Assembly: GCA_014874455.1 (NCBI GenBank) | Contig: JADBJL010000082.1 | Span: 1 to 50,198 of the forward strand | Origin: Thermomicrobiaceae bacterium | GTDB taxonomy: Bacteria > Chloroflexota > Chloroflexia > Thermomicrobiales > Thermomicrobiaceae | Direction of reading: 5' to 3' | Length of the DNA stretch: 50,198 bases | Shown here: positions 1 through 50,198 of the stretch, in pieces | How positions within the stretch are numbered: the first letter of the stretch is position 1 | How the letters are laid out: every line of letters starts with the position of its first letter | Position numbers and translations under genes: made by a program | The notes under the pieces: model-generated | Database searches by the model: none | Told to the model about the DNA's origin: nothing | What the model saw: the letters and a program-made list of their open reading frames with translations, nothing else

Positions 1-1
1 T

Positions 2-904
2 GCCCTGGCGCGCATCCTTGACCTGGAAACGCCCGCCTCGGCGATTATCTTCTGCCGAACCAAGAGCGGCGTCGATGAGCTGGCGCACGCGCTCCAGGCG
101 CTGGGGTACAGCGTTGAGGCGATCCACGGGGATATGAGCCAGGTGCAGCGTGACCGCGTGATGGCGCGCTTCCGTAGCGGCCTCGCCGAGCTCCTGATCG
201 CGACCGATCTGGCCGCTCGCGGTCTCGACATCCCGGCGGTCAGCCATGTGATCAACTACGACATCCCATCCGATCCGGAGAGCTACGTGCACCGCATCGG
301 TCGCACCGGTCGTGCAGGGGCTCCGGGGGTGGCGATCACCCTGGTCACGCCACGCGAGCGGTGGATGCTCCGGACGATCGAGCGAGCCATCGGGCAGCGG
401 CTCCAACAGCGTACCACCCCGACCCGCGAGCAGATCATCAAGCGTCAGCGAGAGCTCCTGGGAGCATCGCTCATCGAGATCATCGAAAAGAACGACCTGG
501 GTTGGGCCATGCGGCTGGTCGACGAGCTGGCAGCCTACCACGACCCAACAGTCGTGGCTGCCGCTGCGGTGAAGCTGCTCGCGCAGCAGCGTAATCTCGA
601 TCCGGAGCGTGCGAGCGAGCTGCTCGAGGAAGAGGTCGATCAGCCGGAGCCAGGCATGACCAGGCTGGTGTTGAGCCTGGGCCGGCGTGACGGCCTCCGT
701 CCGATGGACGTCGTCGGTGCGATCGCCAACGAGGCGCGAATCCCAGGGAAGCGCATCGGCCAGATCGAGATCGGCGACCGCGAGACGACGGTCGAGGTGC
801 CACAGGAGCTGGCCGATCGCGTGGTACGGGCGTTGAGTCGGACGCGACTGCGTGGCAAACCGGTCCGTGTGCAGACCACCCGCTCGCGGGCGATGTCGCA
901 GTGA
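2..904 (+). CDS. DEAD-box ATP-dependent RNA helicase, C-terminal part (5' end outside window)
   Basis: The reading frame is open from base 2, so only the second RecA-like domain and the tail are present. The helicase motifs are in order: IIFCRTK near the start, HGDMSQVQRDRVM, then LIATDLAARGLDIP (motif V) and YVHRIGRTGRAG (motif VI with the arginine fingers). After a helical linker, roughly the last 75 residues (TRLVLSLGRRDGLRP onward) look like the DbpA/CsdA-type RNA-binding fold that follows the helicase core in cold-shock and ribosome-assembly helicases. It would unwind RNA using ATP in the cytosol. A DeaD/CsdA-like identity is likely, but the N-terminal half cannot be checked here. A hairpin follows directly after the stop. 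Confidence 0.93.
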   Translation, partial: ALARILDLETPASAIIFCRTKSGVDELAHALQALGYSVEAIHGDMSQVQRDRVMARFRSGLAELLIATDLAARGLDIPAVSHVINYDIPSDPESYVHRIGRTGRAGAPGVAITLVTPRERWMLRTIERAIGQRLQQRTTPTREQIIKRQRELLGASLIEIIEKNDLGWAMRLVDELAAYHDPTVVAAAAVKLLAQQRNLDPERASELLEEEVDQPEPGMTRLVLSLGRRDGLRPMDVVGAIANEARIPGKRIGQIEIGDRETTVEVPQELADRVVRALSRTRLRGKPVRVQTTRSRAMSQ

Positions 905-907
905 GGT

Positions 908-926
908 TTCGGCCGCCTCGGCCGAA
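908..926 (+). terminator. Hairpin behind the helicase gene
   Basis: TTCGGCCG, a CCT loop, then CGGCCGAA form a perfect 8-bp stem four bases after the helicase stop codon. No run of T follows, so this is either a weak intrinsic terminator or a 3'-end protecting hairpin. Confidence 0.5.
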
Positions 927-1143
927 TATTCGGTTTCCCTTGCGAGAACCGGACTACTCCGGCAAAATTGATATGAAACCGGCGCCCGTCGGGCTGTTCA
1001 GGTCGTGCGCACTTTCCCTGTGGCAGTGACAGGGCGAGCATCAGGTGGACGCGACTGAAAGTACCGGCGGAACGGTGTTGCGACCTGGCCTGGTGCCGGT
1101 GTCGCGGCTCGGAGCCGGGAGCAGAGACCAGGGGGTGATACCA

Positions 1144-1893
1144 ATGGCCGGACATTCCAAGTGGGCGCAGATCAGGCGGCAAAAGGCGGCTGCCGATTTC
1201 CGGAAGGGGCAGGTCTTCAGCAAGTTGGCACGGGAGATCCAGGTCGCCGTGCGTGAGGGTGGGCCGAACCCCGAGGCGAACGTCCGGCTGCGGATGGCAA
1301 TCGAGCGCGCACGGCGCGAAGGCATGCCCAAGGACACCATCGAAGGAGCGATCGCCAAGGCGACAGGTGCGGCTGGTGGCGGCGAGCAGTACGAGACGGT
1401 CGTCTACGAGGGCTATGGCCCGGGCGGCATCGCGATTATGGCCATCGCGCTGACCGATAACCGGAACCGGACGGCCTCGGAAGTACGCCATGCGTTTACC
1501 AGGCATGGCGGCTCACTGGGTGAGACCGGGAGCGTCGCCTGGCAGTTCGACACGGTGGGCCAGATCGTCGTACCGCTCAACGGGCGTGATCCCGACGAGG
1601 TAGCGCTCTTCGCGATCGACGCAGGCGCGAGCGACTTCGAGATCGATGAAGGCGTCCTGCTGGTTACCACCGAGCCAGACCTGCTGAGCGATGTCGTGGA
1701 GAAGCTGCAGGCGGCCGGAATCCCCGTGCAGCAGGCCGATATCCAGCGCGTGCCGCAGACGACGGTGGAGTTGGAGGGAAGCCAGGCGCAGGCCGCGCTG
1801 AAGCTGCTGGACGCGCTCGAAGACCTCGAGGATATCCAGGCGGTCTACACCAATGCGAGCTTCCCGGCGGAAATCCGGCAGGCTGCCGTGTGA
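1144..1893 (+). CDS. yebC: YebC/PmpR family protein (translation factor or transcriptional regulator)
   Basis: The 249-residue product has the family's usual length and begins with the hallmark MAGHSKWAQIRRQK. It contains the conserved segments NPEANVRLRMAIERAR and NMPKDTIE-like GMPKDTIEGAI, then YEGYGPGG and DNRNRT-A-EVRH, and ends in the acidic helical region. YebC proteins act in the cytosol; some members help ribosomes through proline stretches and others have been described as DNA-binding regulators. The frame is open from a GTG at 1045, but the start is placed at 1144 because the family motif begins there and a GGGGGTG element lies about 8 bases upstream. In many bacteria yebC sits beside ruvC, which is not the case here. 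A strong hairpin follows the stop. Confidence 0.95.
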   Translation: MAGHSKWAQIRRQKAAADFRKGQVFSKLAREIQVAVREGGPNPEANVRLRMAIERARREGMPKDTIEGAIAKATGAAGGGEQYETVVYEGYGPGGIAIMAIALTDNRNRTASEVRHAFTRHGGSLGETGSVAWQFDTVGQIVVPLNGRDPDEVALFAIDAGASDFEIDEGVLLVTTEPDLLSDVVEKLQAAGIPVQQADIQRVPQTTVELEGSQAQAALKLLDALEDLEDIQAVYTNASFPAEIRQAAV

Positions 1894-1919
1894 CGCGGGA
1901 GAGAACGGATACTGAGCGA

Positions 1920-1948
1920 AATCGAGCGGGCCAGCGGCCCGCTCGATT
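1920..1948 (+). terminator. Perfect 13-bp hairpin after yebC
   Basis: AATCGAGCGGGCC, a 3-nt AGC loop, then GGCCCGCTCGATT: a flawless 13-bp stem that starts 27 nt behind the yebC stop. It is followed by CGTTAAGG rather than a T-tract. Its position between yebC and a minus-strand small gene suits a transcription terminator that could work in both directions. Confidence 0.75.
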
Positions 1949-1998
1949 CGTTAAGGAGTTCCCTTCGACCACCGGATATGACCATCCAGCCAGCTCGC

Positions 1999-2250
1999 CT
2001 AGCGCTCGTGTCGACTCACTCGTCCGTTGCTCGACGGCTTCAGGTGCCAGCACTGGCTCGGGCTCTCCACCTCGAGGCAGCGCTCGGCGTCTTCGGCTGT
2101 CGGGATCGCGTAACCCAACGCGCAACGCACCACTTGCCGGTGACTTCCCTTCATGAAGACCGACGTGCAACGAAGCATCGGGCACCCAAAGCGAAGCTGA
2201 CCGTTAGGCTCGACATCCGGCGCCGCCTCCGACACTACCGGTCGTAGCAT
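1999..2250 (-). CDS. Small cysteine-rich protein of unknown function
   Basis: An 83-residue product with five cysteines (about residues 23, 28, 43, 58 and 67) in the order CPMLRC, VVRCALGYAIP, AEDAERCLEVES and QCWHLKP, plus two histidines nearby. The spacing suggests a small metal-binding or iron-sulfur fold, but I cannot name a family. I have an impression of similar short proteins in Chloroflexota, which a search could confirm. The ATG at 2250 is preferred over an in-frame GTG at 2262 because GAGGAAG lies 11 bases in front of it. It is downstream of the threonine aldolase on the same strand. Between 2251 and 2511 a weak 66-codon frame (2272-2472, minus) ends next to this gene's RBS; I do not call it as a gene. 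Confidence 0.55.
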   Translation of the reverse strand: MLRPVVSEAAPDVEPNGQLRFGCPMLRCTSVFMKGSHRQVVRCALGYAIPTAEDAERCLEVESPSQCWHLKPSSNGRVSRHER

Positions 2251-2511
2251 GGCGCCTGTCACTTCCTCGGCTCAGGACATCACCTGTGCCTCTAAAGACC
2301 TGACAACGTCGCGGATGACCGGATCGGCACGAGCAGCCCGAATATCGACATAATGCAAGGGCCGAGTGTCACGATTCGGTCTCGCACACCCAGAAGTATA
2401 CCGGATCGGCTCCCAGGGGGCGAGACACGTGGCCGCACCCGGCGCTCCCCCGCTCCCCGGTCTCGGTAGCACCGGTCGCCAGCGCCAGAGTTCGGTCGGC
2501 CGGCTCGCGCT

Positions 2512-3546
2512 TCAGGCGAGGATGCGACGCGCCACCGCCAGCACTCGTTCGAGGTGCGCGCGGGTAACAGCATAGTGCGTAGCGAACCGGAGTCGGCGCG
2601 GGCCGAAGACTGAGCAGCGGATCCCCTCCTCCTCGAGACGGGCGGCGACGCCCTCAGCGGTCAACGGAGGACGGACGTCGACGAAGACGAGGTTCGTCTG
2701 CACCGTCTCCAGGTCGATCTCGACTGCAGGGTACTCGGCGAGCCCCTCGGCGAGGAACCGCGCGTTGGCGTGGTCTTCCGGAAGGCGATCGACCATCTGC
2801 TCCAGCGCGACGATACCGGCGGCCGCGATCACGCCGGCCTGCCGCATCGCGCCGCCCAGCAGCTTGCGCTTCTGGCGGGCACGCTCGATCACCTGCGCCG
2901 TTCCACAGACGACGGAGCCGACCGGAGCAGCTAACCCCTTGGAGAGACAGAACATCACGGTATCGACGCTGGCCGCGAGCGCAGCGGCCGGGATGCCCAG
3001 TGCTGCTGCGGCGTTGAAGATGCGCGAGCCGTCAAGGTGGACGGGGATACCGTGTCGATGAGCTACGGCGCACAGCTCGGCGGTCTGCTGCGGGGTAAGG
3101 ACAGTGCCGCCGCAGAAGTTATGGGTGTTCTCCAGCATCAGCAGCCCAGTCCGGGCACAGTGGATATCGGGCGGGTTGATCGCCGCTTCGACGGCTGCGG
3201 GATCGAGCAGGCCGAAACGATCGTTGGGCACGGCGCGGAAGGGATGGCCGCCGATGACGGCGGCCCCGCCGGCTTCGGAGAGGTAGGCATGCGACTTGTC
3301 GCCCAGGATGATCTCGGTTCCGTGCTCAGCCAGCGCCAGGACGCTCACCAGGTTGCCCATCGTGCCGCTGGGCACGAAGAGACCCGCCTCCTTGCCCATC
3401 CGCTCGGCCGAGAGCTCCTCCAGCCGGATGACGCTGGGATCCTCGTGCGAGTTGTCATCGCCTACCTCGGCTTCGGCCATTGCCCGACGCATCGCCGGTG
3501 TCGGGGGCGCGGCCCAGTCACCTCGCAGGTCGATGATCTCCGGCAT
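2512..3546 (-). CDS. ltaE: Low-specificity L-threonine aldolase (PLP-dependent)
   Basis: A 344-residue fold-type I PLP enzyme cleaving L-threonine or L-allo-threonine to glycine and acetaldehyde. Family features in order: IDLRGDWAAPPTPAMRRAM near the N-terminus, DPSVIRLEELSAERMGKEAGLFVPSGTMGN, HAYLSEAGGAA, LLMLENTHNFCGGTV, HLDGSRIFNAAAALG (the PLP-contacting aspartate), and CLSKGLAAPVGS with the Schiff-base lysine. Length is typical. GGGAGAGAG precedes the ATG. It reads away from the M50-like gene, and the 150-bp divergent gap carries an extended -10 site for each direction. Specificity for L or allo-threonine cannot be told from sequence. Confidence 0.93.
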   Translation of the reverse strand: MPEIIDLRGDWAAPPTPAMRRAMAEAEVGDDNSHEDPSVIRLEELSAERMGKEAGLFVPSGTMGNLVSVLALAEHGTEIILGDKSHAYLSEAGGAAVIGGHPFRAVPNDRFGLLDPAAVEAAINPPDIHCARTGLLMLENTHNFCGGTVLTPQQTAELCAVAHRHGIPVHLDGSRIFNAAAALGIPAAALAASVDTVMFCLSKGLAAPVGSVVCGTAQVIERARQKRKLLGGAMRQAGVIAAAGIVALEQMVDRLPEDHANARFLAEGLAEYPAVEIDLETVQTNLVFVDVRPPLTAEGVAARLEEEGIRCSVFGPRRLRFATHYAVTRAHLERVLAVARRILA

Positions 3547-3621
3547 CGAACTCTCTCCCTGTCGATCCGCGATGGGCGCGGCCAGCGAGCCACTGGCGCG
3601 GCACAGACCTGTACCTGGCGC

Positions 3622-3630
3622 AGTGTAGCA
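3622..3630 (-). promoter_or_regulatory. Extended -10 promoter for the threonine aldolase
   Basis: Read on the minus strand this is TGCTACACT: a TGN extension joined to a TACACT -10 hexamer, about 75 bases upstream of the aldolase start. No clear -35 hexamer is present, as expected for extended -10 promoters. Confidence 0.5.
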
Positions 3631-3660
3631 CGACCTCGCCGGAAGCCAGGTCGGGCTGGC

Positions 3661-3669
3661 TGCTACAAT
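3661..3669 (+). promoter_or_regulatory. Extended -10 promoter for the M50-like gene
   Basis: TGCTACAAT (TGN plus TACAAT) lies 27 bases ahead of the GTG start at 3697. The identical nonamer stands before mreB at 5605. There is no recognisable -35 hexamer. Confidence 0.6.
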
Positions 3670-3696
3670 CCACAGGAGAGGCTGAGGGGGTCGCCG

Positions 3697-4698
3697 GTGT
3701 CGACGTTCCTGCTCTTCCAGCTCGCCAGCCTGCTGCTCGCTATCGTCTCGATCCGCGTGCTGGTGGCGACCATCCGGGCACGGCGAACCCTGTTCGATGA
3801 GACGCTCACCCCCGGTGACCGCCAGCAGCTCGCCGAGGTGGCGTTTTTCCTCTTAATGCCGCTGGGCGTGCTGCTGCACGAACTGGGGCACGTGGTGGCT
3901 GTCCGGCTGGTGGGCGGCCAGGTCGTCGGCTTCGGCTTTCTCTTCTTCCTCGGATGGGTAGAGCATACTGGAGCGTACGGCTCAAGGGAGCTCTTCTGGA
4001 TCGCGCTATCGGGAAACCTGGTGAGCCTGCTGCTGGGTCTCGCTGCCGTGCTCGTCGCCTTCTTCGCCCGCTTGAACCGCGCGCTCAACTGGCTGCTCCT
4101 GGTCTTCGGTGGCCTGGAGCTCGGCACCGCCCTGCTCTTCTATCCGCTGATCGACCTGGCCAGTGACCTGCATGGTGACTGGACAACGATCTATCGCTCG
4201 GCCACACCCGTCCTGAGGGCGACGACCGCTGCCGTCCACGCCGGTCTGATCACGCTGGGACTCGCAGCCTGGCGCAGCGATCGCTTCCGGAAACTCGTCG
4301 AAGCGCGCACCGGCGTCCGCTGGTCACGGCGGCTGACGGCCGGCCAGCGCCGGACGCTGGCTCTGCACCTCGCCGAGGCAGCTGAACGCGTCGCTGGCGG
4401 CTGGGCTCACCCGGTCGAGGCGGTGACCGGAGTCGGCCCCGAGCATGCGGGAGTCGTGCTTCGCTGGGAGAGCGGCGGCATGAACCGGCGGATCGAAGCC
4501 GTCATGGTTCCCGAGCAGGGCGTGCTCGAACTGCGTGCGGAACTGGTCGATCCGAAAGCGCCGGGCCTTCGACTGCGCCAGCGCCTAGGTGTCCTCGACC
4601 GGCCACTCGCGCCGGACGACCTCGCCAGCGTGCTGAGGCGGCTGATGCAGGCCGTCGACCACTGGCCCGCTCTGGCTGAGCAGGCCGGCGATGGCTAG
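3697..4698 (+). CDS. M50-like zinc-metalloprotease-type integral membrane protein
   Basis: A 333-residue membrane protein. The zinc-site motif HELGH is at residues 61-65 inside a hydrophobic segment, and a second membrane segment has ALSGNLVSLLLG, comparable to the GxxxN-type helix of site-2/M50 proteases. About five hydrophobic segments fill residues 1-200; the last 130 residues are soluble. The frame is open far upstream across the aldolase gene, but the GTG at 3697 is chosen because GAGGGGG sits 6 bases before it and the protein-like composition starts there. The gene is 17 nt ahead of the zinc-ribbon gene and probably shares a transcript with it. Substrate unknown; whether proteolysis is retained is inference. 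Confidence 0.7.
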   Translation: MSTFLLFQLASLLLAIVSIRVLVATIRARRTLFDETLTPGDRQQLAEVAFFLLMPLGVLLHELGHVVAVRLVGGQVVGFGFLFFLGWVEHTGAYGSRELFWIALSGNLVSLLLGLAAVLVAFFARLNRALNWLLLVFGGLELGTALLFYPLIDLASDLHGDWTTIYRSATPVLRATTAAVHAGLITLGLAAWRSDRFRKLVEARTGVRWSRRLTAGQRRTLALHLAEAAERVAGGWAHPVEAVTGVGPEHAGVVLRWESGGMNRRIEAVMVPEQGVLELRAELVDPKAPGLRLRQRLGVLDRPLAPDDLASVLRRLMQAVDHWPALAEQAGDG

Positions 4699-4715
4699 CG
4701 TCGAGAGGAGGCGGC

Positions 4716-5564
4716 ATGGCCTGGTGGAGACTGTACCGTCGAATTGTCCGGCGGCCAGCCGCCGGGCCTTCCAGTGTATCCGACGAAGTGACGCCTCAGC
4801 CCTACATTCGTGAGGCCGAGCGCCGACGGTTGCTTCGCCTGCTGCAGCGCAGAGCTGAGCTCTCCTACGACCTCGAGCAGTCCGAGCGTGCCTGGCAGCC
4901 GACGAACCGGTGGACTGAGCGTCTCGAGCAGCTCAATGCAGCGATCGAGCAAGCCGAGTCCGATCTGGCGGCTCTGAAGCCGCCGCCGCCCAGCGACCTG
5001 CCGCAACCGCTGCCGCCGGTTCCCGTCGAGGTGGTCCGGGTTTCCGCTGGCCCGCCAGCTCAGGTCGTGCTCAGGATCGGGGACGAAGATTATGCCTGGC
5101 GCGAGGAGGTCGACTGGGCGGAGCGCGGTCACCAGCTTGCCCCACCACAGCTCGTCCGGTTTCAGGGCGAGCCGGCAGCGCTGGTCTCGGAGGGGCTGTC
5201 GGATGCCTCGCGCGCACAGCTCATCGAGCGCCTGGGCTCCAGCCTCGACCAGCTCGCAGAGGACGTGCTGGCGGCACTCGTTGGAACTGAACCAGCGCCG
5301 TCTCTCACCCTCGCCGACTTGGCTCGGCCGTGCTCCGGATGCGGTGGCTGGCAGGATCTCCGGGGCCGCTGTCCGGTGTGCGCCCGGCTCGCCTGGCGGC
5401 GACAGCAGCTCCACGCCGACGTGCGACGGCTGCGCAAGGAGCGTGACGCGACACTCGCTGACCTGCACCGGGCGCGCGATCGCCTGCCGGTGATTCGCCG
5501 CCAGCTCGCCGACGTCGAGTCGGAGATCGCGGCGCTCCGCGCCAAGGGAGTCGAGCTCGGCTGA
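4716..5564 (+). CDS. Coiled-coil protein with a four-cysteine zinc ribbon, function unknown
   Basis: The 282-residue product has no family name that I recognise. A short basic N-terminus leads into a charged helix with coiled-coil character (residues 32-86), then a proline-rich linker (88-103), a small globular part, a C-x2-C...C-x2-C zinc ribbon with cysteines at 206, 209, 219 and 222, and a second charged helix to the C-terminus. No signal peptide or membrane segment is evident. AGGAGG precedes the ATG. It directly follows the M50-like membrane protein and precedes mreB, which has its own promoter. Layout resembles scaffold or nucleic-acid-binding ribbon proteins but no activity can be inferred. 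Confidence 0.65.
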
Positions 5565-5604
5565 CCACCGCGGCCGGTCGGCCGGATCGGACACCGTTGC
5601 GTTC

Positions 5605-5613
5605 TGCTACAAT
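5605..5613 (+). promoter_or_regulatory. Extended -10 promoter for mreB
   Basis: TGCTACAAT, the same nonamer as at 3661, about 80 bases before the mreB start. No -35 hexamer is evident. Confidence 0.6.
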
Positions 5614-5694
5614 CTCGCGTTGGCACGGCTCACTCGGTCGAGTGGACGGCTTCGTTCTAACACGGGTTGGGCAAACCGACTGGGAGTAGCGGGC

Positions 5695-6699
5695 GTGGCC
5701 AAGCAGCTCGGCATCGATCTCGGAACCGCCAACGTCCTCGTCTATGTCCGCGGACGGGGCATCGTGATCAACGAGCCGTCGGTGGTCGCCATCTCGGCCA
5801 AAGACGGCAGGGTAAAGGCGGTCGGCGTCGAGGCGCGGAACATGCTGGGCCGGGAGCCGCGCGACACGATCGAGGTCATCCGCCCGATGCGCAACGGGGT
5901 GATCGCCGACTACATGGTCACCCAGGAAATGCTGCGCTACTTCATCAACAAGGCGGTCGGTCGCTTCTCGTTGATCCGGCCCGAGGTCATGATCTGTGTC
6001 CCTGCCGGGGTGACGAGTGTCGAGCGCCGGGCCGTGCGGGATGCGGCCCTCAACGCCGGAGCCCGGCGCGCGTATCTCATCGCCGAGCCGCTCGCAGCGG
6101 CCATCGGGGCGAAGGTGCCGATCGCTGACCCAAGCGGCAACCTGGTGATCGATATCGGTGGTGGGACGACCGAAGTCGCCGTGATCTCGCTGAACGGCAT
6201 CGTGGTCGCGCACTCGATCCGCAAGGGGGGCAACCATATCGACGACGCCATCGCGACCTATGTGAAGCGCAAGCACAACCTCCGGATCGGTGAGCGGACG
6301 GCGGAAGAGGTGAAGATCGCGATCGGCTCGGCGTTGCCGGTCGAGGAAGACCTTCTCATGGAAGTGCGGGGCCGCGACGAGATTACCGGTCTCCCGCGCA
6401 CCATCCAGCTTCATGCGAACGAGGTGGTGGAGGCGATCACCGAGCCGCTGGAGGCGATCATCAGTACGGTGAGGGCTGTGCTCGAAGAGACGCCGCCGGA
6501 GCTGGCCTCGGACATCATCGACAAAGGGATGGTGCTGACCGGCGGTGGTGCGCTGCTCCGCAACCTCGACCGGCTGTTGACCGAGGTGACCGGTGTCCCC
6601 TGCTACGTGGCCGACGACCCGCTGAGCTGTGTCGCCATCGGTACTGGCCTGGCGCTCGAGTACTTCGACGTCATCCGCGACAGCCTGGAAGAGTTGTAG
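5695..6699 (+). CDS. mreB: Rod-shape-determining protein MreB (bacterial actin)
   Basis: The 334-residue product has the usual length and all actin-fold nucleotide motifs: phosphate-1 loop [11 protein letters not shown], connect-1 region, phosphate-2 [15 protein letters not shown], and the adenosine motif [15 protein letters not shown]. MreB polymerises on the inner face of the membrane and guides the elongation machinery for peptidoglycan. The frame is open upstream to 5620, but the GTG at 5695 has GGGAG eight bases before it and begins at the conserved KQLGIDLGT. The usual mreC and mreD do not follow; instead an HD-domain gene and rodA are next. There is no obvious terminator before the next gene apart from a small GTCTC/GAGAC hairpin near 6817. 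Confidence 0.96.
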
Positions 6700-6987
6700 A
6701 CTGCCCGCCAGCACCTGGACGAAGTAGACTCGCCAGCGCTTCACGACTTCTTTCGAGCGGTGTATCCATCGTTCTGCCCGTCGCCGCCCGTGTCATCCGG
6801 TATTCGCCCTGCTGGCGTCTCGTCGAGACTGGCGGTGCCCTGCCGCGCGCTCTACACTGGTCAGCCACTCCAGCCTGCCGTTTGCGCGCACCGGAGAGTC
6901 GGCGCGGCTGAACGCCTCGTGCTCCTTTGCAACCAGACGTGCTGGACAAAAGGGATATACTTGGTGCCCGGGCCATGGAGTACGGCG

Positions 6988-7758
6988 ATGAGTAGTAACG
7001 GTGAGTCGATCCCGGAGATCATCGGCGAGGCGACTACGGTGCGAGCCGCCAAGCCGGAAGCGGCGGCCAGGCCGGCGGCGGTTGCCCTACCGATTACCGT
7101 CGCTGACCTGGAGAAAGATCCGGAGGTGCGGGCCTATATCGAGGTGGGCAACGCCAACCTGGCCGTGCTCGGCTTCACCGAGCACGGCCTGCGCCATGCC
7201 AACCTGGTCTCGCATATCGCCCGCAACGTGCTGCGGCGGCTGGGCTACGACCAGCGCGAGCAGGAGCTGGCTGCCATCGCTGGCTATCTGCACGACATCG
7301 GCAACGCGATCAGCCGCTACGATCATAGCCTGACCGGAGCGCTGCTGGCGCGCGACATCCTGCGTCGCTACGGTGTGGCTGCGGAGGACATCGCCATCGT
7401 GATGGGCGCGATCGGCAGCCACGGCGACGACACGCAGCGGCTCGGCGAGCCGGTGCACGCGGTGTCGGCCGCCTTGATCCTGGCTGACAAATCGGACGTC
7501 CACCGCAGCCGGGTGCAGAATCCGGATCACAGCAAGTTCGATCAGCACGACCGGGTCAACTATGCGGCGGTGTCGTCCTTCCTGCGCGTCGACCCCACTG
7601 AGAAGTCGATCACGTTGGAACTGACGATCGACACGACGATCGCGCCGGTCATGCACTACTTCGAGATCTTCCTGCCGCGGATGCTGATGAGCGCGCGGGC
7701 TGCCGAGTTCCTCGGCTGTGCCTTCCACATCAACATCAACGGCGTGGAGCTGCTGTGA
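6988..7758 (+). CDS. HD-domain phosphohydrolase-like protein
   Basis: A 256-residue protein with an HD fold: the first histidine is in TEHGLRHA (residues 65-71), the HD doublet is in YLHDIGNAIS (102-103), H113 follows in YDHS, and an aspartate-rich segment DKSDVHRSR comes later. HD proteins usually bind two metals and cleave phosphate esters of nucleotides. The first ~35 residues are low-complexity, rich in Ala and Pro. The ATG at 6988 has GGAG eight bases upstream. The stop is only 3 nt before rodA, so the two are translated as a unit; that suggests a role connected with wall elongation or its signalling, which is inference. The substrate is unknown. The 288-bp gap before it holds no other gene that I can support. 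Confidence 0.85.
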   Translation: MSSNGESIPEIIGEATTVRAAKPEAAARPAAVALPITVADLEKDPEVRAYIEVGNANLAVLGFTEHGLRHANLVSHIARNVLRRLGYDQREQELAAIAGYLHDIGNAISRYDHSLTGALLARDILRRYGVAAEDIAIVMGAIGSHGDDTQRLGEPVHAVSAALILADKSDVHRSRVQNPDHSKFDQHDRVNYAAVSSFLRVDPTEKSITLELTIDTTIAPVMHYFEIFLPRMLMSARAAEFLGCAFHININGVELL

Positions 7759-7761
7759 GCC

Positions 7762-8904
7762 ATGGGATCAGTGGTCACCTCGCTGCGAGCGGAACGGCGG
7801 CCGGCGAGCTGGGCGGCGCTTGACCCATACATGCTGGTCACGACGCTCGTGCTGATCGGCTTCGGGCTGGTCGCGATCTGGAGTGCCGAGGGTGGTGGGC
7901 CGCTCCGGCTCGACAGCCTCGCGGTACGCCAGCTCATCTATGCGGCGGTCGGACTGCCCCTGTTGCTCGGTCTGACGTGGGTCGATTACCGGTACGTCAA
8001 GTCGTTAGCCTGGCCGATTTACGGCCTGACGGTGGCGCTGCTGCTGCTCGTGCTGCTGGTCGGCACCAACATCGGCGGCTCGGTGCGGTGGATCGAACTG
8101 GGGCCGCTGACGATCCAGCCCTCGGAGCCGGCCAAGCTGGGAGTCATCGTGGCGTTGGCGGCCTTCAGCGCCAACCGGGGTCGCGAGATGGCCCGCCTGC
8201 GGAACTTCGTGCTGGGTGGCCTGCTGGTCGGGGTACCGGCGATCCTGGTGTACCAGCAGCCCGATCTCGGCACGGCCGGCGTCTTCGCCGCCATCTGGCT
8301 GGCGATGATGCTCTTCAGCCCCACTCGGCTGGTGTACGTCGGCGCGGTGGTACTGGCCTCGCCGCTCGCGGCACTGGTCGCGTGGAAGTACGTCCTGCAC
8401 GACTACATGCGGGAGCGCTTGCTCATTTCGTTCGAGCCAGAGCGGGACTATTTCGGAGCCGGCTTCAACATCATCCAGGCGCAGATCACGATCGGCACAG
8501 GCGGCTGGTACGGCAACGGGCTCGCCGGAAGCGTGCAGAGCCAGCTCGACCTGCTCCGCGTGCGCACGACCGACTTCATCTTTGCCCACGCCATGGGCAT
8601 GTTCGGCTTTATCGGCGGTGTCGCGCTGGTGGTGGCTTACCTGCTCCTCTTGTGGCGCACGAGCCATGTGGCGATGGTCGCCCCCGACCTCTTCAGCCGG
8701 TTGCTGGCCGTTGGGATCACCGTGATGATCTTCTTCCAGGCGTTCGTGAACATGGGGATGAACGTCGGGATCATGCCGGTGACGGGCTTGCCGCTCCCCT
8801 TCGTCAGTCTCGGCGGCAGCTCGCTGTGGACGCTGCTTGCCAGCCTGGGCCTGCTCCAGAGCGTCCTCGTCCACCGTCGACGTATTGGCTTCAAGCCCCT
8901 CTAG
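7762..8904 (+). CDS. rodA: RodA/FtsW-type SEDS peptidoglycan glycosyltransferase
   Basis: A 380-residue polytopic membrane protein with about ten hydrophobic segments. SEDS hallmarks are present: LGLTWVDYR, GGSVRWIELGPLTIQPSEPAKL, QQPDLGTAG, the extracellular loop with YFGAGFNIIQAQITIGTGG, RTTDFIFAHAMGMFGF, and the C-terminal GIMPVTGLPLPFVSLGGSS. RodA polymerises lipid II into glycan strands during rod elongation, working with MreB and a class B PBP. Association with mreB two genes upstream favours RodA over FtsW. The start is 3 nt behind the HD-domain stop. Its last 4 bases overlap the end of a minus-strand HTH gene. Confidence 0.95.
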   Translation: MGSVVTSLRAERRPASWAALDPYMLVTTLVLIGFGLVAIWSAEGGGPLRLDSLAVRQLIYAAVGLPLLLGLTWVDYRYVKSLAWPIYGLTVALLLLVLLVGTNIGGSVRWIELGPLTIQPSEPAKLGVIVALAAFSANRGREMARLRNFVLGGLLVGVPAILVYQQPDLGTAGVFAAIWLAMMLFSPTRLVYVGAVVLASPLAALVAWKYVLHDYMRERLLISFEPERDYFGAGFNIIQAQITIGTGGWYGNGLAGSVQSQLDLLRVRTTDFIFAHAMGMFGFIGGVALVVAYLLLLWRTSHVAMVAPDLFSRLLAVGITVMIFFQAFVNMGMNVGIMPVTGLPLPFVSLGGSSLWTLLASLGLLQSVLVHRRRIGFKPL

Positions 8905-9155
8905 CTCGTGGGGCCGAATGCAGTGGCCCCCTCGCCGGAATCGGCCACCGGCACCGACCAGGGCAAGAGCTCGTCGTTCTGGCGGAGAAAGGCCAGGAGA
9001 TCCTCCGGCTCGACCAGCCACTCGTCTGTCGAGTCGAGACGGGTGCCACGCAGCTCCCCCACCCGGAGCCAGTACCGTACGGCCTCCGGATGGAACTGCA
9101 GAAGCCGTGCTGCCTCCTGCGTGGTCAGCCCCCGTCGTAGCCCGCTCGCCAGCAT
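8901..9155 (-). CDS. Small excisionase/MerR-like helix-turn-helix protein
   Basis: An 84-residue protein with a winged HTH of the kind seen in excisionases and MerR proteins: LTTQEAARLLQFHPEAVRYWLRVGEL followed by a wing-like GTRLDSTDEWLVEPEDLLAFL. Codons for methionine exist at 9185, 9173 and 9155; the last is chosen because AGGGGGAGACGC stands directly before it. A good promoter lies upstream at 9204-9232. It probably binds DNA; targets are unknown. There is no integrase nearby, so a phage role is not supported. Confidence 0.72.
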   Translation of the reverse strand: MLASGLRRGLTTQEAARLLQFHPEAVRYWLRVGELRGTRLDSTDEWLVEPEDLLAFLRQNDELLPWSVPVADSGEGATAFGPTS

Positions 9156-9203
9156 GCGTCTCCCCCTGTGCATCTCGCCCGACATCGCGTACGTACACCA
9201 GCT

Positions 9204-9232
9204 ATCGTAGCAGGACTGTGCCTCGCTGGCAA
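9204..9232 (-). promoter_or_regulatory. Sigma-A-type promoter for the small HTH gene
   Basis: Read on the minus strand: TTGCCA (9232-9227), a 17-base spacer ending in TGC, then TACGAT (9209-9204). It has both a good -35 and an extended -10, 49 bases from the start codon. Confidence 0.65.
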
Positions 9233-9285
9233 GTCCCGCGGGCTGGATACTGCGTATGGGCGAGACGCTGTCCTGCTGAGCGGGC

Positions 9286-9921
9286 CTACTGAGCGGGACG
9301 CCTGGCCCGTTCTGGTAATGCGCAGGCTATCGACGCCCTGGCCAGACGGCAGAACCAGGCGTGGAAGCGGTCGTCGCCCGTCAGTTCGGGGTGAAACGCG
9401 GTGCCGATCAGGTTGTCCTGCCGGACGGCCACGACTGTGCCGTCCGGCAGCCGGGCCAGCGGCTCCACGGCCGGCCCGAGTTCAGCGACGACCGGTGCGC
9501 GGATGAAGACCGCGCGCACCGGTTCGCTCCCGACCGCTGGGATCTCCAGCTCGGTCTCGAAGCTTTCGATCTGCGGCCCAAAGGCGTTGCGCCGCACGAC
9601 GACGTCGAGGAGACCGAGGAGATGCTGGGTACGGGCACGCGTCTCCGGGTCGACTTCGCGAGCGAGGACGATCATACCGGCGCAGGTACCCCAGATGGGC
9701 CGCCCAGCGCGGGCGAACTCCAGGATCGGTTCGCGCAGGCCGAACCGATGGATCAGTCGGCCGATCGTCGTGCTCTCGCCGCCGGGGAGGATAAGCCCGT
9801 CGAGGTCGACCAGATCGTCTGGTAACTTGACCTCGCGCCCCGCGATACCCAGCCGCGCCAGCGAGGCCAGGTGTTCCTGAAAGTCGCCCTGCAGGGCGAG
9901 GACGCCGATGCGTGCCTCCAT
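9286..9921 (-). CDS. pdxT: Pyridoxal 5'-phosphate synthase glutaminase subunit PdxT
   Basis: A 211-residue class I glutamine amidotransferase that frees ammonia from glutamine and passes it to PdxS. The triad is visible: the nucleophile Cys80 in GTCAGMI, and the His-Glu pair in FHPELTGD near the C-terminus. The oxyanion-strand motif LPGGESTT is at 46-52. The ATG at 9921 is preferred because GGAGGG precedes it; an in-frame GTG at 9939 overlaps the pdxS stop as GTGA and cannot be excluded. It is directly downstream of pdxS and surely translated from the same mRNA. Confidence 0.95.
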   Translation of the reverse strand: MEARIGVLALQGDFQEHLASLARLGIAGREVKLPDDLVDLDGLILPGGESTTIGRLIHRFGLREPILEFARAGRPIWGTCAGMIVLAREVDPETRARTQHLLGLLDVVVRRNAFGPQIESFETELEIPAVGSEPVRAVFIRAPVVAELGPAVEPLARLPDGTVVAVRQDNLIGTAFHPELTGDDRFHAWFCRLARASIACALPERARRPAQ

Positions 9922-9935
9922 GCGCAGCCCTCCGC

Positions 9936-10817
9936 TCACCAGCCACGCGGCGCCAGGCGCTGGCCGGCCGGAATCGCCTCCAGCTCGAGCCCGCGCATCG
10001 GCTCGCCGAGGCCGCGGCTGACCTCGGCCAGGATCTGCGGGTTGCGATAGTGCGTCACCGCCTCCACGATCGCCCGAGCCCGGGCGCGGGGGTTCTCCGA
10101 TTTGAAGATGCCCGAGCCCACGAAGATGCCCTCGGCGCCGAGCTGCATCACCAGCGCGGCGTCGGCCGGCGTCGCGACGCCGCCAGCGCAGAAGAGCACG
10201 ACCGGTAGCCTGCCGGTCTCCGCCACTTCACAGACCAGATCGTAGGGCGCGCCCAGCTCTTTGGCCGCCGTCATCAGCTCTTCGCGCGGCAGTGCCTGGA
10301 GCCGACGGATGCTGTCCAGGATATCGCGCAGGTGGCGGACGGCCTCGACGATGTTGCCGGTACCAGCCTCCCCTTTGCTGCGGATCATCGCCGCCCCCTC
10401 GCCGATGCGGCGCAGCGCCTCGCCCAGGTCGCGGGCACCGCAGACGAAGGGAACTTTGAACTGGTGCTTGTCGATGTGGAAACGGTCGTCCGCCGGAGTG
10501 AGCACCTCGCTCTCGTCGATGTAGTCGATGCCGATCGCCTCCAGGATCTGCGCCTCGACGAAGTGCCCGATCCGCACCTTGGCCATTACCGGGATCGTGA
10601 CGGCCTCTTTGATCCGGAGGATCAGCTCCGGGTCGCTCATCCGGGCGACTCCGCCCTCCCGGCGAATGTCGGCCGGCACCCGCTCGAGCGCCATGACCGC
10701 GACGGCGCCAGCCTCCTCGGCGATCTGCGCCTGTTCTGGGGTGACCACGTCCATAATCACCCCGCCCTTGAGCATCTGTGCCAGGCCGACCTTCGTCGTC
10801 CAGGTCGACTTCTCCAT
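9936..10817 (-). CDS. pdxS: Pyridoxal 5'-phosphate synthase lyase subunit PdxS
   Basis: The 293-residue product is a TIM-barrel enzyme that builds PLP from ribose 5-phosphate, glyceraldehyde 3-phosphate and ammonia, in a 12+12 complex with PdxT. The two catalytic lysines are present: K80 in [11 protein letters not shown] and K148 in [11 protein letters not shown]. The start is set at the ATG at 10817, with GGGGAGG nine bases before it, rather than the in-frame ATG at 10850. A tandem TTGGATGA repeat sits just upstream at 10835-10850, between this gene and the MocR-type regulator encoded 85 nt upstream on the same strand. Confidence 0.97.
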
Positions 10818-10834
10818 GTCCGCGTCCTCCCCTT

Positions 10835-10850
10835 TCATCCAATCATCCAA
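10835..10850 (-). repeat. Tandem TTGGATGA repeat in front of pdxS (possible regulator site)
   Basis: On the minus strand TTGGATGA is repeated twice without a spacer, 18 bases ahead of the pdxS start. TTGGATG also occurs at 12430 (inside a GGATGCATCC palindrome) and 12528 in the gap in front of the MocR-type gene. Direct repeats are typical binding sites for MocR-family regulators such as PdxR and GabR. Assignment to this regulator is inference. Confidence 0.4.
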
Positions 10851-10902
10851 GCTCCTGTGGCGTCCTCAGACACGGTCTGCCTCACCAGCCCGCTGAGTGC
10901 GG

Positions 10903-12417
10903 TCAGACGATCGGCGCCGCCAGGCGAGCTCGCCGACCGCCGTCGCCGTTCAAGCGGGTGCTTCGGAGCGCCTGCACCGCCTCGGCCAGCCGAGCGATCC
11001 CCGGTTCGATGGCCGTCACCGGCGGGAACGTGAAGTTGAGGCGAAGGGTGCTCGCGCCGGCATCGTCCGGGTGAAAGCTCTCGCCGGGCGCGAAGGCGAC
11101 GCCGCGCCGGGCTGCCTCTGGCAGGAGATCGCGGGCGCGTAGCCCGTCGGTCAGGCGGCACCAGACGTAGAAGCCTCCGGCTGGCCGTGTCCACTCGAGC
11201 AGCCCCGGTGCGTGCTGTTCCAGAGCACCCAGCATCCGCTCGAGCCGTCCCGGGTAGTGCCGCCGGAGCCGCTCGAGGTGGGCGTCGAGCAGCCCCCGGC
11301 TGATGAAGGCCCAGACCGCCCACTGCGCGAGCGCGTTGGTATCCAGGTCGACGATTTGCTTGAGCACTGCAAGGCGCTCGATGACCGGCCGCGGGGCGGC
11401 GATCCAGCCGATCCGGAAACCCGGGAACAGGATCTTCGAGATGGTGCTCAGGTAGACCACGACATCGTGGTGGTCGAGCGCGGCCAGCGGCGGAATCGGT
11501 TCGCCGGCATAGCGCAGTGCACCGTAAGGATCGTCCTCGATGATCGGGATCTGATAGCGCGCCGCGAGTGCGAGGAGTCGGTCGCGGCGATCGCGGCTCA
11601 TCGTCGTTCCGGTTGGGTTCTGGAAGGTGGGGAGCGTGTAGATGAGCTTGGGGCGTCGCCTGGCGACGACGTCTTCGAGCAACCCGACGCGCATCCCGTA
11701 CTGGTCGACGGGGATCGGCAGGAGCCGGGCGCCGACCGCGCGGAAAACCTGGAGTGCGCCGAGGTAGGTGGGCGACTCGATCGCCACGACGTCACCCGAC
11801 TCGAGCAGAGCACGGGCCAGCAAGTAGAGTCCTTGCTGCGAGCCAGCGACGATCAGGATCTCGTCCGGCCCGAAGCGCATGCCGGAGCGCGCGATCCAGC
11901 CGGCCAGCGCCTCGCGGAGCGGCGGGTAGCCTTCAGCCGGGCAGTACTGCAGAAGGCTTTGTCCGGCCTGGTGGAGCGCCTCGTCGAGAAGCTGGCGCAT
12001 GGTGGTGATCGGGTAGAGTTCCGGTGCCGGCGTGCCGGTCGCGAAGGTGATGACGTCAGGCCGTGACGACACCAGCATGGTGTCGTGCAACAGCGGATCG
12101 TTCATGACCTCGGTGGCTGACGTGAAGAGCTGCGACCAGGGGATGCCGCTGGCCGGTGTTCCTGGTTCGTAGAGCCGGCTGGGATCGGCCACCACGGTGC
12201 CGCGGCCGACGTGGCCGACGATGAGCCCATCGGCAGCCAGCTCGCGGTAGGCGTTGACGATCGTGGTTCGGTTGACGCCGAGCACAGCCGCCAGCCGGCG
12301 CTCAGGTGGGAGGCGAGTACCGGGAACCAACTCGCCGCTGGTAATCCGCGCGCGGAGCTGGTCGGCAATCTGGCGGTAGAGCGGGACGCTACTGGTACGG
12401 TCGAGCTCGATCAGCAT
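10903..12417 (-). CDS. MocR/PdxR-type regulator: GntR DNA-binding domain fused to a class I aminotransferase
   Basis: A 504-residue two-domain protein. Residues 10-75 are a GntR winged helix (SVPLYRQIADQLRARI, LPPERRLAAVLGVNRTTIVNAYREL, GRGTVV). Residues 120-490 are a complete fold-type I aminotransferase with PTYLG, NPTG (267-270), EDDPYG and the PLP lysine K328 in STISKILFPGFRIGW. In MocR proteins the second domain senses PLP or an amino acid. Location just upstream of pdxST suggests PdxR-like control of PLP synthesis, but an active aminotransferase (2-aminoadipate type) is the main alternative since all catalytic residues remain. The ATG at 12417, with GGGAGGG ahead, is chosen over a longer frame reaching 12558. 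Confidence 0.85.
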   Translation of the reverse strand: MLIELDRTSSVPLYRQIADQLRARITSGELVPGTRLPPERRLAAVLGVNRTTIVNAYRELAADGLIVGHVGRGTVVADPSRLYEPGTPASGIPWSQLFTSATEVMNDPLLHDTMLVSSRPDVITFATGTPAPELYPITTMRQLLDEALHQAGQSLLQYCPAEGYPPLREALAGWIARSGMRFGPDEILIVAGSQQGLYLLARALLESGDVVAIESPTYLGALQVFRAVGARLLPIPVDQYGMRVGLLEDVVARRRPKLIYTLPTFQNPTGTTMSRDRRDRLLALAARYQIPIIEDDPYGALRYAGEPIPPLAALDHHDVVVYLSTISKILFPGFRIGWIAAPRPVIERLAVLKQIVDLDTNALAQWAVWAFISRGLLDAHLERLRRHYPGRLERMLGALEQHAPGLLEWTRPAGGFYVWCRLTDGLRARDLLPEAARRGVAFAPGESFHPDDAGASTLRLNFTFPPVTAIEPGIARLAEAVQALRSTRLNGDGGRRARLAAPIV

Positions 12418-12429
12418 AGGCCCTCCCGA

Positions 12430-12441
12430 TTGGATGCATCC
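12430..12441. promoter_or_regulatory. Palindrome GGATGCATCC in the MocR-type gene leader
   Basis: TTGGATGCATCC begins 13 bases upstream of the MocR-type start and includes a perfect 10-bp palindrome (12432-12441). It shares the GGATG core with the tandem repeat before pdxS, so autoregulation is possible. A second small inverted repeat, TGAC-N4-GTCA, is at 12488-12499 in the same divergent gap. Confidence 0.35.
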
Positions 12442-12527
12442 GACAAACAGCCTACCTGGCCATGACGGCGCCAGCAAGGGCCAATTGTGACACGGGTCAT
12501 ACAACCAAACCAACCAATGTCGACCTT

Positions 12528-12555
12528 TTGGATGTCTCGCAAGCTTCCGTATACT
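12528..12555 (+). promoter_or_regulatory. Promoter for the PucR-type regulator gene
   Basis: TTGGAT (12528-12533), a 16-base spacer, then TATACT (12550-12555). It lies 51 bases ahead of the start at 12606. The -35 overlaps one copy of TTGGATG. Confidence 0.55.
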
Positions 12556-12605
12556 CACGTCGTGGGCTTCGCGACGGGGAGGTACGAGCCGGGGCGGGAG
12601 GACAC

Positions 12606-14168
12606 ATGTCGGAGATCATGCTGCGCGATCTCTGCCGCTGGGATCGGCGCTTCACGCTCGTCGGGCCGTCCGGCGTGCCGGAGGAAGCAGTCCTCGAACG
12701 GTCGATTTCCTGGGCCGTCTCCGTGCGGGTTGCGGCGCCGCACCTGCCGCCGCTGCGCGGTGACGAGCTCATCGTCCTCTCCGGACGCGTCTTGCAGGAG
12801 ATCGAGTCGGCCGGCTCGTTGACGCGCGACGAGTTGCTGGTGCGGATCAGCCAGGCCCCGGTGACGGCGCTCGTGACCGAGACCGGGCTCTTCCCGGGGC
12901 CGATCGGCTCGCTGCCGCTGCTCCTGCTGCCCGGGCCCCTGCCGCTCGATCTCGAGTTCACCCTGAACCGCCTGCTCACGGAGCAGCGCAGCCTCCTCTA
13001 CCGCGTCAGCACCGAGCTGTCGCGCGACCTCTCGCGCGCCGCGGTGGGAGGTGGCGGGCTGGAGGCCGTGCTGCGGGTCGCGGCGCTGGCGAGTGGCCGC
13101 TCGCTCCTCATCCAGGATACCGAAGGGCAGGTGCTGGCCCAGGCCGGCCCGGAGCAGGCGCCCGTCTCGCCCGCGGTGCTGGGGCGAGCACGTCCGTATC
13201 CGGCCGCGGCCCTGTTGCCGTTGCCAGCCGGTGGCGAGCTGTTGATTACGACGGTCACGCCCGGCGACCGACCGGCATACCTGACCCTCTACTCCGGATC
13301 TGGCGGCCTGACCGAGCGCGACCGGCTGGTGCTCTCGATCACCGCTGGCGTCTGCGCCACACTGCTGGCCCGCGACCCGCGTCGCGCGGGCCGAGCGCAG
13401 TCGGCCAGCGAGTTGCTCGCCGACCTCTTGCTGGGCCGGGCGAGGGGCGAGGCGGCCGTGCTGTCGCGCGCGTCGCGTCTCGGGCTCGATCCCCGTTCCC
13501 CGGTAACGGTCGGAGTGCTCAGCGTGCCGCGCGACCAGCCCCACGGGTTGGAACTCCTGCGACGCGCCACCAGTCGGCTGGCGCGCCAGCGGTGGGTCGA
13601 GCTCGGTGACGACGTCGCGTTCCTGTTGCCAGAGGTCGAGGTCGCGGGCGCTGCCGAGATGTTCCGGTCTCTCGCCCGCTCCGGAGGGGAGCTGCGCTGG
13701 GCAGTGGCTCTCAGCGCCTGCCTGCCCAGGATCCGGGAAGCGCCCGAGGGGCTGCGGCAGGCACGCTTCACCCTGGCGTTGTGGCGAAGCGGCGCATTGC
13801 CGGGGCCAGTGCTGCGCTTCGAGTCGGTCGAGGATGTCGGGCTGTACGGGCTCCTGTACTACCTATGGGGCCACGAGGCCGGAGAGGTGTTTCGTCGCGC
13901 CGTACTCGGGCCGCTCGCCGATGGCAGCGGTCGGATGGCGGAGCTGATTGAGACGCTGCGCGCGTACCTTACGCTGGGGAGTGCTGGAGAGGTCGCCGCG
14001 CGGCTGTCCCTTCACCGAAATACCGTGAGTTACCGCCTGAACCGGATCAGCCAGCTCACCGGTCGCGACCTCAACAACCCGGAGCATCGACTGCTCTTGC
14101 ACGTGGCCCTCATGCTGGGCCTCATGCCGCCGCCGGAGCCTCCGGCCGTCGAGCTCGAGGCGGATTGA
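12606..14168 (+). CDS. PucR-family transcriptional regulator
   Basis: A 520-residue regulator. The N-terminal ~120 residues match the PucR (purine catabolism regulator) sensory domain style, with an ISWAVSVRVAAPHLPPLRGDELIVLSG segment; a variable GAF-like middle follows; the C-terminal ~60 residues hold the PucR helix-turn-helix (SAGEVAARLSLHRNTVSYRLNRISQLTG, then NNPEHRLLLHVALML). The ATG at 12606 has GGGAGGAC before it. Relatives control purine, amino-acid or aromatic-compound catabolism, usually next to their target, but no clear target lies here; it is divergent from the MocR-type gene and ends 7 nt from the convergent PRC-barrel gene. The ligand is unknown. Confidence 0.85.
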   Translation: MSEIMLRDLCRWDRRFTLVGPSGVPEEAVLERSISWAVSVRVAAPHLPPLRGDELIVLSGRVLQEIESAGSLTRDELLVRISQAPVTALVTETGLFPGPIGSLPLLLLPGPLPLDLEFTLNRLLTEQRSLLYRVSTELSRDLSRAAVGGGGLEAVLRVAALASGRSLLIQDTEGQVLAQAGPEQAPVSPAVLGRARPYPAAALLPLPAGGELLITTVTPGDRPAYLTLYSGSGGLTERDRLVLSITAGVCATLLARDPRRAGRAQSASELLADLLLGRARGEAAVLSRASRLGLDPRSPVTVGVLSVPRDQPHGLELLRRATSRLARQRWVELGDDVAFLLPEVEVAGAAEMFRSLARSGGELRWAVALSACLPRIREAPEGLRQARFTLALWRSGALPGPVLRFESVEDVGLYGLLYYLWGHEAGEVFRRAVLGPLADGSGRMAELIETLRAYLTLGSAGEVAARLSLHRNTVSYRLNRISQLTGRDLNNPEHRLLLHVALMLGLMPPPEPPAVELEAD

Positions 14169-14175
14169 CCCTGCT

Positions 14176-14616
14176 CTACCTGGCTGTCGGTGACCCGACG
14201 GGAGGCTGCGAGCGTCCGGCACTGCCGCCCGCTTCGACGAGCTCGGTTGCGGTACGCCGCAGGACGACGCGCTCCAGTGAGACGGCCAGCACGTCGTCGA
14301 GGGTGACCTCGCGCCAGCCGAGCGGCAGTGGCAGTCGGCCGAAGATGATGCGGCCGTGCCCGATCCCCTCTGCCCCGTCGGGCAGGCTCGCGAAGCGCCG
14401 TCGAGCCGACTGGGTCGAGGGGCCTGGGTTGCCGATCGTCGCCGTGGGCATGGGGCCGAGCAGCTCGCCAGGGAGCAGGCTGGCCTGGAACTCTCGGGGC
14501 ACGCGCTCGCGCTGGACAACCGGCCTCGTGACGACCCGCCGCACCGTTCCGAGATACACGTTGTCGGCGCTGTAGACGTCCATGCCGACTCGGATATCCC
14601 GGACATCGAAGCTCAT
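14176..14616 (-). CDS. PRC-barrel / DUF2171-like small protein
   Basis: A 146-residue protein beginning with DIRVGMDVYSADNVYLGTVRRV, the pattern of PRC-barrel and DUF2171 beta-barrels (a 'vGM-V...d...lG-V' core). The middle and C-terminal parts give a second strand-rich segment (GRIIFGRLPLPLGWREVTLDDVLAVSLERV). Such proteins are cytosolic and often stress- or membrane-associated, but no function is established for this one. GAGGGG is 6 bases before the ATG. It converges with the PucR-type gene and is divergent from the sugar transporter operon. Confidence 0.6.
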   Translation of the reverse strand: MSFDVRDIRVGMDVYSADNVYLGTVRRVVTRPVVQRERVPREFQASLLPGELLGPMPTATIGNPGPSTQSARRRFASLPDGAEGIGHGRIIFGRLPLPLGWREVTLDDVLAVSLERVVLRRTATELVEAGGSAGRSQPPVGSPTAR

Positions 14617-14745
14617 CGCGCGCCCCTCGCTACTCTGGGGTGACCCGTACCTCTCGCTCGAAATGATACGCAGTACTCACCAGTCTCGCCGGTGCGCGCT
14701 GAGCGGCCCGGTCGGCTGGAGGTCGAGCTTAACGGAACAGAGGTC

Positions 14746-14774
14746 TTGACAACGGAATCGATTATCCGTAGGCT
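14746..14774 (+). promoter_or_regulatory. Promoter of the sugar ABC transporter operon, with a palindrome in the spacer
   Basis: TTGACA (14746-14751), exactly 17 bases, then TAGGCT (14769-14774). The spacer holds GGAATCGATT with a palindromic AATCGATT core, a plausible operator position for a repressor. The same ten bases recur in the clpB leader at 42083. The rest of the 349-bp gap (14617-14965) shows nothing else that I can support; transcription would start about 185 bases before the first gene, leaving a long leader. Confidence 0.6.
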
Positions 14775-14965
14775 GGCAGCGAGTGCCGTCGTGGTCATAT
14801 GAGATGGTAAGTTCCGGTTCGCTGTTGTCGTTCTCTGGTGTGGGCGTACCGAGCAGGCGTCGGTATCGTGAAAGGAGGCCGGGCGGGGAACGGTGTACAG
14901 AGCGGGCTTACCTGTGCTGGCGAGCTGTGCTGTTGGCACCGCGGACAGTGGGGAGGAGCGACTCG

Positions 14966-16462
14966 ATGAACGAGCGAGATCGTGAGACGCGGAGCGACGG
15001 GTTGCAGGCAGCGAAAGCGGATCTTCTGCGCGTCCGCTACTCTCGCCGCCAGATCGTGCGCCGGGCGGTCGCACTCAGCCTGTCGATGCCGGTGATCAGC
15101 GCGCTCTTGACAGCGTGCGCTGGTGGCGGGGCGACGCCGACGACCGCACCTGCCGCACCGGCCGCCTCACCGACGCCGGCCGCTGCTGCGACTCCGACAC
15201 CGGCAGCGGCCGCCACACCGTCCCCGGCGGCAGCGGCGACACCGACCGCTCCCGCTGTGCTCAAGGGTACCCAGCTCACGGTGCTGTTCGGCACGTTCTT
15301 CGTGCCCGAGACGCAGGATCTCATGAAGCAGCAGCTCGAGGAGTGGGGGAAGCAGAACGGCGTCCAGACCGCGATCGACTTCGTCAACTGGCCCGATCTG
15401 CAGCCGAAGATCAGCGCCGCGGTGCAGGCCGGCGCCGGGCCGGACATCGTCCAGTTCTGGCCAGGCTGGGCGTACCTCTACAAGGACGCGCTGGTCGAGG
15501 TCAATGATCTGGCTGAGAAGGTCGCCAAGGCCGAGGGTGACTATTTCGACTGGGCCGAGAAGACGGTGAAGGTCGAGGACACCTGGCTCAGTGTCCCGAT
15601 CGGCACCTCCACCAGCGCGCAGGTCTACCGGATCAGCTTCTTCCAAGAAGCCGGCTGGGACGACCCGGTCAACAAGCCGCCGGATACGTGGGAAGACATC
15701 TTCAAGATCGGCGTGGAGCTGAAGAAGCGAGGGACGCCGCTCGGCCAGGCGTTCGGCCACAGCACCGGCGATCCTCCCTCCTTCGCCTATCCCTTCATGT
15801 GGGCCTATGGCGCCATGGAGGTCGAGGAGGACGGCAAGACCGTCGCCTTCAACAAGCCCCAGTTCGTGGACGGCATGAAGCTGCTCCTGAGCTACTGGAA
15901 GCAGGCCTTCGACGAGACTGGGCTGTCGTGGGACGACGCGACCAACAACCGTGCCTTCCTGGCCGGCCAGATCGCCTGGACGTTCAACGGGAGCAGCATC
16001 TACATCGCGGCGCAGAAGGACGCGCCCGACATCGCCGCGGACATCATGCACCACATCTACCCGCAGGGGCCGGCCGGGCGCTTCAACAACCTGGGCAGCC
16101 AGTCGGTGGGCATCCTGAAGTACTCCAAGAATGTCGAAGGGGCGAAGGCGTTCCTCGAATGGTGGCGGTCGCCAGAACAGTTCCGGCGCTGGCTCGAGAT
16201 CCAGAAGGGCTACCAGCTCACTCCGACGCCGTTTTACATCGAGGATCCCTATTACACGCAGGATCCGAAGCTGAAGCCGTACGCCGAAGTCGGGAAGTAC
16301 GGCCGCAACATCGGGTATGCCGGGCCCACGAACGAGAAGGCGGCTGAAGCGTTCGCCCGGTACGTCGTCGTCGACACGTTCGCCCGGGCGATCCAGTCCG
16401 GGAACGCCGAAGAGGCGATCCAGTGGGGCGCGAGCGAGCTGGAGCGCATCTACGGAGGCTGA
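14966..16462 (+). CDS. Sugar ABC transporter substrate-binding lipoprotein
   Basis: A 498-residue family 1 extracellular solute-binding protein. It has an N-terminal basic region with SRRQIVRR, a hydrophobic stretch and the lipobox LLTAC with Cys51 as the lipidation site. The twin arginine pair is suggestive of Tat export but not conclusive. An Ala/Pro/Thr linker (about residues 52-97) with repeated PAAAATPTP-like units follows, then the binding fold (QLTVLFGTFFVPETQDL onward, with GPDIVQFWPGWAYLYKDALVEV). GGGAGGAG precedes the ATG at 14966. It captures a carbohydrate outside the membrane and delivers it to the permeases encoded next. The sugar cannot be identified. Confidence 0.93.
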   Translation: MNERDRETRSDGLQAAKADLLRVRYSRRQIVRRAVALSLSMPVISALLTACAGGGATPTTAPAAPAASPTPAAAATPTPAAAATPSPAAAATPTAPAVLKGTQLTVLFGTFFVPETQDLMKQQLEEWGKQNGVQTAIDFVNWPDLQPKISAAVQAGAGPDIVQFWPGWAYLYKDALVEVNDLAEKVAKAEGDYFDWAEKTVKVEDTWLSVPIGTSTSAQVYRISFFQEAGWDDPVNKPPDTWEDIFKIGVELKKRGTPLGQAFGHSTGDPPSFAYPFMWAYGAMEVEEDGKTVAFNKPQFVDGMKLLLSYWKQAFDETGLSWDDATNNRAFLAGQIAWTFNGSSIYIAAQKDAPDIAADIMHHIYPQGPAGRFNNLGSQSVGILKYSKNVEGAKAFLEWWRSPEQFRRWLEIQKGYQLTPTPFYIEDPYYTQDPKLKPYAEVGKYGRNIGYAGPTNEKAAEAFARYVVVDTFARAIQSGNAEEAIQWGASELERIYGG

Positions 16463-16472
16463 CGTGAGTCTT

Positions 16473-16502
16473 CAGGGGGCTGGGACTACTCCCGGCCCCC
16501 TG
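16473..16502 (+). terminator. Intercistronic hairpin between binding protein and permease genes
   Basis: CAGGGGGCTGGG, an ACTACT loop, then CCCGGCCCCCTG: a 12-bp stem with one G-T pair, starting 11 bases after the binding-protein stop. Such hairpins between binding-protein and permease genes act as partial terminators or protect the upstream mRNA, so that the binding protein is made in excess. Confidence 0.7.
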
Positions 16503-16542
16503 CCCCTGGTGAGGGATGCGGCTGGAAGGTGTGAGGGAGAGC

Positions 16543-17487
16543 ATGACGACGGCGCCAGTGCGCACCATCGCTCCGGCGGCGCCGCTCCCGCTCAGGCAGC
16601 GGATCCGGCTGTGGATCGAGAGCGAGCCGGTGCTCGCCTACCTCTTCATGAGCCCGGGCTGGCTGATCCTGCTCCTCTTCATGAGCTACCCGTTCTTCCT
16701 CGGCATCTGGATCTCCCTCACCGACCGAACGGTCGGGTTGCCGACAGGCGAGTTCGTCGGCCTGCGCAACTACCGTGACTTGCTGCGCGACGGCGTCTTC
16801 CGGCTCACGGTGCTGAACACGTTCATCTACGGGTTCGTCACCGTGCCGTTCAAACTGTTGCTCGGACTCCTCTTGGCGCTCCTCTTGAACCAGGCGTTCC
16901 GGTTGCGCAATGTGCTGCGCGCGGCGCTGCTCCTGCCGTGGATCGTGCCGACCGCGCTGAGCAGCCTCGCCTGGCTGATGCTCTACGACCCGGTGCTGAG
17001 CCCGTTCTCCTGGCTGTTGAAGGACTGGGGGGTGGTCGAGGGCAGCATCGCCTTCCTCGGTAGCCGGGTCAACGCCATCGTCTCGCTGTGCGTGGCCAAC
17101 ATCTGGCGAGGCACACCGTTCTTCGCCGTGGCGATCCTGGCCGGGCTCCAGGCTGTCCCGCACGAGCTGCACGAGGCGGCTGCCATCGAGGGGGCGAACG
17201 CCGTCCAGCGCTTCTTCGCGGTGACGCTCCCGGTGATCAGGGGCATCGTAGTGATCACCACGTTGTTCTCGATCATCTGGACGTTCGCCGATTTCCAGCT
17301 CGTCTACGTGCTGACGAAGGGTGGCCCGGCCAACTCGACCCACATCTTCGGCACCTTCGCCTGGCAAGAGGGGATCGGCGGTGCCGGGAAGCTGGGCATG
17401 GGCGCGGCGGTCTCGCTCTACATGTTCCCGATCCTCGCCGCCCTCTCGGCGATCCTCCTCCGCTACGTGCGTTCCCAGGAGACGTGA
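16543..17487 (+). CDS. Sugar ABC transporter permease (MalF/UgpA type)
   Basis: A 314-residue inner-membrane permease with six hydrophobic segments. The cytoplasmic coupling loop with the EAA motif reads HEAAAIEGANAVQRFFAVTLP, as expected for contacts with the ATPase. An alternative ATG at 16516 adds nine residues; the ATG at 16543 is preferred because GAGGGAGA is immediately upstream. The stop TGA is separated from the next permease start by one base. Confidence 0.94.
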   Translation: MTTAPVRTIAPAAPLPLRQRIRLWIESEPVLAYLFMSPGWLILLLFMSYPFFLGIWISLTDRTVGLPTGEFVGLRNYRDLLRDGVFRLTVLNTFIYGFVTVPFKLLLGLLLALLLNQAFRLRNVLRAALLLPWIVPTALSSLAWLMLYDPVLSPFSWLLKDWGVVEGSIAFLGSRVNAIVSLCVANIWRGTPFFAVAILAGLQAVPHELHEAAAIEGANAVQRFFAVTLPVIRGIVVITTLFSIIWTFADFQLVYVLTKGGPANSTHIFGTFAWQEGIGGAGKLGMGAAVSLYMFPILAALSAILLRYVRSQET

Positions 17488-17488
17488 G

Positions 17489-18334
17489 ATGGTCGGCAGC
17501 AACCGCTTGAGCAGCCGAATCCTCTTCCTCTACGTGCCCCTTGCGCTGTTCACGGTCTTCCTGCTCTTCCCCTTCTACTGGATGCTCATCATCTCGCTCA
17601 AGCCGAACAGCCTTTTGTTGAACACCAAGGTCAATCCGCTTTATCTGACCGAGTTCACGCTCCGGCACTACCGCTACCTGTTCGAAAACACCGAGTTTCC
17701 ACGCTGGGCGTGGAATACGGCGGTCGTGACATTCGGTGCCACGCTGCTCTCGCTTACCTGTAGCATCTTGATGGGCTACGCGCTGGGACGCTTCCGCTTC
17801 AGGGGCGGGAACCTGATGGGGACGGCTGTCTTCCTGGCTTACCTGATCCCACCCACCCTCCTCTTCATCCCGCTGAGCCAGGTCGTCGTTCGCTTCGGGA
17901 TCTACAACCAGTACTGGGCCCTGATCCTGACGTACCCGACCTTCCTCATCCCGTTCGCGAGCTGGCTGCTGATGGGGTACTTCCGGACGATCCCGCGCGA
18001 GCTGGAAGAGTGTGCGATGATCGACGGCGCCAGTCGGATCCAGGCGATGTGGCGCATCGTGATGCCGCTGGCGCTCCCCGGTGTGCTCTCGGCGGCGATC
18101 TTCTCGTTCACGCTCTCCTGGAACGAGTTCCTCTACGCGCTCGTCTTCATGGGTTCAGGACAGATGAAGACGATACCGGTGGGCACGGTGAACGACTTAA
18201 TCCGCGCCGACGTCTTCCAGTGGGGGCCGCTGATGGCGGCGGCCGTGCTCGGCTCGGTTCCGGTGGCGATCGTCTATATGTTCTTCGTCGACCACTACGT
18301 CTCCGGGATGACGGCGGGCGCAGTGAAAGGGTAG
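17489..18334 (+). CDS. Sugar ABC transporter permease (MalG/UgpE type)
   Basis: A 281-residue membrane protein with six hydrophobic segments and the EAA-type loop LEECAMIDGASRIQAMWRIVMPLALPG. The N-terminal FPFYWMLIISLKPN segment is typical of MalG-type permeases. AGGAGA lies in the end of the previous gene and the start follows its stop by one base, so translation is coupled. The frame is open upstream to 17321 but that part overlaps the previous gene. It forms the heterodimeric channel with the permease at 16543. The 98-bp gap after it carries a small TGCCAG/CTGGCA hairpin at 18340-18353. Confidence 0.94.
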   Translation: MVGSNRLSSRILFLYVPLALFTVFLLFPFYWMLIISLKPNSLLLNTKVNPLYLTEFTLRHYRYLFENTEFPRWAWNTAVVTFGATLLSLTCSILMGYALGRFRFRGGNLMGTAVFLAYLIPPTLLFIPLSQVVVRFGIYNQYWALILTYPTFLIPFASWLLMGYFRTIPRELEECAMIDGASRIQAMWRIVMPLALPGVLSAAIFSFTLSWNEFLYALVFMGSGQMKTIPVGTVNDLIRADVFQWGPLMAAAVLGSVPVAIVYMFFVDHYVSGMTAGAVKG

Positions 18335-18432
18335 GATAATGCCAGCCCTGGCACTAGCGCCTGAGCCGGTGAGACTCGAGAGTAGCGGTTCTGAGCAAGA
18401 TCTGGAGCGAGCAAGCGCGGCGGAGGGTTGAG

Positions 18433-19530
<1,098 letters not shown>

Positions 19531-19563
19531 GCCGGTTCCAGGTTCGTCCGTCGCGTCCACGGG

Positions 19564-19614
19564 GCGCATTCCCGCGCGTGCACTGACCCATGTCGGGGCG
19601 AGGCGGGAGTGCGC
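19564..19614 (+). terminator. Candidate hairpin between the ABC ATPase and the dehydrogenase gene
   Basis: GCGCATTCCCGC (19564-19575) can pair with GCGGGAGTGCGC (19603-19614) as a 12-bp stem with one G-T pair and a 27-base loop. No T-tract follows. It may only reduce read-through into the next gene. Confidence 0.3.
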
Positions 19615-19656
19615 TCTTCGGGCTGTTCCGGAGCGTCATGGGGGAGGAGGGCAGTG

Positions 19657-20448
19657 ATGCGGCTCGCCGACAAGGTAGCGCTGGTGACGGGCAGTGGCTC
19701 GGGCATCGGGCAAGCCATCGCCGAGCGCTTTGCCCGCGAGGGTGCGAAGGTGATCGTCAACGACCTCTACCGTGAGCGCGCGGAGGAGACCGCCCGGCGC
19801 ATCGCGGCGGCTGGTGGGGAGGCGCTGGCGATCCAGGCGGACGTCGCGCAGAGCGCGGCGGTTCAGGCGATGGTCGAGCAGGGGCTGGCCACCTTCGGCC
19901 GGATCGATATCCTGGTCAACAACGCGGGCGCCTCCCGCGGGGACGATATCCTGACCTTCGACGAAGCGACCTGGGACTGGAACCTGGCTGTCGTCCTGAA
20001 AAGCGTCTACCTCTGCTCCCGTGCCGTCCTGCCGCAGATGATCGAGCGCCGGCGCGGCGCGATCGTCAACATCTCCTCGGTCAACGGTATCGTCGGGCTG
20101 GGCGAGGAAGCGTACAGCGCCGCCAAGGCCGGGATGAACGTGCTGACCAAGAACATGGCGGTCAAGTACGGGCGCTTCGGCATCCGGGTCAACGCCATCT
20201 GTCCTGGCACCGTCCGCACGCCGATCTGGGGGCCGCGCCTTGAGAAGGATCCCCAAATCTTCGAGAAGCTGGCCAAGTGGTACCCACTGGGGCGGGTCGG
20301 CGAGCCGGAGGACATCGCCAACGCGGCGCTGTTCCTCGCCTCGGACGAGGCGGCCTGGATCACCGGCGCTCTCCTGGTCGTCGACGGTGGCTTGCTGGCT
20401 GGCAGCTACCGCATGACCCTGGAGCTGGAAGGGAAGGCCGAAGCGTAA
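19657..20448 (+). CDS. Short-chain dehydrogenase/reductase (SDR)
   Basis: A 263-residue classical SDR. The nucleotide-binding glycine motif TGSGSGIG is at 11-18, NNAG at 88-91, the catalytic serine is in NISSVNG (140/141), and YSAAK gives Tyr153 and Lys157. Asp/Asn after the second strand (VNDLYRER) leaves NAD versus NADP preference open. The C-terminal VDGGLLAGSYR is typical of the FabG/glucose-dehydrogenase group. GGGGGAGGAGG is six bases before the ATG at 19657; a GTG one codon earlier is possible. As it follows the sugar importer in the same direction it may oxidise a sugar or polyol, which is inference. Its TAA abuts the stop of the convergent PLP enzyme. Confidence 0.9.
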   Translation: MRLADKVALVTGSGSGIGQAIAERFAREGAKVIVNDLYRERAEETARRIAAAGGEALAIQADVAQSAAVQAMVEQGLATFGRIDILVNNAGASRGDDILTFDEATWDWNLAVVLKSVYLCSRAVLPQMIERRRGAIVNISSVNGIVGLGEEAYSAAKAGMNVLTKNMAVKYGRFGIRVNAICPGTVRTPIWGPRLEKDPQIFEKLAKWYPLGRVGEPEDIANAALFLASDEAAWITGALLVVDGGLLAGSYRMTLELEGKAEA

Positions 20449-21600
20449 TCAACCAGCGACGGCTCTCCCGGCAGCCGCCTGGACGATCGCCGTGACGCGC
20501 TCGGCGATCAGTTCCTCCTCTCCAGGCTCGATCGTATCTGGCGTGATGTAGACGCCGTGCGCGCCGGCCGGCGCCACCGCGATGCGCGGATCACCCTCCC
20601 AGAGCCGTTGCCGTAGCTCGGCACCGGTCAGCCCGGCGTGCTCGGGGTCGAGCTCGAGCAGGAGCCGGGGCACTGGCTGCCCCGCTTCGTTCGGAAAGTC
20701 GCGGCGCGGGTGCGCTCCCGGTAGCCGGCTGAACCGCTCGACCCAGCCCTGGACGACGGCCTCGCAGCGGGCGATGCGCGCCGCGTGGTCTTGCTGCAGG
20801 TAGAGCTCGAGCGCGGTGAGGAGGCCGACCATCTCCTCGCGACCCACTTTCATCGGTCGCCCGAGCCGCTGGTGCGGCGCGCCGTGGTGGAACACGGCTT
20901 CGATGAGGTCGGCTCGGCCGAGGATCAGCCCGCTGGACTGGGGGCCACGTAGATCCTTGCCGCCGCTGAAGATGGCCAGATCGGCCCCCAGGTCGCGGGT
21001 GAAGCGCCAGAGGTTCTCCGGTGGCGGGAGCTGAGCTGCGGCATCGACGATGACCGGTACGCCGCGCGCGTGGGCGACCTCGATCACCTGGGGCAGGGGG
21101 AGCGCTCCCCGGCTCAGGTGCTCGCCAGCCATGTAGACGACGGCAGCGGTACGCTCGGTGATGGCCGCCTCCAGCTCCCACGGGAAGGTCTGCAGGACGT
21201 TGCCGATCTCGACCAGGCGAGCGCCAGCCAGCCGGATGGCCGGGTCGTAGGGGATGCGGTGGGCGGTGTGGATGATCACCTCGTCCTTGGGCAGGGTCGG
21301 ATGAGGCATCTCGTCGACGAGCCGGCTGATCGCCTTGAGGTCGGGGCCGGTCATACAGGCGAGGGTGGAGAGAAAGAGGCCGGCCGAGGCCCCGGTACAG
21401 ACGTAGGCCGCCTCGTTGTGGGTCAGCTCGGCGATACGCCGGCCGACAGCGCGCTGGAGCTCGAAGATATCTACGTACCACTGCGCCGCCTCGGCCATGG
21501 CGGCCAGCACCTGGGGCGGCATGATGGAGCCGCCCAGGCGTGTCAGTCGAGCATCGGCGTTGATCACGCGGCGCAGGCCGAGCCGCTGGTAGACATGCAT
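20449..21600 (-). CDS. SelA-like PLP-dependent enzyme (D-glucosaminate-6-phosphate ammonia-lyase type)
   Basis: A 383-residue member of the SelA-related fold-type I PLP group. It starts MHVYQRLGLRRVINADARLTRLGGS, a typical beginning for this group, and has AAYVCTGASAGLFLSTLACMTG, a PLP-contacting Asp186 in VPVIVDAAAQLPP and the Schiff-base lysine K215 in FSGGKDLRGPQSSG. Genuine selenocysteine synthases are longer and bind tRNA-Sec, so a catabolic lyase acting on an amino-sugar acid is more likely. GGAGGGAG precedes the ATG at 21600; longer in-frame starts are rejected. It converges with the SDR gene with no gap, and together with the sugar importer this may be an amino-sugar or sugar-acid catabolic locus (inference). 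Confidence 0.8.
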   Translation of the reverse strand: MHVYQRLGLRRVINADARLTRLGGSIMPPQVLAAMAEAAQWYVDIFELQRAVGRRIAELTHNEAAYVCTGASAGLFLSTLACMTGPDLKAISRLVDEMPHPTLPKDEVIIHTAHRIPYDPAIRLAGARLVEIGNVLQTFPWELEAAITERTAAVVYMAGEHLSRGALPLPQVIEVAHARGVPVIVDAAAQLPPPENLWRFTRDLGADLAIFSGGKDLRGPQSSGLILGRADLIEAVFHHGAPHQRLGRPMKVGREEMVGLLTALELYLQQDHAARIARCEAVVQGWVERFSRLPGAHPRRDFPNEAGQPVPRLLLELDPEHAGLTGAELRQRLWEGDPRIAVAPAGAHGVYITPDTIEPGEEELIAERVTAIVQAAAGRAVAG

Positions 21601-21767
21601 CGGCGCGCTCCCTCCGCTGGCGCAAGCAGGGCAGGTCTTCTCTCGCTGGCTCGCAGCCTCGAGCTGGCGAGCGTTCCCAGTATCGGCCAGGAGGCCGGCA
21701 GGCGCAAGAATGAGCTGTGGCTGGACGGTGCGCTGCTGAGACGACGGGCGGCCCCGGAGTGGGCGCG

Positions 21768-22559
21768 GTGCTCGGCTGGAGAATCGAGGCGGCACGGGCA
21801 CAGCTTCACGAGAGGACGCGGGCATGTGTCGCCCGGTGGGGCGAGGGCCCTGATCTGACTGGTGCCGTCCGCTCGCTGCTCGACGAGGTCGTCCGTTACA
21901 CCGGCGCCGCTGGCGGTGAACTGTACCTGTCGGCCAACGACAGCCCAGCGCAGCGGATCGCCACGGGCTCGGCATCAGTGCCGCAGTGCCCAGTCCTCGC
22001 GAGTGGGACGCTTGCGGTGTGCCCGGCATGGACGACCGAGCGAGGGGTTGTGCTGCAAGGGGCCGGCCCGCAGTGGCTGCTGCCGCCTCGGCCGGCCCGC
22101 GAGGACGTCGGGCTGTGGTATTGCGCTCCGATCTTCAACGGCAAGATCGTTCTCGGCCTCATCCGGTTGAAACACCAGTCACCGGGATGGCTGCTTCCCC
22201 ACGGTACACTCGTCCTCTTGCGCGAGGCGACGACCGCGGTGAGCGAAGCGTTGCGGGAGCTGAACCAGCGTGCCCGCGCGCGACTGGCGCTGCCGGTGCC
22301 GCCGGTAAAGGCGATCGGCGATGCCGAAGTGCACATTCGTTATGGCCATCGGCATGGGGATCTGCAATGCAGCCATCTTCAAGATGGTTCCCGAAGCGGT
22401 TCCCCAGGCTGTTGGCGGGGCGTCTGGCTGGGTCGGCGGGCCGGGCGCAGTGGGTGGCTTCGTGATCCCACCGATCATGGGCTGCGCGTTCACCGCACTC
22501 TCTCGCCGAGCGCGACCGTTTGCGGTACCATTCAGCCGAGGCGGGATCGTACGATCTGA
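21768..22559 (+). CDS. GAF-like domain protein with a non-native C-terminal tail
   Basis: The first ~185 residues from the GTG at 21768 look like a GAF domain: a helical start (MLGWRIEAARAQLHERTRACV), LDEVVRYTGAAGGELYLSAND, strands with VGLWYCAPIFNGKIVLGLIRLKHQ, and a closing helix EATTAVSEALRELNQRARARL. After about residue 190 the composition changes to Arg/Gly/Ser-rich sequence with no fold signs. That tail lies in the wrong frame over a nitrate-transporter fragment (22339-22500), so the natural C-terminus has probably been lost or the frame extended by a past rearrangement. GGAGTGGG precedes the chosen GTG; an ATG at 21717 is also in frame. Ligand and partner unknown. Confidence 0.5.
   Translation: MLGWRIEAARAQLHERTRACVARWGEGPDLTGAVRSLLDEVVRYTGAAGGELYLSANDSPAQRIATGSASVPQCPVLASGTLAVCPAWTTERGVVLQGAGPQWLLPPRPAREDVGLWYCAPIFNGKIVLGLIRLKHQSPGWLLPHGTLVLLREATTAVSEALRELNQRARARLALPVPPVKAIGDAEVHIRYGHRHGDLQCSHLQDGSRSGSPGCWRGVWLGRRAGRSGWLRDPTDHGLRVHRTLSPSATVCGTIQPRRDRTI
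22339..22500 (+). pseudogene. Remnant of a NarK-type nitrate/nitrite transporter
   Basis: In the +1 frame of 22321 about 54 residues read VMAIGMGICNAAIFKMVPEA, then AVGGASGWVGG and GGFVIPPIMG. This is the signature of one membrane segment region of NarK-type major-facilitator nitrate/nitrite porters, where N-A-A-x-F-K-x-V-P is followed by GWVGG and GGF. Nothing before or after resembles the rest of the roughly 400-residue transporter, and there is no start site. It sits between the GAF-like gene, whose frame runs through it, and the DUF2085 gene, and is best read as debris of a deletion. Confidence 0.65.
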
Positions 22560-22575
22560 CCTGGGGAGCGTGCCT

Positions 22576-23217
22576 GTGAACCAACCGGTTACGCCGTCGC
22601 TCGACGTCCGCGTGGCATCCGATGCCCGATCCACTGACGTCCCCGTTCCCCTCAGCCGCGAGGCACGCCTGATCCTGGCAGTCGACCGGTTCATTTACCG
22701 GGTGGCCCGGCGCTGGCTGTGGGTCGCTAACTCTGCCGGGGCCTTGATGGTGATCCCACCGCTCCTCGCTCCGCTCCTGATGGCGACCGGCCACCAGACG
22801 CTCGCTGGGATCATTTACCGCCTCTTCAGCCTCGTTTGCCACCAGATGCCGCAGCGCAGCTTCTTCCTCTTCGGCTACCAGGTGGCGTACTGCCAGCGCG
22901 ATCTCGCGATCTACAGCGGAGTGCTCGCGCTGGGGCTGCTGTACGGGCTCGTTCGCCATCGTGTGAGGCCGCTCCGCCTACGCTGGGCTGCCGTGCTGGC
23001 CCTGCCGATGGCGATCGACGGATTTACCCAGCTCTTCGGCCTGCGCGAGAGTACCTGGGAACTCCGTGTCGTTACCGGAGCGCTCTTCGCGCTCGCCACG
23101 GTCTGGGTCGTGTTCCCGCGGTTGGAGCAGGGCTTCGCCGAGATCCGAACTGTCCTGGAGGAGCGGTTCGACCGGCTGGCGCGCGAGGGTCGGGCGCAGC
23201 CGCTCGTCTCCCGGTAG
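22576..23217 (+). CDS. DUF2085 family membrane protein
   Basis: The 213-residue protein has the DUF2085 pattern: a hydrophobic segment, then IYRLFSLVCHQMPQRSFFLFGYQVAYCQRDLAIYSG with the conserved CHQxPxRS and C-RD motifs, more membrane segments, and PMAIDGFTQLFGLREST. Four to five membrane segments are expected. The function of the family is unknown. The GTG at 22576 is selected because GGGGAG is seven bases before it; the open frame upstream belongs to the narK remnant. The coaBC start follows the stop by five bases, so the two are co-transcribed. Confidence 0.85.
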   Translation: MNQPVTPSLDVRVASDARSTDVPVPLSREARLILAVDRFIYRVARRWLWVANSAGALMVIPPLLAPLLMATGHQTLAGIIYRLFSLVCHQMPQRSFFLFGYQVAYCQRDLAIYSGVLALGLLYGLVRHRVRPLRLRWAAVLALPMAIDGFTQLFGLRESTWELRVVTGALFALATVWVVFPRLEQGFAEIRTVLEERFDRLAREGRAQPLVSR

Positions 23218-23222
23218 GGGCG

Positions 23223-24470
23223 ATGGTCAAGGTACTGCGCGACCGGCGCATTGTCCTGGGGATTTCTGGCGGGATCGCGGCGTACAAGTGCATCGAGCTG
23301 GCACGAGCCCTCACACAGGGTGGGGCACTGGTAGACGTCGTAATGACCGAAGCCGCGCTCCAATTCGTGACCCCGCTCACCTTCCAGACGTTGACCCGCC
23401 GCCCGGTGCACACCACAGTCTTCGAGCCCTGGGATGCCCGCTCGGCCGGACATGTGACGCTGGGCGCCGAGGCCGACCTGATGGTGGTCGCGCCAGCGAC
23501 AGCCAACGTGATTGCCAAGCTGGCACACGGGCTGGCCGACGACGCCCTTACGGTGACGGCGCTGGCCTGCCCGGCGCCGCTGGTCATCGCTCCGGCGATG
23601 GATCACCACATGTACCACCACCCGGCCACCTTGGCGAATCTCCGCGTCCTGCGCGAGCGTGGTGCGGTGATTGTCGGCCCTGAGTCGGGGCCGCTCGCCT
23701 CCGGCATGGTCGGCGAGGGGCGTCTGGTCGAACCGGAGCGCCTGCTGGCGGTCATTCGGGCCACCTTGGGGCGACACGGCCCACTCGCCGGTACGCACGT
23801 GGTCGTGACCGCCGGGCCGACCCGCGAGCCGATCGACCCGATCCGCTTTATCAGCAACCACTCCAGCGGGCGAATGGGCTATGCGCTGGCCGAAGCCGCG
23901 CGCGATGCCGGTGCCCGGGTCACCCTGATCAGCGGCCCGACTGAACTGCGCCCACCGTTCGAAGTCGAGGTGATCCGCGTGCAGACAGCCGCTGAGATGG
24001 CGCAGGCCGTACGAGCAGCCGTGGACACCGCCGATGCGCTGATCATGTCCGCGGCTGTGGCGGACTACCGGCCAAGTCGGGTCGCGCTGGAGAAGGTCAA
24101 GAAGACAGAAGAACAGCTCAGCCTGCCGCTCGAGCGGACGCTCGACATCCTGGCCAGCGTCCAGCGGCCAGGGCTCATCAAGGTTGGCTTCGCGGCCGAG
24201 ACCGAGCGCCTGCTCGAACACGCGCGGGCCAAGCTGGAGGCCAAGCGCCTCGACCTCCTGGTGGCGAACGACGCGCGAGAAGCGATGGGTAGCGAGGAGT
24301 CACAGGCGTATCTCCTAGCTCCCGATCGGGAGCCAGAGGCGCTGCCGAGGCTGCCTAAGAGCGTGCTGGCTGAGATTATCGTCGACCGGGTGGCGCGGCT
24401 TCTCCGCGCTCGGCTGTCGACCACCGAGGGATCCGATGGAACCGCCCCGGCCACGCCGCCAGCGAGCTAG
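23223..24470 (+). CDS. coaBC: Bifunctional phosphopantothenoylcysteine decarboxylase / phosphopantothenate-cysteine ligase
   Basis: A 415-residue CoaBC (Dfp) protein for two steps of coenzyme A synthesis. The N-terminal flavin-dependent decarboxylase has RIVLGISGGIAAYK, the catalytic His77 in GHVTLGAEAD, and the PAMDHHM substrate motif. The position where most family members have a catalytic cysteine in the flap (ACG-G-GRM) reads LASGMVGEGRL, that is Ser160. The C-terminal ligase has VVTAGPTREPIDPIRFISN, HSSGRMGYALA, SAAVADYRP, KVKK and GFAAETE, all expected. The start at 23223 has GGTAGGGGCG before it. The last 35 bases overlap the next gene. Confidence 0.95.
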   Translation: MVKVLRDRRIVLGISGGIAAYKCIELARALTQGGALVDVVMTEAALQFVTPLTFQTLTRRPVHTTVFEPWDARSAGHVTLGAEADLMVVAPATANVIAKLAHGLADDALTVTALACPAPLVIAPAMDHHMYHHPATLANLRVLRERGAVIVGPESGPLASGMVGEGRLVEPERLLAVIRATLGRHGPLAGTHVVVTAGPTREPIDPIRFISNHSSGRMGYALAEAARDAGARVTLISGPTELRPPFEVEVIRVQTAAEMAQAVRAAVDTADALIMSAAVADYRPSRVALEKVKKTEEQLSLPLERTLDILASVQRPGLIKVGFAAETERLLEHARAKLEAKRLDLLVANDAREAMGSEESQAYLLAPDREPEALPRLPKSVLAEIIVDRVARLLRARLSTTEGSDGTAPATPPAS

Positions 24471-24816
24471 GCAGCGACCGCTCGGCTGGCTCCTGCCCCG
24501 GCTGGTCATCGACGCAGTGGCCCTGTACTGGACGTTGCTACTCGCTCGCACCGTTCTCCTGCTCGTTCCAGCACGACTGGAGTGGGCGTCTTTCCTGCGC
24601 CGGGTGACCGAGCCGGCCGTGCTCTGGTTGAGCTGGCTGCCGCCGCTGCGCGCACGCCTGGTGGGTGAGCTCACGCTTTCGGAGCCGCTGGCGCTCCTGC
24701 TGAGCGGTGTCGTCGCTGCCATGGCACTCGGCGTGCTGGCCGGCTGGCAGGAGGAAGCGCGTAAATTCCACCGCCGCCCGATCCCCTGGCGACGCGAGAG
24801 ACCGGGCGGAAGCTAG
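24436..24816 (+). CDS. Small YggT-like membrane protein
   Basis: A 126-residue protein: a very basic N-terminus, a hydrophobic segment (LVIDAVALYWTLLLARTVLLLV), an amphipathic region with RVTEPAVLWLSWLPP, and a second hydrophobic segment near residues 83-103. The order 'hydrophobic - P-x-L... - hydrophobic' resembles YggT-domain proteins but the match is loose. GAGGG precedes the ATG at 24436, which overlaps the end of coaBC by 35 bases, implying coupling. A CGGGG/CCCCG hairpin lies just after the stop, before the convergent amidohydrolase gene. Confidence 0.55.
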   Translation: MEPPRPRRQRARQRPLGWLLPRLVIDAVALYWTLLLARTVLLLVPARLEWASFLRRVTEPAVLWLSWLPPLRARLVGELTLSEPLALLLSGVVAAMALGVLAGWQEEARKFHRRPIPWRRERPGGS

Positions 24817-24853
24817 CCCGGGGCGCGTTTGTCCCCGCCTGCCTTCCGGATGG

Positions 24854-25852
24854 TCAGGCCGCGAGCGTCTCGGCTGCCCGCTGGCGGATCGGCTCCAGAT
24901 CGATGCCGTAGAGCCGTGCCGAGTTCTCGGCCAGGATCTTGCGCTTGGTCGCCTCGGTGACGGTGACACCGTACTCCTGGGCCAGATCTTCTGGCATCTG
25001 GAAGTCGATGATCACGTCGATCTCCCACTTCGGGTGCCAGATATAGAAGTCGGAGCCGAACATGATCCGATCTTCGCCCAGCCAGTAGAGCAGGTTGGCC
25101 ATCGTCTCGGCGAAGTAGCGCTTGCGCTTGCCGCCGAACGCGACCGCCACCGAAAGGCCGGCGTAGACGTTCGGCTGCTTGACCGCGATCCAGCAGAACT
25201 TGTCGAGCTTGGGAAGCCCCACGTGGTCAACGATGAAGTTGAGGTTGGGGAAGGCGATGGCTGCGCCGTCGATGTCTCCGACGTCGAACCCATCGAGGGT
25301 CAGCGGATCGATCCCCGGCCCCTTGTGGAAGTGCAGGTTCTTGATCCCGAGCTTCTCGCACTCCTCGTAGAGGCGCATCGCCTCGGGGCTATCGGCCCGC
25401 CAGCCCTGCGGTACGCCCTTGTGCCACTCGGCGGTGTAGAGCTTCAGCCCTCGAATGCCGTACTGTTCCTTCTGGCGGTGCAGCTCCTCGATCGCCGCCG
25501 AGCCGTCGCGCGGATCGACCCGGCCGTTGAGGATGAGCCGGTCAGGCGTTTTATGCCAGACCTCGGCGTTCTGCTCGACCGTGTTGAACCCTCGGTTGAA
25601 GAAGTCCATCAAGTGTGTGGGTTGCAGGATGCCGACGTCGACGCCGCTCTCGTCGAAGAGCGTCCGCATCCACCAGTCCTCGGGAACCTTGCGGAAGAAC
25701 TCGAGATCCCAGAGGTACTCGTCCGATGGCGTCATCGCCTTGTGGTAGGCGTGGAAGCACTTGATCCAGCGATGCCCGTACTCGTTGCAGTTCTCGGGGC
25801 TCGCGTCCCAGTAGTGGATATGGTTGTCGATAACGATGTAGCCCCGCCGCAT
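24854..25852 (-). CDS. Amidohydrolase family 2 metal-dependent hydrolase
   Basis: A 332-residue TIM-barrel protein of the amidohydrolase-2 (ACMSD-like) group. The metal-binding H-x-H is in VIDNHIHYWDAS at the N-terminus; further metal or catalytic positions are in LHFHKGPGIDP, FIVDHVGLPKLDKF and MFGSDFYIWHPKWE. Length is normal. GAGGAGAGG precedes the ATG. It follows a MIP18-domain gene by 33 nt on the same strand. From memory, close relatives lie in propane/phenol-type multicomponent monooxygenase clusters next to a MIP18-type gene; the monooxygenase subunits are absent here. The substrate is unknown. Confidence 0.85.
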   Translation of the reverse strand: MRRGYIVIDNHIHYWDASPENCNEYGHRWIKCFHAYHKAMTPSDEYLWDLEFFRKVPEDWWMRTLFDESGVDVGILQPTHLMDFFNRGFNTVEQNAEVWHKTPDRLILNGRVDPRDGSAAIEELHRQKEQYGIRGLKLYTAEWHKGVPQGWRADSPEAMRLYEECEKLGIKNLHFHKGPGIDPLTLDGFDVGDIDGAAIAFPNLNFIVDHVGLPKLDKFCWIAVKQPNVYAGLSVAVAFGGKRKRYFAETMANLLYWLGEDRIMFGSDFYIWHPKWEIDVIIDFQMPEDLAQEYGVTVTEATKRKILAENSARLYGIDLEPIRQRAAETLAA

Positions 25853-25885
25853 CGGTCCTCTCCTCTCCGCTCAGGCCGATACCGC

Positions 25886-26560
25886 TTACCCAGTGCCTCC
25901 CGATCCATCTCCCTCCGACGCGTGATACGCGTCAGCAGTCTCTCTGCAGATCGCGGCGTACGTGCGCTGGGTGACCAGCGCTAGCCGTGCGCGCCGAGCC
26001 CAGGTATCCAGGTCGGCAATCGGGCCACCATCGGCCGCCAGCAGGAAGAGCCCGCCCTCGGGCAGCCCCAGGTGTCGCCGCCAGGTTCGCCAGGCCTCCA
26101 GCGCGTCCCGAGCGGACTCGGGAATGAGCCGCTCGACTTCGGCGACGGTGAGGCTCGCCAGACGCGACAGGTCGAGTCCGGTGGCCTGCAACGCGCCGAC
26201 CACGTGGGCCAGGCTGACGGTATAGCTCCCTTCCCAGAACTCGCGCAGGCGCTCGGGATGTCGCTCGACGTCCCGGATAACGCTGTCCATGCTCTCAGGG
26301 GGAATCAACATGGCCGGCTCGACCTGCACCTCGGCACGCCAGCCGCGTTCTTCCGCATAGCGCCGGATGGCGCGGACGATCCCGGCCATCGCCAGTGGCC
26401 AGCACTCTGGCGTGCAGGGGCGGAGCCGAACCTGCAGCCGGCCGCTATCGAGTTCGACGTGGCGGATGATGCCGAGCTCGCCGATCGCTCGGTTGACGGC
26501 GGGGTCGCGGATGCTGCTGCCGATGTCCCGCCAGATCGCAGCGATATCAACGCCTGCCAT
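25886..26560 (-). CDS. MIP18/DUF59-domain iron-sulfur assembly-like protein
   Basis: A 224-residue protein. The first ~75 residues form a MIP18 (DUF59, PaaD/SufT-like) domain: IRDPAVNRAIGELGIIRHVELDSG, then LQVRLRPCTPECWPLAMAGIVRAI with cysteines at 49 and 53. These domains help insert iron-sulfur clusters or metals into target enzymes. The remaining ~145 residues are mostly helical and I do not recognise them. GAGGTGAGCC precedes the ATG. The gene is the first of a two-gene transcript with the amidohydrolase, from a promoter at 26618-26646, so it may mature that enzyme or a partner encoded elsewhere. Confidence 0.75.
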   Translation of the reverse strand: MAGVDIAAIWRDIGSSIRDPAVNRAIGELGIIRHVELDSGRLQVRLRPCTPECWPLAMAGIVRAIRRYAEERGWRAEVQVEPAMLIPPESMDSVIRDVERHPERLREFWEGSYTVSLAHVVGALQATGLDLSRLASLTVAEVERLIPESARDALEAWRTWRRHLGLPEGGLFLLAADGGPIADLDTWARRARLALVTQRTYAAICRETADAYHASEGDGSGGTG

Positions 26561-26617
26561 GGCTCACCTCGCGAGCCGCCGTCCCGGCACACTCGTGGGG
26601 AAGTCGGTACACGCCCC

Positions 26618-26646
26618 ATCATAGACTCGAAGAGAGAGCTCGTCAA
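26618..26646 (-). promoter_or_regulatory. Sigma-A-type promoter for the MIP18-amidohydrolase operon
   Basis: On the minus strand: TTGACG (26646-26641), exactly 17 bases, TATGAT (26623-26618), with the start codon 57 bases further on. The remainder of the 371-bp divergent gap (26561-26931) shows no gene; I could not identify a convincing promoter for the plus-strand gene at 26932. Confidence 0.7.
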
Positions 26647-26931
26647 CGGCTGGGCGAACCGGCATTGTCACGCCAGTGATGGCTGGCCAGTGGAGACGGT
26701 TGCCGTGGACTCCGACCTAACTGGAGTGTGGACAGTGCCTGAGCCGACCAGAAGCGCTCGTTGACGCTGTGTGTCTCCGACCTTCCTTCCGATGGGGCGC
26801 CTCGGAGCCGCCCGCGATCGCTTGCCCTCGTGTACGATGCGAGATAGATCAGGACGCAGGTACCATTGCGTCCGGCATGGGTAGCCGGTATCTTCCTTCC
26901 AGCATCCGGGACAGGCGAAGGGGACAGCGCA

Positions 26932-28014
26932 ATGCCTCTGCCCAAACCACAGACTCGCGAGTTCACCGAGCGACTCCGCCAGATCGTCGGAGGCTGCCGA
27001 ACCGAGCTTGCCGAGACCGGTCGCTCGCTGCAGGAGATCGAGCTGCTGCTCAACCAGACCAATACCGAGGTGGAGCGCTTGCACCAGCGGGAGATCCAGG
27101 TGAGCAACCGCTTGCGGGATATCGATGCCAACCTGGAGTCGTACCCGCGTGCCGAGATCCGCGACGCGTACCGCGCAGCGCAGGAGGTCACCCTGCGCCT
27201 GTTCATGATGCGGAGCCAGGCGGAGCAACTCCAGGAGCGACAGGAGAGCCTGCGGCGCTACCAGGAGCGGCTGCGCGAGCTGCTGGAGCTGGCTGAGGCA
27301 CAGCTCGAGCACGAGACGGAACGCGCCCGCGCGGGGGAAGGGCGCACTCGAGCGCTCCACCGGCCAACTGCTGAGACGCCGAGTATCCCGCTGGAGGAAG
27401 TGATTCTGGCCGAAGAGGCGGAGCGAGGTCGGATCGGCCGGCAGCTCGTCGATGGGCCAGCGCAGGCGCTGAGTAACGTTCTTTTGGAACTCGAGATCTG
27501 CGAGCAGCTCCTGGCCCGGCGTCCGGAGCAACTCGGGGAGGGGCTGAACAGCCTGCGCGCTACGGCCTCGCGAGCCTTGCTCGACGTGCGGCGGATGCTC
27601 TACGAGTTGCGCCCTGCCGTGCTGACCGAGATCGGCGTGACGGCGACGCTGCGTCGCTACCTGAGCGAACTGGCCCGGATCTACGGGATCCAGGTCGACA
27701 TCACGGGGCCGGACAGCGATGAGTTGCCGCAGGCGGCCCAACTCGCGCTGTACCGCATGCTGCAAGAGCTGGCCGGGGCAGCCGCTTCCGACGAACGTGT
27801 GCGGCGGGTGAGCGTCGACCTCCGCTACGAGCCAGCACAGGTGGTGGCACGGGTGGAGGCACAGGGTTCGGGTGTTGGGCAGCGGTCGCGTCTGGTGGAC
27901 TTGAGCCTGGACAGCGGCTTCCAGACCCGACTGGAGCGGCTCGGTGCGAGCCTGTCCGTCGAGGGAGCCGGCGACGACGTGAGCCGGGCCACCGTGCTCA
28001 TTCCCCTTGCTTGA
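26932..28014 (+). CDS. DegS-like sensor protein lacking kinase catalytic residues (pseudo-histidine kinase)
   Basis: A 360-residue soluble protein built like the DegS sensor kinases: an N-terminal coiled coil (residues 8-135, with FTERLRQIVGGCRTELAETG and NRLRDIDANLESYPRAEIRDAY), then a dimerisation region EEAERGRIGRQLVDGPAQAL and an ATPase-like domain. The phosphoacceptor position, normally His in R-x-L/I-H-DGPAQ, is Val173. The N-box reads MLQELAGAAASDE without Asn, and the G1 position that should be D-x-G reads VEAQGSGVG. It therefore should neither bind ATP normally nor phosphorylate itself. The frame is intact and of full length, so a regulatory role is more likely than decay. The ATG at 26932 follows GAAGGGG. 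It is tail-to-tail with a complete NarL/NarX-type pair. Confidence 0.8.
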   Translation: MPLPKPQTREFTERLRQIVGGCRTELAETGRSLQEIELLLNQTNTEVERLHQREIQVSNRLRDIDANLESYPRAEIRDAYRAAQEVTLRLFMMRSQAEQLQERQESLRRYQERLRELLELAEAQLEHETERARAGEGRTRALHRPTAETPSIPLEEVILAEEAERGRIGRQLVDGPAQALSNVLLELEICEQLLARRPEQLGEGLNSLRATASRALLDVRRMLYELRPAVLTEIGVTATLRRYLSELARIYGIQVDITGPDSDELPQAAQLALYRMLQELAGAAASDERVRRVSVDLRYEPAQVVARVEAQGSGVGQRSRLVDLSLDSGFQTRLERLGASLSVEGAGDDVSRATVLIPLA

Positions 28015-28057
28015 ACCAGAGGCGGTCATTTCAGTGTCAGGGCAAGCCCGGCGGGCA

Positions 28058-28073
28058 CGCTGGCGCGCCAGCG
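28058..28073. terminator. Palindromic bidirectional terminator candidate
   Basis: CGCTGGCGCGCCAGCG is a perfect 16-bp palindrome in the 63-bp gap between two convergent genes (the DegS-like gene and the response regulator). Its symmetry suits transcription termination on both strands. Confidence 0.6.
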
Positions 28074-28077
28074 AGGT

Positions 28078-28749
28078 TCACTCGGTCGCCGGGTCGAGCA
28101 GGCCGGCGCGCAGGGCGAAGCGTACCAGCTCCGAGCGTCGGCTGAAGCCGAGCTTCTGCATCACCCGGTGCCGGTAGGTCTCGACCGTCTTGGGTGACAG
28201 GTAGAGCTGGTCGGCGATCTCCTGGGCTGTGTAGCCAGCCGCAGTCAGCCTGAGTACCTCGCGCTCGCGCTCAGACAGGAGCTGGGCTGGATCCTGTACC
28301 TCGCCGGCCTGGGCGCGATCGAGATACCCCTGCAAGAGCATCCGCGCCGCCTCCGGGTCGACGAAAACCTCGCCCCGGGCCACAGTGTAGATCGCCTCGA
28401 TCAGGTCGGTGTGCAGGCTCGACTTGCGCACGTAGCCCGAGCCACCGGCCTGGAGCACCGGCAGGAGATAGCGCTCCTCGGCGTGCACGGTCAGGATCAG
28501 GACGCGAGTGGGTAACCCCAGCGCAGCGATAGCGTGGACTGCTTCGAGTCCCCCGCCTGGCATGGAGATGTCGAGGATCGCGACGTCGGGTCGCTCGCGC
28601 GTCACGAGCTCGACGGCCTCATCGGCGCTCCCCGCCTCACCGACGACGGCAATGTCAGGCTGGGCCTCGAGCAGCGCGCGTAGGCCGGCCCGGACAATCG
28701 GGTGATCGTCAGCCAGCACGACGCGAATTGGCCGGCAGGCGTTGCTCAC
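28078..28749 (-). CDS. NarL/FixJ-family response regulator
   Basis: A 223-residue regulator. The receiver domain has VVLADDHPIVRAGL with acidic residues 14 and 15, the phosphorylated Asp60 in VAILDISMPG, the switch Thr in LILTVHAEE and a conserved lysine in GYVRKSS. A LuxR-type helix-turn-helix occupies about 157-215 (LSEREREVLRLTAAGYTAQEIADQL, then LSPKTVETYRHRVMQKLG). It begins with GTG at 28749 overlapping the stop of the kinase gene (GTGA), so the pair is co-translated. DNA targets unknown. Confidence 0.94.
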   Translation of the reverse strand: MSNACRPIRVVLADDHPIVRAGLRALLEAQPDIAVVGEAGSADEAVELVTRERPDVAILDISMPGGGLEAVHAIAALGLPTRVLILTVHAEERYLLPVLQAGGSGYVRKSSLHTDLIEAIYTVARGEVFVDPEAARMLLQGYLDRAQAGEVQDPAQLLSEREREVLRLTAAGYTAQEIADQLYLSPKTVETYRHRVMQKLGFSRRSELVRFALRAGLLDPATE

Positions 28750-29864
28750 CGGTGTACCTCCGCGATGCCTGCCGCTCCAGAAGCAGTTCTCACCGCCGAC
28801 CGATCTCTCTGGTTGCCGGCCGGCTGGGGCTGGAGCGGTGCCGTGACCCGGACAAGCGTCCCCTGGCCGGGAGCCGAGGAAAGGATCAGCTCTGCGCCGA
28901 CGAGTTGGGCCCGCTCGCGCATGCTGAACAGCCCCAGCCCGCCGTGGCGGGACGACAGTTGGCGGAGATCGAAGCCCCGGCCGTCGTCCCGGATCTCCAG
29001 CGTGACCTGGCCGCCGTCGAAGGAAAGCTGGAGCTGGGCCTGGCCGGCCTGGGCGTGCTTGGCGACGTTGTTCAGTGCCTCCTGGGCGATCCGGTAGAGC
29101 GCGAGCTGCAGATCAGGGTCGAGCCGCTGACGGTGGCCGCGGATGACCACGGAGACGGGCAGGCCGAAGCGCTGGCGCTGCTGGGCTGCCAGCCCTTCGA
29201 GCGCGGCCGGAAGGCCGAGGTCGTCGAGGGCGGGCGGGCGCAGCTCGTGCGCGATCGCCCGGATCGACTCCAGCGTGGTCGCGGTCTGGCCGATCATCTC
29301 GGCCAGTGCCTGTTTGTCGGCCACCCCCCCGCGATCTTCGAGCGTCTTCAGCCAGAGGAGCTGGGCGGTCAAGCTCTGAGCCGTCTCATCGTGCAGCTCG
29401 CGAGCGATGCGGCGTCGTTCCTCCTCCTGCGCGGTCAGGACGCGCAGCGAGAGCTCGCGCAGCCGGTTCTGGTAAGCGACGACGGTATCGAGCATAGCGT
29501 TGAAGGTCGCGGTCAGCGCGTCGAGGTCAGGGTCGCTGAAGGCCACGCTCGGCGCGCGCACCTGGAAGTTGCCCTGCCGTACCTGGTCGGCGGTCTCCTC
29601 GAGCGCGGCGATCGGCCGGAAGGCGGCGCGCAGCACGATCCAGTTGATGACGACGCTCAGCAGCGTGCCGGTAGCGGCGAACAGGGCGACGAGCTCCGGC
29701 AGGTGCTCGGTGTTGCCGGTGCTGAGCAGCGTGAGCGTGGTGCCGACGACAGCGCCCCCGACCACGATCGCCGAGTTGGCGATCAGCACCTTGTAGAAGA
29801 TGGGGAGGCCGAGCAAGCGGCGGCTCCAGGTGAAGACCGTGGTTCGGGGTCGCGAACTCGTCAT
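28746..29864 (-). CDS. NarX-type membrane sensor histidine kinase
   Basis: A 372-residue kinase with two membrane segments (about 25-48 and 57-80), a short periplasm-facing loop, a HAMP domain (80-130), and a HisKA_3 dimerisation domain with the phosphoacceptor His158 in RRIARELHDETAQSL. The ATPase domain is complete: N-box ALYRIAQEALNNVAKHAQ, IRDDGRGFD, GLGLFSMRERAQLVG and GQGTLV. The start at 29864 has CGGAG eight bases before it; a GTG three codons earlier is possible. It follows ffh by 57 nt on the same strand and may be read from the ftsY-ffh promoter. The signal is unknown; the extracellular loop is too short for a separate sensory domain. Confidence 0.92.
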   Translation of the reverse strand: MTSSRPRTTVFTWSRRLLGLPIFYKVLIANSAIVVGGAVVGTTLTLLSTGNTEHLPELVALFAATGTLLSVVINWIVLRAAFRPIAALEETADQVRQGNFQVRAPSVAFSDPDLDALTATFNAMLDTVVAYQNRLRELSLRVLTAQEEERRRIARELHDETAQSLTAQLLWLKTLEDRGGVADKQALAEMIGQTATTLESIRAIAHELRPPALDDLGLPAALEGLAAQQRQRFGLPVSVVIRGHRQRLDPDLQLALYRIAQEALNNVAKHAQAGQAQLQLSFDGGQVTLEIRDDGRGFDLRQLSSRHGGLGLFSMRERAQLVGAELILSSAPGQGTLVRVTAPLQPQPAGNQRDRSAVRTASGAAGIAEVHR

Positions 29865-29921
29865 CAGGCGCACTCCGGGCGTCCTCGTCCGCCGAGCCGA
29901 GGAGGAGCGGCTCGGTCAACC

Positions 29922-31430
<1,509 letters not shown>

Positions 31431-31432
31431 GC

Positions 31433-32398
31433 TCAGGCCTCCTCGTCATCGCCGAAGAAGAGGGCGTCGACATAGGCCTCGGGGTCGAACTCGGCCAGGT
31501 CGGTTACCTTCTCGCCGGTGCCGACGTAGCTGATCGGCGTGCCCAGCTCGCGAGCGATCGCGAAGGCGATACCGCCCTTGGCGGTGCCGTCCAGCTTCGC
31601 AATCGCGATATCGGTGACGCCAGCCGCCTCGGTGAACATGCGTGCCTGCACGAGTCCATTTTGCCCGGTCGTCGCGTCGATGACCAGCAGCACCTCTTGC
31701 GGCGCCTCGGGCACGTGTCGCTGGATGACCCGCCGGATCTTCTTCAGCTCCTCCATCAAGTTGTACTTGGTGTGCAGCCGCCCGGCGGTATCGATCAGCA
31801 AGATGTCGACGCCGCGGTTGAAGGCGGCCTGCATGCCGTCGAACACCACGGCTCCCGGGTCGGCGCCGGGGGCGTGACTGATGACCGGCACGCCCAGGCG
31901 CTCGCCCCAGACCTTGAGCTGGTCGATGGCGGCGGCCCGGAAGGTGTCTGCGGCGACCAGCATGACCGACCGGCCCTGATCCTGGTGGTATCGGGCCAGC
32001 TTGGCGATGGTGGTCGTCTTGCCGGTGCCGTTGACGCCGACGACCAGGCTCACGAAGGGCACACCGCGCTGGTAGATCTTCACCTTGCGGTGACGGGTCG
32101 CCTCCTCGAGCAGGGCGACCATCTCGTCGCGGAGCGCCTCGCGGGCCTCGGCGGGGTCTTTGATCCCCTCACGCCGGACGCGCTGGCGCAGGTTCTCGAG
32201 CAGCGCTAGCGTGGTCTCGACGCCGAGGTCGGCCTGAATCAGCAAGGCCTCGAGGTCGTCGTACAGCTTCTCGTTGATCTCGCTCCGCTCGAAGAGCGCG
32301 GCGATCTCGCGGAAGACGCCGCGGCGGCTCTTTTTGAGCCCGGCCTCGATCTTGGGCTCCGGCTGGGTCTGCCGTCGAAAGAATCGGCTGAAGATCAC
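31433..32398 (-). CDS. ftsY: SRP receptor FtsY
   Basis: A 321-residue SRP GTPase receptor without the long acidic A-domain of the Escherichia coli protein: only ~25 basic residues precede the N-domain. G-domain motifs: GVNGTGKTTTIAKLA, AADTFRAAAIDQLK, DTAGRLHTKYNLMEEL, IAKLDGTAKGG and GTGEKVTDLAEFDP. It binds membrane phospholipid and receives SRP-ribosome complexes. The GTG start at 32398 has AGGTGAGG eight bases upstream. It is the first gene of the likely ftsY-ffh-kinase-regulator transcript. Confidence 0.97.
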   Translation of the reverse strand: MIFSRFFRRQTQPEPKIEAGLKKSRRGVFREIAALFERSEINEKLYDDLEALLIQADLGVETTLALLENLRQRVRREGIKDPAEAREALRDEMVALLEEATRHRKVKIYQRGVPFVSLVVGVNGTGKTTTIAKLARYHQDQGRSVMLVAADTFRAAAIDQLKVWGERLGVPVISHAPGADPGAVVFDGMQAAFNRGVDILLIDTAGRLHTKYNLMEELKKIRRVIQRHVPEAPQEVLLVIDATTGQNGLVQARMFTEAAGVTDIAIAKLDGTAKGGIAFAIARELGTPISYVGTGEKVTDLAEFDPEAYVDALFFGDDEEA

Positions 32399-32472
32399 GT
32401 CTCGACCTCACCTTGGGAATCGCGCTCTGAAGGGAAGCGCCGCAACCACTGGCGCGGCGCCTCCGCACGTTA

Positions 32473-32501
32473 AGTATACCGGAGCGGATCGAATTTCCGA
32501 A
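32473..32501 (-). promoter_or_regulatory. Promoter of the ftsY operon
   Basis: On the minus strand TTCGGA (32501-32496), 17 bases, then TATACT (32478-32473), 75 bases before the ftsY start. The -35 is imperfect. The 415-bp gap from 32399 to 32813 also contains a C/G-rich hairpin (32673-32699) but no gene that I can support. Confidence 0.5.
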
Positions 32502-32672
32502 TCTCTTCCTGAGGCCAAGGGTCGATCAGATTTCTTGATTTAGGGAGCGTGGGCGGCGCGCCTACCCCACCTATCGGAGAGCCTCCGGGCTCAGGCTCCT
32601 GACGGGGCTCCTCTCACCCCACCCTTCAGGTACCCCTCTCCTGTGCCTTCCACCCTCATCCCGGCTTCGCCT

Positions 32673-32699
32673 CCCCTCACCCGCCACGCGGGCGAGGGG
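32673..32699. repeat. GC-rich hairpin, possible interspersed repeat or terminator
   Basis: CCCCTCACCCGC, a CAC loop, then GCGGGCGAGGGG: a 12-bp stem with one mismatch, within pyrimidine-rich sequence (CCCTCATCCCGG and similar). It lies downstream of the dipeptidase gene, so it could end that transcript. The CCCCTCACCC...GGGCGAGGGG form resembles interspersed hairpin repeats that I recall from Chloroflexota genomes; a genome-wide search would decide. Confidence 0.5.
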
Positions 32700-32813
32700 C
32701 GACCGGCGACCGGGTCAACGCTATCCGGTACGGGTCCGGCAGGCCAGGGGCCACCGGCTGTGGGCGAGGGTAGGGACCGAGGCCTGTGGAGTACACTGGG
32801 GGCACCGGCCGGG

Positions 32814-33794
32814 TCACGCGGCCCAGACGGCCCGGAAGACGCGGAGCCAGTTGTCGCGGCAGATCTTGGCGATGGCCTGGTCGTCGTAACCGCGTCGCTG
32901 AAGCTCCTCGACGAGGTTTCCAAGATGCGCCGCGTCACGGAGCTGTTCCGGCATCGTCGCTCCGTCGAAGTCAGATCCCAGGGCCACGTGATCGACACCG
33001 ACCAGCCCGGCGATGTGGTCGATATGGTCGACCAGCGCCGAGAGCGGGACGTCGGCGTCGGTCGTCGCCCCCTCGACCAGGAAGCCGACGTGGAAGTTGA
33101 TGCCCATCAGCCCGCCGTTCTGGGCCAGTGCTCGGATCTGGTCGTCGGTCAGGTTGCGGTCGACGCGACAGAGGGCGCGGGCGTTCGAGTGGCTGGCCAC
33201 GATCGGCCGTTCGCTCGTCTCCAGCACGTCCCAGAAGCCAGGGTCGTTGAGGTGGGAGACATCCACCAGGATCCCCAGGCGGTTGCATTCGCGCACCAAC
33301 TGCTTCCCCAGGCCGGTCAGGCCGCGGTTCCGGTTCTCCGGCCCGACGCCTTCGGCGAAGATGTTGGGCCGGCTCCACACGAGCCCCAGCGACCGCAGGC
33401 CGAGCTCGTAGGAGAGCCGGAGCAGTGCAAACTCCGGGTCGATCGCCTCCGCCCCTTCGTAGTGCAGGATCGCGCCGAAGACACCCCGCTCGAGGCAGTC
33501 GACGAGGTGCGAGTAGCTGGTAACGAGTTCCATCTGACCGTTCGAGGCGGCGATGGTTCGCTTGAGGAGGTCGACGCCGCGCAGGGTCTGGATCAGGGCG
33601 CGCTGGGGCAGGTGCTCATTGCGCACGTAGATGGCTGTCAGCATAGCCCCGATGCCCCCGCGGCGCGCTCGCGGGAGGTCGACGTGTCCGACCGAGCTCG
33701 CTTCGAGGAAGCTACGCCCGGTCTCGAGCAGCGAGAGCACGTAGTCGGTGTGCCCGTCGATCACTGGAACGGGCGCGGGCGCCGGTGTCGACAT
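32814..33794 (-). CDS. Membrane dipeptidase (peptidase family M19)
   Basis: A 326-residue M19 zinc dipeptidase. Metal-binding and active-site motifs in order: VIDGHTDYV near the N-terminus, ILHYEGAEAID (bridging Glu), ILVDVSHLNDPGFWD, IVASHSNARAL and HVALGSDFDGA. No signal peptide is seen, so it is probably cytosolic despite the family name. Relatives cleave dipeptides, including D-amino-acid ones. GGGAGGAG precedes the ATG. It is third in a minus-strand series after the HAD phosphatase and methyltransferase genes, with a 73-nt gap. Confidence 0.93.
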   Translation of the reverse strand: MSTPAPAPVPVIDGHTDYVLSLLETGRSFLEASSVGHVDLPRARRGGIGAMLTAIYVRNEHLPQRALIQTLRGVDLLKRTIAASNGQMELVTSYSHLVDCLERGVFGAILHYEGAEAIDPEFALLRLSYELGLRSLGLVWSRPNIFAEGVGPENRNRGLTGLGKQLVRECNRLGILVDVSHLNDPGFWDVLETSERPIVASHSNARALCRVDRNLTDDQIRALAQNGGLMGINFHVGFLVEGATTDADVPLSALVDHIDHIAGLVGVDHVALGSDFDGATMPEQLRDAAHLGNLVEELQRRGYDDQAIAKICRDNWLRVFRAVWAA

Positions 33795-33867
33795 CGCTTC
33801 TCCTCCCTGACTCTCCGCTCCTCACCGCGCGCATGGTAGTGGGCCGGGGGAGAACAGGCAAGGCGGC

Positions 33868-34677
33868 TCAGGGCTTGACCGCCGTCAGGTGCAGGCCGGA
33901 GGCGAGCGCTCGACCAGGATGGGCCCGATCTTCGAGATAGGCGAGGCGCCAGGTCACGGCGAAGACGGCCCGCGTGAGCAGGCGCACGAAAGGGAGCGGC
34001 AACCGGCCCGGCCCGCCAGCCAGGCGCTCGCGCTGCCAGTAGTCCACCAGATCGTGGACTTGCCCCACGAGGTGAAAGCTGTACGCCAGCCAGCGTACTT
34101 CCAGGCCAGCTTCCCAGACGAGCCGCATGACCTGCTCGTCGTCGAAGCGGTTGATGTGGCCCACGTGGTCGCGTTTCCAGCGGTGGATCGGGAAACGTTG
34201 GCTGTGCTCCAACCAGCGGTAGAGCGATCCTGGCTGAGCTTCGAGTGGCACGTAGGCGTGAAGGATGCCACCGGGCCGGAGCACGCGAGCAATCTCGGCC
34301 AGCATGCCCCGGTAGTCCGGCACGTGCTCTAAGAGATCGAAGAAGACGACCGCAGAGAACGCGCAGTCACTGAAAGGCAGCCGGGCCGCGTCGAGCGCGA
34401 GGTAGCAGCCGCTTGGGTCGCGCCAGCGGGCCTCGCGCAGGGCGGTGAGACTGAGGTCACCGCCAGCGAGCTGAAGGTCAGGGCGAGCGCGGGCGATGGC
34501 CCGCACGTAACGGCCGGCGCCACAACCGGGGATCAGGATACGTCCGCGAACCCGTTCGAGCGCCCGGAGGGCATAGCGCAGCCGCAAGCCGCCCGGGCTG
34601 TGCTCGGACGGCCGGACGTCGTCCCGGCCCTGGATTTTGGCCGGGTCTTCAACATGGTACCGGCCGACCTGCCTCAT
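33868..34677 (-). CDS. SAM-dependent class I methyltransferase
   Basis: A 269-residue type-11 methyltransferase. The SAM-binding motif I is ILIPGCGAGRYVRAIA, an acidic residue follows in LAGGDLS, motif II-like YLALDAARLPFSDCAFSAVVFFDLLEHVPD comes next, then LRPGGILHAYVP. The C-terminal ~100 residues, including HINRFDDEQVMRLVWEAGL, are likely the substrate region. The ATG at 34677 shares ATGA with the stop of the HAD phosphatase gene, so translation is coupled; a GTG two codons upstream is less likely. The substrate is unknown; small molecules or lipids are the usual targets. Confidence 0.87.
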   Translation of the reverse strand: MRQVGRYHVEDPAKIQGRDDVRPSEHSPGGLRLRYALRALERVRGRILIPGCGAGRYVRAIARARPDLQLAGGDLSLTALREARWRDPSGCYLALDAARLPFSDCAFSAVVFFDLLEHVPDYRGMLAEIARVLRPGGILHAYVPLEAQPGSLYRWLEHSQRFPIHRWKRDHVGHINRFDDEQVMRLVWEAGLEVRWLAYSFHLVGQVHDLVDYWQRERLAGGPGRLPLPFVRLLTRAVFAVTWRLAYLEDRAHPGRALASGLHLTAVKP

Positions 34678-35522
34678 CGACACGCCTCACGGTAGTACTC
34701 CAGCAGCGGCCTGAGGTCAGGGAGCACGAGGTCGGGAACCGGCTCGCCGACCTCCACGTCGGCCAGTGTGGCGACGCCGGTGAGGACGAGCGCCGTCCGG
34801 AAGCCGGCGCGCCGCCCGGCCAGCACGTCGGTATCGAGCCGGTCGCCGACCACCAATACCTGTGGCGGATCGACGCCGAGCAGCGCGGCGGCCTGCAGCA
34901 TGATGGCCGGCTCCGGCTTGCCGATCACCACTGGCGTGACGTCGGTCGCAGCGGTCAGTGCCGCGATGATCGCCCCTGCCCCCGGGATCAGGCCCTCCTC
35001 GGAGGGGAACGTCTTGTCCGGGTTGGTGGCCACATAGTGCGCTCCCCGGCGGATCGCCAGCGTCGCGATCCGCAGCTTGTCGTACGTGAGGCTGAAGTCT
35101 GCTCCGCTCACCACCACCTCGGCATCGACCTCGGCAGGGGTGAAATAGCCGTCACCGAGGATCGCCTCCTTGAGCGATTCCATACCGACGACGTAGACGC
35201 GCGTACCGCGTGGGTAGCGCTGTTCCAGCCAGGCGCGGGTTACCAGGCTCGAGGTCAGGATCCGCTCAGCCGGGGTCGCGATCCCCATCCTGGCCAGCTT
35301 CTCGGCGTACTGAGCGGGCGTGCGGGTGGAGTTATTGGTCACCATCGCGTAGGGGATGCCGCAGCGGTCGAGCTCTGAGAGCAGCTCGCGCACATGGGGT
35401 AGCCGCGTGTTGCCGCGGTAGAGCACGCCGTCCATGTCGAAGACCAGCGCATGTACGTCGCGGAGGACGTCGGCGATCTCCGTTTTCCCGCTCAAAGCCA
35501 CCGCCACCTGGCCACCTCCCAT
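34674..35522 (-). CDS. HAD-superfamily class IIA sugar/nucleotide phosphatase (NagD-like)
   Basis: A 282-residue HAD phosphatase. Motif I DMDGVLYRG carries the nucleophile aspartate, motif II is VTNNSTRTP, motif III is the lysine in GKPEPAIM, and motif IV is VVGDRLDTDVLAG. The cap insertion between motifs II and III is of the NagD/4-nitrophenylphosphatase kind. A long open frame continues upstream to 35642, but the ATG at 35522 has AAGGAGAG six bases before it. It is first in the HAD-methyltransferase-dipeptidase group. A possible extended -10 (TGCTATGCT) is on the minus strand at 35674-35682. Confidence 0.88.
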   Translation of the reverse strand: MGGGQVAVALSGKTEIADVLRDVHALVFDMDGVLYRGNTRLPHVRELLSELDRCGIPYAMVTNNSTRTPAQYAEKLARMGIATPAERILTSSLVTRAWLEQRYPRGTRVYVVGMESLKEAILGDGYFTPAEVDAEVVVSGADFSLTYDKLRIATLAIRRGAHYVATNPDKTFPSEEGLIPGAGAIIAALTAATDVTPVVIGKPEPAIMLQAAALLGVDPPQVLVVGDRLDTDVLAGRRAGFRTALVLTGVATLADVEVGEPVPDLVLPDLRPLLEYYREACR

Positions 35523-35777
35523 AGCCGCTCTCCTTGCTGCGGATAGCTGCCTCGTCTCTCGAGAGCCAGCGACCCTGCGTCCCCAATCCGACCGAACGCC
35601 GTACCGGCCGATCGCCGGGAAACGGCTTTGGTGAGCGTACATCGCGGCTTGACGCCCACCACCCTATCGGCGAGCATAGCATAGCCCTGGCAGGAGCCTC
35701 GGGATCTCTCGGCCGGGCACGCAGTCCAGGGAAGCGAGCAGAAACAGTGCGCCGACAGGCGAGGAGGTCGCGAGACG

Positions 35778-36998
35778 ATGAGTGCAGAACCTCGGATCGA
35801 CGCGGCGCTGGCTGAGCGGGTACTGGCGGAGATCCGCGAGGACGAGGTGATCGCATTCCTGCGCGATCTCGTGCGGATCCCGACCGTCAATCCACCGGGT
35901 GACGTCCGTGAGGCTGCGGACTACTGCCGGCGGAAGCTGGCGCAGGAGGGCTTCGAGACCGAGTTCGAGACCGCCGAGCCGAGCAAGCCCAACCTGATCG
36001 CGTGGCTGCGCGCCGGTGACGGGCCGACACTCCTCTTCAATTCCCATCTCGATGTCGTCCCGGTCGGCGAGGAGGCGGCCTGGACGCATCCGCCGTTCGC
36101 GGCCGAGGTCGCCGGGGGCAGGGTCTACGGCCGGGGTGCCAACGACGACAAAGCGAGCGTCACGGCCCAGGTGATGGGGGCGATCGCGCTCAAGCGGTCG
36201 GGCGTGCCGCTGCGGGGAACGCTCATCGTCAACGAGGTGGCCGACGAGGAGGTCGGCGGCAGGCTGGGGGCATACCTGATCGCCGAGCGGGCCGACGTCA
36301 AGCCGGACTACGTGATCGTGGGCGAGCCGACGCTGAACCGCATCTGCGTGGGCGAGCGCGGGGGCGTCGGCATCCGCGTGGTCGTGTACGGCCGGACAGC
36401 GCACGGCGCGCTGCCCTGGGAAGGGATCAACGCGATCGAGGGGATGGCCAGGGTCATCACCGCGTTGCAGCAGGAGCTGTGGCCACGGCTGGAGCGGAAG
36501 ACCCACCCGTACTTCGCCCATGCCTCGGCGACCATCAGCCTGATCGAGGGCGGGGTCAAGACCAACGTGGTGCCCGACCGCTGCTCCATCTTCATCGACC
36601 GGCGGCTGATCCCCGGTGAGACGCCGGAGGAGGCGATCGCCGAGGTGCGCGAGGTGGCTGAGCGGGCCGTGGCCGGCGTGCCGGGCCTGCGGGTCGAGGT
36701 CGGCCCCGCGCACGAGTGGGGTGGTCGCCTGGCGGTCATGAGCCCGCCGGACAGCCTCGTGGTGCGGGGCATGGTCGCGGTCAACCGTTTCCTCGGCCTC
36801 GACACCGCGCTGACCGGGTTCAGCATGGGGACGGATGGCCGCTTCTTCGCTGCCAAGGGCTACCCGACGATCATCTACGGCCCCGGTGACCCCTCGCTGG
36901 CGCACAAGCCAGACGAGTGGGTCGGTGTCGACGAGGTGATGGCCGCGACCAGGGCGTACGCGCTGGCCGGGCTGGCGTTCCTGGGCACGGCAGGCTAG
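35778..36998 (+). CDS. M20 family metallohydrolase (ArgE/DapE/ACY1 type)
   Basis: A 406-residue di-zinc hydrolase. Metal ligands and catalytic acids are visible: NSHLDVVPVG, YGRGANDDKASVT, NEVADEEVGG with the general-base Glu, VGEPTLN, and the C-terminal GPGDPSLAHKPDEWVGVDE. A dimerisation domain insertion is present around 185-300 with GRTAHGALPWEGINAI. AGGAGG precedes the ATG. Members deacylate or hydrolyse N-acyl amino acids, succinyl-diaminopimelate or peptides; nothing nearby fixes the substrate. Its last four bases overlap the end of the convergent RraA-like gene. A TTGACG lies upstream at 35650, but no matching -10 was found. Confidence 0.92.
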   Translation: MSAEPRIDAALAERVLAEIREDEVIAFLRDLVRIPTVNPPGDVREAADYCRRKLAQEGFETEFETAEPSKPNLIAWLRAGDGPTLLFNSHLDVVPVGEEAAWTHPPFAAEVAGGRVYGRGANDDKASVTAQVMGAIALKRSGVPLRGTLIVNEVADEEVGGRLGAYLIAERADVKPDYVIVGEPTLNRICVGERGGVGIRVVVYGRTAHGALPWEGINAIEGMARVITALQQELWPRLERKTHPYFAHASATISLIEGGVKTNVVPDRCSIFIDRRLIPGETPEEAIAEVREVAERAVAGVPGLRVEVGPAHEWGGRLAVMSPPDSLVVRGMVAVNRFLGLDTALTGFSMGTDGRFFAAKGYPTIIYGPGDPSLAHKPDEWVGVDEVMAATRAYALAGLAFLGTAG

Positions 36999-37741
36999 GG
37001 GGCGGATTCGCCCGGCCTGCCCGCCTGCCGAAAGGCCTCGTACTCGGCGAGCGTCGCCTCGTTCGGTGGATAGACGCCGATGATGCTGCTGCCCGCCACG
37101 ACCTTCCGGTAGATGAACGCTTCGAGCCGCTCCTGCTCGTAGGCGGCTCGCGCGACCTCCTCGACGACCGAGCGCGGGATGACGATGACACCTTCGGCAT
37201 CCCCCACGATCACGTCACCGGGTAAAACAGCCACGCCGCCGCAGGCGATGGGCACGTTGATGTCCGCCGGGTGGTGGATGCTGATCGAGAGGTTCGCGTT
37301 CTGCCCACGGGCGTAGGCCGGGATGCCCAGCTCGCGGATCTCCGGCGTGTCGCGGAAGGCGCCGTCGGTGACGATACCCGCCGCGCCGCGGGCCTTGATC
37401 CGGGCGGCCAGGATGTTGCCGAGGACGCCGGCCTGCGTGTCTCCGCGCGCGTCGATGACCAGCACGTCGCCAGGGCCGACCGACTCGACTGCGATCCGCT
37501 GCTTGTTCGTCAGGTTGTCGAACTCGCCGGTGCGCTCCAGATCCTCGCGCACCGGAATGTAGCGCAGCGTGAACGCTTGGCCGACCAGCCGCAGATCGGG
37601 ACGCAGTGGCCGGACATCGTGCATGAACAGGTTGCGAAAGCCTCGGCGGTAGAGCTGGGTGCTCAGCGTCGCCGTGCTGACGGCGCGCAGCAGCTCGAGG
37701 ATCTCCGGGTCGACGGGCTGCACCTGCCGGGCCTCCGACAT
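36995..37741 (-). CDS. RraA-like protein (HMG/oxaloacetate aldolase family)
   Basis: A 248-residue member of the RraA/HMG-aldolase fold. Signature segments: LSTATLSTQLYRRG near the N-terminus, DVLVIDARGDTQAGVLGNILAARIKARGAAGIVTDGAFRD with the metal- and substrate-binding D-x4-RD, and PGDVIVGDAEGVIVIPR. These proteins cleave 4-hydroxy-4-methyl-2-oxoglutarate or decarboxylate oxaloacetate; some are RNase E regulators, but this length and the D-RD motif favour an enzyme. ATG codons at 37747 and 37741 are both near GGAGGGAGG; the latter has proper spacing. An extended -10 form (TGATACGAT, 37796-37788, minus) lies over the end of the DUF4349 gene. Confidence 0.85.
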   Translation of the reverse strand: MSEARQVQPVDPEILELLRAVSTATLSTQLYRRGFRNLFMHDVRPLRPDLRLVGQAFTLRYIPVREDLERTGEFDNLTNKQRIAVESVGPGDVLVIDARGDTQAGVLGNILAARIKARGAAGIVTDGAFRDTPEIRELGIPAYARGQNANLSISIHHPADINVPIACGGVAVLPGDVIVGDAEGVIVIPRSVVEEVARAAYEQERLEAFIYRKVVAGSSIIGVYPPNEATLAEYEAFRQAGRPGESAP

Positions 37742-37793
37742 CGCCATCCTCCCTCCAGAGCTCGACCTCCCGAAGAGACCGCCTGCCATCGTA

Positions 37794-38729
37794 TCATGGG
37801 TGAGTTGCGCCGGTCGCCTGTCGCCGGCCGCGCCAGCGCAGCACGAGCGCGGCGAGAACCGCCAGGATCGGCCACAGCCACCAGAGGAAGACGACCGACA
37901 TCACGATGATCTCGGCGACTCCGCCGATGAACCGGAGCGAAGCGCGCCAGGCGCGCTCGACGGCGCGCGCGAAGTCGAACGCTGGGCCTCCTGGCTCCTG
38001 CGGCGCCGGTGCCGGAACCAGGGTAATGGTCGCTTGTGCGTAGGCGATGTGCCGCTCGAGGTACTGCTTGCGCCCGGTTACCTGCTCGATCTCGTAGCGA
38101 ATCCGGCTCAGCTCTTGCTCGACCCGCAGGATCTCCTCGATCGTGGTGGCCCGGTCGAGCAGCGCCAGGTAGCGCTGCTCGGTGGCCTGGAGGTTGCGCA
38201 GCCGGGCGTCGAGGTCGAGGTACTCCTCGGTCACGTCCTGGCTCTGGAGCTGCTCGCGCTCGACCTCGACGACGAGCGGACTCGTGCGCACCTGGTTGAG
38301 AAACTGGTCGAAACGCTCGGACGGCACCTGCACGGTGAGGACGGCTGTGCCGCCCGTCTTGTCATCCCCCTGGGCGTAGGTGGAGGAGCTGAGCACGAAG
38401 CCTCCGGCATCGACCGTCAACTGCCGGATCGCGACCAGCGCTTGGCCGACATCGCTCACGCTGAGCGAAAGTTCAGCCGTCCGGATGACGAAGCGGTCGA
38501 AGACACCGAGAGCGGTGGTTCCGGTGGAAGCTGGCACGCTCATCTCCGGAGCGCCCGCCGCCGGAGCCTGGCGAGCCTGGTCGGCGACGACCGCGGTCGA
38601 TGCTACCCCGGGCTGTACGGCCTGCCCTCCTGGTCGCTCGCCCCGGCTGCAGGCCGTCGCCAGGGCCAGTGCGACCAGCAGCGAGAGGAGCACTGCGGCG
38701 AGCGGGCGTGTGGTGCGGATCGATCCCAT
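37794..38729 (-). CDS. DUF4349 lipoprotein
   Basis: A 311-residue protein with an N-terminal lipoprotein signal (basic start, hydrophobic segment, lipobox LATAC), a DUF4349 domain (RFVIRTAELSLSVSDVGQAL, GGFVLSSSTYAQG, VQVPSERFDQFLNQV) containing a coiled coil (EEYLDLDARLRNLQATEQRY, RIRYEIEQVTGRKQYLERHI), and a C-terminal membrane segment (VMSVVFLWWLWPILAVLAALVL) followed by arginines. It is thus fixed to the membrane at both ends. The ATG at 38729 follows AGGAGGCAGGAG. The function of this family is unknown. Confidence 0.87.
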   Translation of the reverse strand: MGSIRTTRPLAAVLLSLLVALALATACSRGERPGGQAVQPGVASTAVVADQARQAPAAGAPEMSVPASTGTTALGVFDRFVIRTAELSLSVSDVGQALVAIRQLTVDAGGFVLSSSTYAQGDDKTGGTAVLTVQVPSERFDQFLNQVRTSPLVVEVEREQLQSQDVTEEYLDLDARLRNLQATEQRYLALLDRATTIEEILRVEQELSRIRYEIEQVTGRKQYLERHIAYAQATITLVPAPAPQEPGGPAFDFARAVERAWRASLRFIGGVAEIIVMSVVFLWWLWPILAVLAALVLRWRGRRQATGATHP

Positions 38730-38865
38730 CTCCTGCCTCCTCGTTGCCTGGGGCTGCGTTCTCACCGTTGAAGACGCCGGAGTTCAGGAGCAGGTTCCCT
38801 TTCGGTGGCCTGGCCCGCCGTTCGGGCGGGTGACGGCCGCTCAGCGCCTGCTCAGGAGCGTGGTG

Positions 38866-39090
38866 TCAGCGCCGGAAGAAGAGGTTGAGCGCGATGGTCA
38901 GAATGATGCTCAGGAGGAGCATCGTCGCCAGCGGGATGTAGATCGTCACGTTGTCGCGCCGGTAGACGATGTCGCCTGGCAGCCGGCCGAGGTAGGGCAC
39001 GCGACCGGCCAGCAGGAGCAGCAGCCCGACGACGACCAGCACGATGCCGAGTGCGATGATGGCTTTCGCCAGTGGATCGATCCCGCTCAT
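38866..39090 (-). CDS. DUF2905 small membrane protein
   Basis: A 74-residue protein with two hydrophobic segments (IIALGIVLVVVGLLLLLAG and YIPLATMLLLSIILTIALNL) around the conserved GRLPGDIVYRRDNVTIYIPL, the DUF2905 signature. Function unknown; it is widespread in Gram-positive bacteria and Chloroflexota. It follows another small membrane protein gene on the same strand. The RBS is weak (GAGAG close to the ATG). Confidence 0.88.
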   Translation of the reverse strand: MSGIDPLAKAIIALGIVLVVVGLLLLLAGRVPYLGRLPGDIVYRRDNVTIYIPLATMLLLSIILTIALNLFFRR

Positions 39091-39174
39091 CTCTCGTCGT
39101 CCCGTGTCAGTTACCCGGTGGCCTGCGGTGAAGCGACTTGTCGCTGGGCAGCCCGACCGCGGAAGGCCCGGATG

Positions 39175-39309
39175 CTAGCGCTCGCCGAACAGCTCTCCAA
39201 GGTGCGCCGCGATGTCGAAGATCAGCATCATCAGCAAGGGCACCAGCAGCAGGACGACCGGGATCAACAGGACTTTGACGACCTCGACCAGAATGGTATC
39301 GGGCTCCAT
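39175..39309 (-). CDS. 44-residue single-span membrane protein
   Basis: A short protein beginning MEPDTILVEVVKVLLIPVV with one long hydrophobic segment (LLIPVVLLLVPLLMMLIFDIAA) and a charged end. GAGGGGAC is well placed ahead of the ATG at 39309, and the frame closes with TAG before the DUF2905 gene. I know no family. The good RBS and clean single-pass pattern make it more credible than a random frame. It lies 156 nt behind clpB on the same strand. Confidence 0.5.
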   Translation of the reverse strand: MEPDTILVEVVKVLLIPVVLLLVPLLMMLIFDIAAHLGELFGER

Positions 39310-39465
39310 GTGTCGTCCCCTCGGCAGGCCTGACTCCCTGCGTCGCGCGTGCAGCCTCTCTGCTGCGGTGGCCGCCCGCAACCTCTGGCTGTACAGGCCC
39401 GTGGCGGCCCGGCGGCGGAGGGGCGAGCGGCCGTTATCGCTGCCCCTCCACTCGGCCTTCCGATT

Positions 39466-42078
39466 CTACGCGACGACCTCGGCTTCCGTGAGCACGCCCC
39501 GGATGCTGAGGTTACCGTCCGGGCCGATATCCACGAACACCGTCTCCCCTTCGCGAACCTCGCCGCGCAGCAGCTTGGTCGCCAGCGGGTCGAGCAGCTC
39601 GCGCTGGATGACGCGCTTGAGCGGCCGCGCGCCGAAGACCGGGTCGTAGCCCCGCTCGGCGAGCAGTTCCTTGGCCCTGGGCGTGATCTGCAACGTCAGG
39701 TCGCGGTCGTGGAGCCGGTTGCGCACCTGGCGGAGCTGGATCTCGACGATCTCAGCGAGCTGCTCGCGGGTGAGCGGCTTGAAGATGATGATTTCGTCGA
39801 TCCGGTTCAGGAACTCCGGCCGGAAGTGCGCGCGTACCGCCTCCATCACCCGGCGCCGGATCTCCTGCTCGCCCTGCGGGCCGATAGCCTGGATGTACGA
39901 GGAGCCGAGGTTGCTGGTCATGATGATGACCGTGTTGCGGAAATCGACGGTGTGCCCCTGTCCGTCGGTCAGCCGGCCGTCGTCCAGCACCTGGAGCAGC
40001 ACGTTGAACACCTCCGGGTGCGCCTTCTCGATCTCGTCGAAGAGCACGACCGAGTAGGGCCGCCGGCGTACCGCCTCCGTAAGCTGGCCGCCCTCCTCGT
40101 ACCCGACGTAGCCCGGCGGCGCGCCGATCAGTCGCGACACCGTGTGCCGCTCCTGGTACTCGGACATGTCGATACGCACCATCGCCCGCTCGTCGTCGAA
40201 GAGGAACTCGGCCAGTGCTCGAGCCAGCTCGGTCTTGCCGACCCCGGTGGGGCCCAGGAAGATGAAGCTCCCCAGCGGCCGGTTCGGATCCTGCAGGCCG
40301 GCTCGCGCCCGGCGAATCGCGTTGGACACCGCCTGCACCGCTTCGTCCTGGCCGACCACCCGCTCGTGCAGTCGCTCCTCCATGTGGATCAGCTTCTCGG
40401 TCTCGCTCTCCATCAGCTTCGCCACCGGGATGCCCGTCCAGGCACTCACGACCTCGGCGATGTCGTCAGCGTCCACTTCTTCCTTGAGCAGCCGGCCGTG
40501 CGTCTGCACCTCGCTCAGCCGGCGCTCCTCTTGCCGGAGCTGCCGCTCCAGCTCGACCAGCCGGCCGTACTGCAGCTCCGAGGCACGCGCATAGTCCGCC
40601 TGGCGCTGTGCCTGCTCGATCTCGTGGCGGGTCTGCTCGATCTGCTGCTTCAGCTCGCTGATCCGCTGCAGCGCCTGGCGCTCCTGCTCCCACTGGGAGC
40701 GCAGCACCTGCTCCTGCTCTCGCAAGTTGGCCAGCTCCCGCTCCAGCTCCTGCAGCCGCTGGCGCGAGGCCTCGTCGCGCTCCTTGCGCAGCGCCTCACG
40801 CTCGATCTCGAGCTGGGTGATCCGGCGCAGCAGCTCGTCCAGCTCGGCCGGCATGCTGGTGATCTCCATCCGCAGCCGCGCCGCTGCCTCGTCGACGAGG
40901 TCGATAGCCTTGTCCGGCAGGAAGCGGCTGGTGATATAGCGGTGCGAGAGGAGTGCGGCTGCGACCAGCGCAGAGTCGAGGATGCGCACCTGGTGGTGGA
41001 GTTCGTAGCGCTCGCGCAGCCCGCGGAGGATGCTGATCGTCTCCTCGACTGTCGGCTCGCCGACGTAGACCGGCTGGAAACGCCGCTCCAGTGCCGGATC
41101 CTTCTCGATGTGCTTGCGGTACTCGTCGAGCGTCGTGGCGCCGATGGCATGCAGCTCACCGCGCGCCAGCATCGGCTTCAGCATGTTCGAAGCGTCCAGC
41201 GCGCCTTCGGCCGCGCCAGCGCCGACGACGGTGTGTACCTCGTCGATGAAGACGATGATCTCGCCCTCGGCCTGCTGGATCTCGTTGAGGACAGCCTTTA
41301 ACCGCTCCTCGAACTCACCGCGGAACTTCGCGCCCGCCACCATCGCGGCCAGGTCGAGCTGGACGATCCGCTTGTCCTTCAACCCTTCGGGCACGTCGCC
41401 GCGCACGATCCGCTGGGCCAGACCCTCGACGATGGCGGTTTTGCCCACGCCTGGATCACCGATCAACACCGGGTTGTTCTTCGTCCGGCGCAGGAGAACC
41501 TGGATGACCCGGCGGATCTCCTCGTCCCGGCCGATCACCGGGTCGAGCTTGCCCTGCCGGGCCAGCCCGGTCAGGTCGCGCCCGTAGCGCTCCAGTGCCT
41601 GGTACGTGCTCTCGGGCGTCGGTGTCGTGACTCGCTGAGCCCCACGGATCTGGCTCAAGGCCGAGAGGACACGCTCGCGGGTCACGCCGAGCCGCGCCAG
41701 CGCCTGGACGCCGGGAGAGCGAGGAGCCGCGTCCAACGCGGCGAGCAGCAAGTGCTCGGTGCTGATGTAGTCGTCGCCGAACGCCTGGGCCTCCGCATCG
41801 GCTCGTTCGAGGACTCGTCGCAGTACCGGTGAAACCGACGGCTGCGCCGCGTACTGCAGTCGCGGTAACCGCTCGACGGCCCGCTCCAGCTCGGCTGCGA
41901 CCGCGCGCGGATCGAGCTGCAGCCGCAGCAAGACCTGCGGCACGACCCCGTCAGCCTGTGCAGCCAGCGCGTGCAGCAGGTGCTCGACGTCGAGCTGGGC
42001 GTGCTGGTGAGTCTCGGCCGTCCGCTGGGCGGTAAGCAGCGCCTCTTGGGCCTTTTCGGTGAATCGCTGCGCGCTCAT
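39466..42078 (-). CDS. clpB: ATP-dependent disaggregase chaperone ClpB
   Basis: An 870-residue AAA+ protein of normal ClpB length. In order: a Clp N domain with two repeats, AAA1 with Walker [17 protein letters not shown] and Walker [11 protein letters not shown], a long middle-domain coiled coil (about 410-520, many Glu/Gln/Arg heptads) that separates ClpB from ClpA/ClpC, and AAA2 with [19 protein letters not shown] and [14 protein letters not shown], then the C-terminal domain. It solubilises heat-aggregated proteins with DnaK. It is directly downstream of hspR, and the 76-nt space between them holds two palindromes. AGGAGG is 14 bases before the ATG. Confidence 0.97.
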
Positions 42079-42081
42079 GAC

Positions 42082-42118
42082 AGGAATCGATTCCTCCTGC
42101 TCTCAGGTCGATAGAGCA
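42082..42118. promoter_or_regulatory. Two inverted repeats in the hspR-clpB intergenic space
   Basis: AGGAATCGATTCCT (42082-42095) is a perfect 14-bp palindrome that overlaps the clpB RBS; TGCTCT-N9-AGAGCA (42098-42118) lies next to it. Either could be an operator or a translation-controlling RNA structure. Neither matches the HAIR consensus CTTGAGT-N7-ACTCAAG known for HspR in actinobacteria. Confidence 0.4.
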
Positions 42119-42154
42119 CGTGACATTGGTCTGACACGGTGAAGCGAGGCGATG

Positions 42155-42511
42155 CTACTGCTCTATACTGGCTCCGAGCTCCTGCAGCATCGAATCGATC
42201 TCCGCTACGACACTGTCGAAGATCCGGTCGTACTGCTCGGAGATCGCGAGGCACCGATCGCGAAGCTGACGCAGGCGCGACGTCAAGCCCAGCGCGAGCT
42301 GCACGCCCGCCAGGTTCACCCCGCGTTCCTCGACGAGGTGCTTGACCTGGCGCAGTCGCTCCAGATCTTCGGCTGAGTAGAGCCGCAGGTTGCCCGGTGT
42401 CCGCGACGGCGCGACGAAGCCCTCGCGCTCGTACTTGCGCAGAGTCTGCGGGTGGAGCTCCAGGAGTCGCGCCGCAACGCTGATGACATAGAGCGGTTCA
42501 GATCGTCGCAT
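42155..42511 (-). CDS. hspR: HspR-type MerR-family heat-shock repressor
   Basis: A 118-residue MerR-type regulator: YVISVAARLLELHPQTLRKYEREGFV (helix-turn-helix), then PSRTPGNLRLYSAEDLERLRQVKHLVEERGVNLAGVQLAL, the typical HspR wing and linker, and a C-terminal coiled coil. HspR represses chaperone genes and is released when proteins unfold. It is the first gene in front of clpB and so probably controls its own transcript. An inverted repeat overlaps the promoter region upstream. Confidence 0.92.
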   Translation of the reverse strand: MRRSEPLYVISVAARLLELHPQTLRKYEREGFVAPSRTPGNLRLYSAEDLERLRQVKHLVEERGVNLAGVQLALGLTSRLRQLRDRCLAISEQYDRIFDSVVAEIDSMLQELGASIEQ

Positions 42512-42550
42512 ATCCTCTCCCCGCCTACCTCACCGACTTGACACAGCGCG

Positions 42551-42581
42551 ATTATAGCACATCTGATACGGAGTGTATCAA
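42551..42581 (-). promoter_or_regulatory. hspR-clpB promoter with overlapping inverted repeat
   Basis: On the minus strand TGCTATAAT (42559-42551) is an extended -10, 40 bases before the hspR start. TTGATA (42581-42576) is 19 bases upstream, a long spacing. The repeat TGATAC-N5-GTATCA (42564-42580) covers the -35 side and part of the spacer, an ideal place for a repressor such as HspR. Confidence 0.6.
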
Positions 42582-42727
42582 ACCGATCGGAGCCCCTCCA
42601 TGCCGCGGCTACCTGCACGTCGGGCGTTCCCCTGCTCCGGCAGAGCGCGCAGGCGCCGGAGGTCGCTGCCGGCGGCGCCGACTGCTGGGCACCGAGCCGT
42701 CGTCGGCCGAGCCGGTGAGACCGCTGG

Positions 42728-44527
42728 CTATCCTCGTCGCGGCAGCGACTGGCTGAGCTGCAGGCCGAGCGGCAGAGCAGGTGCCTCATCGATGTCGGAC
42801 GCCCGCTGGAGTTCGTCTTCGAGGAGCGGCGTGCTCCCGAAGCTCAGTCGCACGACCGTGAGCAGCGTCCTCGCGTCCCGACCACGGCGGAGTGCCAGGT
42901 AGGCCCTGGCAGCGAGGACATACCCTGCTGGGGGCATACTCCAGAACCCGGGGCAGCGAGTGAAATCGTAGCTGGGATCGATCTTCAGTGCGTGCAGGAA
43001 CTCGCTCTCCGCGGCGTGGTAGTCGCCTCGACGCGCCAGCTTGATCGCCCGGCTGGTTACCGCCTCGGCCGCATTGAACCTCACGACACGCGGCCGCTCC
43101 GTCTCCCGGTGCCCCACCGAAGCAGCAGGAACCGACCACGAGCGACGCGGCGAGCCCGCTGCCGGCTTGCGGGAGGGCTGGCGTGACTCTGGTCGCGTGG
43201 GCATCGTGCTCGGACGTCCGCGCTGGCGTCGGGTATGACGGGCGGCCGGACGGGCTGCAGGGGCTGCCACCGAAGCGAACAGCCGGGCATCGATGGCTCG
43301 CCGCCTGGCGGCTCGGCGCCGTTGCCAGAGGAGGCTTCCGAGCCCGAGCACGGCCGGATAGGTGGTGACCACAGCCAGCGCAGCGCCCATCGCCAGGAGT
43401 GCCGACAGTGGCCAGCGCCAGGTCTCGCGCGACGACCCTTGAGCGGCACTCGCCGGGCGAACGACCGCCACGTCGGGAGCCGCCCGGTCGACTGCGAGGC
43501 TCCCCGTCGTCCGGTTCTCGGACGGCCCGGCGAGGGCGGAGGGTCCCGGTGTGGTCGCGGCCACACGCTGGGGGAATTCGCTGCTCCTGGTGGCTGAGGC
43601 AGATGCGGATCCGGCGGGTAGTGCCGCTCGAGGGATAGCTGTGGCGAAGGGTTCCTGAGCAGTATTGCCGCTGGCGAGCTGAGCGAATCCATAGTCGAGC
43701 AGGACTCGGGCGTCCTCGTACCAGGCTTCGACCGAGCTTCCGAGCACGATCGCGATGACAGTGTGGCCATCGAGCTCCGCCGCCTCCATCAGGCAGTAGC
43801 CGCACCCGTCCGTGATGCCGGTCTTGCCGCCGATGAGTCCCGGGTACGAGCCCAGCAGCCGGTTCGACTGCTGCAGCGAGTAGCGCCCGTCCTCGTAGAC
43901 CGGGCTGCTGATGATCCGGCGGAAGGTCGGGTTTTGAAGCGCCTCGCGGGTCACCAGCGCCAGCTCCCGGGCGGTGGTGCGATGCCCTGGCTGATCTAGC
44001 CCGTGCGGGTTGAGCAGCCGCGTGTCGCGGAGCCCCATTCGCTTGAGCATCAGGTTTGTCCGCCGCATGAAACGGTCGACCGACTCCTGGGGCGAATCAC
44101 CAGGGAGCGCCCCGAGGTTGCGGGCGATGGTCATGGCGGCGTCATTGCCCGAGGGCAACAGGAGCCCGTAGAGTGCTGTCTCGAGTGTCAGCTTGTCACC
44201 CGCTGCGAGGCCCATCGATGCCTCGCCGACGAGATCGGACGGCTCGACGGTGAGCATCTGATCTAGCGGCGCGGTCTCGAGCGCGACCAGCGCGGTCACG
44301 ATCTTGGTCAGGCTGGCGGGCGCCCACGGTTCATCGGCGCGCTTTTCATACAGGACGGCACCGGTGTCGGCGTCGATGACGATGGCGGACGCGGCCACGA
44401 CCTCGGGCGCTGCCGCCCGGAGAGATACCGGATCGGAACCTAACGCGGTCGCCATCGCTGCGATGAGCGCCAACAGCCGGAAGACCCGGCTTGAAGCTCC
44501 CCCACCAGTCACATCGCCCATCCTCAC
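42728..44527 (-). CDS. D-alanyl-D-alanine carboxypeptidase (DacA/PBP5 type) with C-terminal membrane and TPR-like extension
   Basis: The 599-residue product has a signal-like N-terminus (16-40) and an S11 carboxypeptidase domain with S72-x-x-K75 (ASLTK), SGN (126-128) and KTG (235-237), all catalytic. After residue ~290 there is a Ser/Pro/Ala linker, a membrane span near 375-405, a basic region of ~90 residues rich in Arg/Pro/Ser, and a final ~110 residues with TPR-like helices (RAIKLARRGDYHAAESEFLHALKIDPS, ending YVLAARAYLALRRGRDA). Ordinary PBP5 proteins are ~400 residues. The domain trims pentapeptides outside the cell; the extension would be cytosolic. A GTG at 44527 or ATG at 44521 are both possible starts. 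Confidence 0.85.
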   Translation of the reverse strand: MRMGDVTGGGASSRVFRLLALIAAMATALGSDPVSLRAAAPEVVAASAIVIDADTGAVLYEKRADEPWAPASLTKIVTALVALETAPLDQMLTVEPSDLVGEASMGLAAGDKLTLETALYGLLLPSGNDAAMTIARNLGALPGDSPQESVDRFMRRTNLMLKRMGLRDTRLLNPHGLDQPGHRTTARELALVTREALQNPTFRRIISSPVYEDGRYSLQQSNRLLGSYPGLIGGKTGITDGCGYCLMEAAELDGHTVIAIVLGSSVEAWYEDARVLLDYGFAQLASGNTAQEPFATAIPRAALPAGSASASATRSSEFPQRVAATTPGPSALAGPSENRTTGSLAVDRAAPDVAVVRPASAAQGSSRETWRWPLSALLAMGAALAVVTTYPAVLGLGSLLWQRRRAARRRAIDARLFASVAAPAARPAARHTRRQRGRPSTMPTRPESRQPSRKPAAGSPRRSWSVPAASVGHRETERPRVVRFNAAEAVTSRAIKLARRGDYHAAESEFLHALKIDPSYDFTRCPGFWSMPPAGYVLAARAYLALRRGRDARTLLTVVRLSFGSTPLLEDELQRASDIDEAPALPLGLQLSQSLPRRG

Positions 44528-44612
44528 TAGGCAGCCAGAGCAGCTCCCTGGCTACGCGAGCGTCACGAACCGGTGCCGTCGAGTCACCATGCTAGCAGGT
44601 CGCGGGCGTACG

Positions 44613-44622
44613 TACAATAGCA
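44613..44622. promoter_or_regulatory. Overlapping bidirectional -10 elements
   Basis: TACAATAGCA reads as TACAAT on the plus strand (44613-44618, toward DUF362) and as TGCTATTGT on the minus strand (44622-44614, toward the carboxypeptidase). The gap of 224 bp between the two divergent genes shows no other clear element. Confidence 0.4.
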
Positions 44623-44751
44623 CGGATGACCGCATCGCCGCGAGTAGCGACCCTCCCGGCCCGGGTGATAGCATCGAGATGCCGCGGCGGGGGTGGAACG
44701 ACGGCCACGAGCGGTCGTCGCCGCCCATCGAGTACTGGACGGAGGACAGCG

Positions 44752-45960
44752 ATGGGGACGGATTTCCCTGGCAAAGGCCGCGTGGCGGTGCTGCGCACCT
44801 CGCCTGACACCGTGTTGGGCGACATCGGCCGGGTGATGCAGATGGCGGGCTACGGGGCGGCTCTGCCGAAGGATCGCGACACGATCCTGAAGGTCAACAT
44901 CACGTGGGACACGTGGTACCCCGGCTGTTCAACGACGCCCTGGCAGCTCGAAGGCGTGATCCGGCGGCTCAAGGCCGATGGCTATGGTCGCCTCATCGCC
45001 GCCCATAACCGCACGGTGGTGGTGGACGCGTACCGGGGTGAGCGCAACAACAAGCACAAGTACGTGGTGGACAAGTACGGCGTCGAGAACGTGCACCTCT
45101 ATGAGCCGGACGTCGAGTGGGTCGTCTACGAACCCAAGCACGAGTTGCTGGTGCTGCCAACGATCTTTCCCGAAGGAATCAAGATCCCGAAGCTCTTCCT
45201 CGGACGGAATATCATCCACCTGCCGACCGTCAAGACGCACGTCTTCACCACCATCACCGGCGCGATGAAGAACGCATTCGGCGGCCTGCTGAACGAGCGG
45301 CGGCACTGGACACATGCCGTCATCCACGAGACACTCGTCGACCTGCTGACGATCCAGCAGGAAATTCATTCCGGCATCTTCGCGGTGATGGACGGTACCT
45401 TCGCTGGCGATGGCCCGGGCCCGCGCGCGATGCGTCCGCACGAGAAGGACATCATACTGGCCAGCGCGGATCAGGTCGCGATCGATGCCATCAGCGCCAA
45501 ACTCCAGGGCTTCGACCCGCTCTCGATCCCCTTCATTCGCCTGGCGCACGAGCGCGGGCTCGGTGTCGGCGACCCGCGGGAGATCGAGGTGGTGGGTCTC
45601 GACATTTCGAACGAGAGCTGGGGTTTCGTTGCCGGTGACACGTTTGCCAGCAAGGGGCAGAAGCTGATCTACCACGGGCCGCTCAAGCCGTTCGAGAGCG
45701 TGCTGCTGCGCTCGCCGCTGGTACCGTGGTCGTACTTCGCGTCGAACTTCTACCACAATGTCTACTGGTACCCGGTACACGGTCGCCGCCGGGTGAAACG
45801 GGCTTTGGAGAGCAAGTGGGGCCAGCTCTTCCTCAGCTACGACGACGGGAAGGTGGCGCTACCGGGGCCGGAACCGAGGGCGACGGCGCTGGCTGTCGCT
45901 GGCCTCGCCGGGCTGCTCTTCGGTGCTCTGGCTCTGAGCCGCCGGCTGCGGGGCGCCTGA
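44752..45960 (+). CDS. DUF362 domain protein with C-terminal membrane anchor
   Basis: A 402-residue protein with the DUF362 core: ILKVNITWDTWYPGCSTTP, LPTVKTHVFTTITGAMKNAFGGLLNE, then ILASADQVAIDAISAKLQGFDP and IPFIRLAHERGLG. DUF362 proteins are of unclear function and often linked with iron-sulfur domains, which are absent here. A hydrophobic C-terminus (TALAVAGLAGLLFGALALSR) suggests a tail anchor. The ATG at 44752 follows GGAGGACAG; the longer frame to 44626 is not favoured. Confidence 0.85.
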   Translation: MGTDFPGKGRVAVLRTSPDTVLGDIGRVMQMAGYGAALPKDRDTILKVNITWDTWYPGCSTTPWQLEGVIRRLKADGYGRLIAAHNRTVVVDAYRGERNNKHKYVVDKYGVENVHLYEPDVEWVVYEPKHELLVLPTIFPEGIKIPKLFLGRNIIHLPTVKTHVFTTITGAMKNAFGGLLNERRHWTHAVIHETLVDLLTIQQEIHSGIFAVMDGTFAGDGPGPRAMRPHEKDIILASADQVAIDAISAKLQGFDPLSIPFIRLAHERGLGVGDPREIEVVGLDISNESWGFVAGDTFASKGQKLIYHGPLKPFESVLLRSPLVPWSYFASNFYHNVYWYPVHGRRRVKRALESKWGQLFLSYDDGKVALPGPEPRATALAVAGLAGLLFGALALSRRLRGA

Positions 45961-46067
45961 ACCCGAACGGGCCAAAGACTCGCGTTGGCCTGGTCAGGCG
46001 GTGACCTTGGGGAACCGCTGCCAGCCGGCGAGCGGGCCGGTACTGGTCGAGCGCGAGCTCTGGCGCG

Positions 46068-46076
46068 TGCTATAAT
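46068..46076 (+). promoter_or_regulatory. Extended -10 promoter for dnaN
   Basis: TGCTATAAT, 41 bases before the GTG start of dnaN. No -35 hexamer is seen. Confidence 0.65.
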
Positions 46077-46116
46077 GGCACAGGGGTGTGTACGGACACT
46101 GAAGGGAGCGACGGGC

Positions 46117-47259
46117 GTGCAGCTTACCTGCCAGCAGGCGGAACTCCAGCGCGCTCTGGCGCACGTCTCGCGAGCAGTCGCGCGCAAATCCACATTGCCG
46201 GTGCTCAGCAACGTGCTGCTTTCGGCCGCCGAAGGGCAATTGCGCTTGGCTGCGACGAACCTGGAGATCGCGATCGCGGCGTCGCTCCCAGCGCGAGTCG
46301 TCACCCCCGGTCGGCTCACCGTCCGCGCCGATCTGCTCACCGAGTTCGTCAGCAGCCTTCCCAGCGACGAGGTGACCCTCCGGATGGAGCCTGGCTCCTT
46401 GACCCTGGCTGTAAGCTGCGGCTACTCCAAGGCGAATATCAAGGGTATCCCTGCCGAGGACTTCCCGACGTTGCCGGAGATCGGCGATCAGGTACCGACT
46501 GCCCGTATCGACGGCAGTCTGCTTCGCGAGATGATCGGCCAGGTGGTCTTCGCCGCTGCGACTGACGACAGCCGGCCCGTGCTCGCCGGTGTGCTCGTCG
46601 AGTTCCAGGGATCGACCCTGACGATGGCAGCGGCTGACGGCTTCCGGCTCTCGGTACGCTCGGCCGAACTCGACGAGCTGGTGGCCGCAGACCTGGCCAT
46701 CATCGTGCCAGCCCGAGCCCTGCACGAGCTGGCCCGCAGCATGGCCGACGCTGAGGGAGCGATCGACCTGCTGGTCACACCCAACCGTAGCCAGCTCCTA
46801 GCTCGCTCCGGCACGGTCGAATTCTTGAGCCGGCTGATCGACGGTCACTTCCCCGAGTTTCGCCAGATCATCCCCAAGACCTACACCACCAGGGTGGTTG
46901 TTCCCCGCGAGGCTTTTCTGGCCGCTGCCCGGCGCGCCAAGATCTTCGCGCAGTCGAACAACGAGGTGGTGCGCCTCCAACTCCTACCGGGTGACAGCGA
47001 GCTGGATCCCGGCGCGGTCATCGTCTCTGCGCAAGCCGCCGAGGCGGGTGACAACGAGGATCTCCTCTCCGCGCGTGTCGACGGCCCGAAGGCACAGATC
47101 GCGTTCAACGGGCGCTATCTCACCGACGTGCTTTCGGTCATGAAGTCAGCCGAGGTGGCGCTGGAAATGACCAGCCCCAATGCCGCTGGCGTCTTTCGTC
47201 CTGTCGGCGACACCTCGTTCACGCACGTCATCATGCCGATGGTTATCGGGAATATCTAG
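46117..47259 (+). CDS. dnaN: DNA polymerase III beta subunit (sliding clamp)
   Basis: A 380-residue clamp with the three repeated domains. Typical segments: LQRALAHVSRAVARKSTLPVLSNVLL, NLEIAIAASLPARV, GYSKANIKGIPAEDFPTLPE, VLAGVLVEFQGSTLTMAAADGFRLS, LSRLIDGHFPEFRQIIPK and a C-terminal THVIMPMVI. It rings DNA and holds polymerase and repair enzymes. The start is set at GTG 46117 with AGGGAG upstream; an in-frame ATG at 46075 would lie on the -10 box. dnaA does not precede it; a DUF362 gene does. recF follows after 200 bp with no clear element. Confidence 0.96.
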   Translation: MQLTCQQAELQRALAHVSRAVARKSTLPVLSNVLLSAAEGQLRLAATNLEIAIAASLPARVVTPGRLTVRADLLTEFVSSLPSDEVTLRMEPGSLTLAVSCGYSKANIKGIPAEDFPTLPEIGDQVPTARIDGSLLREMIGQVVFAAATDDSRPVLAGVLVEFQGSTLTMAAADGFRLSVRSAELDELVAADLAIIVPARALHELARSMADAEGAIDLLVTPNRSQLLARSGTVEFLSRLIDGHFPEFRQIIPKTYTTRVVVPREAFLAAARRAKIFAQSNNEVVRLQLLPGDSELDPGAVIVSAQAAEAGDNEDLLSARVDGPKAQIAFNGRYLTDVLSVMKSAEVALEMTSPNAAGVFRPVGDTSFTHVIMPMVIGNI

Positions 47260-47459
47260 CGTGCCGCCGGGGCCGGCGCCAGCAACACCTAGTAGGCTGC
47301 TCTCCTCCATCGTGGCGCCTGCTTGCCCGTTCTCGGCGCGAGGTGCCGCCCATCGCCTCCGTTGCCGAGCGGGCGAAGTTCAGCACGGCGCAGTCCGGCG
47401 CGATACCATTGTTCACCAGACATACCGCGCTCTCGTAGCTTCGGGAGAGCGACCGCTCG

Positions 47460-48668
47460 ATGTATCTCAGCAGGATCGAGCTCGAAGAGTTCCGCTGCTT
47501 CCATCACCTCGACCTCCCGCTGCCGCCGCAGGGCCTGCGGCTCGTCGGCTGCAACGGCTCGGGGAAGACCGCGCTCGTCGAGGCGGTCTACCTGCTCGCT
47601 ACCACGCGCTCGTTCCGCGCGGCGACGGAGCGGCAACTGATCAACCGTGAGAGCGGCCGTGACTATGGACTGCCACCCTACGCACGGCTGGTCGGCGAGA
47701 TCGTCTCGGATCACCTCGCGACCACGGTCGAGATGACGGTGAGCGTCGAGTCCGAACGGAATACCGCCCGCAAGCGGATCCGGCAGGACGGCCTACCCCG
47801 CCGGGCGATCGATGTCATCGGTACGCTGAGCGTGGTGCTCTTTTCGCCGGAAGACCTCGAGCTGGTGCTGGGCGCCCCGAGTGTCCGCCGCCGCTATCTC
47901 GACATCTCGCTCTCGCAGGTCGACCAGGCGTATCTGCGCTCGCTGAGCCAGTATGCGCGCCTGCTGGAACAGCGCAACAGCCTCCTGCGACAATTCGCCG
48001 CCGAGCCGGTACCCGACCGGCGCGCGGTCGAGGAGCAACTCGCCTACTGGGACGAGCAGCTCGTCATTCACGGCTCGTTCGTGCTGGTCGTCCGGCTCCG
48101 GTATGTGCGTGAGCTGGCGGAGGCGCTACGGGCGCGCTTCCGGGAGCTGGCGGTCAGCGACATGCCGCTGTCGCTGGAGTACCAGAGCACGGTTCCGCTG
48201 CCCGAGCCGCTGCGAGAGCGGGTGCTGCTCGACAGCCTCGCCGATGCCCAAGCCCGGGTAGCCCAACGCTTCCAAGCTGCGCTGCACAACCTGCGCGGCG
48301 ACGAGCTGCGGCGGGGTATGACGTTGATCGGCCCGCACCGGGACGACCTTGCCTATACTCTGGCAGGCGAGGAACTGGCCGCGTTCGGCTCGCGCGGCAT
48401 CCAGCGCTTAGCCGTCGTCGCCACCAAGCTGGCCGAAATCGACGCGTTTCAGCGAGCCACCGGCGAAGTGCCGGTGCTCCTGCTCGACGACGTGCTCTCC
48501 GAACTCGACCAGGAACATCAGGAGCGTCTTCTCCAGGCCCTGAGCGGCGTTGCCGCGCAGCGACTCATCACGGCCACCGAGCGCCGCCTGCTGGAGCACG
48601 CGGCGCTCGCCGACTTGCCGATCTCGGAAATCCGAGATGGCCAGGTCTGCCTGCTCGTGGAGCCGTGA
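47460..48668 (+). CDS. recF: DNA replication and repair protein RecF
   Basis: A 402-residue SMC-like ATPase. It begins MYLSRIELEEFRCF, typical for RecF. Walker A is GCNGSGKT (30-37), a signature-like FGSRGIQRLAVVATKLAE follows late in the protein, and Walker B is VLLLDDVLSELD. It loads RecA at gaps with RecO and RecR. GGGAGAG is about nine bases before the ATG. The order dnaN-recF is conserved in many bacteria; gyrB does not follow here. Confidence 0.95.
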   Translation: MYLSRIELEEFRCFHHLDLPLPPQGLRLVGCNGSGKTALVEAVYLLATTRSFRAATERQLINRESGRDYGLPPYARLVGEIVSDHLATTVEMTVSVESERNTARKRIRQDGLPRRAIDVIGTLSVVLFSPEDLELVLGAPSVRRRYLDISLSQVDQAYLRSLSQYARLLEQRNSLLRQFAAEPVPDRRAVEEQLAYWDEQLVIHGSFVLVVRLRYVRELAEALRARFRELAVSDMPLSLEYQSTVPLPEPLRERVLLDSLADAQARVAQRFQAALHNLRGDELRRGMTLIGPHRDDLAYTLAGEELAAFGSRGIQRLAVVATKLAEIDAFQRATGEVPVLLLDDVLSELDQEHQERLLQALSGVAAQRLITATERRLLEHAALADLPISEIRDGQVCLLVEP

Positions 48669-48777
48669 CGGAGGCCGACTGGTCCGTTGGAATACCCTGC
48701 GCGATACGCGCTCTTGACGCGCTCCGTCGAGCGTGATACCCAGCAGCCCGTTGGGCTGAACCGGGGAGGAGAGCCTT

Positions 48778-49971
48778 ATGCCCAGTTCGAGCGGTTTTGA
48801 CCTCGCGGCAGCACGCCGCGCGCTGCCTATCCTCGATGAGGTCACCTATCTCAACACCGGCACTGTGGGGATCATGGCCGAGCCGGTGCTGGCTGCGCAC
48901 CTGGCGGCGGTGGCGCAGTACGAGCGTGGCGGCCACGTTGCCGAGGAGGCGGCAAGGCAAGGGTACGAGCGGGCGCGCGCTGCGCTGGCGCGGCTCATCG
49001 GCGTTGAACCGGACGAGGTGGCGCTCACCCGCAATGCCACCGATGGCGTCGCGCTGGTCGCCGCAAGCCTGAAACTCGGGCCGGACGGCCTCGTGCTCAC
49101 CACCGACCAGGAGCACCCAGCGGTACTCTTCCCGTGGGCGCTCGCGCAGCGCCGCGGTCGCGGCCAACTATCGTTCTTCTCCGTCTCGTTCGATCCGGAC
49201 GAGACTTACCGCCGGTTCGTCCGAGCTGTCCGCCCGGCGACCAGGCTGGTGGTGATCAGCCACGTGTCGTGCGAGACCGGAGCGCGCTTGCCGGTCGAAG
49301 CCATCTGCTCCTACTGCCGTGAGCGAGGCATCCTGACGCTGGTCGACTGCGCGCAGTCGGTGGGGCAGTTCGGGGTCGACCTCAGGCAGATGGGCTGCGA
49401 CTTCGCGACGGGGAACGGGCACAAGTGGCTGTGCGGGCCGAAGGGCACCGGTTTCCTCTATGTGCGCGCCGACCGCCTGCCCTTGCTCGAACCACCGCTG
49501 GTCGGCGCGGGGGCGACCGCACCGCCGTTCGACCGGCGGCTACTCGGCGAGGATCCGGCGGCCGCCCCCTGGGATTTCGTCGCCAGCGCCCGGCGATTCG
49601 AGTACGGCACCCGTAATCTCCACGACTATGCGGCGCTGAGCGCGGCCATCGAGTACCTCGAGGGCTTCGGCTGAGAGGCGCTGGAGCAGCACGCGGCGGC
49701 GACCAGCAGCCTCTTCAAGACCGCGCTGGCGGCCGAGCCGGGCGTGACGCTGTACTCCCCCGAGCGGTGGGAAGAGAGTTCTGGCCTGGTCACCTTCGGC
49801 GTCGCGGGGTGGAGTGGCGAGGAACTGAGCCGGAGACTTTGGAACGACTACGGCATTATCCAGCGGCGTGTCCAGGTGCCTGATGCCGTGCGGGTCTCCT
49901 GTGCCTACTTCACGGCGCTCGACGACCTGGAGCGCCTGCTGGCGGCTCTGCGCTCTCTCCGGCGCTCCTGA
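48778..49971 (+). pseudogene. Class V aminotransferase (cysteine desulfurase/isopenicillin-N-epimerase-like) with an in-frame TGA at codon 299
   Basis: Codons 1-298 give the PLP domain: TYLNTGTVGIMAEPVL, ALTRNATDGVALV, TTDQEHPAVLFPW, Asp190 in TLVDCAQSVGQFGVD and the PLP lysine K216 in TGNGHKWLCGPKGTG, and they end in EYLEGFG. TGA follows at 49672-49674, and the same frame continues for 98 more sense codons (EALEQHAAATSSLFKTAL, SGLVTFGVAGW, VRVSCAYFTALDDLERLL) to a TGA at 49969. The continuation is the normal C-terminal domain. Relatives usually have Trp after the EFLE-x-x-G segment, so TGG to TGA is the simplest change. GGGGAGGAG precedes the start. It is either a recent nonsense mutation, a sequence error, or a read-through case. 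Confidence 0.8.
49675..49713 (+). other. Hairpin immediately after the in-frame TGA
   Basis: GAGGCGCTGG (49675-49684) pairs with CCAGC-A-GCCTC (49703-49713): 10 bp with one bulged A and an 18-base loop. The 39-nt length and contact with the UGA resemble the geometry of bacterial SECIS elements or recoding hairpins. GC-rich coding sequence makes such hairpins common by chance. Confidence 0.3.
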
Positions 49972-50008
49972 GCGTTCTCCGGCATGGGCTATGCGCCACA
50001 CGTGGCGG

Positions 50009-50197
50009 CTAGAGCCGCGGGCCCGCTTCGGCGACCTCCCGCTCGACCAGCCCAGCGAAGCGAGCGAAGTTCTCGCGAAACATCGCTGCCAGGCGACGCG
50101 CCTGCGTGTCGTAGGCATCCGGGTCGTGCCAGGTCAAGCGGGGCTGGAGGACACGCTCCGGCTCGCCGGGACAACGTTGCGGCACGAGCACCCCGAA
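50009..50197 (-). CDS. pckA: Phosphoenolpyruvate carboxykinase (ATP), C-terminal end (5' part outside window)
   Basis: The last 62 residues read FGVLVPQRCPGEPERVL, QPRLTWHDPDAYDTQARRLA and MFRENFARFAGL. This matches the C-terminal end of ATP-type PEP carboxykinases (P-x-x-CPG-P-x-x-L-x-P-x-x-TW... then Y-x-x-A-x-x-LA-x-MF-x-x-NF). That enzyme converts oxaloacetate to PEP with ATP in gluconeogenesis. The gene runs toward the class V aminotransferase gene and continues past the window edge. Catalytic regions are not visible. Confidence 0.75.
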   Translation of the reverse strand, partial: FGVLVPQRCPGEPERVLQPRLTWHDPDAYDTQARRLAAMFRENFARFAGLVEREVAEAGPRL

Positions 50198-50198
50198 G

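Follow-up and report, generated by a model that had tools for sequence, protein, structure and literature searches.

What can a DegS-like protein still do once it has lost every catalytic motif of a histidine kinase? The question is raised by a pseudo-histidine kinase gene at positions 26932..28014 (plus strand) of the window, by which we mean the whole 50,198-nucleotide stretch of Thermomicrobiaceae DNA that was analysed. We characterized this gene by its open reading frame, Pfam domains, orthologues and dN/dS values. The frame runs from an ATG at 26932 to a stop codon ending at 28014 (360 codons plus stop) and encodes a product of 360 amino acids. A Shine-Dalgarno-like GAAGGGG is located about 8 nucleotides 5' of the ATG (26917..26923, plus strand), which confirms the intact DegS-like frame with a ribosome-binding site that had been proposed in the initial annotation. 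Start codon and ribosome-binding site are conserved in the orthologues of three genomes of the same genus, where a similar upstream motif is found. A second frame of 453 codons, open on the minus strand (window positions 26668-28029) and antisense to the entire pseudokinase gene, most probably results from codon usage at high G+C.

The protein begins with a coiled-coil sensor (residues 10-123; 26959..27300, plus strand), the most conserved part of the pseudokinases, which matches the Pfam family DegS (PF05384) with 41.5 bits at a cut-off of 27.6. The DHp dimerisation/phosphoacceptor helices follow (residues 154-234; 27391..27633, plus strand) and correspond to a HisKA_3 domain devoid of its His (49.2 bits, cut-off 24). 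With both matches above their cut-offs, the claim that the coiled-coil sensor and the dimerisation helix are kept holds. The C-terminal part (residues 235-360; 27634..28011, plus strand) is a degenerate GHKL/CA domain. No Pfam match to HATPase_c was found in the pseudokinase, even at E ≤ 1, and an NCBIfam search retrieved general kinase models alone, all of them below threshold. In an AlphaFold2 model (mean pLDDT 84, pTM 0.53), a long coiled coil leads into a DHp of two helices and a domain of GHKL type. The best fold matches of this model in the PDB are DesK structures, the first of which is the H188V mutant, a His-to-Val exchange, and a sequence-profile search also returns DesK as the best PDB match for the DHp-CA region. 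The CA domain of the predicted model on its own matches the ATPase domain of VraS (TM-score by target 0.76). Thus, the predicted DHp-CA fold fits that of the HisKA_3 kinases DesK and VraS, and the CA fold is predicted to persist without its nucleotide-binding motifs.

The loss of these motifs was assessed by alignment with 66 relatives from outside the order Thermomicrobiales, all long enough to be scored. The phosphoacceptor position is occupied by Val173 (27448..27450, plus strand), and all 66 relatives have a His there. Within the N-box region, LYRMLQELAGAAASDERVR (27748..27804, plus strand), the Asn is absent and residue 283 is an Ala; every relative from outside the order that reaches this position has the Asn. 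The G1 region reads VEAQGSGVG where EDDGxGF is expected (27853..27879, plus strand). In this protein, substitutions or deletions affect the segments that correspond to DxGxG and G2, and the deletion spans the G2 box/ATP lid. The class members outside the order that extend into the CA domain retain the N-box Asn and DxGxG as well as the His. The comparison therefore upholds the view that all kinase motifs have been lost: the phosphoacceptor His, the N-box Asn and the G1/G2 motifs of an active HisKA_3 (HPK7) kinase are missing. A kinase fold, lost catalytic functions and a conserved gene are what characterizes a pseudo-histidine kinase, and this protein combines the three.

The dead state is shared by the order. 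All 17 scoreable Thermomicrobiales orthologues are without phosphoacceptor or ATP site, and in a phylogenetic tree a branch supported at 100/100 separates these 17 from the others. Because of its long branches we take the tree as evidence for a single origin only, and not for the internal order; together with the alignment it places the death of the kinase in the ancestor of the order. The orthologue of G041 retains HDGPTQ but neither the N-box nor the G boxes, and it branches between the intact and the remaining dead proteins. Since it combines the His with a missing ATP site and takes an intermediate place in the tree, it suggests that the ATP site was probably lost before the His.

Is the gene then on its way out? 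Searching 80 relatives, we found full-length orthologues with 88-96% identity in three other genomes of the genus; the orthologues from the remaining genera of the family that were found share 46-57% identity, and those from two further families of the order approximately 42%. Pairwise dN/dS over the whole gene, a check that the initial annotation had proposed, is 0.066-0.125 (about 0.07-0.13) with upper bootstrap limits of at most 0.2, indicative of purifying selection. The coiled coil has the lowest value of all domains (0.04-0.07), and DHp and CA together are at about 0.06-0.21. For the dead CA domain, dN/dS is 0.09-0.21 in seven pairs and zero in one pair; because these values are low, even the ATPase-like fold appears to be under selection. 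A decaying gene heading for loss is therefore a very remote prospect. In its favour are a truncated remnant in one genome (G029) and five relatives in which the coiled-coil profile detects no DegS-type gene (G006, G013, G015, G017 and G018). However, all genera of the family which have the gene have it as a full-length intact frame, and decay or frameshifting is rejected by the dN/dS values and by conservation of the dead state throughout the order. The truncated gene (L124, G029:C192:14500-20500) aligns only over its first ~74 residues, has a frame of 182 codons and is possibly a real remnant of loss. The order-wide dead state, its single origin and the strong purifying selection agree with the initial annotation in arguing that the protein encoded at 26932-28014 is, by its sequence record, a conserved pseudokinase and not a decaying gene, which probably has a regulatory job other than phosphorylation.

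Which protein might it regulate? The most obvious candidates are its neighbours, a NarL-type response regulator (28078..28749, minus strand) and a NarX-type kinase (28746..29873, minus strand). The latter has a HATPase_c domain (57.7 bits) and all motifs (HDETAQ, EALNNVAKHA, DDGRGFD and GLGLFSM), and the tail-to-tail arrangement with an intact NarX/NarL-type pair noted at the outset is real and is shared by the window and a sister genome, G003. However, when tested for conservation, the adjacency proved to be confined to these two genomes; neither of the remaining two members of the genus has it, nor does it occur elsewhere. The pair is thus a neighbour only, outside the conserved unit; it was rejected as a partner, and the idea that the pseudokinase serves as its adaptor is left without support. 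The NarL-type protein, which is convergently transcribed and adjoins the gene only in the window genome and G003, does not qualify as a DegU-type cognate regulator either, and no conserved regulator adjoining the DegS-type gene was seen in the other genomes examined. A second DegS-type kinase was likewise rejected as a partner. According to the coiled-coil profile, 86 of the 158 genomes of the class, including the window genome, have exactly one copy of the DegS-type sensor and none has a second; because the sensor is single-copy, no such partner is available, and the proposal that the protein dimerises with a DegS-type kinase or antagonizes it lacks support. That the pseudokinase forms heterodimers with, or antagonizes, a different HisKA_3 kinase, for instance the NarX-type one next to it, is improbable: the genome encodes nine HisKA_3 proteins and the placement in the window is tail-to-tail, yet transcription is convergent, the NarXL adjacency is limited to two genomes, and a second DegS-type sensor is absent from every genome. 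Receiver genes were found near only a few of the intact relatives and no dedicated regulator gene is regularly linked, for which reason we consider the kinase gene an orphan.

A different neighbour is conserved. In 49 of 74 testable genomes, defined as those with at least 1 kb of contig available, a co-directional gene for an Flp pilin (Pfam Flp_Fap) is found within 1.2 kb downstream of the DegS-type gene, its match starting 106-1021 bases downstream on the same strand. Outside the genus of the window, this holds for all 10 testable pseudokinase genomes except for the truncated G029 remnant, and the linkage is likewise seen in G019. Gene order thus points to the Flp pilin gene as the ancestral genomic partner, a link that is not visible within the window itself. 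In families of the order, a divergent glmU-, prs-, hlyC- and birA-like block lies upstream and a dnaJ-like gene downstream, the names being read from the sequences. In the genus of the window, the gene has moved away from the pilin locus; its neighbours in G000 (the window genome) and G003 differ from those in G001 and G002, and the pilin genes of the genus lie apart from the pseudokinase gene. The assembly of the window genome yielded no Flp pilin gene, even when a pilin of the same genus served as query. In G003 the pilin genes are next to dnaJ, their neighbour in the ancestral arrangement, where the contig ends, so that the pilin gene of the window genome may sit in an assembly gap. Nevertheless, both the displaced position and the missing Flp gene argue against a pilus function. 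Flp pilin genes occur in tandem pairs in L043, L044, L045, L047, L048, L049 and L051, with a typical pilin followed ~200-270 bases on by a more divergent one, and as identical or near-identical duplicates in several genomes of the class (L056, L084, L086 and L087). Literature searches for an Flp-linked kinase in Chloroflexota found nothing relevant with the terms used.

The Tad locus of the window genome encodes a CpaF-like T2SSE ATPase, two T2SSF platform proteins and CpaE (L198:11077-12336, contig C27), the N-terminus of which is a full receiver domain (PF00072, 90 bits). The acidic pair, the phosphoacceptor Asp and the Lys of the CpaE receiver are intact in all 30 sequences examined. CpaE/TadZ of the class (L209-L238 and L198) is a motif-intact receiver fused to a MinD-like ATPase, in contrast to published TadZ/CpaE receivers, which are described as atypical (PMC13170226); our literature search for CpaE/TadZ with a working receiver retrieved nothing relevant with the terms used. 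Among the 158 class genomes, 79 have both the kinase-type gene and a receiver-CpaE, 7 and 13 have one of them singly, and 59 have neither (Fisher p ~1e-22). Within the order the respective numbers are 14, 4 and 5, and 38 (p ~1e-6). Both tests ignore phylogeny and incomplete assemblies, and the co-occurrence could merely reflect a shared Tad system and phylogeny. A more specific hint of partnership, albeit from a single event, comes from genus g6. Its CpaE receiver has an Ala/Gly at the conserved Ser switch (L202:4238-5500 and the g6 relatives G008, G011, G014, G016 and G020), which is the case in no other genus among the 30 sequences examined, and its pseudokinases have lost the acidic residue at His+1, again in no other genus, their DHp motif being the most degraded. 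In genus g47 we observed a second, diverged CpaE-like copy, in which one stop codon interrupts the match in G087, G088, G090 and G092.

How could a kinase-dead protein act on a receiver? HisKA_3 proteins do not require the His for phosphatase activity, in which the Gln at His+5 (Gln193 of DesK) positions the catalytic water (PMC5231405; PMC12632262). The pseudokinase has the DxxxQ motif of HisKA_3 phosphatases, with Asp174 at His+1 and Gln178 at His+5 (27463..27465, plus strand), the latter being assigned by alignment and its role taken from PMC5231405. The equivalent of Gln178 is invariant in all 83 scored proteins (17 pseudokinases and 66 others), and the residue at His+1 is acidic in all of them outside g6; within the motif, it is the His position that varies most among the pseudokinases. 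Since the Gln is invariant, the His variable and, for HisKA_3 phosphatases, dispensable, the simplest model is that of a receiver-docking phosphatase. We therefore consider a kinase-dead, soluble DegS-type dimer that would regulate the Flp/Tad pilus. On this view, an orphan kinase of the DegS type, linked to a pilin gene, would have lost first ATP binding and then the phosphoacceptor His in the ancestor of the Thermomicrobiales, and would have retained the coiled-coil sensor, the DHp dimer and a receiver-docking helix with the phosphatase Gln. It would bind the intact N-terminal receiver of CpaE/TadZ, a Tad protein, and, as a phosphatase only, lower the phosphorylation of this receiver, so that the signal perceived by the coiled coil tunes pilus assembly. 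Motif loss, single origin, selection, pilin linkage and co-occurrence with receiver-CpaE can be read from the sequences, whereas the receiver partner and the phosphatase action are what we infer, and a kinase-dead phosphatase of the CpaE/TadZ receiver that controls the Tad pilus is a tentative proposal, held with rather less than even confidence. We are a little more doubtful about its wider form, that the whole order has turned a pilus-linked kinase into a monofunctional, ATP-independent Tad controller that acts on the CpaE/TadZ receiver and not on a transcription factor.

Several observations argue against the phosphatase. some 40 positions are invariant, Gln178 among them, which may thus be kept for structural reasons; genus g6 keeps the Gln even though its receiver seems impaired; His-less proteins are fewer, not more, among HisKA_3 than among HisKA proteins, which speaks against a general phosphatase role (PMC12632262); and DivL, which lacks phosphatase activity, stabilises DivK~P (PMC4211667). 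DivL is also the direct precedent (PMC4211667) for a scaffold which would bind a phosphorylated receiver, either CpaE or another one, without dephosphorylating it and would relay the signal via the coiled coil or a further partner. The retention of the DHp and CA folds in the prediction and selection on all domains, including the CA domain without its nucleotide motifs, are consistent with such a binder. However, mere binding would not need the known phosphatase Gln to be invariant, and a linked partner kinase comparable to CckA is missing. On balance, this is an uncertain reading, yet one nearly as likely as the phosphatase.

A role as a coiled-coil adaptor, in which selection acts mainly on an N-terminal coil for contacting a pilus or cytoskeletal component, with the kinase core as no more than a dimer clamp, is rather unlikely. 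It would account for the coil having the lowest dN/dS and being better conserved in the pseudokinases than in intact kinases (mean entropy 1.09 versus 1.47), and for a core that is less conserved in the pseudokinases, a trend only as the group sizes differ. It would not account for the low dN/dS of DHp and CA, nor for the invariance of E164, R165, Q178, L185 and E188 in the docking helix. In summary, the interpretation given in the initial annotation is partly supported, and the order-wide HisKA_3 pseudokinase status and the Flp/Tad pilin linkage are firm as sequence facts.

Domains of the HisKA_3 type without the His amount to 0.3% in published counts (PMC12632262), and DivL, the pseudo-histidine kinase studied in most depth, does not belong to HisKA_3. 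The Thermomicrobiales provide a HisKA_3 pseudokinase with a traceable single origin and a pilin neighbour; one intermediate still bears the His but has no ATP site, and the orthologues in sister orders appear to be functional. This makes it testable whether kinase death in the HisKA_3 family leaves a phosphatase or a binder, and a Tad pilus ATPase might, via an intact receiver, be a direct target of two-component chemistry. Among the closest counterparts are the pilin-linked DegS-type kinases of the class (e.g. L026, L033 and L035), which are orthologous, single-copy proteins with the same coiled coil and an Flp gene downstream but retain the His, the N-box Asn and DxGxG. Bacillus DegS (PF05384 plus HisKA_3) likewise has a soluble coiled-coil sensor followed by a HisKA_3 DHp with a ...DGPAQ... 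helix; unlike DegS, the pseudokinase lacks the His, N-box and G1/G2 and has the Flp pilin linkage instead of an adjacent DegU-type regulator in the operon. Bacillus subtilis DesK and its H188V mutant (3EHJ), the best PDB matches in fold and sequence for DHp-CA, share the Gln at His+5. However, DesK senses temperature from the membrane and has a working ATP site, and the H188V protein is an engineered variant that still has nucleotide bound in its crystal structure. Caulobacter DivL, too, is without phosphoacceptor His or useful ATP binding and has been kept as a signalling protein, but it has PAS sensors, a Tyr at the His position and DivK as its partner (PMC4211667). Finally, Pseudomonas PprA/PprB (PMC3510237) exert two-component control that is linked to Flp/Tad pili as well, there by means of a working kinase and a cognate transcriptional regulator.
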